A stretch of 64,000 bases of DNA from Deltaproteobacteria bacterium (GTDB taxonomy: Bacteria; Desulfobacterota_D; UBA1144; Nemesobacterales; UBA2774): contig JAVKFU010000015.1 of NCBI GenBank assembly GCA_040223695.1, positions 696,692-760,691 of the forward strand, read 5' to 3'. Position numbers and translations under genes: made by a program. The notes beneath the pieces are model-generated. The model searched no databases, had not been told where the DNA came from, and worked only from the letters and a program-made list of their open reading frames with translations. Positions 1 to 64,000 of the stretch are shown here, piece by piece (position 1 is the stretch's first letter; each line of letters starts with the position of its first letter).

Positions 1-93
1 CAAGAAAAGAAGAAATATTTTCTTTTTCTCTGTCTTTACAAGCAATGGTCCTGGACAACGATTGCGCACGAGTAAGATATCAATGCCACCGGC

Positions 94-573
94 TCATTCA
101 GGCTTCAGCGTTGCAACCGCGAAGTTAACTCCAAATCGTTTACACCAGATCACGACTGATTTATATTTTGACAGTTCCACATCAGGGCCCAAACCATAAT
201 TCTGATTTCCCACATTCCCTTTTATCGAGCCTAGTTCATATATATCGGACTCCTTAACTTCTTTACTGTCTTTAGGATCCTCAGCAGAAACAAGATAGAC
301 ATGAACATCAGGGCCGTTTGAAACAGCGAAGTCTGTAAAACGAAGTACTCTGTGACCGTCTCCCATATCATAAATAGTTGCGAGACCCTCTCCCTCATGA
401 GCTACGCCGTGAAATTCTCCCTGCGATATAATTTCGGGAGCACCCTTTTCCTCGCTACCGGTATTAGGGAAGTCTTCGTTGATTTTTGAGCTTATAAAAA
501 GCTTCTCAGGACGGAAAAGATACCAGGCTATAATCAAAACAATCAAAACAATTAATATAATTATCGTCTTCAT
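94..573 (-). CDS. DM13-domain membrane-anchored protein
   Basis: Small membrane-anchored protein with a DM13 domain, a family proposed to take part in redox or electron-transfer chemistry through a conserved cysteine; the substrate is not known. Residues 2-20 are one hydrophobic segment (anchor or uncleaved signal), 21-48 a linker, and about 50-157 the DM13 domain, with the conserved cysteine at C144 in VVIWCKRFGVNFA. At 159 residues it is a normal single-domain member. The ATG at 573 has a good GGAGG ribosome site. It stands alone: the next gene upstream lies on the other strand. Family assignment is firm, function is open. Confidence 0.85.
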   Translation of the reverse strand: MKTIIILIVLIVLIIAWYLFRPEKLFISSKINEDFPNTGSEEKGAPEIISQGEFHGVAHEGEGLATIYDMGDGHRVLRFTDFAVSNGPDVHVYLVSAEDPKDSKEVKESDIYELGSIKGNVGNQNYGLGPDVELSKYKSVVIWCKRFGVNFAVATLKPE

Positions 574-866
574 TCTAAATCGCCTCCGTAAGAGTTGATT
601 AAGTCAATTGCAATATTATCACCTCTTAATCTCACTGCCAACACCCGAAAAAAAATATTAAATAACCAGAACCATTATAATCAAACAAAGCATATATACG
701 GGCTTTTCAGATCATTTGTATTCGTCCCGCTAATTTTTACATTACAAGAAGAATAACCCGGTGATTTCGCTCTGAAAATTGGTTAGTACTCCCCTCGCAT
801 TCTGGATATACTTTCTTTTTAAAGACACGTGGCTGATTCTATGCTAATCTACATTTACGTGGAACC

Positions 867-1058
867 ATGGGCGATAATAAGGAAAACACTGTAAAGAATG
901 TCGAAGGAACGCACTGTCCGGAGCACTGCGTTATCGGGCTGGAGGAGTGCGCCGAGTGCGGAGCCTGTGATTTTTGTTCTGACGGAGTCGTGATAAAGGA
1001 GGAGGAATTACCCCTTCATTGGCAGCGTTTCATCGAAAAGAGCAAGATGCCCCCCTGA
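867..1058 (+). CDS. small cysteine-rich protein, unknown
   Basis: Unrecognised 63-residue protein. Six cysteines fall in a compact array (C17, C21, C28, C31, C34, C37), that is C-x3-C-x6-C-x2-C-x2-C-x2-C, which suggests binding of zinc or an iron-sulfur cluster; no named family was recognised. The rest is charged and soluble, with no signal or membrane segment. The ATG at 867 has only a weak ribosome site (GTGGA). The regular cysteine spacing is the main reason to accept it as a gene. It is the only plus-strand gene in the first 54 kb. Confidence 0.55.
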   Translation: MGDNKENTVKNVEGTHCPEHCVIGLEECAECGACDFCSDGVVIKEEELPLHWQRFIEKSKMPP

Positions 1059-1241
1059 ACGGACTGAAGCGAGACCACCTGTAGATCATATTTTTTATAA
1101 AAGTACTAAACTGAAGCCCCCTACCGTTGCTTCAATATCTCGAAGTTATGCTAAGAGGTTTGGAAAATTCGATCTTTTGTCGCTTTATGACCTCATCGAT
1201 CTAATCCTTTGGACCAGACTTATTGACAAAACTTAAATTAC

Positions 1242-1565
1242 CTAGCTTCCCGTCTTTAGGTCTTTCAGTATTTGCCTCTCAATACTCGCCCTAGCCTCCA
1301 GGTCCTGAACAGGAGTAACCTCCCATTCCAATACTCCCCAGGCCGGAAGTGCCCGTAGTATACGGTCAAGGTCGTCGTTCGACTCCGCTTCAGCGATAAA
1401 TACGAACGAACGTTCACCTACCGGAACTCCCCCCACTATTGTTCCTTCATCCTCAAGTTCCTTTAGCTCATCGAAAGTAGGAATAACAACGTTTTCGAGA
1501 ACATCCATCGCTTCCTCAGGTGAATAAAAACCCGGGCCTTCAGTTCCCATCACAAGATATTTCAT
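1242..1565 (-). CDS. muconolactone-isomerase-like small protein
   Basis: 107-residue protein resembling the muconolactone delta-isomerase / YCII-like ferredoxin-fold group of small dimeric proteins. The C-terminal part LPAWGVLEWEVTPV matches the strand that closes the fold in muconolactone isomerases, and the N-terminal MKYLVMGTEG forms the first strand. No ring-cleavage pathway genes lie nearby, so isomerase activity is doubtful and it may be a stress- or ligand-binding relative. The start is secure: an AGGAGGGG ribosome site precedes the ATG at 1565. It is monocistronic. Confidence 0.7.
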   Translation of the reverse strand: MKYLVMGTEGPGFYSPEEAMDVLENVVIPTFDELKELEDEGTIVGGVPVGERSFVFIAEAESNDDLDRILRALPAWGVLEWEVTPVQDLEARASIERQILKDLKTGS

Positions 1566-1788
1566 TTATATCCCCTCCTGATATGGTCGACCTAATATTC
1601 AGAATATTAAATATTATTAAGTACGAATCCCTTCCTGTCCATTAATACTTTCATGTAAATACAACATTGCAATTTGCTATTGTCTATAATCGGGTCCGGA
1701 ATCTGAGGAAAGTTTTTGAGACGGGTCTAACCGCAAGCTTTTTGAAAATAGCGATATTTAGGTAATGAGCAAAATAATCGGCCCGTGC

Positions 1789-1828
1789 AAAAAAAAGTGC
1801 TGCTTGAACCTGAAGGTCCAAGCAGCAC
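1789..1828 (-). terminator. rho-independent terminator
   Basis: On the minus strand a 14-base arm GTGCTGCTTGGACC pairs with GGTTCAAGCAGCAC (one G-T pair) around a four-base loop, and is followed at once by eight T residues. This is a textbook intrinsic terminator reading toward lower coordinates. No protein gene ends nearby on that strand (the closest possible one stops at 2289), which is why a non-coding transcript is proposed. Confidence 0.85.
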
Positions 1829-2101
1829 AACTACGCCGCATATCGGGTTGCCCTTACCCATATCAAATATCAAGCGGCAAATTTTTATAAAAATATCGAA
1901 CTAATCTTATCTACAATAATATCACAAATAATCCCAAATAACACCACCCTAATTCTAATCTACGAAAAGAGACAAGTACAAAATATGCATTGCTAATTAT
2001 GTAAATTATTAAGTGTAGCAGAGCAGTTGCAATAAATTTCCTACATCCTATCCCGGAATCCAAGATGGCGGTAGGTGGAGAGAACGGACCCGGGATAGAA
2101 A
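1789..2101 (-). ncRNA. candidate structured small RNA of about 310 nt
   Basis: A possible non-coding RNA on the minus strand in a 720-base gene-free gap. It would start near 2101 just after a perfect TATAAT box (2108-2113), open with a hairpin (arms near 2041-2056 and 2090-2106), run through an AT-rich middle, and end with a second stem near 1835-1878 (GCCGC pairing with GCGGC) followed by a strong intrinsic terminator. No open reading frame of useful length was found inside, and it does not match tmRNA, 6S, SRP RNA or RNase P RNA by eye. Seen: the promoter box and hairpins. Inferred: that they belong to one transcript. Confidence 0.4.
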
Positions 2102-2106
2102 TGCAG
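2041..2106. repeat. long inverted repeat around a 33-base loop
   Basis: The arms CTACATCCTATCCCGG (2041-2056) and CCGGGATAGAAATGCAG (2090-2106) pair almost completely, with a one-base bulge and a G-T pair. The loop is rich in G and A. It could be the 5' hairpin of the candidate RNA or an independent palindromic element. Confidence 0.6.
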
Positions 2107-2107
2107 G

Positions 2108-2137
2108 ATTATACTATATTTACAACATAAACTTTAA
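2108..2137 (-). promoter_or_regulatory. possible promoter of the candidate small RNA
   Basis: A perfect TATAAT box reads on the minus strand at 2113-2108. The only -35 candidate, TTAAAG at 2137-2132 with an 18-base spacer, is weak. Transcription would begin near 2101, at the foot of the first hairpin. Confidence 0.4.
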
Positions 2138-2288
2138 GTCTTCTTCCCGAAAATCTCCCCTCAAAATAATAGATATCTTACGCCGAGGCCCCTGAAAAAC
2201 TGAAATTAATTAATGGTTTCTGCATGCCGGAGGTCTCTCTATACGAGTTTACAAATCTAGCTGCTTTCAATTTCAGGTTTAGGGTGAA

Positions 2289-2486
2289 TCATGATATCCG
2301 CAAACTTCCTCTTACTCTTTTTAACAAAAGATACGGGATTCGAGATTCAGTTACAAGCAAAATTTCAGGAGTGTTAATGATAATTTTAGAGAACATATCC
2401 ACACCGGGGAGGGACATTAAACGCGTTTCATGCAGCTCCGGATAGACATCCTCTTTCTTTATGAACAACAACCGCTCGTCCACCAT
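2289..2486 (-). CDS. possible 65-aa protein, unknown
   Basis: A 65-residue open frame 42 bases downstream of the 2529-2987 gene and on the same strand. Its composition (alternating hydrophobic and charged residues, basic C-terminus) is protein-like, but no family was recognised and the ribosome site is poor. It could be a small gene co-transcribed with its neighbour, a fragment of a decayed gene, or chance. Low confidence. Confidence 0.3.
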   Translation of the reverse strand: MVDERLLFIKKEDVYPELHETRLMSLPGVDMFSKIIINTPEILLVTESRIPYLLLKRVRGSLRIS

Positions 2487-2528
2487 ATATCTGTCAGGCC
2501 CTGCTTAATAATAAGGATACATGGAGGC

Positions 2529-2987
2529 CTAAACCGGCCTCAGCTTTTCACGAATGTTCTCCAAAGATATCCTATAATGCTCACCGTACTGCTTATAGCT
2601 ATTGTCTTTGAACAGTTCGTGAGCCCTCAGCCTGATCTGCTCCTTAATGTCTTCAGAAAAAATATCCAGGTTCTGCTCTGACAGGAAGATTGCAGAATAG
2701 CAAGATATATTGTCCTTTCCCCTGATGAATATGTCGGCGAGCATACCGGCCGCCCCCTCTGTATGCGTTTCACCCAGCACGTAAACACACGCTTCCTGCC
2801 AGATATGAGTTCTGCTGCCAAAAATCTTTTTTAACGAGTGCCAGTCGAGGTCCGAAAATCTCATGAGTATATCCTCCCCTTCACGGTATTCCCGCTCGTA
2901 CCAGTTTTCGCCGGGATGCATATTGCCGTTGGCGGTGTGTTCCTTTATGTGTCTGTCGAAAATTTCCATGTTATCTAATTTTTTCAT
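2529..2987 (-). CDS. hypothetical protein, 152 aa
   Basis: Unrecognised soluble protein of 152 residues, rich in charged and aromatic residues, without signal peptide or membrane segment. Predicted to be mostly helical; the middle part (about 50-110) has the short paired-helix look of HEAT-like repeat proteins, but this is only an impression. AAGGGA precedes the ATG at 2987 at an acceptable distance. It stands between two long non-coding stretches, so the context says nothing about its role. Confidence 0.6.
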   Translation of the reverse strand: MKKLDNMEIFDRHIKEHTANGNMHPGENWYEREYREGEDILMRFSDLDWHSLKKIFGSRTHIWQEACVYVLGETHTEGAAGMLADIFIRGKDNISCYSAIFLSEQNLDIFSEDIKEQIRLRAHELFKDNSYKQYGEHYRISLENIREKLRPV

Positions 2988-3583
2988 TGATCGAATTCCC
3001 TTGATATTCCCATATATTGTTAATCCGTAGAAGAGATGGACAACATTATTTTACACAAAATAATTTCCCTGCCTAACATGGAGAATCTATTTTCTCCTAT
3101 AACTAACCCCCGACATATATTCATATTAAATAATCCCGGACATCGTGAGTCCGGTCGAAGGGTATGATGATTTTAATCCCGCTCTCCGGGGCCGAGCCGA
3201 TATAGAAGGTTAAGGTAATGACATTTTCCGAAGACCGATAATTCAATTAACTTACCAGACAATAAAAAACAATTAGAGTATGGGAAGCTTGCCGCATCGG
3301 AGGAGTGACAATCAAACGAGCAAGAGAATAAGGCTCCTTAAGACAAGGAAGATGATTATTTCTGGCAATATATGTAATCGGACTCTACGAACTAGAGGTT
3401 AAGTTTACTCTCATTCTAAAATGAACTTTTCAATACGGAAGGAGACCGGAGCAGACGATCATGTGCTCCTGTTGAACCGCTTGTTGACACAAATTATCCT
3501 GGCTCTCATTTCTCTTATTAGGCGCACTCTGCATCTGGTATACCCGTGCAGAAATTATATATACATCCCGTGGTGGTCGGCTC
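2988..3583. other. intergenic region, one degenerate palindromic repeat
   Basis: About 600 bases with no convincing gene on either strand. The open frame starting at 3421 on the plus strand runs into the redoxin gene and looks like its shadow. The only recognisable element is a degenerate copy of the dispersed palindromic repeat at 3141-3166. Confidence 0.5.
3141..3166. repeat. degenerate copy of dispersed palindromic repeat
   Basis: CATCGTGAGTCCGGTCGAAG followed by GGTATG resembles the better copies at 5219, 5450 and 60284 (pattern CATnCTGAGCCCGGTCGAAG) but the terminal palindrome is decayed. Confidence 0.45.
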
Positions 3584-4216
3584 CTACTTGTATTTCACGC
3601 TGCAGCCGTACGGTTTTGTCTCAGGCTGGGAAACTTCATCTTCCCCCATGGACTCCGTAAGGGCGAGATCTATGTAGTTGGTCGCTTTTGGAATATCTTC
3701 TAAGTCCGTCGATTTAATACTGTCCGCCGCCCCTGCGTATATCAGCTTTCCCTGAGGATCAACAATAAACATGTGCGGCGTTGTTTTCGCTCCGTATGCC
3801 AAACCAATATCGCCCGTGGGGTCGAGCACTATATGGGTTGCAGCCGTGCCGTTCTCGGACGCGTCGTCTTTGGACTCCCCGGCAGCCCGGTAATCGCCGT
3901 GCTTATCAGAGGTCGAATTTATTGCAATCCATACTACGTCATTTGCGGTGTAGTGCTTTTGAAGTTTCTGCATCTTTTTGCTTTTATAGTGCTTCCTCAC
4001 AAACGGGCATCCGTGATTGAACCATTCCAGCACTACGTACTTTCCGGAGAAATCGGACAGCTTTACGGTATTGCCCTCGATATCCGTAAATTCAAAATCC
4101 GGCGCGGGCTTTCCAATGGCAGGGCTTGCGGCGTTCGCAGCACCGTACGCCCATAAAATCAACAATCCTGTCCCCACAATAAATAAAGCAAACGATAACC
4201 CGCCTTTCGATCTCAT
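3584..4216 (-). CDS. exported redoxin (AhpC/TSA-type thioredoxin-fold protein)
   Basis: Thioredoxin-fold redoxin of 210 residues, probably exported to act on thiols or peroxides in the periplasm. A hydrophobic N-terminal segment (about 8-29) ends in AANAA, a likely signal-peptidase site. The redoxin domain runs from about 33 (IGKPAPDFEF) to 170, with the active-site loop FNHGCPFVRKHY (C70) and the cis-proline region TTPHMFIVDPQG. A CXXC motif is absent, so it resembles single-cysteine peroxiredoxin-like members. A second cysteine, C205, lies in the C-terminal KPYGCSVKY, a tail typical of this subfamily and perhaps the resolving cysteine. AGGGG precedes the ATG at 4216. Confidence 0.85.
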   Translation of the reverse strand: MRSKGGLSFALFIVGTGLLILWAYGAANAASPAIGKPAPDFEFTDIEGNTVKLSDFSGKYVVLEWFNHGCPFVRKHYKSKKMQKLQKHYTANDVVWIAINSTSDKHGDYRAAGESKDDASENGTAATHIVLDPTGDIGLAYGAKTTPHMFIVDPQGKLIYAGAADSIKSTDLEDIPKATNYIDLALTESMGEDEVSQPETKPYGCSVKYK

Positions 4217-4256
4217 TATAATTTACCCCTTATGATTATTGTATGAGAAAAAGTAT

Positions 4257-4595
4257 TTAATTGTTTTTCTTTCCTTTGTTTTCCTTCTTCTTTCCTCGGA
4301 GTCCGGGAGGAATATCGTTCGTTTCTATGAGTATCCAGCCCGCGTCCAGATTCGAGCTCCTCTCCCACCTGTCGTTTCTCTCTCGGTAGTAATAATCGCT
4401 GTCCCAGTATATGTCGGGCACGTCAACTACCGCATAAACCCCCAATCCCGAATCGAAAACTATATCCACACCGTCGTCATTCTTGTCACGGTATCCGTGG
4501 GCGGGCGCCCAGGGCGGAGGGTCCGCATATACCCCCGCACCGAACCCGCTTATCAAAATTAATGAACTGAAAATTGTTAATACCGTTTTTTTCAT
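4257..4595 (-). CDS. small secreted protein, unknown
   Basis: Exported protein of 112 residues with a clear signal peptide (1-24, ending GVYA before DPPPW). The mature part begins with PPPWAPAHGYRDKNDD, which resembles small periplasmic proteins of unknown function seen in proteobacteria, has a tyrosine- and aspartate-rich centre (about 60-80) and ends in a lysine-rich tail. A GGAG ribosome site precedes the ATG at 4595. It lies 40 bases upstream of the redoxin gene on the same strand, so the two exported proteins may share a transcript. No activity can be proposed. Confidence 0.7.
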   Translation of the reverse strand: MKKTVLTIFSSLILISGFGAGVYADPPPWAPAHGYRDKNDDGVDIVFDSGLGVYAVVDVPDIYWDSDYYYRERNDRWERSSNLDAGWILIETNDIPPGLRGKKKENKGKKNN

Positions 4596-5218
4596 GTCAC
4601 TTCTCCATTTGTATGGGTTTGTGTTCTAACCCTCACCTAAAAGCCTAACGGATTAAAAGCCGATTTTCAGTAATTTTTTATGGCATACCATTTATTCGGC
4701 TAAAGTCAGGCAATAATTGCATTCGCTTCATCCAATTTGCCAAACCCGGATTCACCGGGAATTCTAAGAAATACAAGTCATATTGTATCAGAAATTAACC
4801 AGTTATCTTCAGCTTTTAATTTCTTATTTTAATTGATTGACACCAATATGGCATTTGTGTTATCGTACAAGTGTATATACATTATTCACATAGTCACGGT
4901 TTTTACTCAATCGGGAAGCTGTCTATCTAATGGCAAAAACGGGTTGCCCATACCTGACTCAACAAAGAGTATTGCAGTTCATGAAAGCTTGATCTTCACA
5001 CTTGAGGAACAGTTGCGATGAGAAAGAGTGATTGGACGGCTTACTAACCTCATACAAATACCCTGTTAAACTGAAGACCAGTATTTATTTTGCCTCATGT
5101 TATTACCGCATAATAACACAAGTAATGAGATTCTAAGATTTCTGCACAGAATCTATGCTCATATTCAATTTCTCTGAAACTCCTGCGAAAATATTCAGCG
5201 GGCGATTCCCAGCCCACT

Positions 5219-5242
5219 CATGCTGAGCCCGGTCGAAGCATG
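5219..5242. repeat. dispersed palindromic repeat, copy A
   Basis: CATGCTGAGCCCGGTCGAAG followed by CATG: the ends CATGCT and AGCATG are inverted repeats. Near-identical copies lie at 5450-5473 and 60284-60307. Elements of this look are scattered between genes in many bacterial genomes. Confidence 0.8.
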
Positions 5243-5309
5243 CACACGTAATGTGTTTTTACGATTTCTCAGAATCTCCTCCGCCATCCTTGTCCCGTAA
5301 AATTGATTT

Positions 5310-5332
5310 CCTTCCCTCTGCAAGGGGGAAGG
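5310..5332. repeat. short hairpin
   Basis: CCTTCCC and GGGAAGG pair perfectly across a nine-base loop. Similar CCTTCC/GGAAGG dyads occur at 5521-5540, suggesting a second small repeat family in this gap. Confidence 0.6.
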
Positions 5333-5449
5333 TCAGGATGGGGTGCGCATATAACGTGATTCTGCGATTTCTACTCGACATGTCTGCTGTACCGAAAATC
5401 CCCTCAAGCCGCTTCACTCCCTTATGTCAGCGGATACCATCCGCCCACT

Positions 5450-5473
5450 CATGCTGAGCCAGGTCGAAGCATG
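5450..5473. repeat. dispersed palindromic repeat, copy B
   Basis: CATGCTGAGCCAGGTCGAAG followed by CATG, one base different from copy A at 5219. The flanks are alike too (both are preceded by CCCACT), so the repeat unit is slightly longer than the palindrome. Confidence 0.8.
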
Positions 5474-5482
5474 TTAGTTCGA

Positions 5483-5507
5483 ATCCTTCGATAAACTCAG
5501 GATAAAC
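5483..5507. repeat. dispersed repeat, inverse copy
   Basis: ATCCTTCGATAAACTCAGGA with its flanks reads as a diverged copy of the same repeat family on the other strand (core TCGAAGGAT ... TCCTGAG when reversed). Confidence 0.5.
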
Positions 5508-5520
5508 GTTGTGAGAAACA

Positions 5521-5540
5521 TTCCTTCCCAGTGGAAGGAA
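5521..5540. repeat. short perfect hairpin
   Basis: TTCCTTCC and GGAAGGAA are perfect 8-base arms around a CAGT loop. No T-run follows on either strand, so it is not a typical terminator. Confidence 0.6.
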
Positions 5541-5905
5541 GAAGACCGGGATTGGGATGCGAGCGGAGCGTGAAGACACCGCTCTACCTACAGCACATGA
5601 AGACAGTTTGACACACGCAGCCGGGGCGCTTCATACACCCCCTAAGAAAACTAATAAGACTACTAATGAAAACTACGGGAAGGGTTGAAAACGGAATCCT
5701 TACAGCAGGCAAATAAAATAAGGATTGTTCAGGTATGGAGGGCGTTATAAACCGGAGGGTATCACTAAAAAAACAATATAGTTTAAAAAGACTTTATTAT
5801 TAGACCCGGCGTATACTGATTTAGAAACCACCTGCAAAGATTTCCGATACTATCTTTAACCCCAGCTCAAATAGACCTGTGAGCTACCGGACCACCGACA
5901 TAAAT

Positions 5906-8134
5906 TCAGGGCTGGGGAACTTTCACTTCGAGATTGCCCGGAGCCTCCGGAGGTAATTTGGCTGAATCCACTAACGTAGTCGCGGAGGCCTGTGCGGAAT
6001 GCTCCGATTCATTACCGGCGGCGTCATACGCCGTAACGGTATAAGAGTATTTAGTGGATTGCTTAAGACCGGTATCTGAATAGTATGTATCCGTGGTTGT
6101 AGTAGTCGCGGAACCATTCCGGTATATCCGGTAACCACTCACTCCGACATTATCCGTAGAAGATCCCCACGACAGATTGATTTGAGAACTGGATATTACG
6201 ATCGCCGTGAGTACGGTAGGCGTCGCGGGAGGGGAATTATCGGCAAATTTGGCCGTGGTAAATGTGAAATCGTACGAGAGGTAGGTTTTACCTCTCTGAT
6301 CTTTCGATATCAGCCTGAAGTGATACGTGGTTTCGGGACTCAGACCGGTTAGCAATACCTTGTGATCAAAAGCAAGGGAGGTGTCCAGTTCGCTAGTGCT
6401 TCCGTACGATTCTGTCGGTCCATATTCAACCTGGCTGTCTGCAGGCTCGCTTGTGCTCCACGATATTTCAACGGAATCATGGGTAATGGCATCTACACTG
6501 ACTGAGAAAATTGAGATAGATGTTTGATTCATACACGTATCCAGCAGGTTATTCTGTTTATCCGTCATATTACTTGTGTCGGGATCACCGAAAACCGAGT
6601 TCGTATCCTGACCTGTAATCGATTTCCATCCGTTAAAGTCGTGTGTGCCGTTCGCTTTAAATACATTCGCGTTTTCGGCGTTATACCATATATTGTTATC
6701 GGAATTAATAGTATCAATGAAAATGTCCGCAGGGGATTCTTTAACGTCTATTAGCGTTTGACCCGAATTACTGCCTAAAATAACGTTGTTACTCATTGTC
6801 CAGTTTTTTGATCTCAAGTGCATTTCTTCCCCGGTCTCCCAATTACTAACGGCTCTACTCGATGTAACGCCTCTTAAAGCTATTTGAGTATCACCGTTTC
6901 CATATAGAACATTTCCTTCCAATTCGACGTTCTCGGCATTTGCTGCTAATACTCCTGGACCGTTTTTATTGTTGCAGATGGCGGTATTCCTTATTGTAAA
7001 CGGACCCTGATTTGCTTCGATAAATATTCCGTCTTTGAGATTATCCGCCAGTATTGAATCTTCTATGACTACATTCTCGCAATCAAAATCACACCAGAAC
7101 CCCCGCGTCATATTACCAAGAGAAATATGCTTTCTATATACCGCGTCGTGAATTCTAAGGTGTTTCATGCCGGCTACAGCAAAACCGGTAAAATTACCTC
7201 TAACCCCTCTCCAGTTGTTAAAGGAGGTTGTATTCTCTTCAAACAACAGGTTCTTGATCCTCCATGCCTCAATTCCTCTCCCGCCGTTATGATTAGCAAT
7301 ATTTCTACGAGCGGTAATATCCGTAGACCCGTTGAATCTGAGCCCTCCCCAGTTGTTCCAGATAAACGAACAGCCCTCTATTAAAATATTAGAAGAATTA
7401 TTTATTTCCACCGCATTCCCATCAACTCCGGTATTATCGTGCTGAAAGATAAATCCTCTTATAGTCACGTTTTCTCTGTTGTTAACAATAAGTAGACCCG
7501 AGCGGACCGCAACTTCTACGGTGGAGTCATTTATATTCACATCCGCAGGCGGCCATACATAAACCTTGTTTTCATCCTCCGACACATAGAACGATTTCTC
7601 TTCAAGTTCTTCAATCGACAGCACCTGCTTGAGCAAATTACCGTCTATAAAAATCATCTCCCTCCTTCTTACTATTTTCTCCAGAGTTTCACTGGGCCAG
7701 GGATTCGGCACCGCGCCCCAGTTGTAGGTCCAGTTATGGGTATAGATATCGGTTCCTGCTTTTTTTGTCCATCCCGTCCAGACATCAGAACCCGAAACAA
7801 TCACACTTCCCGCTGAATCCGCCTCGAGAACTATCTCGGCAGGGGTATTCGAATGATCGGAGATAAAAGGAAGAATTACGGATTCCCTGTAAGTGCCCGG
7901 ATGCACTAGTACTGTCACCGGGGTATTACTCTTATTAATTTGATCGGCCAGATTCGCGGCTCCCGCTATTGTCTTGATGGGAAGATTGCTGGTCCCCGGG
8001 TTATCATCCGAAGCGGACGGGTTCTCGTTATCCACGTGTATTACGGTTTGGGACAATGCTTCACCGCAAACCGCCGCGGAAATAAAAAGTACAATTAAAA
8101 TAGTCCTGAACGTAAATGTAAAATTATCAAACAT
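5906..8134 (-). CDS. secreted right-handed beta-helix protein with two Fn3 domains
   Basis: Exported protein of about 742 residues. The ATG at 8134 is chosen over the longer frame from 8212 because it has an AGGAGG site and is followed directly by a signal peptide (about 1-29, hydrophobic core RTILIVLFISAAV). Then comes a right-handed parallel beta-helix of about 400 residues with many short PbH1-type turns rich in N, G and I (for example NVTIRGFIFQHDN and ILIEGCSFIWNNWGG), and two fibronectin type III domains (about 540-625 and 635-720). Such beta-helices are typical of polysaccharide lyases and C5-epimerases, so it may bind or modify the exported glycan; this is inference. It starts 13 bases after the 8148-10307 gene ends, so both are under the same riboswitch. 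Confidence 0.8.
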   Translation of the reverse strand: MFDNFTFTFRTILIVLFISAAVCGEALSQTVIHVDNENPSASDDNPGTSNLPIKTIAGAANLADQINKSNTPVTVLVHPGTYRESVILPFISDHSNTPAEIVLEADSAGSVIVSGSDVWTGWTKKAGTDIYTHNWTYNWGAVPNPWPSETLEKIVRRREMIFIDGNLLKQVLSIEELEEKSFYVSEDENKVYVWPPADVNINDSTVEVAVRSGLLIVNNRENVTIRGFIFQHDNTGVDGNAVEINNSSNILIEGCSFIWNNWGGLRFNGSTDITARRNIANHNGGRGIEAWRIKNLLFEENTTSFNNWRGVRGNFTGFAVAGMKHLRIHDAVYRKHISLGNMTRGFWCDFDCENVVIEDSILADNLKDGIFIEANQGPFTIRNTAICNNKNGPGVLAANAENVELEGNVLYGNGDTQIALRGVTSSRAVSNWETGEEMHLRSKNWTMSNNVILGSNSGQTLIDVKESPADIFIDTINSDNNIWYNAENANVFKANGTHDFNGWKSITGQDTNSVFGDPDTSNMTDKQNNLLDTCMNQTSISIFSVSVDAITHDSVEISWSTSEPADSQVEYGPTESYGSTSELDTSLAFDHKVLLTGLSPETTYHFRLISKDQRGKTYLSYDFTFTTAKFADNSPPATPTVLTAIVISSSQINLSWGSSTDNVGVSGYRIYRNGSATTTTTDTYYSDTGLKQSTKYSYTVTAYDAAGNESEHSAQASATTLVDSAKLPPEAPGNLEVKVPQP

Positions 8135-8147
8135 CACAATCCTCCTG

Positions 8148-10307
8148 TTATAACCTCGGCCTGACCTCCAAATTATCGAAAAGCTTTGTCCCTTTTCCCG
8201 TACTCCACACACCTACCGCACCGGAAGTAATTCTTGATCTGCTGTCATCATAAGCGTCTATCTGAAATTCTTCGGGCTCACGCTCCCCCTCCTTCCAGAC
8301 CTTGCCCCTTATATTAGTTTCCGTACCCGTATCCTCGACCTCTATCCGAAATTCATACCAATTGTTAACCTCAAGCAAGACTCCTGAATCTGTATCCCCC
8401 TTAATCCTGGTCCCGCGGGAGGCCAGGTGCAATTGGGGCCTTCGACCATAACTACCCAGACGGTAATAAGCATCACTTCCCTCGGGATACCTGCTAAAGA
8501 AAGTAACGCCCGCCCCGGCTTTTTTGTTTGTGATAAACATTCTCCCTGTATAGATATAGTTAGTCCATTCTGTAGCGTCTTCTCCTGTGTAGTGGGAATG
8601 AATATTTCTCGATCCTGAACTCGTGCCAAACGCGACCGTGTCTCTGACTTTTTTCGTCTTGAACAGGGACGCATCTTCGTTAAAACTATTCCTGCTGCCG
8701 GTATCCATCCAGTTTTCGGGATCGCCCTCTCCCTCGTACTCCTCAAAATCTTCCGAAAACAAAAGAGAGTGCGATTTTGCATCCACAACAATTTCAATAA
8801 TTTCAGTATCGCTCAGTTGGCCGTCGTCCACAACCAGGAGAACTTCATACATGCCTGGCTCGGAAAATCCGTGACTCACCCCAGATCCTGTCGCTGTCGA
8901 ACCGTCACCGAAATCCCAGGTGTAGTTAAGCGGATGACCGTCAGGGTCGAAACTCCCTCCTGCGTCGAAAAATAAGGTTCTCCCGGGTAGAGTAGAGCTA
9001 CCGGGGTCAACCCTGATTACGGCCACAGGAACGGAATTCACGGTAAGATCAACCGCAATCTGAGATGTAATTGAATCTGACAATCCGGCGTCACTCACGG
9101 TCAATGTAACATCGTATGTTCCCGGATCGCTGTAGGTGTGATTAACTGTTTCCCCCGTTTCGGTAAAGCCGTCGCCAAAATCCCAGGCATAGCTCAAAGG
9201 CTCGCCATCCGGGTCGAAACTCCCTCCCGCGTCGAAAAACACACGCTCCCCGACTACAGCGGATTCAGGCGGGTCCATATCAAAAGCCGCGACAGGGGGA
9301 TTATTTAAAGGCCGTGCCTGCACACCCGTATCAACAGATGAAACCGCAAGGTCGTCGAAAAGTTTTGTCCCTCTCCCCATAGTCCAAACCCCTATAGTGC
9401 CTGAGTTTATCCTTGTAACACTGTCGTCATAGGCCTCTATCTGAAACCTGTCAGGCTCTTTCTCTCCTTCCCGCCAGACCTTAGCCCTTATACTTGTCCG
9501 TGTCACCGTATCTTCTACCTCTATCCGGAACCTGTACCATCTGTTGGCAAAAGGTTTAACCCCTGAATCCGTATCCCCTTTTACAGAGGTCCCGTGCGCC
9601 GATATATGAAATTCAGGCCTCTGGGCATATCTTCTCAGGCGGTAGTAAATATCCCGTTTCTCGGGGTACCTGCTAAAGAATGTAACCCCTATTCCTCCGC
9701 CTCTATTAGTTATGTACATCCTTCCGGTGTATGTGTAATTCGTCCAGTTAAGGGCATCTTCGCCCGCGTAGTGGGAATGAATATTTGTATCTCTGGACTC
9801 CGTTCCGAAAGCAATTTCATTTCCAAGCGCTTTCGTTGTAAAAAGCCCGGGATCTTCTACAAAACTGTTATTCCTCCTGGTATCCTTCCAACTCGCGGGG
9901 TCTTTACCTGTCCCGTATCCCTCGAAATCATCAAAGATTAAAATTTCTTCCTGCCCCACGAATATGGTATTGGAATCGCCTCCCGTCCGGGGATGGATAG
10001 CGCAAACAGCCGCGCCCGATGAGCCGCCGTATGCATTAAAAGCCGTCACTCTGTAACAGTATTCGATATTGCGGGATATAGACGAATCATTGTAAGAAGT
10101 TGAATTCGGACCCAATCGCGCAATCCTCTGAAAGGGGCCGTTCTCGCTCAAGCTGCGCTCGATATCGAATCCGTCCTCGTTGTTTGAGTTGTCCTTCCAG
10201 GAAAGGATAAGTTCCGCAGCGTTTAAAAAATACGGACTGATAAAATTAAAGGAAAAAGCAATCAGGATTATTATTACAGCATTACATACCCTGCCTGATA
10301 AGAACAT
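8148..10307 (-). CDS. secreted multidomain protein: Fn3 - LamG-like - PKD - PKD - LamG-like
   Basis: Exported 719-residue adhesion or glycan-binding type protein. Order: signal peptide (1-30), Fn3-like domain (about 31-110, SWKDNSNNEDGFDIERS), LamG-like jelly-roll (about 120-330), two PKD domains (about 340-425 and 428-510, each with FDAGGSFDPDG and WDFGDG motifs) and a second jelly-roll (about 515-719). The two jelly-rolls are clear internal duplicates: both contain FFSRYPE, KGDTDSGV, YRFRIEVED or YEFRIEVED, and GRGTKLFDD or GKGTKLFDN. The ATG at 10307 follows a strong AGGAGG six bases upstream, which lies inside a sequestering hairpin of a c-di-GMP riboswitch. First gene of a two-gene operon with the beta-helix protein. 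No catalytic motif recognised. Confidence 0.85.
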   Translation of the reverse strand: MFLSGRVCNAVIIILIAFSFNFISPYFLNAAELILSWKDNSNNEDGFDIERSLSENGPFQRIARLGPNSTSYNDSSISRNIEYCYRVTAFNAYGGSSGAAVCAIHPRTGGDSNTIFVGQEEILIFDDFEGYGTGKDPASWKDTRRNNSFVEDPGLFTTKALGNEIAFGTESRDTNIHSHYAGEDALNWTNYTYTGRMYITNRGGGIGVTFFSRYPEKRDIYYRLRRYAQRPEFHISAHGTSVKGDTDSGVKPFANRWYRFRIEVEDTVTRTSIRAKVWREGEKEPDRFQIEAYDDSVTRINSGTIGVWTMGRGTKLFDDLAVSSVDTGVQARPLNNPPVAAFDMDPPESAVVGERVFFDAGGSFDPDGEPLSYAWDFGDGFTETGETVNHTYSDPGTYDVTLTVSDAGLSDSITSQIAVDLTVNSVPVAVIRVDPGSSTLPGRTLFFDAGGSFDPDGHPLNYTWDFGDGSTATGSGVSHGFSEPGMYEVLLVVDDGQLSDTEIIEIVVDAKSHSLLFSEDFEEYEGEGDPENWMDTGSRNSFNEDASLFKTKKVRDTVAFGTSSGSRNIHSHYTGEDATEWTNYIYTGRMFITNKKAGAGVTFFSRYPEGSDAYYRLGSYGRRPQLHLASRGTRIKGDTDSGVLLEVNNWYEFRIEVEDTGTETNIRGKVWKEGEREPEEFQIDAYDDSRSRITSGAVGVWSTGKGTKLFDNLEVRPRL

Positions 10308-10313
10308 TCAGTT

Positions 10314-10348
10314 CCTCCTCAAGTCTTTAAATTGCAGACGTGAAGAGG
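10314..10348 (-). promoter_or_regulatory. ribosome-site sequestering hairpin (riboswitch expression platform)
   Basis: Just downstream of the aptamer, CCTCTTCA pairs with TGAGGAGG (8 pairs, one G-U), extended by GTCT with AGAC; the second strand is the ribosome-binding site of the gene starting at 10307. There is no T-run, so control is more likely at translation than by termination. Whether ligand opens or closes the hairpin cannot be read from the sequence. Confidence 0.7.
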
Positions 10349-10358
10349 TTCTGTCTAT

Positions 10359-10475
10359 GCTGGCAACTCTGCTGCCGTATCCTTCATGGCACTCGAGTTA
10401 CAAAGTGAGTACGAGGACTTAGGCCAGTAGCTTTGCGTCCCGTTATTTCTAACGGTTTGCCCTTTTCAGCCTGCA
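10359..10475 (-). promoter_or_regulatory. class I cyclic-di-GMP riboswitch aptamer (GEMM-I)
   Basis: The minus strand reads AGGGCAAACC, then a stem capped by a GAAA tetraloop (GTTA-GAAA-TAAC), then GGGACGCAAAGC, then CTGGCCTAAGTCC with a pairing partner GGATACGG, and GGCAGCAGAGTTGCCAGC. These are the invariant parts of the GEMM-I aptamer in the right order: the ligand pocket, the GAAA tetraloop and its CCTAAG receptor, and the 3' strand that closes the junction. The stem between is extended by GTACTC pairing with GAGTGC. The base equivalent to G20 of the Vc2 aptamer is G, as in c-di-GMP binders; cGAMP-binding variants carry A there. Confidence 0.9.
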
Positions 10476-10511
10476 AACTAATTTATGTTATTTCAATAAT
10501 ACCCCATATTA

Positions 10512-10539
10512 ATTATAGTCCTACTTTTTTTTTCGTAAA
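10512..10539 (-). promoter_or_regulatory. likely promoter of the riboswitch operon
   Basis: On the minus strand TTTACG (10539-10534) and a perfect TATAAT (10517-10512) are 16 bases apart. Transcription would start near 10505, about 30 bases before the aptamer, which fits. It indicates that the two secreted-protein genes have their own promoter after fcl. Confidence 0.5.
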
Positions 10540-10656
10540 CTATTTTATAAGGTACAAAAAATTGTCCCCGTGTTTAAGTATTCATTAAGAAACAGGGAAT
10601 AAATTTTAATTAGAATGAATTAAAGGAATCAAGCCCAAGAAGTATTTTATTGCTAA

Positions 10657-11601
10657 TTATCCAAGCCTGTTTTCTTTATACCACTCGATTGTTTTGGCCA
10701 GTCCTTCGCTGAAGGATGTACGGGATTCAAAACCGAACTCCTCTTTCGCTTTTGATACATCCAGTTTTCTTTTCGGCTGACCGTCGGGACGTGTGGCATC
10801 CCACTCAACCTCTCCCTCATAACCCACCATCTCTTTTATCATATATACGAGATCCCTAATTCTGATTTCCTCTCCGGAACCCAGATTCACGGGTTCACCT
10901 TTGTCATACCCCGCAGTAGCCATGACAATTCCACGCGCCGCGTCTTTTACGTAGAGGAATTCCCTTGACGGGCTGCCCGTCCCCCAGGCAAGAACCTTCT
11001 CCAGCCCCCTTTGCCTTGCGTCGAAGAACTTCAAAATAAGCGCCGGAATTACATGAGCGTCCTCCGGATCAAAATGATCGCCCGGGCCGTAGAGATTTAC
11101 AGGTACCAGATATATGGCGTTAAAACCGTATTGCTTCCTGTAAGACTGTGCCTGAACCAGGAGGGCTTTTTTAGCCACTCCGTAAGGTGCGTTTGTCTCC
11201 TCGGGGTACCCGTCCCATAGATTCTCCTCTTTAAAAGGAACCGGCGTGAATTTCGGATAAGCGCAGACGGTACCGACAGCCACGAACTTATCCACCCCCT
11301 CTTGTCTGGAAGCTTCCATCAACTGTATGCCCATAATGGCATTATCATAAAAAAGCTCGCCGGGGAACTTCAAGTTAAAGCCTATGCCCCCTACCTTAGC
11401 CGCGAGATGTATCACCACGTCCGTATCTTTTACGGCGGCCAGGCAGTTCTCCCACTTTCTCAAATCAAGGTCTCCGCTGCGGGGTATCACTATATTCTCC
11501 CGCGGAACTCCTCTAGAAACAAGTTCATCCACGACGCAGGAACCGAGAAACCCACTGCCCCCTGTTAAAAGTATGCGTTTTGAGCTTAATTCTTTCATCA
11601 T
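10657..11601 (-). CDS. fcl: GDP-L-fucose synthase
   Basis: Bifunctional 3,5-epimerase/4-reductase that turns GDP-4-keto-6-deoxy-D-mannose into GDP-L-fucose with NADPH, in the cytoplasm. Extended SDR fold of 314 residues, the usual length: N-terminal dinucleotide motif GGSGFLGS (about 14-21), catalytic YxxxK in APYGVAKK, and the substrate-loop pattern NLYGPGDHFDPEDAHVIPAL typical of Fcl/WcaG. The frame begins ATGATG (11601) after AAAGG. The gene lies 61 bases downstream of gmd, which makes its substrate. It is the last biosynthetic gene before the riboswitch-controlled secreted proteins. Confidence 0.93.
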   Translation of the reverse strand: MMKELSSKRILLTGGSGFLGSCVVDELVSRGVPRENIVIPRSGDLDLRKWENCLAAVKDTDVVIHLAAKVGGIGFNLKFPGELFYDNAIMGIQLMEASRQEGVDKFVAVGTVCAYPKFTPVPFKEENLWDGYPEETNAPYGVAKKALLVQAQSYRKQYGFNAIYLVPVNLYGPGDHFDPEDAHVIPALILKFFDARQRGLEKVLAWGTGSPSREFLYVKDAARGIVMATAGYDKGEPVNLGSGEEIRIRDLVYMIKEMVGYEGEVEWDATRPDGQPKRKLDVSKAKEEFGFESRTSFSEGLAKTIEWYKENRLG

Positions 11602-11662
11602 AATTAACCTTTATCACAATAATAAATAAATGAAGCTGAGTTCTCCCTATTCAATAAGATTC

Positions 11663-12706
11663 TCAATCCCTTTTCCACCATCTATTGGGGAATTTTTCTT
11701 TTAGTATTCTGTCGCCCTCTCCTACGGGTTCGAGACCCATTTCCCTCATATCAGCGTCAATCATTATTTTAACGAGGTCGCTGAATCCGATTTTTACGTC
11801 CCACCCCAGAACATCTCTCGCCTTGCCGGGATCCGATTTCAGGCTTTCTACCTCGGTCGGCCTGAAATAGTTCGGATCGGTTTTAACATATTTCTCCCAG
11901 TCAAGCCCGACGTAGGAGAAAGCCTCCTCTACGAACTCCTGTACCGAATGAGTTTCGCCAGTCCCGATTACAAAATCCTGAGGAGTATCCTGCTGAAGCA
12001 TCTTCCACATGATTTCTACATACTCGGGGGCGTACCCCCAGTCACGCGTAGGCTCCAGATTTCCGAGAAAGAGGTACTGCTGCCGCTCCCTCAGTATGTT
12101 GGCTATGGCCCTTGTTATTTTTCTTGTTACGAATGTTTCTCCCCTTCTGGGAGACTCGTGGTTAAAGAGTATTCCGGTTACGGCGAATATATCATAACCG
12201 TCCCTGTAGTTCACTGCCGTCCAGTGAGCCATGAGCTTCCCGCACGCGTAAGGGCTTCTGGGCTGGAACACCGTAGATTCGTTCTGCGGCGGGGGTGAGG
12301 CACCGAACATCTCACTGCTCGACGCCTGGTAAAAACGGCATTTGATGCCGCTCCTTCTTATGGATTCGAGTATTCTTACGGTACCGAGCCCGGTAATGTT
12401 ATTACTGTACTCCGGCATATCGAAACTCACTCTGACATGGCTTTGCGCCGCCAGGTGATATATCTCGTCAGGCTCAATCTTGTATATCATGTTCGTCATC
12501 TGGCTCGAATCGCTTAAATCTCCATAGTGAAGGTACAGTCGAGCTTCAGGTTCGTGCGGATCGACATAAATGTGGTCAATCCTTTCGGTATTAAAACTGC
12601 TTGATCTTCTTATCAGACCATGAGTTTCATATCCTTTGGACATCAGGAATTCAGCGAGGTACGAACCGTCCTGTCCCGTAATTCCAGTTATAAGTGCCTT
12701 TTTCAT
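11663..12706 (-). CDS. gmd: GDP-mannose 4,6-dehydratase
   Basis: Converts GDP-D-mannose to GDP-4-keto-6-deoxy-D-mannose, the first step toward GDP-L-fucose (or GDP-rhamnose). With the ATG at 12706 the protein is 347 residues, right for the family; GGAG precedes it, while the longer frame from 12784 adds 26 unrelated residues. Motifs: [15 protein letters not shown] at the N-terminus (dinucleotide binding), [16 protein letters not shown] with the catalytic T/S region, and [10 protein letters not shown] (YxxxK). The downstream neighbour fcl completes the pathway. Confidence 0.95.
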
Positions 12707-12806
12707 TCGCGACTCCGTTAGATCATGAATTTGAGGATTGATCCCAAATATTAAAACTAAAGGGGATCTATATGTAAATTGCAACTTCCAATAAGGGATT
12801 CAAATA

Positions 12807-13985
12807 TTATACAGCCAATAGTTTACCGGATAAGCCCAGTTCATCCCGCACATATTTTTTAATTTCATTTAAGTAGATCGGGTTCATCACAACTATATAA
12901 TCCGGTTTGTAATCTTTCAGTAATTTCGGGTTTACTATTTCCTGTCCCGTGCCGGCAATATATTTTCCCTGTTTTCGGGGATTAATATCCACCACATAAC
13001 GAATCTGATCTTTAATATTCAATATGTTCAAGAAAGTAACCCCCTTAGAGCCTGCGCCCCATAAAACAACTTTCTTTTTATCTCGTATAGAATTCGTTAA
13101 AAAGTTTTTTGATTCGGCTATTTTGTTTTGAAATCTCTGTGTAAAATCACCTGTGTAATTGAGAAGCTCTCCGACGCAGTTATCGTCGAGTCTGAAATTT
13201 CCATTCTGATGCGCGGATTTAGAAGCCTCGATACAAAGAAACTGTTTCTCGTAAGTTTCGTATATCGCGTGAACGGAGAAACCGCATCCGGAAAAAAGCC
13301 GGCTTAGCGAATAGGAGCTGAAATAAGAGTAATGCTCGTATATGATATCCCAGATTGAAAAATCACGGAGAGTCCACAACAAACTTGGAACCTCGAAAAA
13401 TAATTTTGTATTTTGATTATTGTCAACCGTCCGATTAATATGATCCAGAAAATTTCTGGGATCATAAATGTGCTCAAGTACATGCCTGCAAATAATAAAG
13501 TCTACTTGTGATTCGGATAATTGATCGGAATAAAATTCTTTAATGATCCTGACAGCATGGTTATTTCCCTCGGAGTCAAGCTCTCCCCTGTAACCCGGAT
13601 CAAAACCGATTCCCTCATTCCCGCCCCTCTTGCAAACCAGTTTCAGGAAGTCTCCCTGCCCGCAGCCTATTTCAGCGATTTTCTTGTCATTAAGAGAATG
13701 ACGCTCAATTAACTGTTCTGCCAGCCAATCGGTATACTCTCTGAACCTTTCGGAAAAATGCAAAGAATTCTCGTAACTTCCCGAATATCGCATAAGAGCG
13801 GGATTGAAAGCCGCATTAAACACATGGCCGCACTTCCTGCATAATGCCAAATCAATATCACCCCTGACAACATTTAAGGCCTCACCGTACTGGCAGCAAA
13901 TCAGGTTACAGTGAACGGGCACCTCGCTGATTGAAAGGAATACGGAGTGATTCGACGACTCACATATAGGACAATTAATAGCCAT
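12807..13985 (-). CDS. SAM-dependent (C-)methyltransferase with N-terminal zinc-binding domain
   Basis: Probable sugar-nucleotide or sugar methyltransferase. With the ATG at 13985 (MAINCPICESS) it has 392 residues: zinc-binding N-terminus (CPIC ... CRKCGH), a class I methyltransferase domain (KIAEIGCGQGDF motif I, then CRHVLEHI), and a C-terminal domain of the NDP-hexose C-methyltransferase type (VVLWGAGSKGVTFL, YVVDINPRKQGKYIAGTGQE). The domain order matches the TylC3/NovU group, which methylates keto-sugars. It has a tandem paralogue at 14226-15548 and lies upstream of gmd. Substrate unknown. The upstream extension to 14069 has no ribosome site. Confidence 0.8.
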   Translation of the reverse strand: MAINCPICESSNHSVFLSISEVPVHCNLICCQYGEALNVVRGDIDLALCRKCGHVFNAAFNPALMRYSGSYENSLHFSERFREYTDWLAEQLIERHSLNDKKIAEIGCGQGDFLKLVCKRGGNEGIGFDPGYRGELDSEGNNHAVRIIKEFYSDQLSESQVDFIICRHVLEHIYDPRNFLDHINRTVDNNQNTKLFFEVPSLLWTLRDFSIWDIIYEHYSYFSSYSLSRLFSGCGFSVHAIYETYEKQFLCIEASKSAHQNGNFRLDDNCVGELLNYTGDFTQRFQNKIAESKNFLTNSIRDKKKVVLWGAGSKGVTFLNILNIKDQIRYVVDINPRKQGKYIAGTGQEIVNPKLLKDYKPDYIVVMNPIYLNEIKKYVRDELGLSGKLLAV

Positions 13986-14225
13986 GTTATTTTTTACCTG
14001 TATAAATTTGTTTTTCGGACTGCCCCTGCCACCGGACGTTAAATCCGTTTTCATATCCCACCGGATCACGGGGTCAGTTTAAATATGCCAAATCCGCAGT
14101 TGAAAAGTATTACCGTTTCAGGGTGTGCGGATTATAAAACACACTCACAATCTAAACAGTAAGCCCTTTCATTATCAATCATTATTTAATCATTGAAAAC
14201 GCGAATTTTTATCCGGGAAAGACTT

Positions 14226-15548
14226 CTATATATCGTTGACCGTTATAATTTCGGGGCTTAATTTCATACTTGCGAGCTGCTCTCTTATTTCCGTCAAATA
14301 AATCGGATTCATAACAATCACAACATCGGGCCTGTAGTCCCGCAAAAACCCGGGAGAGACGATTTCCTGCCCGGTTCCCGCCATATAGCTCCCCTGCCTG
14401 TAGGGATTTATGTCCACTACATATTCCAGCTCACTATATGGAATCTTTAGTGTCGTGAGGAACGAAACACCTTTTGAGCTCGATCCCCACAGAACCGCTT
14501 TAAGATTTTTCTCCCTGATCTCATTTAGACGGCCCTTCCATGCATCCAGCTTTTGCCCGTAATTTTTTGAGAAGCAGTCTATTTTGTTCCTGAGATTTTC
14601 AATATCATTTTCAGGTGCGGGCCGATCGGCGTTTCCGTTTCCATTAATGCAGGCCTCAATCATCAGGTACTGATCGTCATAATCAGTCCATACGTCAGTT
14701 ACTTCAAACCCGCGGCTACGGAAGAGACGTGCCAGCGGTCCGGGGGCAAAATACGAGCAATGCTCATAGTAAATATCCCAAAACGCAAGCTCATCCAGAA
14801 TGCGTGTGAATTCGGGTATCTGAAAAAAGACTATGGTCTCACTTCCTTTCCCCAACGAATTCCTGACATCTTTTATAAAATTTGAAGTATCCTGTATATG
14901 CTCGAGGGTCATCTTGCAGCATAGAAAGTCAGTATCCTCCATTCGATATTTCTCTCCATAAAAATCACTTACAAAAGTTACGCATCCGTCACATGAATCC
15001 GGATGGTCTCTGTCCAGGGGTCCTTCATTGCTTGTGGAAATAATAGTTACGTTAGAGGGAGGTTCCGTGATGTTATAGCTTCTAGAGCCCTCGTAAGCCG
15101 GGTCGAAACCGATGCCGTGGTTACCTCCGAGCTGTGCCAGGAGACTGATAAATTCGCCCTGCCCGCAGCCTATTTCTACAATATTTTTTTTATGAAGCCC
15201 GTACCGCCCTATCAGAAGCTCCGCCAGTCGCCTGGAGAAAGTGTTAAAAGTAGGGGAAAAAGCCTGAGAGGACTCGTACTTCGACGAATATTCATGACGC
15301 TGTGAGTCAAACGCGTAATTCGAGACAAACCCGCATGAGCTGCAAAATCCGAGCGCAATATCCCCAGTTGGATAGTTTATTGCCTCGTCCCTTGTTTCAA
15401 GCAACAAAACGCTGTGAACCGGCACGCCTTTGACCCTGTAAAATACAGAGATCGATTCTCCGTAGCAACCTGGACATTTATATTCTCCAGCGGCACTTTG
15501 TTCGATTAATCCTGGCACTTCGGAACTCAAGTATATTCCTCCACTCAT
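14226..15548 (-). CDS. SAM-dependent (C-)methyltransferase, paralogue of 12807-13985
   Basis: 440 residues with the same plan as its neighbour: zinc-binding CPGC ... CSSCGF, motif I VEIGCGQGEF, and a C-terminal half with VLWGSSSKGVSFL, VVDINPYRQGSYMAGTGQE and VVIVMNPIYL. The two are clearly tandem duplicates that have diverged; this copy carries an insertion in the Rossmann domain (about 165-200, with SNEGPLDRDHPDSCDG). Probably methylates a sugar nucleotide or the glycan. Different substrates for the two copies are likely but not shown. Confidence 0.78.
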   Translation of the reverse strand: MSGGIYLSSEVPGLIEQSAAGEYKCPGCYGESISVFYRVKGVPVHSVLLLETRDEAINYPTGDIALGFCSSCGFVSNYAFDSQRHEYSSKYESSQAFSPTFNTFSRRLAELLIGRYGLHKKNIVEIGCGQGEFISLLAQLGGNHGIGFDPAYEGSRSYNITEPPSNVTIISTSNEGPLDRDHPDSCDGCVTFVSDFYGEKYRMEDTDFLCCKMTLEHIQDTSNFIKDVRNSLGKGSETIVFFQIPEFTRILDELAFWDIYYEHCSYFAPGPLARLFRSRGFEVTDVWTDYDDQYLMIEACINGNGNADRPAPENDIENLRNKIDCFSKNYGQKLDAWKGRLNEIREKNLKAVLWGSSSKGVSFLTTLKIPYSELEYVVDINPYRQGSYMAGTGQEIVSPGFLRDYRPDVVIVMNPIYLTEIREQLASMKLSPEIITVNDI

Positions 15549-15754
15549 AATTCAAGACCGCAGAAATAAGAATGCCTAAGTATAAATTGTTCATTAACGC
15601 AAGTAACGGGTATTGAGACTTATCATGCAGATAATAAGCCAGCCGATATAATCGGTATCACTCAAATCCTGTTACGATCTCTCTATAAAAATAATTATAT
15701 GGAATTGTGACGTTTCCTTTATCTTAAAGAAATTCAGTCTCTAAGATCTATTTA

Positions 15755-15934
15755 CTAAAACAACGTATATATAAAAGGAGCCACGGCAGAGCCCTGTGCG
15801 AAAATGATAAGGAATCCGAAAAGGAGAAGTATAAGAAGCATCGGAGTGATCCACCACCACTTGTTCTGAAGAAAAAACTGAAGGAGCTCCCCGGCTATGC
15901 CCATTCTATTGGTTATACCTTTTAGGAATGACAT
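15755..15934 (-). CDS. DUF5989 small membrane protein
   Basis: 59-residue protein of family DUF5989. The start at 15934 (MSFLKGITNRMGI) is preceded by GGAGG; a longer frame from 15958 adds eight residues. One membrane segment (about 28-49, WWITPMLLILLLFGFLIIF) is followed by the family signature GSAVAPFIYTLF at the extreme C-terminus. Members sit next to SGNH hydrolase and carbamoyltransferase genes in glycan loci, as here, where the SGNH gene at 16162 lies 227 bases upstream. Function unknown. Confidence 0.85.
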   Translation of the reverse strand: MSFLKGITNRMGIAGELLQFFLQNKWWWITPMLLILLLFGFLIIFAQGSAVAPFIYTLF

Positions 15935-16161
15935 ACGACACATTCCTCCGGTACACACATAAAATTATAAAGGCTGGAATCCTGGAACTTTATATTATTC
16001 CGCCGGTTATGACAATTTCTCCTCTGCTTATCCACCTCTTTAAAATGTTCACTTATTGCTGCAAATCTTGACATAATATTTGAGACCTTATTCACCTAAA
16101 TATTTTTATGTTTGAAAAAATAGCTCGGTGATATAATTTTTGACTAATATCGTTCATGAAT

Positions 16162-17307
16162 CTACTCTTGCGTGAGACTGATGTCCGTCTCCTTATTGCA
16201 CAAGCGGGGTTTTAGAAGTTCATATAACGCTGTTGCTGCTTGGAGATGACCTTTCTCATTCCAGTGTCCGTCGTTTTTCCAACGATAATTTGCCGGGTCT
16301 TCAGGGAAATACGGCAATATATTTAGGTACATTATTTTCAGTTTATCCGATATTCTTATCAAATCATCAATATATTCTTCATCACTTTTATCTGTTTTGG
16401 ATGTAACAAGTAATTCGATACCGTCTTTTTTCATGCTTTTTAAAATAAGTTCCAGAACCTGGAAGTCTTCATGTCTAACTTCTTTCTCCATACGATTCTC
16501 TGGAGAAATTTTGAAGTATGTATAGATATTTCTTAAGGGATAATACAAAGCAAAATTGTTTTTGATAAACGTCCTTATCGACAGCTGCGTTTCATTAATG
16601 TATCCCTGCGTAATATCATAGCCATCATCTGTATATTTAATATAGGCGTAATAAGAAATCTCAAATTTTTTCGAAGGTCTGTTCACCAAAATAAGTTCTT
16701 CGTTACTGAATGCGAATGCTGGTTTTCCCCATAAAGTATTCGATATTTTAATACTTCTATTATCTACGAAGTCATCACTGCTAAACATATAAATAACGTA
16801 CTTTGGTTTGACAATATTTAACAGTCTCTCTAAGAGCCACAATGATTGGTCCGTTCCATAGCCATTTACCCCAGCGTTATAAACTCGATAATTGCAACCA
16901 TTTTCGAAAAATAGCCTTTCCAGAACAGCTGAATATGTTTCGTTGTTGTCAACTTCAAAACCGCCAGTTACAGAGCCACCAACCATTAATATCGCTTCAC
17001 CCTCAGCATTAAAGTCATTATCGTTCACTCTAATTCCATTTTCATCGAATTTAACAAATCCGTTGAATCCTTCTTTTGGATCTGAGAGATATCCTTCAAA
17101 ATTGGGAATATTAGTCCAGCCCAGTTCTTCGTCATAACGATTAAGCTTTATACGGCTAGAATTATTGTTCTTAACAATCGAAAATCGTCCATAATGATAA
17201 AATCTCAAGACAATTTCAGCAAAAAACAATGTAAAGATTAGCGTAATAATTATAAAGATTAAGGAAACCAGAACAGTCCTGGACAATGTATTCCTATTTT
17301 TCTGCAT
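16162..17307 (-). CDS. membrane-anchored SGNH/GDSL hydrolase family protein
   Basis: 381 residues: an N-terminal membrane anchor (about 11-33) and an extracytoplasmic SGNH domain. Block I is GGSVTGG (nucleophile S112), block II/III NAGVNGYG (G146, N148), and the catalytic pair DGH near the C-terminus (D346, H348). Such proteins add or remove acetyl groups on surface glycans. No MBOAT acyltransferase partner is seen in the window. It is followed by a DUF5989 gene. The composition is more AT-rich than neighbouring genes by eye, which may point to separate acquisition. Confidence 0.8.
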   Translation of the reverse strand: MQKNRNTLSRTVLVSLIFIIITLIFTLFFAEIVLRFYHYGRFSIVKNNNSSRIKLNRYDEELGWTNIPNFEGYLSDPKEGFNGFVKFDENGIRVNDNDFNAEGEAILMVGGSVTGGFEVDNNETYSAVLERLFFENGCNYRVYNAGVNGYGTDQSLWLLERLLNIVKPKYVIYMFSSDDFVDNRSIKISNTLWGKPAFAFSNEELILVNRPSKKFEISYYAYIKYTDDGYDITQGYINETQLSIRTFIKNNFALYYPLRNIYTYFKISPENRMEKEVRHEDFQVLELILKSMKKDGIELLVTSKTDKSDEEYIDDLIRISDKLKIMYLNILPYFPEDPANYRWKNDGHWNEKGHLQAATALYELLKPRLCNKETDISLTQE

Positions 17308-17510
17308 ATTAATTAACTCCGGCCATTTTCATTCTAATAATTTCAATTAAAAGTCATTACTATCGAAGCCGAAAGTTCAGTCAATATTTACAAAGATTTC
17401 CGCTAAACATAGAAAAAGAGTGCAGAGCGAGAAAAAAGGAACTTCCCTTACGTAATATCGGTCAAAAGCTTTTTTCCCTTCTAACAAATTTCTATTGCAA
17501 AACTTGTTTA

Positions 17511-17663
17511 CCAGAACAGAGTATAAATAAAGGAAACCACTGCAGAACGTAAGCTAAGCACCTATTGCTTGCATAAGTGGGGTTTTAGAAGTTCGTATAA
17601 TCCTGTTGCCGCTGTAAATGACCTTATTCGTTCCAGTGCTTATCTTTCTTCCAATTCATCCTG
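17511..17663 (-). pseudogene. remnant of an SGNH hydrolase - DUF5989 gene pair
   Basis: Decayed duplicate of the 3' ends of the two preceding genes. Minus strand 17663-17571 reads W-K-K-D-K-H-W-N-E-stop-G-H-L-Q, matching WKNDGHWNEKGHLQ of the functional SGNH gene with a nonsense codon in place of K, followed by a frameshifted but recognisable match to YELLKPRLCN. Directly after it (about 17560-17511) the sequence encodes S-A-V-V-S-F-I-Y-T-L-F, the DUF5989 C-terminal signature. The part between has been deleted, so only the two tails remain. Confidence 0.85.
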
Positions 17664-17729
17664 TCCTCCAGAAGTTAGTGGAAACTGTCCTCTATAGCTA
17701 CATCATAAGCCATTATAATGGAATAAGCG

Positions 17730-17864
17730 CTAGAATATCTGGTAATTAAACGCTCCCCTCTGAGGCCCTGAAGAAAGAACAATCAGAAGCACGGTGAGGA
17801 CGACGAAAACTGCGAAGGCAGCTATAAGGTAGTTTTTGTATTTGGAGAAGAATTTACCCAGCAC
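17730..17864 (-). CDS. 44-aa single-pass membrane protein, DUF5989-like
   Basis: Short gene missed by length cut-offs. It starts with GTG at 17864, overlapping the TAG stop of the SGNH hydrolase gene by one base (TAGTG), with AGGAG just upstream inside the SGNH gene: a translational-coupling arrangement. The 44 residues are a basic N-terminus (LGKFFSKYKNY), one membrane segment (about 12-31, LIAAFAVFVVLTVLLIVL) and a tail SSGPQRGAFNYQIF. Size, topology, the aromatic C-terminus and the position after an SGNH hydrolase gene parallel the DUF5989 protein at 15755. Family membership is an inference from layout, not from strong similarity. Confidence 0.65.
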   Translation of the reverse strand: MLGKFFSKYKNYLIAAFAVFVVLTVLLIVLSSGPQRGAFNYQIF

Positions 17865-18841
17865 TAATTTGTCTCCTTTTTAGAAATAAATTCAACTAAG
17901 GATTCGGCAATAATACCATGGGCGAGCTTATTGGGGTGAGCGTCGTCGTAGCTAACCCAGAGTTCCATTTGATCCCCATAGTCTGAGAATAGCTTTGCCA
18001 GACTCATGTACTCTATTCCGCTCTGCTGTAGAAAAAGAGATACTTTATCATATACTTCTCTGAATATAAGGTTATCCGTATCATGGAGCTCGGGCAGGAG
18101 CACCACCTGGAACGCGATGCCGTTCTCAAGGCAATAGTCCCTGAGCTCAATCATGGCCTTTTTCGAATTTATCCACCCCTCCTGATCGTCCATGTAAAGG
18201 GCAGTATAATAATCCTTAAAGCTCTTTGAGGCGAAAATGTTGTTCATAAGAGAGTTGATCCTGGACCAGTAAAAGGATATAAGGTGCGAGTGGCCGAGGA
18301 ACCAGAGACCCGATTTCTCGGATGTGGCTTCGGCGTCGTTAATGAAGTAAAAGAGCACCACCTTGTCGGGATTGTATTCAACCCCCTTTTCGAAAAACAG
18401 GTTTACTTCCTGCTCCGTGTTATAGTTCCCGGTGCCGAAGTTTATGATCTCGGTTGGCGCGGCTCTACCGATCTCCTCTTCAAGTACGTACTGGAACGTG
18501 CCTTCCTGCTCGACCCCCCAGCCGAACGTTAACGAGTCTCCGAGGAATATTATCCTGTAAGCATCCCTCCTCTCTTTTAGATATTCCCTGTCCCTGAGCC
18601 CGTCTGAATTTATTGACACGTTTACACCCATGAGCTCAATTTCGCTCCCGGGTTTGTGTACGTGCCCTATCTTTGGATTCTCCGAGTCCTCCTTTACGTT
18701 CATTGCGTAGCGGGTCATCTCTATATCATAAACTGTGTTGTAGTGGAGATAGACCCTGATGAGCCCTTCGCATATAGCGAACAGGACTACCAATATAATT
18801 AAAATGGCGAGTAAAGTTTTAAGTATCTTAGCGGATTTCAT
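17864..18841 (-). CDS. membrane-anchored SGNH/GDSL hydrolase family protein
   Basis: 325 residues from the ATG at 18841; a GTG six codons upstream is also possible. Membrane anchor at about 5-28 (LKTLLAILIILVVLFAICEG), then an SGNH domain with the classic block I GDSLTFGWG (S103), the oxyanion region NFGTGNYNTEQE, and the catalytic pair in DDAHPN (D300, H302). Likely an extracytoplasmic O-acetyl or acyl esterase/transferase for a surface glycan. It is distantly related to the 16162 protein, and like it is followed by a tiny membrane protein gene, here overlapping by one base. Confidence 0.82.
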   Translation of the reverse strand: MKSAKILKTLLAILIILVVLFAICEGLIRVYLHYNTVYDIEMTRYAMNVKEDSENPKIGHVHKPGSEIELMGVNVSINSDGLRDREYLKERRDAYRIIFLGDSLTFGWGVEQEGTFQYVLEEEIGRAAPTEIINFGTGNYNTEQEVNLFFEKGVEYNPDKVVLFYFINDAEATSEKSGLWFLGHSHLISFYWSRINSLMNNIFASKSFKDYYTALYMDDQEGWINSKKAMIELRDYCLENGIAFQVVLLPELHDTDNLIFREVYDKVSLFLQQSGIEYMSLAKLFSDYGDQMELWVSYDDAHPNKLAHGIIAESLVEFISKKETN

Positions 18842-19124
18842 GCATATTCCACTCTTCACAATTCAAGATCACAACAAGAAAAAACCCTTGACATAACTTC
18901 CTGTTATCATTAATTATATCTGTAGAAGTGGACTCTATTGCATTAGTAGTATTCATATATTCTTAGTCACAAAATTTTCATTTTGATTTTTCTCGTCATC
19001 CACTACCTTTACCCGGACGAACGTTTTAAATAATCTTTCCGCTAAATATAAAAACGCGTTTACTATATGTCAATAACTTTTATTGACTGAACAAATCTGA
19101 GATTATTGGTATAATCTGAAGAAT

Positions 19125-21359
19125 TTATTGTAGCGACTTATTCTCATAAATAATTACTTTCCGGTGCGTCCAGCCTATTGAGATAACATCGAGGTCCCCG
19201 TCGCCGTCAATATCGGCAAGCTGAGCGCCGTCGTGATGCTCATCGCCCATATGTATAATATGACTGCTCCATTTGGTCCCGCCGCCGTCCTTATTCTCAA
19301 AAAAGTAGAGCTTGGCTCTTGAAGGCTCGTCTATATTGTGCTCACCGGCCACCACGTCCGTATCCCCGTCTTTATCAACATCTCCCACATCGAGACTCAT
19401 GGGCCCGGTTATAATCCCGATCAGGTGCTCCTCCCATTCAGGAGCTGAAGCATCGCCTTTTTGCTCATACCACGCGAGCTTTCCGGGTTTGCTGACCGCC
19501 TCGTACCCGACCACGGCGTCGAGCCTCCCATCCTGATTAATATCCACAAGAAGATTGCGGTCAGGGGGAGCGTCATCTGTTTCGATTATCGTCATCTCCT
19601 CCCATGACGAACCGTCATTCCGGAGCCATTTGGTACCCAGAAGCAAGTCCTGATCGTCATCCCGGTCTATATCTCCTGCACTCAAAGCCTCATTCTGTGA
19701 AAAACCGGGTACAGTCGAGATTCTCCACCGGCTATCGGCAGGATTATCAGGAACAGTCAAAAGCTGAATATCCTTTCCATCCTCGTGCCACGACAGGGCA
19801 ATCTGGAGGCTTTCACCTTGAAAACGGTCAACGGCTGCGCCCTGAAGAAAATCACCATCCCCGGGGGGTATGTTTGTATGTATCTTAAAATTCCCAGAAC
19901 CGTCGTTTTCAGCCCATAGCATATCGGAATTAGGACTGGAGCCTTCGCCTTCCGTCCCCAGTATGTCCATATCCCCGTCACCGTCAAAGTCATAAACCGA
20001 AGCCATATTATTGAACCTATCGCCGATCGGAATACGCTTCCACTTCCCATTAATCCTGCCGGGATTCCTGTACCAGAAACCTCCCGTGACAAGATCTTTC
20101 CTTCCGTCATTATTCAGATCAGCGGATGTGATAAATACGCCTATTGAAGGCTTGCCCGCGTCCACCACACGGCGTTTCCAGTCCCAGCTATTCAGCAAGA
20201 CGTCTATACGCGGGGTGTCCCAATTGTAAGGTTTGACCAAAATATCGAGATCGCCGTCACCGTCCAGATCACTCACCCTGGACTCATGGCTGCCGAATCC
20301 GACGGAAATAGCCCGCTTTTTAAAATCTCCTTTACCGTTACCGTAGAAAATCCACATTCTAGCGTCTTCATTATTGCCGTCAGGCCTCATTTCCGCAGCG
20401 AAAATATCCAAATTGCCGTCGCCGTTCATATCCTCGATCTCAAGCGAGTGACCGTGATAGACGTCAAACTTCAGAAGATCATGACCTTTCCACCCGCCAT
20501 TCTTCCACTCGTACCACTTCAACGGTCCCACGCCGTCTCCTATGACAAAAACCACTTCCGGCGGCCCTCCCTTAATTAATTGTCCCGCCTCTACCCGTGA
20601 AAACACCTGATTCTTATCTATAGTTTGAGGATCAAAATTATCTCCCCCCAGGTGCTTAAACCAGTGTCCACCTCCGACAATATCCTGTTTTCCGTCAAGG
20701 TCAATATCTGCTGAGAAAAGGCCCTCCGACTCGGACTCGCTTGTGAAAATTGCAGTATACGGCCAGGGTTCGGTATTTTCAGGCTCTGGGGGAACTTCAG
20801 CCAAAAAAAGCTTGTTGTCTCCCTGATTCCAGAAGACGAGTTCCACCTCCCCGTCGCCGTCGAAGTCTCCGAACACCTGGTCGTGATGTTTGTTTGCGCC
20901 GGAATTTTTTATTACATGCCTTTTCCATGAAAGCTCCGGATCAAAATCCGGATATGGGTTCTCCCACCACCACATTTTGTTATCCGACGCGTCCGCCCCG
21001 AAAACAATATCAGGATCTCCGTCCCGGTCGATGTCGTGAAATGCCCCTCCCGCCTCCACGGGAAGAGTGTCTTTCTCAATCATATATTTCTTCCACCCGA
21101 CTGCTTCGCGTTTATACCAATAAACGGAAGACCCGTTTTCTCGGCTCCCTATTACAAAGTCATTCAGTCCGTCTTTATCCACATCCAGGACTAAACTGGC
21201 TGTCTGCTGAGTGGACGGACCGGGCTCGGGAAGGTCCCCGTGTTTGCTTGATAGATTAAGCCATCTGCTTATCTCGCCTTCCGGCTCCCCGCAATGCGCC
21301 CCGAATAAAGCTAAAATTGTAATTGTCAGGATAAGTTTAACAATTTTATTTAATTTCAA
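19125..21359 (-). CDS. secreted FG-GAP/VCBS repeat protein
   Basis: Exported protein of 744 residues built almost entirely of FG-GAP/VCBS-type repeats, which fold as a beta-propeller and bind calcium. At least ten copies of the pattern D-x-D-x-D-G-x-x-D are visible, such as DVDKDGLND, DIDRDGDPD, DFDGDGEVE, DLDGDGDLD, DFDGDGDMD and DIDGDGDLD, spread from about 57 to 735. The N-terminus is a signal peptide with C23 in FGAHC, an imperfect lipobox, so a lipoprotein is possible. Such proteins often bind glycans or surfaces. The next upstream gene (21457) shares the N-terminal start MKLNK and lies about 100 bases away. Confidence 0.85.
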   Translation of the reverse strand: MKLNKIVKLILTITILALFGAHCGEPEGEISRWLNLSSKHGDLPEPGPSTQQTASLVLDVDKDGLNDFVIGSRENGSSVYWYKREAVGWKKYMIEKDTLPVEAGGAFHDIDRDGDPDIVFGADASDNKMWWWENPYPDFDPELSWKRHVIKNSGANKHHDQVFGDFDGDGEVELVFWNQGDNKLFLAEVPPEPENTEPWPYTAIFTSESESEGLFSADIDLDGKQDIVGGGHWFKHLGGDNFDPQTIDKNQVFSRVEAGQLIKGGPPEVVFVIGDGVGPLKWYEWKNGGWKGHDLLKFDVYHGHSLEIEDMNGDGNLDIFAAEMRPDGNNEDARMWIFYGNGKGDFKKRAISVGFGSHESRVSDLDGDGDLDILVKPYNWDTPRIDVLLNSWDWKRRVVDAGKPSIGVFITSADLNNDGRKDLVTGGFWYRNPGRINGKWKRIPIGDRFNNMASVYDFDGDGDMDILGTEGEGSSPNSDMLWAENDGSGNFKIHTNIPPGDGDFLQGAAVDRFQGESLQIALSWHEDGKDIQLLTVPDNPADSRWRISTVPGFSQNEALSAGDIDRDDDQDLLLGTKWLRNDGSSWEEMTIIETDDAPPDRNLLVDINQDGRLDAVVGYEAVSKPGKLAWYEQKGDASAPEWEEHLIGIITGPMSLDVGDVDKDGDTDVVAGEHNIDEPSRAKLYFFENKDGGGTKWSSHIIHMGDEHHDGAQLADIDGDGDLDVISIGWTHRKVIIYENKSLQ

Positions 21360-21456
21360 TATTTCCTGCTCAATATTTCTGGAATTTTTATACGGTTTCT
21401 GGTTTTATAGAGGCGAGACAATATACCGGCTCTATGCTACAAAAAAAGAACACAAA

Positions 21457-23844
21457 TTAGCGGGCGCATCTGAAACCGGTGTTTCCAAACCTTTCATTGG
21501 GAATATCCTTGGCCCGATGATATACCCTTACACGTGAAGGCGCATTTTTCCATGAACCGCCGCGGACACAGAGGGAATCCTCGCGGCTGTAGTCATTGCT
21601 CATAGCTTCCTCGCCCGTCGAAATAATACGGGAGATGAAATTTTTAATACGACCCTTAATACTGCGTTTTATCTCAAAATCACATATATCTCCCGTCCAT
21701 TCCCAAACATTTCCCGCCAAGTCCAAAACACCGTAAGGGGAGGCCCCTTGTGGAAAAGAGCCCACGGGCGAGGTTGTGTAAAAACCGTCATTGTAACCTT
21801 TAACGGTATCCAGTTTGGGGTTATTACGTTTCGCCTCTTCATCCCCTAGATTTGCTAGAGCTTTCTTTCCGTTAAAATCATTATTTCCCCACGGATAAAT
21901 TCTTCCGTCGGTTCCTCTTGCCGCCTTTTCCCACTCCGCCTCAGTCGGCAATCGCTTTCCGGCCCAATGACAATATGCTTCAGCCTGAGACAAATCCACG
22001 CAATTGATCGGATGACTCTCTTTTCCTTTCTTTCCCCAGTTACATTGAAATGACAGCTCCGGTCTTTCCGAACCTCTAAACTCGGGCAGATTGAGATTGT
22101 CGCTTTTGCAGCGACCGGCTTTGACGCACTCGCCGTACTGCGCTACTGTTACCTCCGTCTTGTCAATCGCGTAAGAATCTACATGGACAAGCCTAAGAGG
22201 ATTCTCGTAATCCTGACAGTAAGAATATTCGTCCTTGTTACAACCCATCCGGAACTCACCCGCGGGAATCAAGACCATTTCCGTTCCCGTATCGTCTGTT
22301 ATTACCGGAGGCGATAGTACGGTATCCATAACTTTATGAACATCGGTATTATCGATGTACGAGCCGCGCACAGGGTCTGACTTTGTCGCAAAAGTTGCGA
22401 ACAGTTCGGAATTCAATCCTTTGGCATACAGTGGTACGAGGTTATTTGTGTGTGCCGAATTCCGGCACGTATTCCAGACCCAGAAAACGGTCTCGCCCGA
22501 GTCTATAGTATTGTTCTCATTTCCGTCTTCCCAGCTGGCGCGGCAGTCGCTGTTATCAACCTCTTTCTCAAGAGATATGGTTCTGTCGCTCACCTCACCA
22601 AGCAGCTGATCAGGAAACACGCCGGGCCCTGCGGTCAGGTAGCCTGATTCGTGGTCTCCCGTAACGATTACAAGAGTGTTTTCCCAGTCGCTTCCGTTAG
22701 AAGGGTTTTCAACCCAGTCAACCACGGCCTGAACCGCTTCATCGAAATCAATCTGTTCCCCTATCATAAGGTTCATGTCGTTATCGTGCCCCGCGTAATC
22801 GACAGCCCCGCCCTCTATAAGTAATACGAAACCGTGGGGGTTGCGGGCGAGAACTGTTAGAGCAGACGTGGTCATTTCAGCAAGCGTCGGATTGTCAAGA
22901 TTACGTCCTGATCCATCGGCTAAACGGTAGCTGTGTCCGAACAAACCCACGAGTTTGGTTATATTTTCGTTTTCAGCCGTCCGGATTAAACGCGCTCCGT
23001 TATCTTTTCCGTCGACGCTCTCAATCAGTGTGTGTTTATCCGGCTCAGAGCTTTCATTCCGGAGCCTGCCGCGAATGTAATCGTTCAGGTAGCTCTCACC
23101 CGAGTGGCCAAGACCGTCAGCGCCTATTAAAACGTCTATAGGGTCTGACGGGCCGCGGTCTCCGGTATATAAATCCTTGAATACCTTCCGCGACCTCGGC
23201 ACCCTTTTAAAAACCTTTTGACCAAGATACCTGGCCCTCTCATTCCAGTCCCATTCGTCGTACGTTGCATGTGGATCCCCGAACAAACCCTCCTCGGCAA
23301 TCGCGTATGAATTAAATCTGTAATCATTATGCGCGTACCAGGCCCCGGGAGTTGCGTGTGATATTTGCACAGTGCTTACCGCTCCCACGGCCATATTGAA
23401 CATTCTGGCTTTTTCCGCGATTGAATACAGGCGTTCACCGTCGAGCGATACGCCTAACATCGACGACTTAGTTTTTGTGCCGGTATACATTGCGGTTGCC
23501 GACGCTGCGCTGTCGGTCGGCCCTCTTTTGACATAATCGAAATCCGACCATGCGAGCTCGGGGTCGTAGCCGCCGCCCGCGGGATAGGTTGACATCCAGT
23601 ATGGGTCCCAGAATTGATATGCCGGAGCGCGTCCGGTGTATTTACCAGTCGCCTCTATGTGTTTTATCCCCCAGCCGTCGCTGATCATTAAAATTACGTA
23701 CTTGGCCCCCGAAGGCTGGAGAAATTCTTCTCCTTCGGAGAGGCTTCCAGTTAATAATAAGCAAATCACCGCCGCGGCAAAGATATAACGGCGGCAAGTC
23801 AGCCCTTCCGGACGTTTGAATTTTACAGGTTTATTAAGTTTCAT
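21457..23844 (-). CDS. alkaline phosphatase fused to a sulfatase-modifying-factor (FGE-like) domain
   Basis: 795-residue exported fusion. After a signal segment (about 18-36) comes an alkaline phosphatase domain (45-510) with all main residues in place: D56, nucleophile S112 in PTDSAASATA, HAT at 163-165, E344, D349 and H353 in EGGAVDYAGH, D397-H398 in GDHES, H465. Residues about 516-795 are an FGE/SUMF1-type domain (MVLIPAGEFRMG, RLPTEAEWEKAARG, NVWEWTGD, CVRGGSW, GFRCAR). The two catalytic cysteines that FGE carries between RGGSW and GFRCA are absent (KNAPSRVRVYHRAK), so it should not make formylglycine; ligand binding or another role is more likely. An unusual combination. Confidence 0.88.
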   Translation of the reverse strand: MKLNKPVKFKRPEGLTCRRYIFAAAVICLLLTGSLSEGEEFLQPSGAKYVILMISDGWGIKHIEATGKYTGRAPAYQFWDPYWMSTYPAGGGYDPELAWSDFDYVKRGPTDSAASATAMYTGTKTKSSMLGVSLDGERLYSIAEKARMFNMAVGAVSTVQISHATPGAWYAHNDYRFNSYAIAEEGLFGDPHATYDEWDWNERARYLGQKVFKRVPRSRKVFKDLYTGDRGPSDPIDVLIGADGLGHSGESYLNDYIRGRLRNESSEPDKHTLIESVDGKDNGARLIRTAENENITKLVGLFGHSYRLADGSGRNLDNPTLAEMTTSALTVLARNPHGFVLLIEGGAVDYAGHDNDMNLMIGEQIDFDEAVQAVVDWVENPSNGSDWENTLVIVTGDHESGYLTAGPGVFPDQLLGEVSDRTISLEKEVDNSDCRASWEDGNENNTIDSGETVFWVWNTCRNSAHTNNLVPLYAKGLNSELFATFATKSDPVRGSYIDNTDVHKVMDTVLSPPVITDDTGTEMVLIPAGEFRMGCNKDEYSYCQDYENPLRLVHVDSYAIDKTEVTVAQYGECVKAGRCKSDNLNLPEFRGSERPELSFQCNWGKKGKESHPINCVDLSQAEAYCHWAGKRLPTEAEWEKAARGTDGRIYPWGNNDFNGKKALANLGDEEAKRNNPKLDTVKGYNDGFYTTSPVGSFPQGASPYGVLDLAGNVWEWTGDICDFEIKRSIKGRIKNFISRIISTGEEAMSNDYSREDSLCVRGGSWKNAPSRVRVYHRAKDIPNERFGNTGFRCAR

Positions 23845-23865
23845 AACCGGCTCACATTTTCGTAT

Positions 23866-24930
23866 TTATAACGGAGAGACATCGAAATTATAGATTCTCA
23901 CACCGCAATTATACGCGATTACTCCGACAGCACCCCCGGAAAGGATTTCAGGAGGTTTATCAGCGACCAGCTGCGGCGAGGGCTTCTTCTTTCGTTCTTC
24001 CCAGACAGTAAGCTCATACCTTTCAGGGTGAACAAGCATCCTGAACAGATAATTTCTTCCGGGAACGATTTGTGAAAAAGGGTTTAAGGCTGCCAGGGAG
24101 TCAGGTTTTATCAGTTTCAGCACTCCTCGGTAGGTTTTAAGCATTTTTCCTTTGAGATAATAGTAATGCGAAAGAGGTCTTTCCTTTAATATGTAATCTC
24201 CTTGCTTGGTACCGTTATTATCGAAGTGCACATTCTGACCGAGACGAATTCTGAGTCCCCGTGAAAGTGAATAATAGTAACCAAGCCCCGTGGACCACTG
24301 AGCCGGCAGGCAACTGCCGTCGCCCTGCAGATGTGAATTCCACTTAAAGAGCAATCCTACGTTGTGTGTAATATGAGTCCAGGAAGTAACACAAAGCCTC
24401 GCCGTAATTTCATAACCTGAAGTCCAGTCGCGGCGTCCGAAAAGAATTATTCTGTCCAGTCCAGCGTCTTTTTTCAGAATCTCAATACAGGGCTCCGAGC
24501 GTTCGTCCCTTCCGCAAAACCACCTGCCGTCAACTATCTGCCCGACCTCATGAGGATAACTCGCGTCGGACAAATCGAGTCTGTAACGAGGGATTGTCTC
24601 ACTGCTCAAACGACTTGGAAAATTGAGGTGATACTCCTTTTCCTCCGAACCCAGGTCTAGTCTGAATCCCATACGGTTTTCCGGAAGAAGGTCCTCAAGC
24701 ACCACGGTATCAATGTTAAAATCACCTGCCTTCATTAGCCTCTCGGAATTATTTTTCAGGTACTTAAAAAATACCGCTCTCTCGGGGCTGCCGTTGATAG
24801 AATACGTTATTTTTTTAATCTTCTCAGGGTGCTTTATCCTGCCCAGAATGTTAAATATATTTTGGGCTCCGGTTACCGCCGTACTGTCAGGGGCTAAATT
24901 CCAGAGCTCGAATTCATCGTTTTCATACAT
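23866..24930 (-). CDS. hypothetical protein, probably a beta-sandwich
   Basis: Unrecognised 354-residue protein without signal peptide. Alternating hydrophobic strands, many aromatic residues (WSTGLGYYYSLSRG, WTHITHNVGLLFKW) and the end GAVGVIAYNCGVRIYNFDVSPL resemble concanavalin/LamG-like jelly-rolls: GAVGV followed by a short tail is also how the jelly-rolls of 8148-10307 end. It lies 21 bases upstream of the phosphatase fusion gene, in the same direction. The ribosome site at the ATG (24930) is weak. Being cytosolic and next to secreted proteins, its role is unclear. Confidence 0.6.
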   Translation of the reverse strand: MYENDEFELWNLAPDSTAVTGAQNIFNILGRIKHPEKIKKITYSINGSPERAVFFKYLKNNSERLMKAGDFNIDTVVLEDLLPENRMGFRLDLGSEEKEYHLNFPSRLSSETIPRYRLDLSDASYPHEVGQIVDGRWFCGRDERSEPCIEILKKDAGLDRIILFGRRDWTSGYEITARLCVTSWTHITHNVGLLFKWNSHLQGDGSCLPAQWSTGLGYYYSLSRGLRIRLGQNVHFDNNGTKQGDYILKERPLSHYYYLKGKMLKTYRGVLKLIKPDSLAALNPFSQIVPGRNYLFRMLVHPERYELTVWEERKKKPSPQLVADKPPEILSGGAVGVIAYNCGVRIYNFDVSPL

Positions 24931-24983
24931 GATGTGTTATTAAATCCCTTTGGAATTTGCAGTAGTTGTACTGCGGTTAAACG

Positions 24984-26081
24984 CTATAAACCCCGGCTCA
25001 GTCTATTATAAGCCTCTACTGCTCTCAAGGCTGAATCTTCGATGTAGCCTTTGATGTCTATTTTCGTTTTGTCGGCTGAACCGGCAACCTGATTCGCCAA
25101 AAAGGCGCAATCTATCAGGCCGCGCTCCAGCTGACAGACCTCATACAGTCTTTGATGTTCTCCGGCAGAAAGGCTGCGATCGTTTTTTGAGAAAATTTCA
25201 AGCGCGGCTTCCTCAACCTCCGGTCTCGCCCTTTTAAGAAGAGAGGCCAGATCCTGATGCGGAAGCCCGATCCCCGCCCATTCCCAGTCGATAAACTTTA
25301 TTGTGCCGTCATTTTGTTTATGTACGAGTATATTCGCGAGGTTAGAGTCACCGTGTATTATGGTGTTTAAACCGGAATATTCATATTTTTCGTCGTACAA
25401 GGAAGAAATCCCCTCCCAATTATCACAAAGGGTGGAAACAGCACTCGTTTTTGTCGCGCCAGTATACCGTTCAAGTCCCTCTATAATATAGGTTTTAAGC
25501 CTTGAAGATAAATCTCTATCATAAATAATAAATAAATTTTCACTCAAACTGTAATTGCATTCTCCGATTTTATCGTACAATTCGGCTAACTCTGAAGCTA
25601 TGTACAGGATGTCTTTTTTATTACGGGCAGGTCTGTAATGCTTGTTCAAATCCTCCATTAAATACTTGTAATGCAGCCCGGAGATTACCTCACGGCACAT
25701 GTAAATTTTAGGCAGATATTTTGTAATCCCTCCCTCTGCCCTGCTGTATATTCTATATTCAGGGGGTCCCGGATTTATCGGAAAACTATTCAGCGCGGGG
25801 ATTATGTCCTGCCGGTAAAGGGCGTTTTTATAGATTATACTCCATTTATCTCCCGCCTCCGTTTGAAGCAGCAATCTAAAAGCGCCGGATTTTTTCCATC
25901 CCGAAAGAGCGCAGTAAGAGACAGATTGTAAGGGATTGCCAACGCCGGATTTACATAACTCGTCAAGCTCATCAAACCCAAGCCCCTCAGGGGTTCCTTT
26001 AATCAAATTCGCCCCCGAGATATAGCTCAATATTTTGGCCGACCCTCTTCTGAATAATCTACGAAATTCCGGTACATGCAT
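24984..26081 (-). CDS. aminoglycoside-phosphotransferase/choline-kinase-like kinase
   Basis: Protein kinase-like small-molecule kinase of 365 residues. The ATG at 26081 (MHVPEFRRLF) is preferred; the longer frame from 26186 overlaps the upstream gene by about 90 bases. Brenner's catalytic motif is IIHGDSNLANILV and the metal-binding DFG-equivalent is FIDWEWAG, both near residues 235-270; the N-lobe is weakly conserved. In glycan loci such APH-like proteins are thought to phosphorylate sugars or lipid-linked intermediates; antibiotic resistance is unlikely. Ends 53 bases before the next gene on the strand. Confidence 0.78.
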   Translation of the reverse strand: MHVPEFRRLFRRGSAKILSYISGANLIKGTPEGLGFDELDELCKSGVGNPLQSVSYCALSGWKKSGAFRLLLQTEAGDKWSIIYKNALYRQDIIPALNSFPINPGPPEYRIYSRAEGGITKYLPKIYMCREVISGLHYKYLMEDLNKHYRPARNKKDILYIASELAELYDKIGECNYSLSENLFIIYDRDLSSRLKTYIIEGLERYTGATKTSAVSTLCDNWEGISSLYDEKYEYSGLNTIIHGDSNLANILVHKQNDGTIKFIDWEWAGIGLPHQDLASLLKRARPEVEEAALEIFSKNDRSLSAGEHQRLYEVCQLERGLIDCAFLANQVAGSADKTKIDIKGYIEDSALRAVEAYNRLSRGL

Positions 26082-26097
26082 ATTACGTTTTCTTCCG

Positions 26098-27330
26098 TTA
26101 AGCGATAGACGGATAGGGGATAGGAATAATGAACTTCCCCCCTCTTTGCCTGTATGCTTCCTGCTGTCCCAGTATCTCTTCCGCAAAGTTCCAGGCCAGA
26201 AGCAATACGAAATCCGGCATCGCTTCCAGTAATTTTTGAGTAGGCAATATGGGCAAGTGGTTCCCGCCCATGTATCTGCCGTGTTTGAATGAATTCAGAT
26301 CCACGATAAAATCCAGATAATTACCGTCTATGCCACAGTAACTGAGAAGCGTAGTCGCTTTGGCTGCCGCGCCGTAAGCGGCCAGGCTCGAACTCTTCGC
26401 TTTCAGCTCAGCCAGCATTTGGGAGAGTGACTCTTTGACCTCGCTTACACGGTCGGCAAAGCGTGAATAGTAGGCCAACCTGTCCATCCCCGCCACCCTC
26501 TCTTCACTCAAAAGTTGTGTAATACTTTCATCCGGCGACTGCCGCTTTTCCACAAAGAGCCTGAGAGACCCTCCATGTATTGAAAGCCTTCTGGCACTGT
26601 TAAGATAAAGCCCCCGGTTACTGAATAATTTGTCGAGCGCTGTCACGGAAAAGTAACAAAGATGCTGATGATAGATTGTATCGAACTCACATTTCTGAAT
26701 CAGGTCCTCTATATACGGAACTTCGATCACAGCCACACCGTCATCTTTCAAGATTGTTCCCATCGCTTCCACAAATCCGTTCAGGTCGGCCACATGAGCG
26801 AGCACGTTGTTTGCGATCACGACATCTGCAAACATATTTTTTTTGGAAAAGGTATTTGCGAGATTTTTATCAAAAAATGTACAAAGCGTCGGGATACCCG
26901 CCTTTTCAGCTGAGCCTGCCGGGCCTTCCGCTGGATCAATTCCAATAACCGGGATTTCATTTTCCACAAAATTTCTGAGCATATAACCGTCATTGCTCGC
27001 GACCTCAATCACCAGGCTCTTCGAATCAAGGCTCCTGGATGAAATGAGCTCTAACGCGTTCTCCCTCGAATGACGCAGGAGCGAGTCCGACGTGGAGGAG
27101 AAATAAGGGTAATCCTGACAAAACAGAATTTCGGGTGAAACCGTCTCAGTAATCTGAACAAGTGAACAGTGTGGACAAAAAACAAGATCCAGAGGCACCT
27201 TCAGTTCCGGGTCTTCCAGTTGATCACCTGTAAGAAGACGATCGGCAAGAGGCGTCTCGCCGAAGGAGATCACAAGATCGAGTTCCTTATGACCGCATGA
27301 GCGGCATTGTTGAATTTCTTCGTACACCAT
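26098..27330 (-). CDS. NDP-hexose C-methyltransferase-like SAM methyltransferase
   Basis: 410 residues from the ATG at 27330, which follows GGAG and lies five bases after the stop of the SDR gene. Classic C-methyltransferase plan: zinc-binding CRSCGHKEL ... [11 protein letters not shown] motif [12 protein letters not shown], the YHQHLCYFS motif and SIHGGSLR that characterise TylC3/NovU-type 3-C- or 5-C-methyltransferases, and a C-terminal Rossmann-like domain ([32 protein letters not shown]). Its place behind a cytidylyltransferase and an SDR suggests that the CDP-sugar made here is branched by C-methylation. Confidence 0.87.
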
Positions 27331-27335
27331 CACTC

Positions 27336-28394
27336 TTACTCCGCCGCCACAGCTGTTTTTAGCGCCGAATTTTCCTCCCACCGTAAATCGGAATTCAATT
27401 TACCGCTAGATATGAGCTCTTTTATATGGTCAATCCGCCTGTATCTCCTACCCTCGAAATCCTCAAGCTTAAGACCGATTTCTTTATAGGCTTCGTACAA
27501 TTGCCTGGCGCCCCGGCGGGCGTTCCACATTGGTTTGTATTGAGGTAGGGTACGCTGCAACTTCCCGCAATCCACCCTGTAGCACCGCTTGTCGGGACCC
27601 GCACCTTCCGCGAATTCAATCCGCGAGCCCGGAACGGTCTCCTTCACAATGTCCGCCAGTTCCCGTATCTGATAATTTTCCTCGGTAATCCCTACATTAA
27701 AGGATTCGTTGTGAACTAAATCGAGCTGCGCGTTTAATACGGCCAAAAAGGCGAGCGATATATCCTCGATATGGACGATCGGACGCCACGGAGTCCCGTC
27801 GCTCTTCAGATGAACCTGCCCTGTGGTAAAAGCCCAAGCGACAAGATTATTCAACACAAGATCGAAACGAAGGCGCGGCGATAAACCGTAAGCGGTCGCG
27901 TTTCTCAGGAATGTCGGGCTGAAGCCCGAGTCCGCAAGGAGGGAAACGTCCCTTTCTACGAATACTTTGGAACAGCCGTACGGAGTAACCGGATTAAATT
28001 CAGCTTGCTCGTCTATCATATTGTCACCCGAGGCCCCGTAATTACTACAGGACGATGAAAAGACGAAACGCCTGACTCCGGCTGTTTTCGCTAATCGCGC
28101 CAGATTAAGAGACGCCATATAATTTATCTCATACGTCAACCGGGGATTCAAATCTCCGAGCGGATCATTTGACAGACCGGCCAGGTGAACTACAGCGTCG
28201 TATCCTTCAAGATCGGAAAGCTCAATATCCCTTACGTCTTTTCTGATAGATGGAACATCAGAATTGAAATCGCCGAAGTTGCATCTCTCATACAGATCGC
28301 TGTCCAGGCCGACGACCTCATGTCCGTCCTGTAAAAGCATCGGCACCAAAACGGCGCCTATATATCCTCTGTGTCCTGTGACTAATACCCGCAT
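27336..28394 (-). CDS. NAD-dependent sugar-nucleotide epimerase/dehydratase (extended SDR)
   Basis: 352 residues from the ATG at 28394, which follows TGGAGG and starts four bases after the cytidylyltransferase stop. Extended SDR: dinucleotide motif [20 protein letters not shown], catalytic YxxxK in TPYGCSKVF, and [17 protein letters not shown]. It belongs to the general GalE/WbpP-like group rather than the CDP-glucose 4,6-dehydratase (RfbG) family, whose N-terminal pattern is different. It probably acts on the CDP-hexose made by the gene before it, together with the following C-methyltransferase. Exact reaction unknown. Confidence 0.82.
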
Positions 28395-28398
28395 ATAA

Positions 28399-29169
28399 TT
28401 ACCTCCATATTTTCCACGGCGGATTTCCGCTCTGCCACATCTTTTCAAGCAGATGTTTCTCCCGCAAAGTATCCATACACTGCCAAAAGGAAGTGTGCTT
28501 GTACGCCATTAACTGACCGTCCCGCGAGAGCCGCTCAAGCGGTTCCTGCTCCCATACGGTCTCATCCCCGTCTATGTAATCGAAGACCTCGGGCTCAAGC
28601 ACAAAAAACGCCCCGTTAATCCATCCTTCCCCGGCTTGCGGTTTTTCTGAAAAGACCAGAACCCGGCTTCCGTTCAGCTCGAGGTGGCCGTAACGGGCGG
28701 GGGGCCGCACGGCCGTCATAGTGGCGAGCTTTCCGTGCGAACGGTGAAATTCCAGAAGATCGTGCAGATTCACATCGGATACTCCGTCACCCCAGGTCAG
28801 CATGAATGTTTCATTGCCTATGAAAGGCGCGAGACGCTTGATCCTGCCGCCCGTCTGAGTGGGCACACCCGTATCCACAAGCTCTACTGTCCAGTCGGGC
28901 TTGTAGCCCCCGTTTGCTTCAATCTCCCCTGTTCTGAGCTTGACCTTGAGGTTGCTGTTGAGAGAACAGTAATCGACCATATATTTCTTTATCACTTCAC
29001 CCTTGTATCCGAGGGCGATAACGAATTCGTCATATCCGTAATGCGCGTAATGCATCATTATGTGCCAGAGTATAGGATGTCCGCCAATCTCCACCATAGG
29101 TTTTGGCTTGACCTCGGTCTCTTCGGCCAGACGCGATCCGTGGCCTCCGGCGAGAATAGCCACCTTCAT
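28399..29169 (-). CDS. rfbF: glucose-1-phosphate cytidylyltransferase
   Basis: Makes CDP-glucose from glucose-1-phosphate and CTP, entry to CDP-deoxy and branched sugars. 256 residues, the normal length. Nucleotidyltransferase signature [15 protein letters not shown] with [10 protein letters not shown], the [11 protein letters not shown] metal-binding region, and [11 protein letters not shown] near the C-terminus, all characteristic of RfbF/DdhA. A strong AAGGAGGG site precedes the ATG at 29169. First of three tightly packed genes (rfbF, SDR, C-methyltransferase). The usual partner, CDP-glucose 4,6-dehydratase, is not in the window. Confidence 0.93.
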
Positions 29170-29223
29170 AGCCTGTCCCTCCTTGAATCTTGCTCTCTAA
29201 AATTTATTACCGCCTTATCGGCG

Positions 29224-30213
29224 CTAAGACTGCGGGTTGCGGGACATTAAATCATCTTTCTTATCCATGACCGCTTTTTTTCTCTTTCTTGAGAGTTTCT
29301 TTTTAACCCCGTAAGCAAACTTCCAGGATCTCGGCTCTACCGCTATAGCGAGGTCCATCAACATTAACACCGCGTTGAAACTCAATGTGAGCCACCTTGC
29401 AAGACACATGTAACATGCTGCCCGCTCTCCCGGCATTAACCGGGCATTATTAACAATCCTGAGAAGCTCGTAATAGAGTTTCCAGTGCGGAAACACTTTA
29501 CTGCCGGCATTTCTCGTGTCCCACCAGCTTGCGCGTGTGTGCACAGTGCCTGTCCTGGTCGACCTTTCGGGATGGTCCCTCGAATAGAACAGGTACTCCG
29601 GAATTTCATAAAATCGCCCTTCCAAGCTCAGCTCCGCCATAAACGTCCTGTCCGATCCGGGAAAACTGGCAAGAAGCGCAGTAGAATCCAGAGCACTCTT
29701 TCTGAATAGTCCGAAAATCTCGATTCCCCAGTGACTGGTTAGTATGAGGTCTCGGAATCTGAGCTCCGGTCTGGCGGAAGAAATATTTTTCATACTTACT
29801 TCGTATTTACCCACTTTATCTCCGCGGTGATCCACCAGAATAGTTTTTGGGAAGCAAAGTATCAGAGACTCGTCCTGTTCCAGCACCTGAAGACATCTCT
29901 CCAGATACTCCGGGGCGAGCGTATCGTCATGTGCCGCCCACTTGAAAAAATCACCTTTCGCGAGTTCCACGGTACGGTTAAAGTTCCTCGCGGCGCCAAC
30001 ATTTGAATCATTACGGTAATATCGAATCCGACTGTCTTTTCCCGCGTAGTCACGGCATATCTCCTCCGTGCGGTCTCCTGATGCATTGTCGGAAATAACA
30101 AGCTCGAAATCGGAATAAGTTTGATCCAGGATCGAGCGTATAGCAGGCTCTATGTAATTTTCTCCGTTAAAAACGGGCATACCCAGACTAATTTTTGGAT
30201 GAATCTGACTCAT
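29224..30213 (-). CDS. family 2 glycosyltransferase
   Basis: Cytoplasmic inverting glycosyltransferase of 329 residues. GT-A fold signatures: ISLGMPVFNGENYI, SDNASGDRTEE, RNDSNVGAARNFN and the metal-binding HDDTLAPEYL. A short hydrophobic stretch near 255-275 may touch the membrane, and the C-terminus is basic (VKKKLSRKRKKAVM). The ATG at 30213 is chosen; AGGGA is close upstream, and the longer frame begins with TTG without a ribosome site. Adds one sugar of the repeat unit; which one is unknown. Confidence 0.85.
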   Translation of the reverse strand: MSQIHPKISLGMPVFNGENYIEPAIRSILDQTYSDFELVISDNASGDRTEEICRDYAGKDSRIRYYRNDSNVGAARNFNRTVELAKGDFFKWAAHDDTLAPEYLERCLQVLEQDESLILCFPKTILVDHRGDKVGKYEVSMKNISSARPELRFRDLILTSHWGIEIFGLFRKSALDSTALLASFPGSDRTFMAELSLEGRFYEIPEYLFYSRDHPERSTRTGTVHTRASWWDTRNAGSKVFPHWKLYYELLRIVNNARLMPGERAACYMCLARWLTLSFNAVLMLMDLAIAVEPRSWKFAYGVKKKLSRKRKKAVMDKKDDLMSRNPQS

Positions 30214-30300
30214 TTCCCTAATAGTGAATTTATTCTCACGGACAATCAACCGACATGTTTAATCGGCGTTGAATCCCGTGGGCCTCGGCCGATTAAACCG

Positions 30301-31350
30301 TCAAGACGCGCCTGACGCGGATTTCTTTAGCGGCATATCGTTCAATTTCTTTTTTTTCCATTTCCCTTGCGCTTGTTTTCCTTTTGTAAGGACAAGACTC
30401 TTTCCTTTACCCGAACGGAGAAACTCATCGAAATACTCGATTGTTTTTCTGAGCCCCGTTTCGAGATCGACCTCGGGAGCCCAATCGAGCTTTTTATTCG
30501 CCAGCTTAATATCCGGTTTTCTCCTCACCGGGTCGTCGGTAGGAAGGGGTTTAAATACGAGCTTTGAGCGGGAACCGGTGAGATCGATAATAGTTTTTGC
30601 GAGTTCGATTATGGTTTTTTCAACCGGGTTTCCGAGATTCACTGGTCCCGTAAACCTGCCGGGCAGGTTCATCAAACCGATTATACCGTTTACTAGATCA
30701 TCGACGTAACAGAAGGATCTCGTCTGAAGCCCGTCCCCGTAGATTGTTATTGGGTCCCCGATGAGTGCCTGCACGATGAAATTGCTAACGACCCTGCCGT
30801 CCCTGGGATGCATTCTGGGGCCGTATGTATTGAAAATCCTTGCCACTCTTATGTCTATCCTGTGCTGGCGGTTGTAATCGAAAAAGAGGGTTTCGGCGCA
30901 TCTTTTTCCCTCATCGTAACACGACCTGGGGCCTACTGGGTTTACATTTCCCCAGTATTGTTCATTCTGCGGATGCACTGCCGGGTCGCCGTAGACCTCA
31001 CTTGTCGAGGCCTGAAAAATCTTTACTTTCAGTCTCTTGGCAAGACCGAGCATATTTATGGCTCCCTGGACATTGACCTTTGTCGTTTGAACGGGGTCGA
31101 ACTGATAGTGCACTGGAGACGCCGGACAGGCGAGGTTATATATTTCGTCCACTTCCATATACAGGGGAAAACATATATCATGCCGAACAACTTCGAAAAA
31201 CGGATTTCCCAGCATATGCATAATGTTATATTTCGTTCCTGTAAAAAAATTATCGACGCATATTACTTCGTTCCCCTCTCCCAATAACCTTTCGCATAAG
31301 TGGGAGCCGATGAAGCCGCTCCCGCCTGTAACCAGTATTCTTTTTTGCAT
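30301..31350 (-). CDS. UDP-glucuronate decarboxylase (UDP-xylose synthase) type SDR
   Basis: Converts UDP-glucuronate to UDP-xylose, or to a related 4-keto product. 349 residues from the ATG at 31350, which has a perfect AGGAGG site; the frame extended to 31473 runs over the end of the gene before it. Motifs: [48 protein letters not shown] (YxxxK) and [12 protein letters not shown], all highly characteristic of the UXS subgroup. The tail (about 315-349) is lysine-rich and longer than usual. No UDP-glucose dehydrogenase is present in the window, so UDP-glucuronate must come from elsewhere. Confidence 0.9.
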
Positions 31351-31394
31351 ATTTGTTTCCTCCTCAAGTGCAGCCAATCGAGGTGACGTAGATT

Positions 31395-32162
31395 TTAAAA
31401 TTTTAATATTTTTATTTTCTCGAGAGTTACCAAGCCTATAAAAAGCGGTCCGTAGAGAAGGTATCTGCGCCACAGGCGCCGGGGCTCACTCACTAAACGC
31501 CACAGCCATTCAAAACCGTTTTCCCTGAACAGCGAAGGGGCCTGGGATTTCACCCCAGCAAGGAAATCAAAAGCCGCCCCCACGCCGACCATAACCGGCA
31601 CACGAAGCTCGTTTCTGTGGTCGTGCATCCATTTTTCCTGCTTCGGCGCTCCCAATCCGACCCAGATAACGTCCGGCTCATGAGCGTTTATCATCTCGAC
31701 TATTTCCCTGTCCTCATCCTCCGTCAACTGCCGGAAAGGAGGCGAATAACCGCCAACGAACTGTGCCCCCGGACAGCTTCCCGATAGATTTTCCATAAGT
31801 CTCTCCGGTATGCCCGGCTTGCCTCCGTAAATGAAGTGCCTGTGCTTCCGCCCCGTCTCCTTAAAAAAGGTTGCCATCAATTCCGGACCGTAAACACGGC
31901 GCTTGAGCGGATACCCGCCCAACCTAGCCAACCAGACCAGAGGCATCCCGTCAGGGACGACAAAATCGGCCGCATTGAGAACCTTCTTATATTCCGGGTC
32001 GAACCAGGACTCGGTTACGACATGCGTATTCGTCACCGCTATATAATGTCCGAAGCTCCTCTCCTCTATCCATTCGTCCATCTGACGAATCACATCATTT
32101 ATCTGGACAGCCGCTACATTGACGCCCAGTATCTTGCAGCTTTCCCACTTACTTACGCTCAT
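31395..32162 (-). CDS. WecG/TagA/CpsF-family glycosyltransferase
   Basis: Glycosyltransferase of the GT26 family, 255 residues. These are peripheral membrane enzymes that add the second sugar (often N-acetylmannosamine or mannose-type) to a polyprenyl-diphosphate-linked sugar. Conserved parts: VTNTHVVTE (T44), [12 protein letters not shown] (D71 as likely base), [12 protein letters not shown] and [12 protein letters not shown]. The C-terminal basic appendage ([18 protein letters not shown]) is the membrane-targeting tail of the family. GAGGAA precedes the ATG at 32162. The product of WcaJ at 43038 could be its acceptor. Confidence 0.9.
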
Positions 32163-32320
32163 CGAATAGTTTCCTCATATACACTTTTTTCTACTCCGGC
32201 CACACGAATGATTGTTTTTAAAATATTTTCTTTAGTAACTCATAAGATCCACGAGAACCGGGATTCGCAATTCCCTGATTCTTTCTGCGAATATACATGC
32301 GAATTTTCAGCTTTGAAAAG

Positions 32321-32376
32321 CCCGGCCCGGTGATAAGTTCAGATTTGTAATTTTGCCGGAAAATCCCGGCCCGGTG
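32321..32376. repeat. 12-base direct repeat, two copies
   Basis: CCCGGCCCGGTG occurs at 32321-32332 and again at 32365-32376 in the 229-base gap between two glycosyltransferase genes. Its role is unknown; the gap holds no gene. Confidence 0.6.
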
Positions 32377-32391
32377 CCCTTAATCACCGGA

Positions 32392-33567
32392 TCATTTCTT
32401 ACTCAGCGCCCTTTCATATATATCGAGCAGCATTTTGTAATTTTTCTCAGCCGTATAACGCGTTTCATATTCCTTCCGGGCCGTTCTTCCCATTTGGGTC
32501 ATTTTGTCGGGATTGCTCCATGCCCAGTTCACTTTAGCGGATAAATCTTCAGCGTCTCCGGGAGTGAAATGAAGCCCCGTATGACCGTCTTTGACATTCT
32601 CGGCCAGGGTGCCGATTCTCGAAGCTATAACCGGCACGCCGCAGGCAAACGCCTCTATGGCCACCAGTCCGAACGTTTCATAATAACCTTCCGATGGCCA
32701 GATCAAAAAACGTGCATTTTTCATAAATTCAAATACTTTTCGTTTACCTAATTGACCTATTATCTCAATCGGTATTGAAGGATTTTTGCTTAGATAATTT
32801 TTAATATCTCCACCTAGATCTCCACGCCCAACAATTTTTAAGGGAATATTCTTTGTATGTTTCCATGCATTAAGCAAAGTATAAATGCCTTTCACCTCAT
32901 CAAAGCGTCCCACGAAAAGAGCGTAATCTCCGGGGCCGTGAGCACGACAACCAGGGTCAGGGTCCAAAAAATGCGGCTTGATGGCTATCTTGTCACCAGG
33001 GAGACCGCCTTCTATAAACTTTCTTTTGTAAAATTCTGTGAAGACTATGTACGTGTCTACTTTTTTTTCCCAAGTTTTAAGCCAGCGGTGAAGTGTCAGC
33101 ATACTTGCAACGATTGCCGTTTGGACCCTTGAATTATGGTAACAGGCATGCAAAATTCCAGGCCATGGAGGGTTCTTGCCTAAACAATCATCACATGGTG
33201 CGCCGCTACGGTAAAAACTGGCGGCAGGGCAAAGAAGCCTTGGGTTATGGAGTGATTGAATTACAGGCACATTAGCCTCTTTACAGGCATAGTAAGCTGA
33301 TGGAGAAATGAGTAAAAATGTATTGTGGAAATGCGCTATATCCGGTTTGGTTCTTTCGATAAGCTCGGAGATTTTCCGTTTCGAATTCTTAGACCATAAT
33401 GTACTGGCTGCGGAGTAAATAGGGTTCATATTATCGATTCGCTTATTTTTATCCGTATATTCGACAACATCATTCCCACATTGCCGGAGGAGTTTTGCTT
33501 CGGCCGCAAATACATTGTCCTCACCACCTGGTTGCTTATAGTAGTTGTGAACGATAAGTACTTTCAT
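32392..33567 (-). CDS. family 4 glycosyltransferase
   Basis: Retaining GT-B glycosyltransferase of 391 residues. N-terminal half MKVLIVHNYYKQPGGEDNVF with the glycine-rich loop; C-terminal half with LFVGRFDEVKGI, and the donor-site E-x7-E motif in YYETFGLVAIEAFACGVPVI. The central cysteines (about 110-135: CPAA, CDDCLG) are common in GT4 enzymes of polysaccharide loci. The ATG overlaps the stop of the methyltransferase gene before it by four bases (ATGA), so the two are translationally coupled. Confidence 0.88.
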   Translation of the reverse strand: MKVLIVHNYYKQPGGEDNVFAAEAKLLRQCGNDVVEYTDKNKRIDNMNPIYSAASTLWSKNSKRKISELIERTKPDIAHFHNTFLLISPSAYYACKEANVPVIQSLHNPRLLCPAASFYRSGAPCDDCLGKNPPWPGILHACYHNSRVQTAIVASMLTLHRWLKTWEKKVDTYIVFTEFYKRKFIEGGLPGDKIAIKPHFLDPDPGCRAHGPGDYALFVGRFDEVKGIYTLLNAWKHTKNIPLKIVGRGDLGGDIKNYLSKNPSIPIEIIGQLGKRKVFEFMKNARFLIWPSEGYYETFGLVAIEAFACGVPVIASRIGTLAENVKDGHTGLHFTPGDAEDLSAKVNWAWSNPDKMTQMGRTARKEYETRYTAEKNYKMLLDIYERALSKK

Positions 33568-34388
33568 GATTTCCTGACTAAATAATGAAGCTCACCATCT
33601 ATGTGAAAAGTCTTCAGTGTATATTGCAAGATACTGCGAAGCGGATTTTCACTATATTGTATAAACCACTTAAGCCTTTCATATTTTTTGTATCCCGAAA
33701 GACCCAATACTGTTTCAAGGCAAGAGGGCGTAAAAAGCAATAGATGACCAGCTCTTACAGCTTCCCGCCATTTCTCGCCGTAAATTTTTGCGCTGAGGGA
33801 ACTGGCATTAGGGGTTGCGACATAAATGAATCCATTCTCCACAAGTAAATCTTTAAATTTCTGTATTTCCACCCATGGAGTTCTAAGATGCTCTATAACA
33901 TCCCTTGTATAAATTCCATCAAAAGTTAAGTTTTCGGGAATCTCGTCTAATGTACGAAAAACCTGGAAACCCTGGTTCTTAAGATTGTCATACCCGAACG
34001 GCTCCACACCGTACATATCCGCTCCCAATTCGGATAGCGCTGTCATGGTATCGCCCCTTCCGGCTCCGAAATCAAGAAGCCTGAGCCCGCTAAAGTCCTT
34101 CAGCTCCAGCGTGTCCGCTAGTTTCCTCACGTATGTGCGCGCGAGCGCGAGCGACGTTCCGCCCGTCTCGCTTCTATTCTCGGACGGAGAAGTCCAGCTC
34201 TTCTCATACAGATCGACGACACTGTTTTCGTCAGGAAGCGGATAACGGAATATTAAACTGCAGGACGAACATCTCCAGAAATTTAAGCTTTTCCAATGCG
34301 TCGTTGTACTACCCTTGCAATAAGGGCACCCTATTTTTACATCCAGAGCATTACCATTCGATGTATTTACCATACCCATGTTTTCCAA
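33564..34388 (-). CDS. class I SAM methyltransferase
   Basis: 274 residues. Zinc-ribbon-like N-terminus (CPYC ... CSSC, about 21-43) followed by a Methyltransf_23-type domain with LLDFGAGRGDTM (motif I) and TRDVIEHL. Starts with TTG at 34388, seven bases after an AAAGGAGG site; the first ATG (34379) is too far from that site. Overlaps the following GT4 gene by four bases. It probably methylates a sugar of the glycan, or caps the chain. Unlike the other methyltransferases of the locus it lacks the C-terminal C-methyltransferase domain. Confidence 0.82.
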   Translation of the reverse strand: MENMGMVNTSNGNALDVKIGCPYCKGSTTTHWKSLNFWRCSSCSLIFRYPLPDENSVVDLYEKSWTSPSENRSETGGTSLALARTYVRKLADTLELKDFSGLRLLDFGAGRGDTMTALSELGADMYGVEPFGYDNLKNQGFQVFRTLDEIPENLTFDGIYTRDVIEHLRTPWVEIQKFKDLLVENGFIYVATPNASSLSAKIYGEKWREAVRAGHLLLFTPSCLETVLGLSGYKKYERLKWFIQYSENPLRSILQYTLKTFHIDGELHYLVRKS

Positions 34389-34470
34389 TGTTTTACCTCC
34401 TTTAAAGCACTGATATTTTTAATGATTAATTTGCAAACGTTTGTGAATAGTGTGGCATACAGATAACCTG

Positions 34471-35958
34471 TCAAGTCTTAACAAAGGCTCTTGCAGGTAT
34501 TTGTTTTTTGTACCTTGTCCACCTGTAGTGCCTGTATAAATATTCCGTGTACCCCATTACCAGAAAGAACAACAAAGGCGGATGCCAGAAGATATTCGTC
34601 GTAAACATGGAGCGCACGGATATAAGAGCCAGGATTCCGATAGCTTCCACGGCCAGGCAGTGGAGCAGCGTACCGTTCTTACTGGATAATGTAATATTAA
34701 GCAGATTGATCCAGGTCCTTACAAAAGCCGCCGCTACGAAAAGCAAACCGATAAACCCGACGCTGATAAGGATCTCAAGCCATGTATTCAAGATGGAAGA
34801 CCACTCACCAGTGCTCATGTTCTTGCCAAGCTCGGTAAGAACCGCGAATCTGCCTCCTGCGTAAGCACCGAAACCAGTCAAGGGGTTAAGCTTAAAGAGT
34901 TCCCACCCTAAAATCCAGCCATAAGTTCTGCCGGATAGCGAAGAAAATTCCTCACGACTCTGTCCCCGCAGGAAAAACTCCCAGAATGTGTCCATTATCC
35001 CCGTAAAACTAAGCAGCATAAACATCAGCGCAACCGTAAGAGCAAAAGGACCTATTCTCTTGGCTGCAAATAGCATCATTACTACGGCAAGAAGAAAACC
35101 CGTTATGGGCGACCTGCTCTGGGCGAATATCATCGTCACCATAGCTATGAGGAAAATTACGAAATAGAACCTTTTATCTTTCATGAACAGAAAGCGGTTA
35201 AATGCCACGATACCCAATATTGCGCCCAATTCTCCCACCTTGTTTGTTTCCATAGCGGGCATTACTCCGGCAATTTGAACCCCCAGGACCCCTATATCCC
35301 TGCGAAGTCCGAGATCTGGCCATACTAGAACACCGATCCAGGCGCTTGCGGCGAGCAGCCCCATCAATAACCAGTTCCAGTCGAAAAGGACCTTGAAATC
35401 CTGTATTGATCTTGCGGAGAATATTATAGCGGCGATGAGCGCTAGATCGATCAGGTATTCAAGGGATTTATACAGCGTCCACATGGGATAAATTGACCAC
35501 AGAAAAGAAAATATGGCGATTAATGCATAGCCCGCGAGCAGCCCCACAGAACCCTTAAAAAGGGAAGACAGCCAGTCCGTTTTTTTCATAGCCAGCCTGA
35601 CTATCAGCACATAACCCACAAACCCCATTACTCCTATCCTGTAAAGAGCCCACAGATCTATCGGATTGTTCTGAACCGTGTTGGTATCCCTGATACGAAA
35701 TACAAGCCCGCTCATGAAAACCAGAAACCAGAGATAATGCCACCATTTAAGCTGTACCAACAATTCCTTTAATCTGAAGCTTGAAATAAGAATCGACCTT
35801 ATTATGAGAACAGACGTGGGAATCCCCAAAACTGCCGCGAGTACGAGGTAGCTGTCAAACCTGTCGGATATAATTAATACAAAGAGGCTCAACAGTACAG
35901 ATATGCCCACAACTATAATTACAGGCTTGATTTCAGATGATTTAATCACGGAATTCAT
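34471..35958 (-). CDS. O-antigen ligase/polymerase family membrane protein (Wzy/WaaL-like)
   Basis: Polytopic inner-membrane protein of 495 residues with about 11-12 membrane segments and a large periplasmic loop (about 335-385, RGQSREEFSSLSGRTYGWIL and GFGAYAGGRF), the hallmark of the Wzy_C/O-antigen-ligase family. The loop has the R and G residues common in these proteins. In a Wzx/Wza/Wzc locus it is the best candidate for the Wzy polymerase that joins repeat units in the periplasm. It starts one base after the stop of the 35960 glycosyltransferase (TAGAATG), so it is coupled to it. Confidence 0.85.
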   Translation of the reverse strand: MNSVIKSSEIKPVIIVVGISVLLSLFVLIISDRFDSYLVLAAVLGIPTSVLIIRSILISSFRLKELLVQLKWWHYLWFLVFMSGLVFRIRDTNTVQNNPIDLWALYRIGVMGFVGYVLIVRLAMKKTDWLSSLFKGSVGLLAGYALIAIFSFLWSIYPMWTLYKSLEYLIDLALIAAIIFSARSIQDFKVLFDWNWLLMGLLAASAWIGVLVWPDLGLRRDIGVLGVQIAGVMPAMETNKVGELGAILGIVAFNRFLFMKDKRFYFVIFLIAMVTMIFAQSRSPITGFLLAVVMMLFAAKRIGPFALTVALMFMLLSFTGIMDTFWEFFLRGQSREEFSSLSGRTYGWILGWELFKLNPLTGFGAYAGGRFAVLTELGKNMSTGEWSSILNTWLEILISVGFIGLLFVAAAFVRTWINLLNITLSSKNGTLLHCLAVEAIGILALISVRSMFTTNIFWHPPLLFFLVMGYTEYLYRHYRWTRYKKQIPARAFVKT

Positions 35959-35959
35959 T

Positions 35960-37192
35960 CTAAATTACCAATTCCTGATATATTTTATTTATCCACTCCC
36001 CTTTCTTATCCCACTCAAAATGTTCCGTAACCCTCTTCCGGGCCGCCTCGCCCATTCTTTCTCCCAGGCTAGAATCATTAGCAAGACTCAACATTGCGTT
36101 TGCGAGATCATCTACGGATTGCTCAGGCGTATCGGCCAGCAGCTTAAATCCCGTCTCCTCCGTTACCTGCATCGCGGGCCCCCCGAGATCGAGACACAGA
36201 ACCGGTTTCCCCATCGCCATGGCTTCAAGACATACCCACCCGCCCGAATCATGGAGACTCGGATGAACCATCCCATCACACTCGGACAATTTCTTCAATA
36301 CATCTTCCCGCGGCAATTCACTAAAAAATTTCACCTTGTCCGCAATACCCAGAGTCTTTGCCAGTAATTCAAGATTTTCTCTTTCGGGACCTTGGCCGAT
36401 TATCCAGTATTCGCTTGACGGAAACTCACTCAAGAGCCTGGAGAAGGCTTTTAGTCCCAGATGGAAACCTTTCCAGTGCAGCAGCCTGCCGATACTAATA
36501 ATTTTAAAATTCCTGGATTCCGCCGGCTTCGTTACAGGCAGTTTTTCAATTTCTTCAATACTGATACCTGACTCCGGATATATCTGCACCTCTTTTGCGC
36601 CGAGCAGGGACAGGCGCTCGCCCGTTTCCCGTACTTTTGCCAGTACCAGTTTCGCTCTCCTGATACTTAAAAGCACGAAAGGGTCCTTCTCCCCGACCCA
36701 CCTCGCCGCGTCCCTGAGGCGTTCATAGATTCTCCCCTTCAAACTGTAACTCCTGTAAAACTCCCTAGGGGTTCTTTCAGCTCCTCCCAGGGGACCGAAT
36801 ATAAAAGCCGCGGGGAGCAGGGAAAGAAAACTCGGAAGCCAGTAAACTCCAAAGGTGAGATGATGAACTATGTCGAAATTAGTCTCTTTGTGCATTCGCC
36901 TTGCCAGGAAATAAACCGCTATTTGCCATAAATAGTAATATAAATGAACCCCGCGCTGGCCTTTTTTCCAGAACCTGAACCACCCGGGAAAGTCATAGTA
37001 AACCCAGTGGATATTGGATGGAATCCCTGATTTCCCCCGCTCAATGGATTCGCGGTTGCTTGTGCGGGTAATCACCCAGACTTCATGGAACCGGCCAATC
37101 TGTTTTACCCAGTTCCAGCCTACCCCGGGCTCAGAACCCTTTGCCGACTCGCATGCGTAAGCGGAAACGAGCACCTTGAGTCTTTTTTGCAT
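35960..37192 (-). CDS. family 4 glycosyltransferase
   Basis: GT-B glycosyltransferase of 410 residues. N-terminal LKVLVSAYACESAKGSEPG with the W-N-W-V motif typical of a GT4 subgroup, C-terminal ISIGRLLHWKGFHLGLKAF and the donor region DSGGWVCLEAMAMGKPV, where the first Glu of the E-x7-E motif is Asp. The start overlaps the stop of the 37192-39747 gene by one base (TAATG) and the stop is one base from the O-antigen ligase start, so the three genes form a tightly coupled unit. Confidence 0.87.
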   Translation of the reverse strand: MQKRLKVLVSAYACESAKGSEPGVGWNWVKQIGRFHEVWVITRTSNRESIERGKSGIPSNIHWVYYDFPGWFRFWKKGQRGVHLYYYLWQIAVYFLARRMHKETNFDIVHHLTFGVYWLPSFLSLLPAAFIFGPLGGAERTPREFYRSYSLKGRIYERLRDAARWVGEKDPFVLLSIRRAKLVLAKVRETGERLSLLGAKEVQIYPESGISIEEIEKLPVTKPAESRNFKIISIGRLLHWKGFHLGLKAFSRLLSEFPSSEYWIIGQGPERENLELLAKTLGIADKVKFFSELPREDVLKKLSECDGMVHPSLHDSGGWVCLEAMAMGKPVLCLDLGGPAMQVTEETGFKLLADTPEQSVDDLANAMLSLANDSSLGERMGEAARKRVTEHFEWDKKGEWINKIYQELVI

Positions 37193-39747
37193 TAGAATTT
37201 TCCCGCCCGGTCATTAAGCAGAAGGAAAACAATCTTCGAGAGCTGATTCAGCTTCTGAAGATTTCCCATTTCCCCTGAAGCTTCCAGAGAAAGCTTCTCA
37301 AAAACGTATAACAGGAAAAGAGCCTTTACCGTGTCCTCATCAATATCGAGCTTTTCCCAATACCACCTTGTCACACTGTGATGAGTGTCACTGAAAATTA
37401 CTTTATAAAGCTCATCAGCCCTTTTCTTTTCCAGAAGAACATTCGTTTGAAAAATAAAGTGAAACAAATCCCAGCCCGCCGGCGTATCCTCGCGGGAATA
37501 TTCCCAGTCGTAGAGAAAAAGCCTGCCGTCTCTGACAAACGCGTTCCAGGGAGCAAAGTCTCCGTGAGATATATGAAAAGGAAGCTGCGTCGCGCCAAGC
37601 GCCCTTTCGATTGCGGGTATCGCCTTCTCCTCCAGAATACTTCTGTAGTATTCGCTCTCGATATTCTTCACTCTTCCTGTAAAACCGGCCCAGAAAGGAC
37701 TCTCCAGTACAGGCATCCTGTTTAGATTGAAATCCGCCAATTCGTCTACGGCATTCACATATTCGGCGTTGAGCGTCCTGGGAGCTGACAGGAGATTGCC
37801 TTCGGGTGAGGACAGAATCGTCACGTATCTCCCGCGCCAGACGCCGGAGTGCAAGACCCGAGGTATGTCGAAAGAATTAAAAGATGCAAGTGAAAGATTT
37901 TTTATCGTATCCGCCTCGTTTTTTACAAGCGAATTTGTCGCCTCGTTCCAGCCGGCTTTTGCGTAACCTGCTATCAGCCCCGTCCGGCTGTTTATTTGTA
38001 TGACGGGTTTTCTATTCGGTCCCGGCGTTCCGAGAGAGATGGCGAACTCAGGGTCTTCCAGCTTCGTATGCTTTTTTAAATATTCGAATAATATCGGATC
38101 GCCCGCGTCTTTCGTGCTCAAGTCTCCGGATGAGACAATTCTCACGGATTTCATAAAGAGATTGCCTAGACCGCAGGTGCGGGATGTACCGATAAGCGCC
38201 TTGAGCGCTTTTGCCTTTTGGGTCTGCGCGTTGTAGAGCATAAGGCCGTTTAATGCCGCAATACGGCTCTGCGGGAGTAAATATCCCCTGCCGTCTCTAA
38301 CCGGCAAATAATTAAACTCGCAGTACGTTTTCAAGTCCGCGCTCTCGTCTTTGCTTGCGGTGTCTTTAAGGGCGAAACGATATTTCCGGGGATCAGCCGA
38401 AAGGACGGACGTTAGCCACTCGAAGGTTTTATTTCTTTCATTGTTAGCGAAATACAATGCTCTTCGTTTCTGATACCGCTCATGCAGATAGCTCGTTATT
38501 ATGTCAGAAGCATCGCAGGTGAGCTTTTCCGGGCTCCGGCTTGAATCGAGAATATAAGCATTCGAAAGTTTTGCCGCCATGTCCACGTACGCGCTACGCT
38601 GGCGTGTAAGCTCCCCTTTTTCAACCTCCTGTTTCCTCTTGAGAAGCTCGTCTTCCGAAGCGTCAAGTACAAAAAAGAGGTCCGGTCTCGGAACGAGATA
38701 GCGCCCGAGTCCGGCAATCCACGGCGAACCGCCGTACCTGTAACGCAACGGGTCAACCATCAAGTCATCGTAATATCTGTCAAAAATAACCATAGTGGAT
38801 TTTGCTAACTTGGGATAGAGCTTGAGCACATACCCTAAACCGTAATCAGCCACATAATAGGCGATCTTGAGAGTTGAGAGCAAAAAAGAGCGGGAAGGCT
38901 TGCCGTGAGGATCGGTTACGGGGGCGTTCCCGGGTTTTTTCCCCAGGAGATCCGGCTTTAGATGAAAATTCGCCGTGCGTCTGAACGCGCCCGAGAGGTC
39001 TTTCTCCAGTTTTTCTATCAATGTGCTTTTTCCCGCGCCGTCCGGACCAAGCACCGCTACGAAAAGTCCGGTAGGACTGAGCCACCGCCCCATAATGCGT
39101 TTAGCCTCGTTAAACCAATACTTGAGAGGATTAAGCGGGTCCTTTTTTACGGTCCGCAGCATTAGCGATCTTTTTAATTTCGGTAAATTCGATTCCTGTG
39201 CGTTCCAGTTATCTTCGGATATCCAGGTGATTAATTCCGGCCCAAACTCACTGCCAAAAAGCTCCGTTGCGATCTCGACTGAGCGTTTCTCCCCTATTTC
39301 ATCGATCAAATATCTCAGCCTTCTTTTTTGATGCTCCGGCGTCTCGCCTTTTAGCGTTTTCTTGACAAGCAAATAAGCTAACTCCGTCTGCGGGGCGGCC
39401 ACCCAGAAGCCTTTCCATTTTTTCCTCTCGCTGTTTAATGTCTCCGCGGAAAAATAAGTCAAACCGTTCCGCCTGTAATCCGTAGCGGCGTCAACCTGCA
39501 GAAACTCCGTTCCATTGCCGTTCTTATGAGCCAGTACAAAATAAAAACAGGAAGACTCATGTTGTAGCATCTGTACGAGCTTTCCAGACTTAAAACCAAA
39601 CAGCGATTCTTCGAGAATATCCAAATGCTGCGGGTTGATTGCAATATCCAAATCGGAGTCGTGATGATCCGGAAGCGATTGCCATCCGTGAAGAATGACA
39701 TATTCGGTATTGCTCAAAATTCTTTCGACATCCTCATATATGTTCAT
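37192..39747 (-). CDS. three-domain fusion: nucleotidyltransferase-like, thymidylate-kinase-like, APH-like kinase
   Basis: 851-residue cytoplasmic protein. Domain 1 (about 1-180) is nucleotidyltransferase-like, with GW and DxD (D32, D34 in SDLDIAI). Domain 2 (about 225-430) is a P-loop kinase of thymidylate-kinase type, with Walker A GPDGAGKS (234-241) and the DRYYDDL motif. Domain 3 (about 480-851) is an APH/choline-kinase fold with Brenner motif HGDFAPWNAF (H728, D730, N735) and D747 in YDWEYS. All catalytic signatures look intact. Such a pair of kinases plus transferase in one chain suggests activation or phosphorylation of a glycan precursor; no known function. It sits inside the glycosyltransferase cluster and overlaps the next gene by one base. 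Confidence 0.82.
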   Translation of the reverse strand: MNIYEDVERILSNTEYVILHGWQSLPDHHDSDLDIAINPQHLDILEESLFGFKSGKLVQMLQHESSCFYFVLAHKNGNGTEFLQVDAATDYRRNGLTYFSAETLNSERKKWKGFWVAAPQTELAYLLVKKTLKGETPEHQKRRLRYLIDEIGEKRSVEIATELFGSEFGPELITWISEDNWNAQESNLPKLKRSLMLRTVKKDPLNPLKYWFNEAKRIMGRWLSPTGLFVAVLGPDGAGKSTLIEKLEKDLSGAFRRTANFHLKPDLLGKKPGNAPVTDPHGKPSRSFLLSTLKIAYYVADYGLGYVLKLYPKLAKSTMVIFDRYYDDLMVDPLRYRYGGSPWIAGLGRYLVPRPDLFFVLDASEDELLKRKQEVEKGELTRQRSAYVDMAAKLSNAYILDSSRSPEKLTCDASDIITSYLHERYQKRRALYFANNERNKTFEWLTSVLSADPRKYRFALKDTASKDESADLKTYCEFNYLPVRDGRGYLLPQSRIAALNGLMLYNAQTQKAKALKALIGTSRTCGLGNLFMKSVRIVSSGDLSTKDAGDPILFEYLKKHTKLEDPEFAISLGTPGPNRKPVIQINSRTGLIAGYAKAGWNEATNSLVKNEADTIKNLSLASFNSFDIPRVLHSGVWRGRYVTILSSPEGNLLSAPRTLNAEYVNAVDELADFNLNRMPVLESPFWAGFTGRVKNIESEYYRSILEEKAIPAIERALGATQLPFHISHGDFAPWNAFVRDGRLFLYDWEYSREDTPAGWDLFHFIFQTNVLLEKKRADELYKVIFSDTHHSVTRWYWEKLDIDEDTVKALFLLYVFEKLSLEASGEMGNLQKLNQLSKIVFLLLNDRAGKF

Positions 39748-39759
39748 TGTGTTAACAGG

Positions 39760-40953
39760 TCAAATCTGCTCCTGGGTATATTCGCCGAACTCCATAGAAG
39801 CCCTGTCCCTGTAGCCCAATACGAACTCTATAACATATTTCATATAATTAGCTGCTGCTTCAGGTGTATGGAGCGACGCGATTTTTTTTGACTTCTCCCC
39901 CATGCGCTGAATAAGATCAGGATCATCGATGAATTTTCTCAAGATGTTTGACAGTACTTCCGGCTTATCATGAGCCGGATTAAATCTATAACCATTTTCT
40001 CCGTCTTTGACCATCTCCACCGATCCGGCCAGTTCAGAACACACGACCGGATTTGCAAAAGCCATAGCTTCAAGCACTACTGTGCCCCATAAGTCTTCCA
40101 ATGTAGGAAATACAAATACATCGGCAAAAGCCAAATAGCTTCCCAGACTCGCGTATTCAACCCACCCAATCCAAATGACACGTTCATCTAACCCTTCTTT
40201 TTTTACCATATCTCGGAGCTCTTTTCGCATTGGGCCATCCCCGACAATAACCAATGTGTAATTATCGCACCCCTCTCTTTTTAAAATACCAAGGGCTTCT
40301 ATGAGGTAGTTAAGACCCTTACGCTGGATCAGCAATCCAGCGTATAGAAATACAGGCCGCTTAATATCTCCGAGCATACTCTTGACGCTTATTTCTTTCT
40401 GAGACAGGTACTTAATATCCGATACCATATATGGACGGACGAACACAAGCTCTTTCTTCGCTTTTAGTATTTGAACAAGATACGTCTTCCCGGAATCTGA
40501 ATTTGTCATTAGAGAATCGGATAGCAGAGTCATTAATTTGCGTCCAAAGAGGCGCAACCTCGACTTTCTGGCATCTACAGTAGGAGCGCTGCCGTCATAG
40601 GCTATAATTATTCGCCACCCCATAAACGGTTTAAGAAGTAAAGCAATGATTGTCCAGACAGAAAACGCATGAGTAAAAATGACTTTAGGAGAAAATTTTA
40701 ATAGATGAAATATAATGTAGGGAGAAAGAATTATAATCCCCTTATCGTAATGAGATTTCTTCTTCCTCCGATATCTGAAAAACCTTGTCTTTCCAACAAT
40801 TTTGAGTTTAAATTTCAAGTTACGTATGGATTGGTCCAAAGGCCCGAGACCGGTATATACAGTAGTTTCGGGAAACAGGTTAGAGAGTTTCTCGAGCACA
40901 GGAAGCCAGCAAAATCCCCTTTCCATTGATGGGATCAGCCATGCCACTTTCAT
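39760..40953 (-). CDS. family 4 glycosyltransferase
   Basis: GT-B enzyme of 397 residues from the ATG at 40953 (MKVAWLIPSMERG), with GGGAG upstream; the longer frame starts with TTG. C-terminal half: FLYAGLLIQRKGLNYLIEAL, VIVGDGPMRKEL and the donor region LEDLWGTVVLEAMAFANPV, with Asp in place of the first Glu of the E-x7-E motif. The N-terminal half is basic and aromatic (about 70-80, RYRRKKKSHYDKG). It lies 13 bases upstream of the three-domain fusion gene. Confidence 0.87.
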   Translation of the reverse strand: MKVAWLIPSMERGFCWLPVLEKLSNLFPETTVYTGLGPLDQSIRNLKFKLKIVGKTRFFRYRRKKKSHYDKGIIILSPYIIFHLLKFSPKVIFTHAFSVWTIIALLLKPFMGWRIIIAYDGSAPTVDARKSRLRLFGRKLMTLLSDSLMTNSDSGKTYLVQILKAKKELVFVRPYMVSDIKYLSQKEISVKSMLGDIKRPVFLYAGLLIQRKGLNYLIEALGILKREGCDNYTLVIVGDGPMRKELRDMVKKEGLDERVIWIGWVEYASLGSYLAFADVFVFPTLEDLWGTVVLEAMAFANPVVCSELAGSVEMVKDGENGYRFNPAHDKPEVLSNILRKFIDDPDLIQRMGEKSKKIASLHTPEAAANYMKYVIEFVLGYRDRASMEFGEYTQEQI

Positions 40954-40979
40954 CTCAGACAACAACTCCCTTTCCTTTT

Positions 40980-41285
40980 TCAAACCGAGATTCCTCCTTT
41001 CCTTTTAAACAGGTTTATGCACTCCGCGACTACATGTCCCTCGGACAAGAAGCCCTCATGGCTCATTACGTTTCTTATTATCTCGTCCCGTTTATTTTCG
41101 CTCAAATCAAAGAATGTCTTCACCGCTCTGGTTTCTTAAGGACGGATACTCGCGAACGGGAATCCGCGAAAAGCCGCGGCTGTTACAGATATTACTCTGT
41201 CTGAAAAACCACCGGCTAAGCTGCGGGTTAAATCCTCGTAATGACCTCCTTTATGAGCCAAGGATTTTACTAATGCCAAGTCCAT
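40980..41285 (-). pseudogene. probable decayed gene, family unknown
   Basis: Between two polysaccharide genes, the minus strand has protein-like sequence broken by stops. One frame from an ATG at 41285 gives 49 residues (ending FRGFPFASIRP), a TAA stop, then continues in the same frame for 51 codons including FFDLSENKRDEIIRNVM and HVVAECINLFKRKGG, ending at 40980. A second frame over 41290-41100 also looks protein-like, so a frameshift is possible. Alternatively the last 47 codons (GTG at 41123) form a small gene. I cannot name the ancestor; a lost glycosyltransferase end would fit the place. Confidence 0.4.
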
Positions 41286-41344
41286 ACACTTGCTCAGACG
41301 AAAAATAATTAAAGAAATGGTGTTCCGGAATTGAAACCCGGGAC

Positions 41345-41545
41345 CTATTCTCCGGCGGCGGCTTTTATCTCGAGATTTCTGACAACTAGCCCTAATGTCG
41401 TCCTTTCACATAGAGTGCATTTCCATACACCCGCCCGGGTTTCATTGTTGCTGTCATCAAGAAACTCGTTCATGACCTCGAATACAAGAAAGCCGTCACA
41501 TTTCTCGCATTTATCATTCGTTCTGATTATTTTCTTCATTTTCAT
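41345..41545 (-). CDS. small zinc-ribbon protein, unknown
   Basis: 66 residues with two cysteine pairs, CEKC (about 13-16) and CTLC (about 43-46), 26 residues apart, which looks like a zinc ribbon. The rest is mixed charge with short strands (FLVFEVMNEFLDD, TRAGVWKC). No known family. Starts ATGAAAATG at 41545; ribosome site weak. It lies between the flippase and a decayed gene, on the same strand as the whole locus, and may be a regulator or just a hitch-hiker. Confidence 0.55.
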   Translation of the reverse strand: MKMKKIIRTNDKCEKCDGFLVFEVMNEFLDDSNNETRAGVWKCTLCERTTLGLVVRNLEIKAAAGE

Positions 41546-41638
41546 TGTAATGTCCGCTTTCCTTCATTCCTGATTTAACAGATTTGTTGAAGTATTGTTC
41601 GCGCCCGTGTCGGATATTACGCGCTTTTCCGTCCCGGA

Positions 41639-42961
41639 TCAGGTTCTGGACTTTACAGTACTCGTAGGCATCTTCTCATCGGCTTCGTGATGAAAAGGGG
41701 TGAGCTTCCAGTGTGATAGAAACATGAAAGTAGAAGCCAATATAAGAGTCTGGCTTATAATCAGAGTACTGGCCATGCCGGCGATATTGAATCTGGGAAT
41801 AAGTAATAGGGCGATCACAACATGTAAAGAGGCTGTGAATACGCGAATGAGAGTATAAAATCTGTCCTTGCTGAAAGGTAGCATGATCTGTATGCTCAAC
41901 ACATCTGAAAGGGCCGCAAGAAACGGCAACAGGGACAGAATCTGCAGGACGATTATCGAAGGTTCGTAGCCGGGTCCTAAAACTATTCTCACAATCAATG
42001 GCGCGCCTAAAAATACGGTTATAGCTGCTACAAAGCCCAGGCCGCCCATGACGAATATCAATCTTTTTCCCCAGAAAAGAACCGAGTTTTTGGACGATGA
42101 AGCCATCCGGCTAAACCTTGGATAAACTGCCTGAGCCATCGGTCTGAAGAGGCCTAGAAGGGAAAGCGCGATTTTCTCTGCCGCGCTGTAATACCCCACT
42201 GCGGTATAATTTGTCAACATACCTAAAATGAAGCTATTTCCCGAATAGTAAATGCTTTGAGCGATGTTAGACAAAAACAATGTCCATCCGTTTGATAGAA
42301 CTTCAAAAATCTGCGAGAGGCTTGGAACTTTTATACGAATCTTAAGTCTTACGATTGCAAACACAACACCCGCGATTCCGGCAAATATCCACTGAAATGA
42401 AAGAAGCCCTGCGTAAATCAAATAATCATCGGGGTTTCGAATAAGAATAAAGACCCCAGCGGTAGTTACCGAACGCATCGACAAATTAATTACCGATATA
42501 GCCTTCATCCTCTCCAGTCCGAGGAAAAGCCAGTTTGGAAAGAGCAAATTACCGATTGCTATGCCGAATAAAATTAGCAACAGGAGGGAATTCTGGCTCA
42601 TTTTCGGCACAAACAAGATCGTCAAAAGAAGAACAACCAGTCCAAAAGAGCACAGGATGGTTTTCGCGGACCAGACACTGCACGCGATACCACTCACTAC
42701 CTCATTGCTTCTCCGCTTTACCGAAATTTCTCTTGTCGCCGTAAGATCGAAGCCGTAGTTAACAATTAATACGAAAAATGTTATCAGGCTTTGCCCGAAA
42801 GCTACCAGTCCGAATTTCTCCGGCCCTAAAACACGAACAAGATACGGAACAGTTATGAGCGGCAGAACATAATAGGAAATCTGCAGCAAGTAGAGTGATA
42901 TAATGTTTTTGCCAACAGTGCTGTTTATTCCGAAGCGGATATTTTTTAAGAGATTATGCAT
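41639..42961 (-). CDS. wzx: oligosaccharide flippase (Wzx, MATE/MOP superfamily)
   Basis: Inner-membrane flippase of 440 residues with about 12 membrane segments, of the RfbX/Wzx type, which moves the undecaprenyl-diphosphate-linked repeat unit to the periplasmic face. Diagnostic N-terminal features: the first helix LYLLQISYYVLPLITVPYLV, VRVLGPEKFGLVAFGQS and NYGFDLTATREIS. It links cytoplasmic assembly (WcaJ and glycosyltransferases) to Wzy-type polymerisation. 76 bases separate it from the WcaJ gene upstream. Confidence 0.9.
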   Translation of the reverse strand: MHNLLKNIRFGINSTVGKNIISLYLLQISYYVLPLITVPYLVRVLGPEKFGLVAFGQSLITFFVLIVNYGFDLTATREISVKRRSNEVVSGIACSVWSAKTILCSFGLVVLLLTILFVPKMSQNSLLLLILFGIAIGNLLFPNWLFLGLERMKAISVINLSMRSVTTAGVFILIRNPDDYLIYAGLLSFQWIFAGIAGVVFAIVRLKIRIKVPSLSQIFEVLSNGWTLFLSNIAQSIYYSGNSFILGMLTNYTAVGYYSAAEKIALSLLGLFRPMAQAVYPRFSRMASSSKNSVLFWGKRLIFVMGGLGFVAAITVFLGAPLIVRIVLGPGYEPSIIVLQILSLLPFLAALSDVLSIQIMLPFSKDRFYTLIRVFTASLHVVIALLLIPRFNIAGMASTLIISQTLILASTFMFLSHWKLTPFHHEADEKMPTSTVKSRT

Positions 42962-43037
42962 TGGAGTCGCAGGTTACTTAAATACTTCTGTGATGTGATG
43001 CCGATACTACGTGAATTGCTCTGGAATCAATATCCGT

Positions 43038-44525
43038 TTATATACCGGAGCCTTTCAGCACAGTGGGAACGGTTTTCAAGAGAATTTTTATATCCAGCCA
43101 TATGCTCCAGTTTTCAATGTAAAACAGGTCAAGCTCCATATTAAGTTCGAAAGAAGGATCGTTTCTAGCCTCCACCGCCCAGAGGCTCGTTATTCCGGGT
43201 TTCACATCGAGTCTCCGATAACCCTCGAGATCATAGAGTTTAAAGTCATCGAGAGGGTGAGGTCTCGGCCCGACGAGACTCATGTCCCCGTTTATAAGGT
43301 TGAACATCTGCGGAAACTCGTCCAGGCTGTATTTTCTCAGAAACTTTCCTACCTTAGTAATACGCGGATCATCCTTTATCTTGAAAAAAGGACCGCTTCT
43401 CTCATTGAGTTCCCGGAGCTCGTCCTTGAGATCGTCTGCGTTCGCCGACATCGTGCGGAACTTGTAGCAATTAAAGAATTTCCCCTTCTTGCCCACTCGC
43501 TTGGAGCAATAAATAACGGGCCCGTCCGGAGAGTCTATTTTAATTATAATGGCAACAGCTATAAGAACCGGAAGCGTAACGACAAACATAGCTAGACCGC
43601 ATGCGAGATCCATCACCCTTTTAATAAAAAGACCCAGCTCCGGTATAGGCTTCCTGTATATTTCCATTATGGGCAGATCGCCGAAGAATCCGATAGACAG
43701 AGGACGACTCTGCGGGACAATACCGTCAAGGAGATCCGGTATGACCTTTATATCGGCTTTATGGCTCAATGCCTCTTTGGCAACGGTTTTTACCAGTTCT
43801 CTCTCGGAAGGTATAGTGACATACACCTCGTCAATAAACTGACTCTGTAAAATCTGGGGCACATCGCTTATCCGGCCCAGAATACCCTCACCCCGTTTAA
43901 AATCATCGACAAAACCCTTTACCTCTAACCCGAGATGATTATTATTTTGAAGTATATTAGCAAGCTTTTGTCCCACTCTTCCGGCGCCGACAATTAGAAC
44001 CCTTCTCAACCCGTCGCCATTTTTTATATTTCTTTCAACCCTTTTATGTCCGACGTATCTCCATCCCGCCAGCATAAAAATATTGAGCGCCCAGCTAAAA
44101 AGCACGACGAACCTGGATACCTGCTGCTTGGACAGATACATGACCACCATCATTATGAGCGTGGCTATGGATACACTTTTGAACACCAGCAGCGCTTCAT
44201 CCACCCATAACCTGTCCAAACGCATGTGATATAGCTCGTAGTTTTTGAAAAGAAGCACAATAAGCGCAATGTAGAGCACAAGGAAACCGACGTAATTAGG
44301 AAAGAATTCGTAACTCGTGAATGAAACCCAGCTATTCGTTACAAGACTTTCTACATAGAGCGCAGAGGCAAACCGTATATAGAAAACCAGAGAAGTGCTG
44401 ATGAGAATAAAAAATATATCGATTAACAAATTGGCGGTATTCGACCATTGCCAATTTTCCTCGGCGCGATTATAAAACACTACTTTCGAATAACGCTCTT
44501 GTGTTTTTAAGTTAAGCAGGTTCAT
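43038..44525 (-). CDS. wcaJ: WcaJ/WbaP-type polyprenyl-phosphate sugar phosphotransferase
   Basis: Initiates the repeat unit by transferring hexose-1-phosphate (commonly glucose or galactose) from a UDP-sugar to undecaprenyl phosphate. 495 residues: about four to five membrane segments (35-165), a Rossmann-like CoA-binding/FlaA1-type domain (about 185-300, VLIVGAGRVGQKLA), another membrane segment (about 325-350) and the C-terminal bacterial sugar transferase domain with YKFRTMS, the DE pair in LDEFPQMFNL and MSLVGPRPHPLDD. AGGAG precedes the ATG at 44525. Length and order fit the exopolysaccharide polyprenyl glycosylphosphotransferase group. The exact sugar cannot be told. Confidence 0.92.
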   Translation of the reverse strand: MNLLNLKTQERYSKVVFYNRAEENWQWSNTANLLIDIFFILISTSLVFYIRFASALYVESLVTNSWVSFTSYEFFPNYVGFLVLYIALIVLLFKNYELYHMRLDRLWVDEALLVFKSVSIATLIMMVVMYLSKQQVSRFVVLFSWALNIFMLAGWRYVGHKRVERNIKNGDGLRRVLIVGAGRVGQKLANILQNNNHLGLEVKGFVDDFKRGEGILGRISDVPQILQSQFIDEVYVTIPSERELVKTVAKEALSHKADIKVIPDLLDGIVPQSRPLSIGFFGDLPIMEIYRKPIPELGLFIKRVMDLACGLAMFVVTLPVLIAVAIIIKIDSPDGPVIYCSKRVGKKGKFFNCYKFRTMSANADDLKDELRELNERSGPFFKIKDDPRITKVGKFLRKYSLDEFPQMFNLINGDMSLVGPRPHPLDDFKLYDLEGYRRLDVKPGITSLWAVEARNDPSFELNMELDLFYIENWSIWLDIKILLKTVPTVLKGSGI

Positions 44526-44645
44526 GATTACTCCTGACTCTGAGATCCACTCGGATTCGTAATCGTGTTTTTCCTTGTGCTCAAGGGATTATAAAACGAA
44601 GAATTCGCGAAACTCGGAAATAGACAGTGACTTCCCGGCAGCGTT

Positions 44646-45002
44646 TCAAACCCTGCCGTATCTGTCTTCGAGTCTCACTACGTCATCTACTTCGGGCGTA
44701 GACACCTCGAATATATCGCAATCTTCTTTCGCTATCATGCGATGCTTGGTAAAGGGCGTAATTCTTACCGATTCGCCGGGAAGCAAGGTCACTTCCTCTT
44801 TCTCTTTACCCGATTCTTCTATTTCGAGCGTCATCCGGCCGCTGTAAAGGAGTATAGTCTCGTCCTTTACTTCATGGTACTGATAGCTCAGAGACTCACC
44901 CTTTCTGACATGTAGTATCTTCCCTACGTATTTATCTGTAAGGGCCCACCATATCTCGTGGCCCCACGGTTTCGGAATCTTTTTGATCTCGTTTGTATTC
45001 AC
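44646..45002 (-). CDS. cupin, mannose-6-phosphate-isomerase-type
   Basis: Single-domain cupin of 118 residues. KPWGHEIWWALTDKYVGKIL and the metal motif YQYHEVKDETILLYSG with a second motif TPFTKHRMIA match the C-terminal cupin of type II phosphomannose isomerases. It may isomerise or epimerise a sugar phosphate, or bind metal and act as an accessory. GDP-mannose is needed for the gmd/fcl branch and no other manA or manC gene is present here, so a link is possible but not proven. Located between wzc and wcaJ. Confidence 0.78.
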   Translation of the reverse strand: MNTNEIKKIPKPWGHEIWWALTDKYVGKILHVRKGESLSYQYHEVKDETILLYSGRMTLEIEESGKEKEEVTLLPGESVRITPFTKHRMIAKEDCDIFEVSTPEVDDVVRLEDRYGRV

Positions 45003-45136
45003 TGTTCACACTCCTTCGCTGCTGGTCTCTCCGGTTTATAGTGAAGCGCTGATTTACAAAGTACGTCCGGGAAAAATGATTTTCAATCGTTCAATATCGA
45101 TCTGAATGCTACAGTAATTTGTATAGGTCTATAATC

Positions 45137-47449
45137 TTATGACCTTCTCTGATTTAAGGTTATTTTCTTTGACCTTTTCTTTTCATTTTCGTCCGTCATG
45201 TAATAGTAGTCATAGGAGCCCGCGTACGTGCTTCCAATATCAATTCTGTTTATGACGACACCGATAATTCTCGCTCCGACTTTCCTGAGCTCTTCCAGGC
45301 TGTTCCTGAAACCATCTCTGTGGGCAATCCCCACGCTCGCGACGAGTAGCACACTATCCACCTGTCTCGAAAGAAGACGGGTATCCGCCAGCTCCATGAC
45401 CGGGATACCGTCCAGTATTACGTTATCGTAGTCTTTGACCAAACGCTCAATTAATTTTTTCATCGGCTTGGAATCGATAAGATCTGCAGGATTAGGCATT
45501 ATGGGGCCTGCCGGTATTACATCCAGGCCATCGATTTCCGTATGGTAAACAATATTCTCGATATTTTCAGCACCGGTCAGATATGTGCTGAGTCCATTCC
45601 CGTTCTTAATGTTCTCCATGAAAATTTTATGAAGACTGGGCCTCCTCAAATCCGCGTCGACCAGGATTACCTTTAATCCCGACTGAACCATGGTAAGCGC
45701 CAGGTTGCAGGATATTGTGGTCTTCCCCTCGAGCGGCTGAGTGCTTGTTACGAGAAGCGACTTGGGAGCGCTCTCATTTCGCGCTGTATATAAAACGGAA
45801 GTTTTAAGCACCCTGAAGGCTTCAGATATTTTGGAGAGCGGGTTCGTGTAAACAATCTTGTCAAGAACTCCTACCTCGCTGCCGCTTGCTGCGGGTATCT
45901 TGCCCATAAACGGAATCGGGAATCTCTTTCTGATGTCTTCCTCGTCACGGATAGTTCTGTCGAAGTGCTCAAACCCGAATGCCAGCATTACGCCCGTCAT
46001 TAAACCCATGATAGCCGCGATTAAAACATTAAACAGGATTTTCGGCTTATATGGATGGAGCGGGGGGAAAGCATAATCGATGACCTGCACGTTTGAAGCC
46101 CTTATCCCCGATGTTACCTCGGTTTCCTTGAGCCTCTGAAGAAGGTTCTGGTAAATAGTTTTATTCGAATTCACCTCTCCGTCCAGAACCTGGTACTGGG
46201 TTGCAAGCTCATTTAATTCCCCGGCCCGGGCTTTCTGCACATCCGCCCTCTGCCTGAGTATGTCTTCTTTTTTCTTGGCAGCCTGATAGCCTTTTTTAAT
46301 ACTCTGAGCGATTTCATTTAACTGGCTCTCTATTTCGTATTGAATCCTTACGACCTGCGCCCCGATCTCTTTCATCTCAGGGTAATTCGCGCCGTACCTC
46401 GCATCGAGATTATCGTACTGGGATTTAAGTCTCACGTATTCAGTTTTGAGCTGACGAATCGAAGGATCATTTATAACCTGCGGCAACAGCTCATAGTTCC
46501 CGGCTTTCGCCTCTTCGTAGATTGCTTCCTGCGCAAGTCTATCTGTTTCCGCTTTCGCCAGAGCGTCGTTTAAATCGCCGAGCTGTTTATAGGTGAGGTT
46601 GAGATCCTTGTCCAGAGAGACTATGTCCCATTTCTTGGCGAATTCGCTGAGTTCGTCCTGGGTTTTTTCAAGCTTCTCCTTTACCGTTTTCAGCTGATTG
46701 GTCAGCGAAGCAACCGCTGACTTCGTCACCCCGAGTTTCTTTTCCAATACCCATTCGATGTATTGATCCGCCAGAGTATTTACGGCCTCAGCGGAAAGCT
46801 TGGGATCGGCGCTCTCAAAACTAACGTCAACGAGCCTCGATTCCCTGTCGGGGGTAACCTTAACCCTGCCTAAAAAAGCGTTAACCAGCTTCTCCTGCTC
46901 GGTAAGCTCCTTTTGCTGTTCAATGGGGTATTCGTCTTTCCCGCCGGGCAGAATTTTCTTTATAGGAGCTGTTATTGAACTTTTTACGATTGCCAGAAGT
47001 CCGGGCTTTTTGTTAACGTCGAATTCCGGGTGAGATTTCAGATCTAATTTGTTGATTACCTCTCTTGCCAGAGACCTGCTTCTTAATAACTTGTACTGGG
47101 TCTCGTAGAACTCGTCCTGTGCCTGTGTTTTTAGTTCCATTACTTCCTGAAAACCCGTTATCTTTGGGTCTTCCGGCGCGATTTCGACTGTTGCCGCGGC
47201 TTTATATATTTTCTGCATCATGAGTGAGGCAATCCCCACTATGAAGACCGATATGAAGAGACACGCCAATACGACCTTTTTTCTCCGTTTGATAACGTTT
47301 ATGTAGTCATTCAGGCTAGACGACTCTTCCAGGTACAAATCATAGTCCGATTCCTGTAGAGCGGGATGTATATCTTTTCTCCGCTCATCAACATCAACGA
47401 CTTCGACTTTTGTAATCTGTCTCCCAGGTCTATTTAATTTGTCATCCAT
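45137..47449 (-). CDS. wzc: polysaccharide co-polymerase / tyrosine autokinase (Wzc-like)
   Basis: Inner-membrane protein of 770 residues controlling chain length and export. Order: Wzz domain with membrane segment about 55-75, a long periplasmic coiled-coil part (about 180-420), GNVR region, second membrane segment (about 475-495), and a cytoplasmic BY-kinase domain with Walker A STQPLEGKTT (569-578), Walker A' VILVDADLRRP and Walker B VILDGIP. The C-terminal tail carries a tyrosine cluster (Y742, Y746, Y748-750), the sites of autophosphorylation. It has both parts in one chain, as in proteobacteria. 26 bases downstream of wza. Confidence 0.93.
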   Translation of the reverse strand: MDDKLNRPGRQITKVEVVDVDERRKDIHPALQESDYDLYLEESSSLNDYINVIKRRKKVVLACLFISVFIVGIASLMMQKIYKAAATVEIAPEDPKITGFQEVMELKTQAQDEFYETQYKLLRSRSLAREVINKLDLKSHPEFDVNKKPGLLAIVKSSITAPIKKILPGGKDEYPIEQQKELTEQEKLVNAFLGRVKVTPDRESRLVDVSFESADPKLSAEAVNTLADQYIEWVLEKKLGVTKSAVASLTNQLKTVKEKLEKTQDELSEFAKKWDIVSLDKDLNLTYKQLGDLNDALAKAETDRLAQEAIYEEAKAGNYELLPQVINDPSIRQLKTEYVRLKSQYDNLDARYGANYPEMKEIGAQVVRIQYEIESQLNEIAQSIKKGYQAAKKKEDILRQRADVQKARAGELNELATQYQVLDGEVNSNKTIYQNLLQRLKETEVTSGIRASNVQVIDYAFPPLHPYKPKILFNVLIAAIMGLMTGVMLAFGFEHFDRTIRDEEDIRKRFPIPFMGKIPAASGSEVGVLDKIVYTNPLSKISEAFRVLKTSVLYTARNESAPKSLLVTSTQPLEGKTTISCNLALTMVQSGLKVILVDADLRRPSLHKIFMENIKNGNGLSTYLTGAENIENIVYHTEIDGLDVIPAGPIMPNPADLIDSKPMKKLIERLVKDYDNVILDGIPVMELADTRLLSRQVDSVLLVASVGIAHRDGFRNSLEELRKVGARIIGVVINRIDIGSTYAGSYDYYYMTDENEKKRSKKITLNQRRS

Positions 47450-47475
47450 AATTTATAATCTCCCTCGCCCTCTGA

Positions 47476-48486
47476 TCATCTGTCAGGCGGATTGTAACCT
47501 ACTCCACCTATTCCGAACACGTTAAAATTGAGCCCGTAGAAAAAGCTCTTTATACCGCTGGCTCCTACAATTACGGCGTCTTTTTCGTTTAACAGCGGGT
47601 CCGATTCCTCGCCGTTCCGGATTCTCTCCAGATCGACATCCACAACCTCTTTTCTGCCGTTTCCAAGGTAGCGAATGAGCTTTACGTCCCCTTTATCCGC
47701 AACACTCATTACTCCGCCCGCCATTACTACAGCCTCGCTAAGCGTCGTCTTCCCTTCATTGATAGGATACGCGCCGGGGTTGACCACAGCGCCCTCAACA
47801 AAGACGTTTGCCGCTTCAGGGACATACACCAGGTCCCCGGGTTTAATTTCTAGATTAGCTTCGGGATTCTGACTGGAAAGAAGCTCGTCCAGATCCACAA
47901 GATAAGAATTCTTACTTCCGTCTTTTTCATTCCTCGTCACATAAACCAGTGTTCCAGCCTTATCGTTCAAGCCCTGCGCGGATGCCAGAGCATCAAGCAG
48001 CGTCCTACTGCCGATCAGCTCGTAGACCCCAGGACTGTTTACATACCCCAGCACGGAAACAACCTTGCTCTTGTGCTCTGTCACGAATATACCCACATGA
48101 GGATCATCTATATACTCGCCGTCTCTGAGCATGTTTTCTATCTTTACCTCCGCATCCCTTGCGGTGAGTCCTTCTACATAGACACTGTTCAGAAGTGGTA
48201 TGGTGATTTCTCCCCTGGAGCTCACACGAGTGGTGGTGGTCAATCTGTCAGACTCAAATACCCTTATCTCGAGAAGGTCTGCGGGTCCTATCAGATATCC
48301 TGCGGGCGTGGCCGTGTTCGCAGGAATAGATTGTGAAATAAGCCGGGAATTAATATTTTCGACTTCTTGAGGAGCCTGGTAGTCCTGCCGGGACGTCTGA
48401 GGCGTGTTTACTGTCCGGCCGCCCCCCCCGCATCCGGCAATCGCGGCCGCCAGGAAAAGAATAAAGAATGATATTTTATTATTCAT
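47476..48486 (-). CDS. wza: outer-membrane polysaccharide export lipoprotein (Wza-like)
   Basis: Outer-membrane secretin-like pore for polysaccharide export, 336 residues. Lipoprotein signal with lipobox AIAGC (C19), then poly_export domain (GYLIGPADLLEIRVFESD) and two SLBB domains (VLGYVNSPGVYEL, VFVEGAVVNPGAYPI). The C-terminus (about 305-336) is an amphipathic stretch, FFYGLNFNVFGIGGVG, as expected for the membrane-crossing helix. AGGAGG precedes the ATG at 48486. It is followed by wzc, its known partner. Confidence 0.93.
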   Translation of the reverse strand: MNNKISFFILFLAAAIAGCGGGGRTVNTPQTSRQDYQAPQEVENINSRLISQSIPANTATPAGYLIGPADLLEIRVFESDRLTTTTRVSSRGEITIPLLNSVYVEGLTARDAEVKIENMLRDGEYIDDPHVGIFVTEHKSKVVSVLGYVNSPGVYELIGSRTLLDALASAQGLNDKAGTLVYVTRNEKDGSKNSYLVDLDELLSSQNPEANLEIKPGDLVYVPEAANVFVEGAVVNPGAYPINEGKTTLSEAVVMAGGVMSVADKGDVKLIRYLGNGRKEVVDVDLERIRNGEESDPLLNEKDAVIVGASGIKSFFYGLNFNVFGIGGVGYNPPDR

Positions 48487-48603
48487 AATAACCTCCTGAA
48501 TAAATTAAAAGGAAAGTCATTACACATATACTTATTGTTATCCGATTGAGTAATCCTTATCCCTATGATTGACACAGCTTCGCCACCTCGCTTACATAAA
48601 ACA

Positions 48604-48643
48604 AGCTATAAAATCACACTTGTTCCCACCCGGAGTTATAGCT
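48604..48643 (-). promoter_or_regulatory. hairpin between antiterminator gene and wza
   Basis: Two bases beyond the stop of the NusG-like gene, AGCTATAA and TTATAGCT are perfect 8-base arms around a 24-base G-rich loop, followed on the minus strand by TGTTTTATG. It may be a weak terminator or the site where the antiterminator acts on RNA polymerase; neither is proven. Confidence 0.4.
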
Positions 48644-48645
48644 TT

Positions 48646-49227
48646 TCATACAAGCTCTATATCAGCCGGATCCACTTTTACGGCAACAGAACGCTTAATG
48701 ATATCTATCGATACAATGAGCCTGTTCTGTCCCTTCCTTTCGACGATCTTTCCGCTTACACCACTGAGCGGCCCGTTAACTACCACAACCTCTTTCCCTT
48801 TTACCAAATATTTATACGGATCGTATTCGACATTCGTGTCCACGAGACACCTTATCGAATCTATCTGATGAGCGGACACTCTCTCATAGCTTCCGTTCGA
48901 GCTAAGGATTCTTACGACACCTCTAGTATTCAAAATATTCAGTACGCTCTGCGCGTCCTTCTCGAATATCCGTACGAATATATATCCGGGGAAAAGCGGA
49001 AGCTGTAGCTTTTTTCTTCTGTCTTTCCATTGAGTCATAACTTCCCTCAAAGGCAAAAATGTCTCGATCTTCTTGCTCGACAGCAGGGAGTCGACGGTCT
49101 TTTCGTGTCTCACGATTGTGTAAACCGCATACCACGATCTAGCGGCCGACGCGCCCGAAACTTCGCCCGGATATACCATATCCTCATTTTGAGACGCTAG
49201 ATTTCTTGTATCCGCCATTGTGCTCAT
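48646..49227 (-). CDS. NusG-paralogue transcription antiterminator (RfaH/UpxY/LoaP type)
   Basis: Specialised NusG of 193 residues. Residues 1-30 are a variable leader, then the NGN domain (RSWYAVYTIVRHEKTV, RRKKLQLPLFPGYIFVR) and a C-terminal KOW domain (VVVVNGPLSGVSGKIVERKG). Such proteins bind RNA polymerase and let it read through long glycan operons; the gene's place at the head of a 43-kb same-strand locus, right before wza, is the classic UpxY/RfaH arrangement. GAGGG precedes the ATG at 49227. It lies 61 bases after the response regulator gene and may be co-transcribed with it. Confidence 0.9.
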   Translation of the reverse strand: MSTMADTRNLASQNEDMVYPGEVSGASAARSWYAVYTIVRHEKTVDSLLSSKKIETFLPLREVMTQWKDRRKKLQLPLFPGYIFVRIFEKDAQSVLNILNTRGVVRILSSNGSYERVSAHQIDSIRCLVDTNVEYDPYKYLVKGKEVVVVNGPLSGVSGKIVERKGQNRLIVSIDIIKRSVAVKVDPADIELV

Positions 49228-49288
49228 CTAATCCCTCGTGTCCTTTTGAGCCCCGTTTGTTTCAATCCGTGTCTGAACTCATAACTAA

Positions 49289-49654
49289 TCATGGCTCTTT
49301 CACCATATTTCTTATTATTTCAGTTATCTCATCAAATTCAGTGGACTTGTCAAGAAAAAAATCCGCCCCTTCTTCCATGCATTTTTTTCTGTATTGAGAG
49401 TAGGGAAAGTTAGTCAGCATGATTACCTTGGGAGCGTTCCGCTCTCTTTTAATCTGTTTCAGAACTTCTATCCCGTTTTCTCCTCTCATACGTATGTCCA
49501 GTATTAATACTTCGTGTCTGTCCGTCTGATAACGTGAAATTGCCATCTCCGCATTTTCAGCCTCCGCGACGGTTTCCACTCCCTTTATTGTAGAAAGTAA
49601 ATTTACTAACCTGTCACGAATTATCCTCGAATCGTCAACCACTAATACCTTCAT
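49289..49654 (-). CDS. single-domain response regulator (CheY-like)
   Basis: Receiver-only protein of 121 residues from the ATG at 49654 (MKVLVVDDSRIIRD), with GGGAG in front; the longer frame from 49705 is not needed. Phospho-acceptor D53 in LILDIRMRG, acidic pair D7-D8, switch T/S in VIMLTNF and the conserved K in FLDKSTEF. Without an output domain it must act through protein contacts. It lies just upstream of the antiterminator gene and downstream of the kinase/NarL pair, so it may pass a signal to the polysaccharide locus. Confidence 0.88.
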   Translation of the reverse strand: MKVLVVDDSRIIRDRLVNLLSTIKGVETVAEAENAEMAISRYQTDRHEVLILDIRMRGENGIEVLKQIKRERNAPKVIMLTNFPYSQYRKKCMEEGADFFLDKSTEFDEITEIIRNMVKEP

Positions 49655-49993
49655 TTGCTCCCGTTTCCCAGACACGTGAAAAAAGCATAATAGAACTGCG
49701 TTCATTTGAAAATCAGACGACGTCTACAATTTTTATAGGGGAATCGGTAATTATTTTGTAAGGGTTTGTCCTACAAACAGGCCAATTCTTAATCAGCAAT
49801 TATCATTTTAGAAGATATGGCCGTTTTTATAGTATTGTGGAATAATGCAAAGAAGAGGCCCCGCCCCGAGAGGCTAGGGAAGGAAAAAGAGCAGGATTGT
49901 ATTGTTGGGTGAATACAACACTGGGGTTTAAAATTGGAGGACGGACTTTCAGCCCGCCCCGGTCATAAAGGTCATAAAGGTCATAAAAAGATA
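49655..49993. other. intergenic region with small dyads
   Basis: No gene. It contains the dyad GTTTGT-CCT-ACAAAC (49764-49778), a hairpin TTGTATT/AATACAA (49897-49918) and a triple 9-base tandem repeat. Being just upstream of the response regulator and antiterminator genes on the minus strand, it probably holds the promoter of the polysaccharide locus, but no convincing -10/-35 pair was picked out. Confidence 0.5.
49961..49987. repeat. three tandem copies of a 9-base unit
   Basis: GGTCATAAA is repeated three times without gaps, just after the stop of the NarL-type regulator gene. It could be a regulator-binding array or a slippage product. Confidence 0.8.
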
Positions 49994-50626
49994 TCAGGTA
50001 ATCAAATTGTTCTTTATGCTATAACTTGTCAATTCTGCGTTTGTCTTCATATTCATTTTTTTCATGATACGCGCCCGGTATGTGCTTACGGTTTTTTCGC
50101 TTAAATACAATTTATTTGAGATTTCCTTCACTGTTTTTCCCGAGGCTATCATGCACATAACCTGAAATTCACGGTTGGACAGAGCTTCATCAGGAGAACC
50201 GTTAGATTCGCTAACCAGCCCGAAAGCCAGTTTTTCAGCGAGAGAAGAGCTTACATATCTGCCTCCCGAAACAACCTTCCTCACAGCTTTTACCAGCTCC
50301 TCCGGCGCGCTGTCCTTGTTAATGTATCCACAAGCGCCTTCCTTTAGAACCCTTACGGCGTATAAATCCTCCGAATGCATGCTTATGACCAGCACGCTGA
50401 TTTCCGGACACTCGTTTTTCAATTGACGCAGTACTTCGAGCCCGTTCCGGTCAGGCAGCGATATGTCGAGCAGCACAATGTCGAAATCCGTACTATGAAC
50501 GAGCTCCAGGGCTTCACGGGCCGTTCTGGCCTCGTTGTGTACGGAGATATCGGGCTCCTTCTGCAGAATCATTTTCAAACCCAGTCTAACCACCGGATGA
50601 TCGTCTGCAATCAGAACTCTAATCAT
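49994..50626 (-). CDS. NarL/LuxR-family response regulator
   Basis: Two-domain DNA-binding regulator of 210 residues from the ATG at 50626, which has a GGGAGG site. Receiver domain with D54 in VLLDISLPDRNG, acidic D8-D9, and a C-terminal LuxR-type helix-turn-helix (SNREFQVMCMIASGKTVKEI and LYLSEKTVSTYRARIMKKM). The start overlaps the end of the sensor kinase gene by eight bases, so the two form a cognate pair. Targets are unknown; the nearby polysaccharide locus is an obvious candidate. Confidence 0.92.
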   Translation of the reverse strand: MIRVLIADDHPVVRLGLKMILQKEPDISVHNEARTAREALELVHSTDFDIVLLDISLPDRNGLEVLRQLKNECPEISVLVISMHSEDLYAVRVLKEGACGYINKDSAPEELVKAVRKVVSGGRYVSSSLAEKLAFGLVSESNGSPDEALSNREFQVMCMIASGKTVKEISNKLYLSEKTVSTYRARIMKKMNMKTNAELTSYSIKNNLIT

Positions 50627-52868
50627 TTGTGCACCTCCCTTTGGGAACACCAACCAATACCGCGGTTCCCTTTTTAGGTTTTCCTGTAATGTTTATAGTA
50701 CCTCCGAAAATCAAGGCGCGTTCCTTCATACCGAGCAATCCCAGAGACTGCGGAGCGGTAATAGATTCCTCTAAGATCCCGACTCCGTTATCTTCAACCT
50801 TAAGCAGGTACTTGTCGCTTTGCTCTTTCAGACTCACGTTTACAATCGTAGCCTCGGAATGTTGCGCGACGTTTGTCAGTATCTCCTGAAACATGCGGAA
50901 CAGCGCCGTAGAAACTTCCCGGTTAAGCGGTATATGCTGGACTTCAGAGTTAAACCGGCACTCTATACCGGTCAGCTTCTCAAAATCCTGCGCCTGCCAT
51001 TCGATCGCGGCAACGGTTCCCAGATCATCGAGGACTCCGGGCCTCAGTTCCATCGCTATTCGGCGAACCGACTGAATATTAGAATCCACCAGAGCCGACA
51101 TCCTCTTGATTCTTTCATTTATTTCCCCTAATTGGGATTCGTAATCGTTTTCGTCCAACTGCTTGCTTAGCAGGCCGAGGTCTATCTTTAACCCTGTAAG
51201 AGACTGACCCAATTCATCGTGAACCTCGCGCGATATTTTGGTCCTCTCTTCTTCGCGTACGGATTCCAGGTGTTTCGTCAGCGCGCGCAATTGTTTATAA
51301 GAGTTCTTAAGCTCGTATTCTTTAATTCTTCTCTCTTTTATTTCCTTACGCAGTGATTCGTTGGCGTTTGTCAATTCATTGGTTCTTTTGCCGATCTCCT
51401 TTTCCAAATTCATATTTATTTCTTTTAACTTGTCTTCGGCAACCTTCCGCTCTGTTATATCTTCGACTGTCCCCTCATAAAAAAGGATTTTCCCGTCATT
51501 GGTTTTTATCACCGTAATATTTTCCAGGACATATATCTCCGTCGCGTCCCGTTTATTCCATACGGATTCCATGCCCTTGATCTCCCCGTCCCTATCCAGA
51601 ATGTTCTTGACCTTCCTCCAGGCAGTATCGGATCTGAAATGCTGGTTTTCAATCTCATGTACGGCAAATTCCTCCATAGACGAATAACCCAGCATAGCGA
51701 TGAACGCCGGATTTGCATCAAGTATCTGTCCGTAGGGAGTAATTCTGTATACACCTGTAGGCACATTCTCAAACAGGGTCCTGAATCTCTCTTCACTCTT
51801 TCTCAGCTTTTCCGCCTTTCGAGCGTTGTTAATAGCGGTTTCTATTTGCCTTGAGATTAGCTCAAGCAGCACCAGCTCGTCTTCATAAAATATATCTTTC
51901 TGGGTTGAACTGATATTTATCACACCCAGTACGCTATTTCTGGAATGAATGGGCATTGATAAATAGCTCTTGACTCCGATTTCCCTTCCGACTCTTCCGA
52001 CAACAGAATCCCGGTCGACATCTGCACAGTATATGAGCTTTTCATCGATTATGGTTTTCCAGGTATAGTCTTTCGGGTAGGGAATCACTTTTATTCTATC
52101 TACAAACGTATCCGGGTACCCCCTGTAGGATTTAATAACAGCATTCTCACCGTCGATTATGTGTATTGAAACATTCTCCGCCCCAGCCACATTTCTATGA
52201 ATCGCATCCACGGCATTATCGAATACTTCCTGTAAATCGATCGAACTGTGCACATCCTGAGTAATGGTTCTTATTATGTTTTCATATCTACTTTTCTTGC
52301 TCAGCTTTCTCAGGCTGAACTTAAGCGATTCCTGCACCTTGATGAGATCCGTAAGATCCCGGGACCGGACCGTTATACCGATTCCGCCGTCCGGATTAAG
52401 AACAGGGGTTACCACGCTTTCAAGCCAGCAATAATCTCCGTTCTTCTGCTTGAATCTGTAGGTGATCGGGTCATTTGCGGACAGGGTTCTGAATGTTTTA
52501 GAAAATTTTTCCAGAAACGGGGCAACCTTCTCTTTTTTTATGAGGTTAAAAACATTGTCCATTTCAAATTCGTTATATTCTATATCCAGTATGTTTGAAA
52601 AAACCTCAAGAGATTTACCAAACTCGGTATTTATATATTCGCTTTCGTCCGGATGAACATGCTGCAAGAAGTTCTTACCCCGCAACTCATCCGCCTCGTA
52701 GTCGAGAACATTCCTAATTTTGGGGTCAAAGTATACAAATTCGTATCTGGCATTTATTTCGAACACCAGATTAAGCTTCTTCAGATTGCGCTTATTCGGA
52801 TTGTGAATACGATCCGATGCTCGCTCGCCTTCAGGAGTTATTTTCATAGCTTCGGTGCTTATATTCAT
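50619..52868 (-). CDS. sensor histidine kinase: PAS - GAF - PAS - HisKA_3/HATPase (NarX-like)
   Basis: Cytoplasmic sensor kinase of 749 residues with no membrane segment. Order: PAS (about 30-175), GAF (about 205-345), PAS (about 360-475), coiled coil (about 478-540), HisKA_3 dimerisation domain with phospho-acceptor H550 in SREVHDELGQSLTG, and HATPase_c with N-box EILTNVAQHSEA and G-box VEDNGVGI. HisKA_3 kinases pair with NarL-type regulators, as here with the overlapping gene. The PAS and GAF domains suggest sensing of a small ligand or redox state. The ribosome site at the ATG (52868) is poor. Confidence 0.92.
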   Translation of the reverse strand: MNISTEAMKITPEGERASDRIHNPNKRNLKKLNLVFEINARYEFVYFDPKIRNVLDYEADELRGKNFLQHVHPDESEYINTEFGKSLEVFSNILDIEYNEFEMDNVFNLIKKEKVAPFLEKFSKTFRTLSANDPITYRFKQKNGDYCWLESVVTPVLNPDGGIGITVRSRDLTDLIKVQESLKFSLRKLSKKSRYENIIRTITQDVHSSIDLQEVFDNAVDAIHRNVAGAENVSIHIIDGENAVIKSYRGYPDTFVDRIKVIPYPKDYTWKTIIDEKLIYCADVDRDSVVGRVGREIGVKSYLSMPIHSRNSVLGVINISSTQKDIFYEDELVLLELISRQIETAINNARKAEKLRKSEERFRTLFENVPTGVYRITPYGQILDANPAFIAMLGYSSMEEFAVHEIENQHFRSDTAWRKVKNILDRDGEIKGMESVWNKRDATEIYVLENITVIKTNDGKILFYEGTVEDITERKVAEDKLKEINMNLEKEIGKRTNELTNANESLRKEIKERRIKEYELKNSYKQLRALTKHLESVREEERTKISREVHDELGQSLTGLKIDLGLLSKQLDENDYESQLGEINERIKRMSALVDSNIQSVRRIAMELRPGVLDDLGTVAAIEWQAQDFEKLTGIECRFNSEVQHIPLNREVSTALFRMFQEILTNVAQHSEATIVNVSLKEQSDKYLLKVEDNGVGILEESITAPQSLGLLGMKERALIFGGTINITGKPKKGTAVLVGVPKGRCTND

Positions 52869-54241
52869 TTTGTATATTCAATACGACCGTCTGATATATT
52901 CTATATATTAATGAATGCAACCTACGTGCCAGAATACGAACGCGGGGTACTTATTAAATCTTTGTGCTATGTTGCGGATTAAATAAGAACACTGAGATTG
53001 TTTTAATTTATATGATTGTATAAAACGGTACAGTAAGAACTGTATAGAATTTAAACAACGTATCATAGGAACTATATTATAAATATTCTTCATTATAAAT
53101 ATTCTTCGCCGTGAATATTTTTCTGAAACCCGGCGCTTAATACCAATACAGCTATTTAGCAAACCTATTTCTAAGACTACTTGAATATTATGCCTGTCTC
53201 GCTACCGTAATTGATGATTTTTTCATTCACCCGATTATTTTTAATCTTGCTGTCACGCAAACATAAATTCCCCGGGGCAGCTGTGAGAATAATTCAATCA
53301 ATCCGATAGATACAAATACTTTTTTAAACTTGAATGTAATCTTTTCCCAAGAGAGCGAAGTAAGACCAGGGTTAGAGCTATCACACTCTGCTGCGCGATA
53401 GACTCCGTATCTGAAGTTTTGTTCGGTTTCGGTAGTCACTCCCGAACCGTTTGTGAAATAAAACAACAGTTGCCTCTTCTATAACAAAGATTTGTTAGAA
53501 CTAAATAAAAGTAAAGATTAATATAACCCCATTAATAGACTATGATAATCAAGGAAATGTGTAAATACTACTTTGGTAGTTTTCTTGATAAACCTAGGAG
53601 CTATCAATCTTTAGCGACCCCATACTAAAGTCTTAATACGTTAGTATAATCACATATGCGCAAAATGATAGTACCTATAAAGTAGTTTCTGAAATAATTA
53701 CCCGGAATCTCATGGACGGCAAATATTAATGAGACACAATTAACGTAAATTCTAAATGCCCGTCATGCACGTGTTCAGTGTAGCAGGTCACGGGATTTCA
53801 CACCCGACTGAGGACTGGGAAGTTTCACTAACGGACTTATATTTTACCCGAGAATCGCGCCATTATATAATTGCGGAGAGTTCACGCGCTTAATTCAACA
53901 AATATCGAAGAAGGGAGAACCCTGATTGAGCGCTTGAATACGCCGTTGCCCCCGCTCCTTAAGAGCTCGCTTGTAACTACTTGGGAGTGACTCGGCACCC
54001 GGTCTGTGTAACAATTTACATACCCGGCGTTACCCCGAGCCCCCGCTCGCCGCCCGGCCCTGGCGGAACCGCGCATCAAAGCGGATACATGATTCCGTAC
54101 GCGCTATATAAATACAGTTGACGTCACTTATCACTAAATTTACCGTCTCGAAAACATCCCTCATTCTGGTATGATGTTATATGTACGACGAGGGCAGTCG
54201 CGCACCCTGCTCTGAGAAAATATCACAACGAGGAGCGAGTT
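52869..54241. other. 1.37-kb intergenic region, AT-rich
   Basis: No convincing gene on either strand. The frame 53227-53466 (minus) is 79 codons without a ribosome site or recognisable pattern. The first 900 bases are AT-rich with a 16-base tandem repeat; the last 200 before baeRF are more GC-rich and must contain its promoter (TATGAT lies about 80 bases upstream of the start, without a good -35). It divides the two-component genes from the housekeeping block. Confidence 0.5.
53076..53107. repeat. 16-base tandem duplication
   Basis: ATTATAAATATTCTTC is present twice back to back, followed by a partial third copy (GAATATTTTTC). Upstream of the sensor kinase gene; significance unknown. Confidence 0.75.
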
Positions 54242-55438
54242 ATGAGTATCGAAGAAACAATAATCAAGCTGAGCGGATACCCGAACGATGAATATCCGAT
54301 CACGTCCCTCTACCTTAAGCTCGGCCCGCGTGAGAGGGAAAATTTCATATACACGATCAAGCTTAAAAACATGATAAAGAATCTGAGGGAAGACCAGGAA
54401 AGCAGGAGCCTGTCGAAAGAAGCGGCCGAATCGGTCGAGAAAGATATAGCAAAGATAACCGGTTTCATTGACGACCCCGACAATTTAACCGAGTGCAGGG
54501 GCATCGCCGTTTTCTCCTGCTCCGAAAAAGGGCTGTGGGAGGTTCTCAAGCTCCCGTACGTATACCGAAATCAGCTCGTAGCGGACCGATCCGCTGTCAT
54601 CGGTCAGCTAATAAAGGTCGAGGACGAATACACTCACATAGTAACCGTTCTCGTGGACAGGAAAAAAGCCAGGATATTCAAGCTCGACAGCAGCGGCGTG
54701 AGCGAAATACTCGATTATTTTTACCCTGCGGCTTCCCGGACTACGAAGTTCCACAGCCCGGAAAGTCAGTTTAAAAAGATGTCCCCAAGTGCTTCGGGCT
54801 ACGCAAACGTAGCGCAGGGTTTCGGAGAATACGGCTTTAACCGGACGATAGAGAACGAGATACACCAACACTATAAATACATTGCCGAAAAGGTTCTCGA
54901 TTACTACAGGGAAATGAAATTTCACTGGCTGATTCTCGGGGGAACGGACGAGAATATCTCCGAGTTTTCCCATCATCTTCACTCGAGCCTGGAGGACAAG
55001 CTCGCGGGCGCCATATCAACGGATATGGATAGAGTAAAGCCTTCACAGGTTGCGGAAGAGACCCTTGACGCGGTAGAGGCGGCCATAGCGGACAGGCAGG
55101 AGAAGCTCATCCAGGAGTTCAGCGAGAAACTCTCAAACGGTTATGCGCTCGACGGGATCAAATCCTCATGGAACGCGCTCCTTAACGGCCAGGTTCGCGT
55201 ACTACTCGTCGCCGAAGGTTTCAGTCAGCCCGGTTTCATATGCCCGGAGTCGGGACAAATCTCAATTGACGGCAAAGACGGATGCCCTGAGAATAAAGAG
55301 GCGCTTCCCGTCCAGGATCTGGTGGACCGCGCGATCGAAGGAGCTTTCGGTCAGGGCGGTGAGGTCGAAATAGTTTCCGGCGACGAGCTGAAAAAGCAGA
55401 TTCAGGGAGTAGGCGCCATACTGAGATTTACGGTTTAA
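54242..55438 (+). CDS. baeRF family protein (bacterial relative of eRF1/Vms1)
   Basis: 398-residue protein of the bacterial archaeo-eukaryotic release-factor (baeRF) group, relatives of eRF1 and of Vms1/ANKZF1, which hydrolyse peptidyl-tRNA on stalled ribosomes. The N-terminal part (1-125) is family-specific; the centre (about 125-275) has the RNase H-like eRF1 domain 2 pattern (HIVTVLVDRKKARIFKL, KYIAEKVLDYY, FHWLILGGTDENI) and the C-terminal part (about 315-398) the L7Ae-like domain 3 (GQVRVLLVAEGFSQPG, QGVGAILRFTV). A GAGGAG site precedes the ATG at 54242. A role in ribosome rescue or stress is inferred from the family. Monocistronic. Confidence 0.82.
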   Translation: MSIEETIIKLSGYPNDEYPITSLYLKLGPRERENFIYTIKLKNMIKNLREDQESRSLSKEAAESVEKDIAKITGFIDDPDNLTECRGIAVFSCSEKGLWEVLKLPYVYRNQLVADRSAVIGQLIKVEDEYTHIVTVLVDRKKARIFKLDSSGVSEILDYFYPAASRTTKFHSPESQFKKMSPSASGYANVAQGFGEYGFNRTIENEIHQHYKYIAEKVLDYYREMKFHWLILGGTDENISEFSHHLHSSLEDKLAGAISTDMDRVKPSQVAEETLDAVEAAIADRQEKLIQEFSEKLSNGYALDGIKSSWNALLNGQVRVLLVAEGFSQPGFICPESGQISIDGKDGCPENKEALPVQDLVDRAIEGAFGQGGEVEIVSGDELKKQIQGVGAILRFTV

Positions 55439-55465
55439 GGACGTTTTCCTTTGCTTTAAAAGGCA

Positions 55466-55957
55466 TTATCGGCTAGGTACAAGCTCTATGACTGGCATAC
55501 TCTCGGCCAACCTTATTGCGCTTTGCTCCGAGACTTCGAGCCTTTCTCCGAAAAATTTTTCGGTAAGAATACCGAACGCCCGGGGATAGCGCCGTGAGTA
55601 ATCGTAGAGCACGGAAGCCGCACGCTCACGCGAAAGCTCCCTTGCGTCGGCCCGGAACTTTCGGTTCTTTACCTGCATTTCCACACAAGGCGTATTCAAT
55701 ATATTGAGGTACCAGTTCGACTTCCGCCCCCAACCCGAAACGACGTAGCAAGCGCCCGTCTCACTATCGTGCTTCACGACCTCGAGCACGGTTTCCCTTC
55801 TTAGTCCGCTCACCCTTCCCGTATGCGTGAGTTTCAGAAACCTTTCCCCAAAGAGCGGCCCCAACCCGGCTTTATATAGGAGCAGGGGAAACCTGAAAAA
55901 GAGCCTTTTAAATCCTGTCGGCGGCCCTTTGCTGAATAAAGTTTCTTTTTCGCTCAT
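55466..55957 (-). CDS. deazaflavin (F420)-dependent nitroreductase-like protein
   Basis: 163-residue split-beta-barrel protein of the DDN family (nitroreductase family deazaflavin-dependent oxidoreductase). Diagnostic: LKLTHTGRVSGLRRETVLEV, CYVVSGWGRKSNWYLNIL and the DYSRRYPRA region. Members use F420H2 to reduce quinones or other substrates; presence in this organism hints that it makes a deazaflavin. The gene converges with baeRF, 27 bases apart. Two perfect hairpins precede the ATG (55957). Confidence 0.85.
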   Translation of the reverse strand: MSEKETLFSKGPPTGFKRLFFRFPLLLYKAGLGPLFGERFLKLTHTGRVSGLRRETVLEVVKHDSETGACYVVSGWGRKSNWYLNILNTPCVEMQVKNRKFRADARELSRERAASVLYDYSRRYPRAFGILTEKFFGERLEVSEQSAIRLAESMPVIELVPSR

Positions 55958-55962
55958 GATCT

Positions 55963-56000
55963 TCTATTCCGGAGAATAGAGGGGGCGGGCTCAACCCGCC
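55963..56000 (-). other. two adjacent perfect hairpins upstream of the nitroreductase gene
   Basis: TCTATTC-CGGA-GAATAGA (55963-55980) and GGCGGG-CTCAA-CCCGCC (55984-56000) are perfect stem-loops side by side. The second may end the beta-barrel gene's transcript, although no T-run follows; the first covers the weak ribosome site of the nitroreductase gene. Confidence 0.5.
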
Positions 56001-56062
56001 TCGCTGTATAAATTCCTCTCTCGTTTCTCCTCAGAAAGTTTAAAAGAAATTGGATCTGCATA

Positions 56063-56926
56063 TTAGAAGGGAAACCCGAAGTTTACGGTAAACGCGTCAA
56101 GGTCCCCGAACCTGTATCCGATCCCTATTCTGGGGTTCGATATGAACCCTATTTTAAGCGGAGTATCCGAGCCCAGAGTACAGGCGATCTCGTACTGATT
56201 CTCCACCTCAAGCGGGTCGCTAAGGAACCTGTCGAATTCCGCCTCGGGGAAAAAATGGTACCAGTTAAAAAACACGCTCACGTCCGGCTCGTATCCCTTT
56301 ACCCTGAATCCGAGACGATGCCTTACGTCCAGACCGTTCTCAAGCACGCCGTAGGACTCTTTATTTTCATTATCGAACGTAGCGTTTCCGGCCCACGCGA
56401 TTTTGTTTCCGACGCTGAAGGTAAACCTTTCCCAGAATATCTCGTAGAGGCTCGTGATTCCTATGGTATACAGATATACCGCGGAGTCGTCCACCTGAAG
56501 CCCCCTCGGCCTTGCCTTGTTGTATATTTGCCATGCCAGTCCTACATTCGCGAACGGCTTTATATACCAGTTATCCACGGCTTCGTACTCAAGCTCAAGG
56601 CCCGGTATATAGGCCATTACGTCCTGGTCCACCTTGAGTTTCGTGTCGTCTTCAAGCCTCCGTCTGAAACGGAAGCGCCCGTAGTACACGGGGGAGTTAA
56701 CTTTAAGATTGAGCCTCTGGTTTCCCATGAAGTCTCTGAATGTATAGGCGATTGGAAGACCGTAGACCTGCACATCGAGCCCGCCTACGTCGTAGGACCC
56801 GAATCCGAGCTCAAAAGCGTAGATGAAATTCACTTCGACGCTGGTGTTTTCCTGGGACAGAGCCTGAAGCGAGGGAAAAGTGAGAAGTAGAACAAAAGCC
56901 GTCATAGGAAGCGCGAGGTTTTTCAC
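56063..56926 (-). CDS. outer-membrane beta-barrel protein
   Basis: Exported protein of about 287 residues. Translation from GTG at 56926 gives a clean signal peptide (MKNLALPMTAFVLLLTFPSL, cleaved after ALS); a TTG three codons earlier is also possible, and neither has a good ribosome site. The mature part is a series of amphipathic strands alternating with turns (GYRFGDLDAFTVNFGFPF at the end), and it finishes with phenylalanine, the BamA-recognition signature of outer-membrane barrels. Twelve or so strands are likely. Substrate unknown. Confidence 0.75.
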   Translation of the reverse strand: MKNLALPMTAFVLLLTFPSLQALSQENTSVEVNFIYAFELGFGSYDVGGLDVQVYGLPIAYTFRDFMGNQRLNLKVNSPVYYGRFRFRRRLEDDTKLKVDQDVMAYIPGLELEYEAVDNWYIKPFANVGLAWQIYNKARPRGLQVDDSAVYLYTIGITSLYEIFWERFTFSVGNKIAWAGNATFDNENKESYGVLENGLDVRHRLGFRVKGYEPDVSVFFNWYHFFPEAEFDRFLSDPLEVENQYEIACTLGSDTPLKIGFISNPRIGIGYRFGDLDAFTVNFGFPF

Positions 56927-57031
56927 AGGCAGCAATTTATAATGTTTTCAGGGCTAAATCAAGGTCATAATTTCCCGATACTAATGCGCGGCGACCGTGT
57001 CAGAAAGTCGCTCAAGCCCCGGAGCGGGGTA

Positions 57032-57604
57032 CTATCTTCTTCCGAACGGATACCAGCTTCGGTAGAGCCAATCCTTTACTTTCTTCCCGTCGCCCTTCCC
57101 GGGCGCTATATAGACCAGAAGCGTAATGTAGAAGAACTGTATGAATATCCTGAAATACATCTCCGTCGGCGGTTTGCCCGCAACCGGCAGATTATGTATA
57201 GAGGCGTAAATGTTTGCGGGCAGAACGGCCAGAAGAAAAAGAATCAGATAATAGCACGCGTACATCAAGTGCTTCCCCCAAAAGAGCCATAGCGCCCCCG
57301 CGATTTCCATTACACCCGTCAGATAGACCGTAAATTCGCTCCGGAGAAAATCAAACGGTATCATCCTTACAAAATCCGCTTTGAGCGACGTGAAGTGGGA
57401 CACGCCCGTAAATACGAACATCACCGCAAACCCGTAACGCACGCACTCATTTATGCGCGAGAGCCTTCTCACTCCGAAGAGCCCGGCCAGCCTCAAAACA
57501 ACGACGGATACGATTAAAACATAAAGTGAGTACACGAATAAAATTTCCCCTTTCGATAGGGTGTACGACAAAACACGGTTACTGGTTGAAATTATATGCC
57601 GCAT
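57032..57604 (-). CDS. DoxX family membrane protein
   Basis: Inner-membrane protein of 190 residues with about five membrane segments (about 22-43, 53-70, 91-110, 113-130, 148-165). The pattern RYGFAVMFVFTGVSHF, RSEFTVYLTGVMEIAGALWL and FLLAVLPANIYAS matches the DoxX/DoxD family, found in quinone-linked redox or membrane stress systems. The function of most members is unknown. It lies about 90 bases upstream of the beta-barrel gene on the same strand and is divergent from the UPF0316 gene. Confidence 0.8.
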   Translation of the reverse strand: MRHIISTSNRVLSYTLSKGEILFVYSLYVLIVSVVVLRLAGLFGVRRLSRINECVRYGFAVMFVFTGVSHFTSLKADFVRMIPFDFLRSEFTVYLTGVMEIAGALWLFWGKHLMYACYYLILFLLAVLPANIYASIHNLPVAGKPPTEMYFRIFIQFFYITLLVYIAPGKGDGKKVKDWLYRSWYPFGRR

Positions 57605-57780
57605 TAATCAAAACATATAGAGGCAAAGCAATAAAGCCCATCTAATCCCCGGCGATCATTATATTTATCGACACTTGTCCAAATCCGAAATACCCGCCGA
57701 TATTCAGGTATTATATAGCGATGGAAACGTTTTCTTCTACTATTTAAAATTAGCTCGCCAAGCCCGCTTCGGAGGTTAAA

Positions 57781-58371
57781 TTGGAAGAAATTCTTATCTT
57801 TGAATCCAACATATTCAACGTGATTTTAGTATCGCTGCTGGTTTTCACAGCGAGAACACTCGATGTATCAATAGGGACTGTAAGAATAATTTTTGTATCG
57901 CGCGGCAGAAAGCTCCCCGCGGCGCTGTGCGGTTTTTTTGAAACACTGATCTGGCTCTTCGCGGTGGGCCAGATACTCCAGAACCTTACTAACCCTCTCT
58001 ATTATATAGCTTTTGGGGCGGGTTTTGCCACGGGAACATATATGGGAATTCTGCTCGAAGAAAAACTCGCGATGGGGATGTTGATAGTCAGAATTATCAC
58101 CAAGAGAGAAGCGACAATGACGCTTCATAATCTCAGGGAATCGGGCTTCGGCGTGACCAGTCTGAAAGCCGAGGGAAAAGACGGTCCGGTAAACATTTTC
58201 TATACGGTCGTCAAAAGGGCCGATCTCGAGCAAGTGCTTGGCATAATCAAAAAATTCAACGACAAAGCTTTCTATACAATAGAAGACGTCAGGTTCATGA
58301 GCGAGCCTATTAAACCCCCGCCTCTTTTCTTAGCAAGAGAGCATTATCTGGGGCTGCGAAAGGGGAAATAG
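57781..58371 (+). CDS. UPF0316 family membrane protein (DUF5698-DUF2179)
   Basis: 196 residues: three membrane segments in the first 95 residues (DUF5698: VSLLVFTARTLDVSIGTVRI, GFFETLIWLFAVGQIL) and a soluble DUF2179 domain (about 105-175, IITKREATMTLHNLRESGFG). The family, UPF0316, has no settled function; DUF2179 domains resemble ligand-binding regulatory domains. It begins with TTG at 57781, with GGAGG six bases before it, so the rare start is well supported. Followed by another small membrane protein gene on the same strand. Confidence 0.85.
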   Translation: MEEILIFESNIFNVILVSLLVFTARTLDVSIGTVRIIFVSRGRKLPAALCGFFETLIWLFAVGQILQNLTNPLYYIAFGAGFATGTYMGILLEEKLAMGMLIVRIITKREATMTLHNLRESGFGVTSLKAEGKDGPVNIFYTVVKRADLEQVLGIIKKFNDKAFYTIEDVRFMSEPIKPPPLFLAREHYLGLRKGK

Positions 58372-58519
58372 TCTTGCGTACATTATGTGCCGTCCTGCGG
58401 AGCCATAGCTCCATATCTCCGTGTGCTACGGAATCAAATACGCCCTGTATGAGAAACCTCTCCGCTACCGGCATCCAACCCCACGTATTAAGCATCAAAA
58501 TAAGTGGGAGGATATTTTG

Positions 58520-58819
58520 ATGCCGGGTTATACCGAGCCTAGTCTGAAAGAGCTGTCGGCTCTGTTCTTTATCGCTTTCGGAACCGCGGTTGTCTTCTAC
58601 GACTTGAGTACGATTGTTCGGGGACTGAAAGCAAAAAAGACTGCCGGCGGGCTAACCGTAAAGGGCATAAGGGTGCTTACCACTCTCGTTGGGATTATTT
58701 TATTAGTGGCTGCCGGTATCTACGGGAACGATACTTTATTGCTATTCGGTCTCGTATTGGGAATCGAGGAGCTTTACGAGACTTCACTCGTTTTATACCT
58801 GCTGAAGAATGCGAGATGA
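58520..58819 (+). CDS. small three-segment membrane protein, unknown
   Basis: 99 residues from the ATG at 58520, preceded by GGGAGG; the longer frame from 58421 adds residues with no membrane or domain character. Three hydrophobic segments (about 14-33, 49-67, 71-93) leave short loops. No known family was recognised. Convergent with the chromate transporter gene and possibly co-transcribed with the UPF0316 gene 150 bases upstream. Confidence 0.65.
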   Translation: MPGYTEPSLKELSALFFIAFGTAVVFYDLSTIVRGLKAKKTAGGLTVKGIRVLTTLVGIILLVAAGIYGNDTLLLFGLVLGIEELYETSLVLYLLKNAR

Positions 58820-58842
58820 CACATGCCCGTATTATCCTAATA

Positions 58843-59991
58843 TTAGAGCAATCCCGACAGTAATCCAGCAATCCCCCCTCCCAGCACGAGCCATGTGGAA
58901 TTTACCCTGAGAAAGAAAATAGCCCCCGCGGCAAGAAGCCCGATCAATACAGTAAGCGGGTCGACAAAAGACACTCTGCCCAGCTCGAATGTCACCGCGG
59001 CCATAAGTCCCAGCGACGCCGCGTTCACTCCGTCGAGCATGCCTCCCGCCCACGGGGACTTTCTAATGCGGGGTATCATGGGGTTACTGATAGCAACGAA
59101 TATGAAAGACGGGATAAAAATGCCGAGGGTCGCGACTGCCGCCTCTGGAAGCCCCGCCAGGATGAAGCCGATTGAGGTCGCGGTCGTGAACACAGGACCG
59201 GGAGTAACCTGACCAATAGACACCGCGTCAATCAACTGCTGGGTTGTGAGCCATCCGAGCCTGTTTACAAGGTCTGATTCGAGAAACGCCAGAAGCACAT
59301 AACCGCTTCCGTAAAGCACCGAGCCTATTTTAAGGAATATCAGGAACAATGAAGTAAGGCTAAGCTCCTTCGCTTGTACCGAGGCCGCGTCAATTCCCGA
59401 AAGCGTTATCAGAAAACCCGTAACATGGTGACCCCCCAGCCCGCCGATGTTCTTCCCGGCCATGACGATAAGCCCGCCTGCAACAAGCAGCAGAATCTCG
59501 TTAACGCCGAGGAAGTATCCGGCGATTACGCCTATTCCCACAATGGAGGTGAGCACCCCTGTGACCACCCTCCTTCCGAGCATGTAGAGCGCCTGCAGTA
59601 TTATCGCAATCATCACGGGCTTTATCCCGTAGAAAAGCAGCTCCCCCTCCGCTGTGGTTCCGTACTCCACATATAACCATGTGAGCGCCGTTACGATCAG
59701 CGCCGCCGGGAGTATGAAGCACACTCCGGCGAGAACGAGGCCCCGCCACCCGCCGTGCATGAACCCCAGATGTATCGCCATCTCCGTAGAGTTCGGGCCG
59801 GGTATCAGGTTCGTTGCGCCGATCAGGTCCAGAAACTGCTGCTCGCCGAGCCACTTCCTCCGCACGACCGCCTCGTCGTGCATCATCGCTATGTGCGCAG
59901 CAGGCCCCCCGAACGCGGTAACGCCCAGCCTCAGAAACAGAGCGGCCAGCTCTCTCAGATTCCCCCTTCCCTTCTTTACTTCTCCGCTCAA
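58843..59991 (-). CDS. chrA: chromate transporter ChrA
   Basis: Inner-membrane protein of 382 residues with two homologous CHR halves, the long-chain ChrA form that exports chromate using the proton gradient. Each half starts with the same motif: LFLRLGVTAFGGPAAHIAMM and LFLIFLKIGSVLYGSGYVLL, and each contains a G-P-x-P-like turn (NLIPGPNSTEMAIHLGF, GQVTPGPVFTTATSIGF). About 12 membrane segments. Native function may be wider anion export. Monocistronic; no regulator (chrB-like) nearby. Confidence 0.92.
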   Translation of the reverse strand: MSGEVKKGRGNLRELAALFLRLGVTAFGGPAAHIAMMHDEAVVRRKWLGEQQFLDLIGATNLIPGPNSTEMAIHLGFMHGGWRGLVLAGVCFILPAALIVTALTWLYVEYGTTAEGELLFYGIKPVMIAIILQALYMLGRRVVTGVLTSIVGIGVIAGYFLGVNEILLLVAGGLIVMAGKNIGGLGGHHVTGFLITLSGIDAASVQAKELSLTSLFLIFLKIGSVLYGSGYVLLAFLESDLVNRLGWLTTQQLIDAVSIGQVTPGPVFTTATSIGFILAGLPEAAVATLGIFIPSFIFVAISNPMIPRIRKSPWAGGMLDGVNAASLGLMAAVTFELGRVSFVDPLTVLIGLLAAGAIFFLRVNSTWLVLGGGIAGLLSGLL

Positions 59992-60283
59992 TTCTCTTCC
60001 CTCTTATACAGAAACTTCAAACAAAACCCTCCGTCTGACATCAACACGATGCAATGCACTCATTATATATAAAGAATGTTAAATTTGGATGTACAAGGAC
60101 AGTTAAATCTCAATCTACCGTTCGTATATTAATCGGCTTAAGCCAATATTCAGAGTGGATTTCTCTTCCGTCATACTGAATTGCGATTGTGGACAAGTTA
60201 GTAATCGGCCTATTGGTTAAATGCAACTAAGTAAGTGTTCCTAACTATATGCGCATTAATACATTCTCATTTTGTAACCAGCT

Positions 60284-60307
60284 CATCCTGAGCCCGGTCG
60301 AAGGATG
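60284..60307. repeat. dispersed palindromic repeat, copy C
   Basis: CATCCTGAGCCCGGTCGAAG followed by GATG, the same core as the copies at 5219 and 5450, with the terminal palindrome changed to CATCC/GGATG: compensating changes that keep the hairpin. Confidence 0.8.
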
Positions 60308-60415
60308 TCTTCTTTTCATCTTTTGCTTTCCCGACATTACAGAACGATTTTGATCAAGTGAGAAATCGGACGCCCTTGCCTACCGGGGTGGAATTAAATC
60401 ATTTCAGTAAGACAA

Positions 60416-60502
60416 TTTATTTTTAGCTATCTTTTCGTCAAATCACACTACGTATGTGATTTTTGCTTCTTTTCATCAAGGAAAAGAAGAAACATTGCCT
60501 TA
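60416..60502. repeat. about 85-base direct repeat, copy 1
   Basis: TTTTTAGCTATCTTTTC, then AAATCACACTA, then ATTTTTGCTTCTTTT and AAAAGAAGAAA. The copy at 61697-61790 has the same blocks in the same order. The first 15 bases of the window (CAAGAAAAGAAGAAA) look like the end of another copy. Confidence 0.7.
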
Positions 60503-60558
60503 TCATACTCTTCACAATGCACCAAAGCGTCCGCATCAATCTGCGGTTCAAACCCGCT

Positions 60559-60595
60559 CGTCCTGAGCGCACACGAAGTGTGCAGTCGAAGGACG
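60559..60595. repeat. dispersed palindromic repeat, extended copy
   Basis: CGTCCTGAGC ... GTCGAAGGACG with a perfect inner palindrome GCACAC-GAAG-TGTGC in place of the short CCCG core. Ends right before the pyrophosphatase stop codon. Confidence 0.7.
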
Positions 60596-60597
60596 AA

Positions 60598-61125
60598 TCA
60601 GCCTCCCCCCCTCTTCTTCCTCTTTTCCTTATACCTCGCATACGATTCCTCAATCACTTTTAAAGCTGACTCTTTCTTCTTCCATCCCTCAACCACGACG
60701 TCCTTCTTCTCGAGTGTCTTGTAGGAAGCGAAAAAATGCTCTATTTCGCTCAGCAGATGGGGAGGAATCTCGGTCAGCTTCTCTATGTGGTTCCAGTGCG
60801 GGTCAGCGACCGGTACGCAGAGTATCTTCTCATCAGGGCCCTTCTCGTCACTCATCATGAACATCCCGACAGGCTTGGACTCGATAATGCATCCGGGGAA
60901 TGTGGGCTCCCAGAGGAGCACCAGGGCGTCCAGCGGGTCGCCGTCGAGCGCGAGAGTGTCCTCGATGAACCCGTAATCGCTCGGATAATGCACAGAGGAA
61001 AAGAGCATCCTGTCAAACTTTATCCGCTTCTTCGCCTTGTCGTACTCGTACTTGTTTCTCGACCCCTTCGTTATCTCGACCATTACGCTCACGGTCTCAG
61101 CAACTTTGTGTTTACCTTTAGTCAT
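60598..61125 (-). CDS. ppa: inorganic pyrophosphatase (family I)
   Basis: Soluble Mg-dependent enzyme that splits pyrophosphate and drives nucleotide-sugar and nucleic-acid synthesis. 175 residues, the usual prokaryotic size. Motifs: EITKGSRNKYEYD, DYGFIEDTLALDGDPLDAL (metal-binding aspartates) and HFFASYKTLE with KKKESALK. C-terminal tail is basic (KEKRKKRGGG). Standalone gene between repeat-rich spacers; no good ribosome site was seen at the ATG (61125). Confidence 0.94.
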   Translation of the reverse strand: MTKGKHKVAETVSVMVEITKGSRNKYEYDKAKKRIKFDRMLFSSVHYPSDYGFIEDTLALDGDPLDALVLLWEPTFPGCIIESKPVGMFMMSDEKGPDEKILCVPVADPHWNHIEKLTEIPPHLLSEIEHFFASYKTLEKKDVVVEGWKKKESALKVIEESYARYKEKRKKRGGG

Positions 61126-61285
61126 AGTGTGCTAATCACTCCTGATTCTTTAGTGAAAACGAAGAACATTATACAATGATTTATAACAGCTGAGGAATTC
61201 ATAATTCTGTTATTCTGAACTACGATTTCGGAACAATTGCGAGCGAAGAGTATTAAGCGAGCATGCCAATCTCAGGATAAAAATA

Positions 61286-61320
61286 GAGATTGCTTCGTCA
61301 CTTCGTTCCTCGCAATGACG
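61286..61320. repeat. GATTGCTTCGTCAC-type palindromic element
   Basis: GAGATTGCTTCGTCACTTCG then TTCCTCGCAATGACG: arms ATTGC/GCAAT flank the core. Elements of this sequence are known between genes in many unrelated bacteria. Confidence 0.75.
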
Positions 61321-61514
61321 CTTTTCTCTCGCTTTTCTTTTCCAGACATTCACAAACGATTTCGAGCTAGCAACGATTGCAAACGAGTGCGCAATCGGTC
61401 CCCTTAGAACGAAGGTAAAAATGTTAATAGTGCCGTAAAACTGCTGATTAAATCAAATAAACAGTCGCTCTCTCCTAAAAGTTAGGACGTAACTTCTTGG
61501 TTCCTATATTTCAT

Positions 61515-61680
61515 ATTGCCAAATTGACATTAAGCAAATAGATTACTAAAACACGAAAAATCCTTTTGGAACCGCAGCCCGCCTTTCGTCTTGTTCTTTC
61601 CGACATTCACAGAATTGGCATTAAAAAATAGTTTATTAAGGCATAAAGAATCTTTTCGGGGCCGCGGTGGGTTTAAAAGA
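61515..61680. repeat. imperfect tandem repeat, two copies of about 60 bases
   Basis: AAATTGACATTAAGCAAATAG ... AAAAATCCTTTTGGAACCGC (from about 61515) is repeated as GAATTGGCATTAAAAAATAG ... AAGAATCTTTTCGGGGCCGC (from about 61612), separated by about 35 bases. Confidence 0.6.
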
Positions 61681-61696
61681 TTTTAGCCGCTATAAT

Positions 61697-61790
61697 CTAT
61701 TTTTAGCCATCTTTTCAGAAATCACACTATGTGTGTGCAGCCGGTGATTTTTGCTTCTTTTTATCAAGAAAAAGAAGAAAGTTGTGTCTT
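61697..61790. repeat. about 85-base direct repeat, copy 2
   Basis: TCTATTTTTAGCCATCTTTT ... AAATCACACTATGTGTGTG ... GATTTTTGCTTCTTTTT ... AAAAAGAAGAAAG: same order of blocks as 60416-60502, with about ten extra bases in the middle. Confidence 0.7.
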
Positions 61791-61851
61791 ATTTTTGTCA
61801 TTTGCAAAGCTCTGCAAGAGCCGCGCAATCTCTCCACTCAAAAGCCGCACA

Positions 61852-62922
61852 CTAAAGCCACTTCTTTCTCTTGAAATACATGATCATCACCACCGCCACG
61901 ATCGCCATCATGCTTATGGCAAGCGGATACCCCCAGGCGTAATGCAGCTCCGGCATGTTCTCGAAGTTCATCCCGTATATTCCCGCGATGAAGGTAAGCG
62001 GGATGAATATAGACGCCATGATGGTCAGTATCTTCATGACCTCGTTCATCTTGTTGCTTGTTATCGTGAGGTAGGTATTCAGCATCTCCGATGTCATATC
62101 CCTGTACGACTCGAGCGTGTCGGCAATCTGGATCGTATGGCTGTAAAGGTCTTTTATATATATCTTCGTCGAGGGATCGATTAGAGGCGATTCCGAGCTA
62201 TGGAGATTAAGCACCATTTCCCTGAGCGGCAGTATATATTTCCTCAGCAGTACCATCTCTCTCTTGAGCCCGTATATCTTTTTAAGCGTTTCCTGGCTCG
62301 GGTTGTTCATAAGCTCGTCTTCGAGAGCCTCGATTGACTCACCTATCTCCTCGAGCACGATAAAGTAATTATCGACCACCGCGTCCACAAGCGCGTAAGT
62401 CAAATAATCCGCTCCCACTCTCCTGATGCGCCCGACCGAATTCCTGAGCCTGTTTCTCACGGGCTCAAACGTGTCCCCCACCCTCTCCTGAAAGGATATG
62501 ACCGTCCCCTTTGTCAGGACAAAACTCACCTGCTCGGCTGTAATATGATTCCTGCCCGGCTCGATATAGAGCATCTTAAGCACTATATAGATATAATTTT
62601 CATAGTCATCAATCCCCGGCCGTATGTCAGTGTTCAGCACGTCTTCCAGCACGAGCCTGTGTATACCGAAGTGTTTTCCGAGCTTCTTTATAAGCTCGGT
62701 GTCGTGCAGCCCGTCGATATTTATCCAGCTTACGGTGGATTTGTCCCTGTAGGCCAGACATTCCTCGATGCTCTCGAACTCCTTCTCCTCGAGCGTATTC
62801 CTGTCGAAGTCTATGACCCTTATCCTGACCTTGTCGATCTTCTTCTCGCCTACGTGAATCAGAGCGCCCGGCTGGAGGCCCCTTTTTATGGAAGCTTTTT
62901 TAATCTTTTCCGTCATGATCAA
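61852..62922 (-). CDS. corA: magnesium/cobalt transporter CorA
   Basis: Pentameric inner-membrane channel for Mg2+ (also Co2+, Ni2+), 356 residues, typical length. The large N-terminal cytoplasmic domain (1-290) includes VSWINIDGLHD and LEDVLNTDIRP, both typical; two C-terminal membrane segments follow (about 296-316 and 327-350), the first ending in the selectivity motif YGMNFENMPE (G317-M318-N319), and a basic tail KRKKW. Standalone gene, 46 bases downstream of the DUF389 gene on the same strand. Confidence 0.95.
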   Translation of the reverse strand: MIMTEKIKKASIKRGLQPGALIHVGEKKIDKVRIRVIDFDRNTLEEKEFESIEECLAYRDKSTVSWINIDGLHDTELIKKLGKHFGIHRLVLEDVLNTDIRPGIDDYENYIYIVLKMLYIEPGRNHITAEQVSFVLTKGTVISFQERVGDTFEPVRNRLRNSVGRIRRVGADYLTYALVDAVVDNYFIVLEEIGESIEALEDELMNNPSQETLKKIYGLKREMVLLRKYILPLREMVLNLHSSESPLIDPSTKIYIKDLYSHTIQIADTLESYRDMTSEMLNTYLTITSNKMNEVMKILTIMASIFIPLTFIAGIYGMNFENMPELHYAWGYPLAISMMAIVAVVMIMYFKRKKWL

Positions 62923-62968
62923 TCTGCGGCCCCGGCAAATTTCATGCGGGCCGTCCCTCCCGTTTATT

Positions 62969-64000
62969 TTAATACATTATGTACTTACGGAACAAGAGTA
63001 TGGTCAGTGCGAGCAGTAAGAGCAGTATGGTCCATATTATAATCGCGGTCCCGGTCGCTTTCTTCGCCTTTTCCGCCTCCCACCAGGAGAGCGGACGCAC
63101 GCCCTGTATAAAGAAAGTGCTTACCGCCGCCAGGTTTACACAGATAACATTAACCAGAAGCAACTGCGTCGCGCCCGCGGCGAGTGTAAGATGACCGGAG
63201 CCCAGTAGCATACCGACACTGGCCGTCGGAGGCAGAAGAGCAACCGCTACCATTACGCCTATGAGCGCGCTCGGAAGCCCCTTGGTAAAAGAAAGCGTCC
63301 CGGCCACACCCGAAGCAAGCGCGAGAGCTATGTCCCCGAATCCTACTTCGGTCCTCGAGGCGAGCTCCCCAATGGCGGGGTCCACCGGAAAAACTGCGCC
63401 GATTGCTACGGCGAAAACAAGCGCCGCGGCGACCCCTGCAACGTTCGACTTGAGAGCTCTTATTATAAGGTCCGTATCCCCGAGCGTGGTGCCGAAGGCA
63501 AGGGCCATATTCGGACCCAGAAGAGGTGCGATTACCATTGCCCCTATTATTATTGCGACATTATCCTTTAATATTCCTATCGAAGCCACAACAGAGGAAA
63601 GGACCACGAGCACCATATAAACGACTGTTATATTCGCGCTTTCGTTAATATCGGCGTAAAGCTCTTCCCGGCTTATCCTCCCTATTTTTAATACAGTTTC
63701 CCCGCTATCTTGTTTGACCGGTTCCCCCTCTTTCTCACCCCTGGACTCTTCCGGACGGGGAATAGTAGCTTCGACCGGGAGCATTACAATCCTGAACCCT
63801 TCGGCATTCGAGTAACGCTTTCCAAGCGCGTCGAGTATATTCTCACAATCCTCGGCGGACGCGACTATTTTCACTACAGTGCTTTTATCCGATACTTCCT
63901 CCTCCCACACGCCTATTGCCGGAAGGTCCCCGAGCAGTTTTCTCACAGACTCCGCGCTTTCACCGGCAGGCAAGACAGACTCTATAAGACGGAGGCTCAC
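62969..64000 (-). CDS. DUF389 family (TIGR00341) membrane protein, start at window edge
   Basis: Inner-membrane protein of at least 343 residues of the DUF389/TIGR00341 family. The N-terminal part (about 1-100) is a soluble alpha-beta region (LRLIESVLPAGESAESVRKL), followed by about six to seven membrane segments from residue 128, with the family motif IIIGAMVIAPLLGPNMALAF and SALIGVMVAVALLPPTASVG. Function unknown; members look like transporters or channels. The frame reaches the window end, where the first codon is GTG; it may be the true start or one inside the gene. It lies next to corA in the same direction. Confidence 0.85.
   Translation of the reverse strand: MSLRLIESVLPAGESAESVRKLLGDLPAIGVWEEEVSDKSTVVKIVASAEDCENILDALGKRYSNAEGFRIVMLPVEATIPRPEESRGEKEGEPVKQDSGETVLKIGRISREELYADINESANITVVYMVLVVLSSVVASIGILKDNVAIIIGAMVIAPLLGPNMALAFGTTLGDTDLIIRALKSNVAGVAAALVFAVAIGAVFPVDPAIGELASRTEVGFGDIALALASGVAGTLSFTKGLPSALIGVMVAVALLPPTASVGMLLGSGHLTLAAGATQLLLVNVICVNLAAVSTFFIQGVRPLSWWEAEKAKKATGTAIIIWTILLLLLALTILLFRKYIMY

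Follow-up and report, generated by a model that had tools for sequence, protein, structure and literature searches.

A two-gene operon at the end of a polysaccharide locus is preceded by a leader that looks like a receptor for the biofilm signal c-di-GMP, which raises the questions of whether the leader is a riboswitch, what its two proteins do, and in which direction the signal acts on them. An earlier note on this DNA had read the arrangement as a c-di-GMP-I riboswitch in front of an operon for exported matrix proteins with LamG, PKD and beta-helix domains. We followed up that reading in the window (the whole stretch of 64,000 nucleotides that was analysed) and in related genomes. The aptamer class, the ligand pocket, the hairpin over the Shine-Dalgarno (SD) sequence, the export of both proteins, the PKD and beta-helix domains and the polysaccharide locus were retained from it; the LamG domain and the matrix role were not.

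The aptamer and its predicted ligand

A covariance search with the Rfam model of the c-di-GMP-I (GEMM-I) class, RF01051, proposed earlier as a check, gave a match on the minus strand at positions 10471-10359 with 76.6 bits (E 2.7e-13), about twice the gathering score of 35. The alignment spans model positions 1-87 of 87, i.e. the full length, and it is the sole Rfam hit at gathering level in the 64 kb window. The GAAA tetraloop, the CCUAAG receptor strand, G20/G21 and the GUUGCC closing strand all lie at the positions previously assigned to the landmarks of the class, and the 3' receptor strand reads UACGG, not UAUGG, as it does in some relatives. The leader is a genuine riboswitch of the ordinary, already known c-di-GMP-I class. 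Riboswitches of this class ahead of surface genes are well known; our literature search for a GEMM aptamer combined with PKD proteins found no report.

The pocket of the aptamer is AAAAGGGCAAACC, with a G at the position equivalent to Vc2 position 20, and the same G20-type pocket occurs in all six aptamers of the genome (GGG in the pilM leader). An A at this position marks the cGAMP aptamers of the GEMM-Ib type, and the A20G change turns a cGAMP aptamer into a c-di-GMP binder (PMC6456294). The pocket favours c-di-GMP over cGAMP as the predicted ligand, in line with the earlier proposal, although the ligand is favoured rather than proven because position 20 is a selectivity factor, not a hard filter (PMC9262584). 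That the aptamer senses cGAMP in the manner of GEMM-Ib is very improbable, given the G, not A, in the window aptamer and the other five and the effect of A20G. What speaks for it is one GGDEF domain of the genome (L227; C18:347810-348277, minus strand), which reads GHLIGS and has a serine at the signature position of hybrid, cGAMP-making enzymes; therefore cGAMP may also be made in the host.

Two exported proteins beside a polysaccharide locus

Gene 1 (8148..10307, minus strand; 719 aa) starts at 10307 behind the SD sequence GAGGAGG, and comprises a signal-like N-terminus, two PKD domains and two unclassified beta domains. The PKD domains, already named in the earlier note, form two stretches within residues 335-508 (Pfam PKD_4, 8.9e-44); in named genomes, a scan gave nothing but look-alikes with PKD domains, most of them from archaea. 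They are flanked by two copies of a domain of about 215 residues (118-333 and 507-719) that are 59% identical to each other. Neither copy belongs to a Pfam family even at E 1, and the domain has no match among PDB sequences. The AlphaFold model of the protein is poor (pLDDT 49), and its best fold matches are weak ones to legume lectins and other concanavalin-like folds. With low confidence, the beta domains may be concanavalin-like, and to call them "LamG-like" is no more than a guess. The named LamG domain claimed previously was rejected, since there is no profile match for either domain at E 1 and the fold search was built on a poor model.

Gene 2 (5906..8134, minus strand; 742 aa) begins at ATG 8134, 13 nt past the stop codon of gene 1, and has its own SD sequence, AGGAGG, at 8146-8141. 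The GTG at 8212 given as its start in the list of open reading frames was discarded as an over-extension, because ATG 8134 has an AGGAGG of its own. The product carries a signal-like segment, a right-handed beta-helix and two C-terminal Fn3-type domains, with Pfam matches to Beta_helix and fn3. The signal segments of both genes, judged by eye, agree with the view that the two proteins are exported. A profile of five sequences matched the GH120 beta-xylosidase XylC (3vst) at E 1.3e-24, and 3vst was also the top Foldseek match (4e-14), with alginate epimerases ranking lower; the beta-helix proposed for this protein is borne out by the Pfam and fold matches alike. D349 and E373 of gene 2, both invariant in five homologs, align on D382 and E405 of XylC, which are the nucleophile and acid/base of GH120 (PMC8954004). 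Gene 2 is therefore best read, on the strength of sequence and fold comparison, as a predicted GH120-like glycosidase, not a matrix scaffold. Because the GH120 resemblance includes both aligned catalytic residues, the protein more likely works as an enzyme on the polysaccharide of the adjoining locus than as the matrix protein envisaged before.

The neighbourhood agrees with the earlier statement that the operon adjoins a polysaccharide locus. Upstream on the same strand lie an fcl-like epimerase gene and gmd (10657..12784, minus strand; Pfam), GDP-fucose genes that close the locus, followed by genes for methyltransferases, glycosyltransferases, a Wzy-type ligase, Wzc and Wza, and the operon sits at the 3' end of the locus. 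In one relative of another genus (G002, genus g3), a beta-helix gene 63% identical to gene 2 directly follows gmd inside the polysaccharide locus, without a riboswitch and without a PKD gene, so that the link between glycosidase and locus predates, or extends beyond, the link between glycosidase and riboswitch. In a second relative (G004, genus g5), which holds one ortholog of gene 1, PKD-type and beta-helix genes occur together, on a contig that ends before the leader. Elsewhere in the window, a wza/wzc operon (45137-49227) is headed by a NusG-type gene (antiterminator) and lacks an aptamer; a search for a second, weak aptamer ahead of it found none at E 1. In addition, one gene of the polysaccharide region (21457-23844) unusually joins an alkaline-phosphatase-like domain to an FGE-sulfatase (formylglycine-generating-like) domain.

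c-di-GMP RNAs in the genome and its relatives

The genome from which the window comes (3.03 Mb assembly) contains six c-di-GMP-I aptamers. Two of the others precede genes for type IV pili, namely pilB-pilT-pilC-like genes (L133) and pilM-N-O-like genes (L135), where PilM and the T2SSE ATPase were scanned in relatives and the other Pil names come from reading the sequences. The remaining three precede a PilZ/acyltransferase/GNAT fusion (L131), a CBM96/beta-helix exported protein (L132) and a glucose/sorbosone-dehydrogenase-like protein (L134). The genome also has six GGDEF, one EAL and four PilZ matches, so that makers, breakers and other receptors of c-di-GMP are present. It has six distinct loci with the Pfam domain Beta_helix, two of which fall within its six riboswitch operons.

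Among 60 related genomes the aptamer was found in 20, with up to nine copies per genome, and the clade analysis covers the 79 aptamers above the cut-off. The recurrent first genes behind them encode CBM96/beta-helix or sugar-dehydrogenase-like exported proteins (13), an SLT/SPOR transglycosylase (7), the PilZ fusion (6), PilM (6) and the gene heading a wza/wzc operon (3). The last group comes from three relatives (G007, G012 and G026), in which the orthologs of the window's wza/wzc genes stand behind c-di-GMP-I aptamers. The fusion protein of L131 (positions 331-3081; region C18:132754 of the genome) has 917 aa and combines PilZ, a BioF/Kbl-type PLP acyltransferase and GNAT; it is kept behind an aptamer in six genomes, which places a c-di-GMP receptor domain under the control of a c-di-GMP RNA. 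A recurrent family of exported CBM96 proteins, with or without PKD, together with beta-helix proteins is found behind c-di-GMP-I aptamers at L132, L150, L183, L190 and L206, several of them near polysaccharide genes. A large part of the surface programme of the lineage appears to be under the control of these RNAs, including type IV pili, a PilZ protein, wza/wzc and exported beta-helix proteins.

The expression platform, its predicted direction and known systems

About 40 nt upstream of the aptamer lies a sigma-70-like promoter, TTTACG-16-TATAAT (10512..10539, minus strand), with 10/12 consensus matches. The promoter is plausible and stands where it had been proposed, but it is not significant alone because shuffled sequence yields 1.6 such sites per region. 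No intrinsic terminator was found in the leader, and terminator-based control was rejected on this ground.

Downstream of the aptamer and outside it, a hairpin formed by CCUCUUCA and UGAGGAGG (10314..10348, minus strand) masks the SD sequence of gene 1, with a probability of 1.0 that the SD is paired. Its energy is -19.4 kcal/mol against a mean of -8.6 for shuffled linkers; 1/2000 shuffles was as low, and its stability was equalled by 44/5000 random genomic linkers. The hairpin, which had been suggested to hide the ribosome site, is real. Its anti-SD strand, CCUCUUCACGUCUGCAA (10332..10348, minus strand), can pair either with the SD or with the 5' flank of the aptamer. It is complementary to GUUUGCAGGCUGAAAAGG, made up of the 5' flank and the aptamer start, at -20.1 kcal/mol (3/5000 shuffles), and the resulting anti-sequestor, UAGUUUGCAGGCUGAAAAGG (10461..10480, minus strand), overlaps G residues of the ligand pocket. 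Part of this match comes from the conserved GAAAAGG. When the conserved CUGAAAAGG was held fixed, the energy was reached in 57/5000 shuffles and by 53/20000 genomic 17-mers, so that P is ~0.003-0.01 under the stricter controls. The evidence for the anti-sequestor helix is moderate, because the conserved aptamer start supplies part of the match. Taken together, the two competing pairings make a two-state translational switch possible.

Relatives were searched for the same platform. Over 61 clade leaders, masking of the SD did not exceed that in shuffles, and pairing of the anti-SD strand with the 5' flank gave a mean z of -0.28 over 29 leaders; both SD masking as a clade-wide platform and the exact anti-sequestor of the window as a clade-wide device were rejected. 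Two relatives have strong analogous pairings. In G018:C1 (L183:1336-1521), a second copy of the 3' strand of P1, GGAUUUCAA, sits within the SD hairpin, and the sequence of the 5' flank complements either one (0/400 shuffles each), a clear switch design ahead of a CBM96-PKD protein; the leader of G030:C60 has a similar device.

From the aptamer, the masking hairpin, the competing helix and the protein domains, we infer a riboswitch that would control translation of the two-gene operon, i.e. of a PKD/beta-sandwich protein that is probably glycan-binding and of the GH120-like glycosidase, with c-di-GMP as the OFF signal, a reading that we put slightly above an even chance. The strand at 10348-10332 would be contested by two pairings, one with the SD, which masks the ribosome site, and one with the aptamer start and the 5' flank before it, which frees the site. 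Ligand binding would engage the aptamer start (G20 and the P1 strand), so that c-di-GMP would most likely free the anti-SD strand, the ribosome site would be masked and the operon would be off. When c-di-GMP drops, the enzyme would be made and the cell's own polysaccharide might be trimmed or released. Translational control by the leader is likely, and OFF polarity is favoured by the overlap of the anti-sequestor with pocket and P1 residues and by comparison with Vc2.

Folding models bear on this reading in both directions. In a model of the growing transcript, the pairing of the flank with the anti-SD strand arises while the SD has yet to be transcribed, and the SD hairpin later takes its place. 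In the equilibrium model of the full transcript, the SD is masked whether or not the aptamer is folded, and the cost of opening it is 9.2 kcal/mol in the free state versus 9.6 in the bound state (9.7 versus 11.3 with P1 enforced). The leader has a short P1 of 3-4 pairs (z 0.1); the competing helix is present, P1 is weak, and the model gives no clear difference between the two states. The opening costs hardly differ, so that the predicted direction leans on folding order and analogy. The short P1, a long-range helix that could partly coexist with the aptamer core, the SD masked in both modelled states, the strong SD that gene 2 has of its own and the lack of a clade-wide platform of this kind all count against the OFF reading. 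The masking in both states and the lack of an intrinsic terminator would also suit an aptamer that binds c-di-GMP but whose effect comes chiefly from mRNA stability or Rho-dependent termination, while the SD hairpin serves as a constant brake; we consider this improbable, as it leaves the competing helix unexplained.

Another alternative is an ON switch, the direction assumed in the earlier note, in which c-di-GMP would stabilise the long-range helix as an extension of P1, leaving the ribosome site free. The proteins would then be produced in the biofilm state and serve in the matrix or in the shaping of polysaccharide. A constrained fold in which the long-range helix can coexist with the aptamer core is compatible with it, other c-di-GMP-I switches such as Bc2 ahead of an adhesin are ON switches (PMC4933901), and the wza/wzc export genes of relatives follow such aptamers. 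However, pocket G residues are taken up by the AGG:CCU pairs of the full anti-sequestor, a P1 bulged by ~20 nt on one side does not resemble the known members, and the translational member known in this class works as an OFF switch. We regard the ON switch as possible but unlikely.

If the OFF reading holds, the locus might form a dispersal circuit built on a riboswitch only, in which a fall in c-di-GMP would directly open the ribosome site for an exported GH120-like enzyme, and this enzyme would cut polysaccharide of the cell itself. The switch would be the pairing of the aptamer 5' flank with the SD-masking strand, in a clade with c-di-GMP-I RNAs as a main output. We offer this larger picture tentatively. 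It makes a testable prediction, namely that the biofilm signal needs no more than an RNA to control an enzyme that cuts polysaccharide, and that it does so with a sign opposite to that expected of a matrix operon.

Compared with known systems, the enzyme shares a right-handed beta-helix and the catalytic pair with XylC; however, identity in the fold match is ~14%, and gene 2 is exported, has two Fn3-type domains and is sited in a polysaccharide locus. The GEMM-Ib riboswitches of Geobacter resemble those of the present genome in that several aptamers per genome stand ahead of pilus and polysaccharide genes (PMC6456294), but they have A20 and sense cGAMP, in contrast to the G20 of the window aptamer. 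Bc2 of cap in Bacillus thuringiensis is an aptamer of the same class ahead of an exported surface protein; it acts as a transcriptional terminator/antiterminator switch (PMC4933901), whereas the window leader lacks a terminator. Vc2 of tfoY in Vibrio cholerae shares with the window leader the aptamer class and a ribosome site masked away from the aptamer; P1 as pivot and translational control, which is of the OFF type in Vc2 (PMC9262584, PMC7371385), are predicted for the window leader as well. The two differ in their targets and in that the masking strand of the window leader pairs with the aptamer 5' flank, and the comparison predicts that c-di-GMP would repress, not activate, the operon described here.
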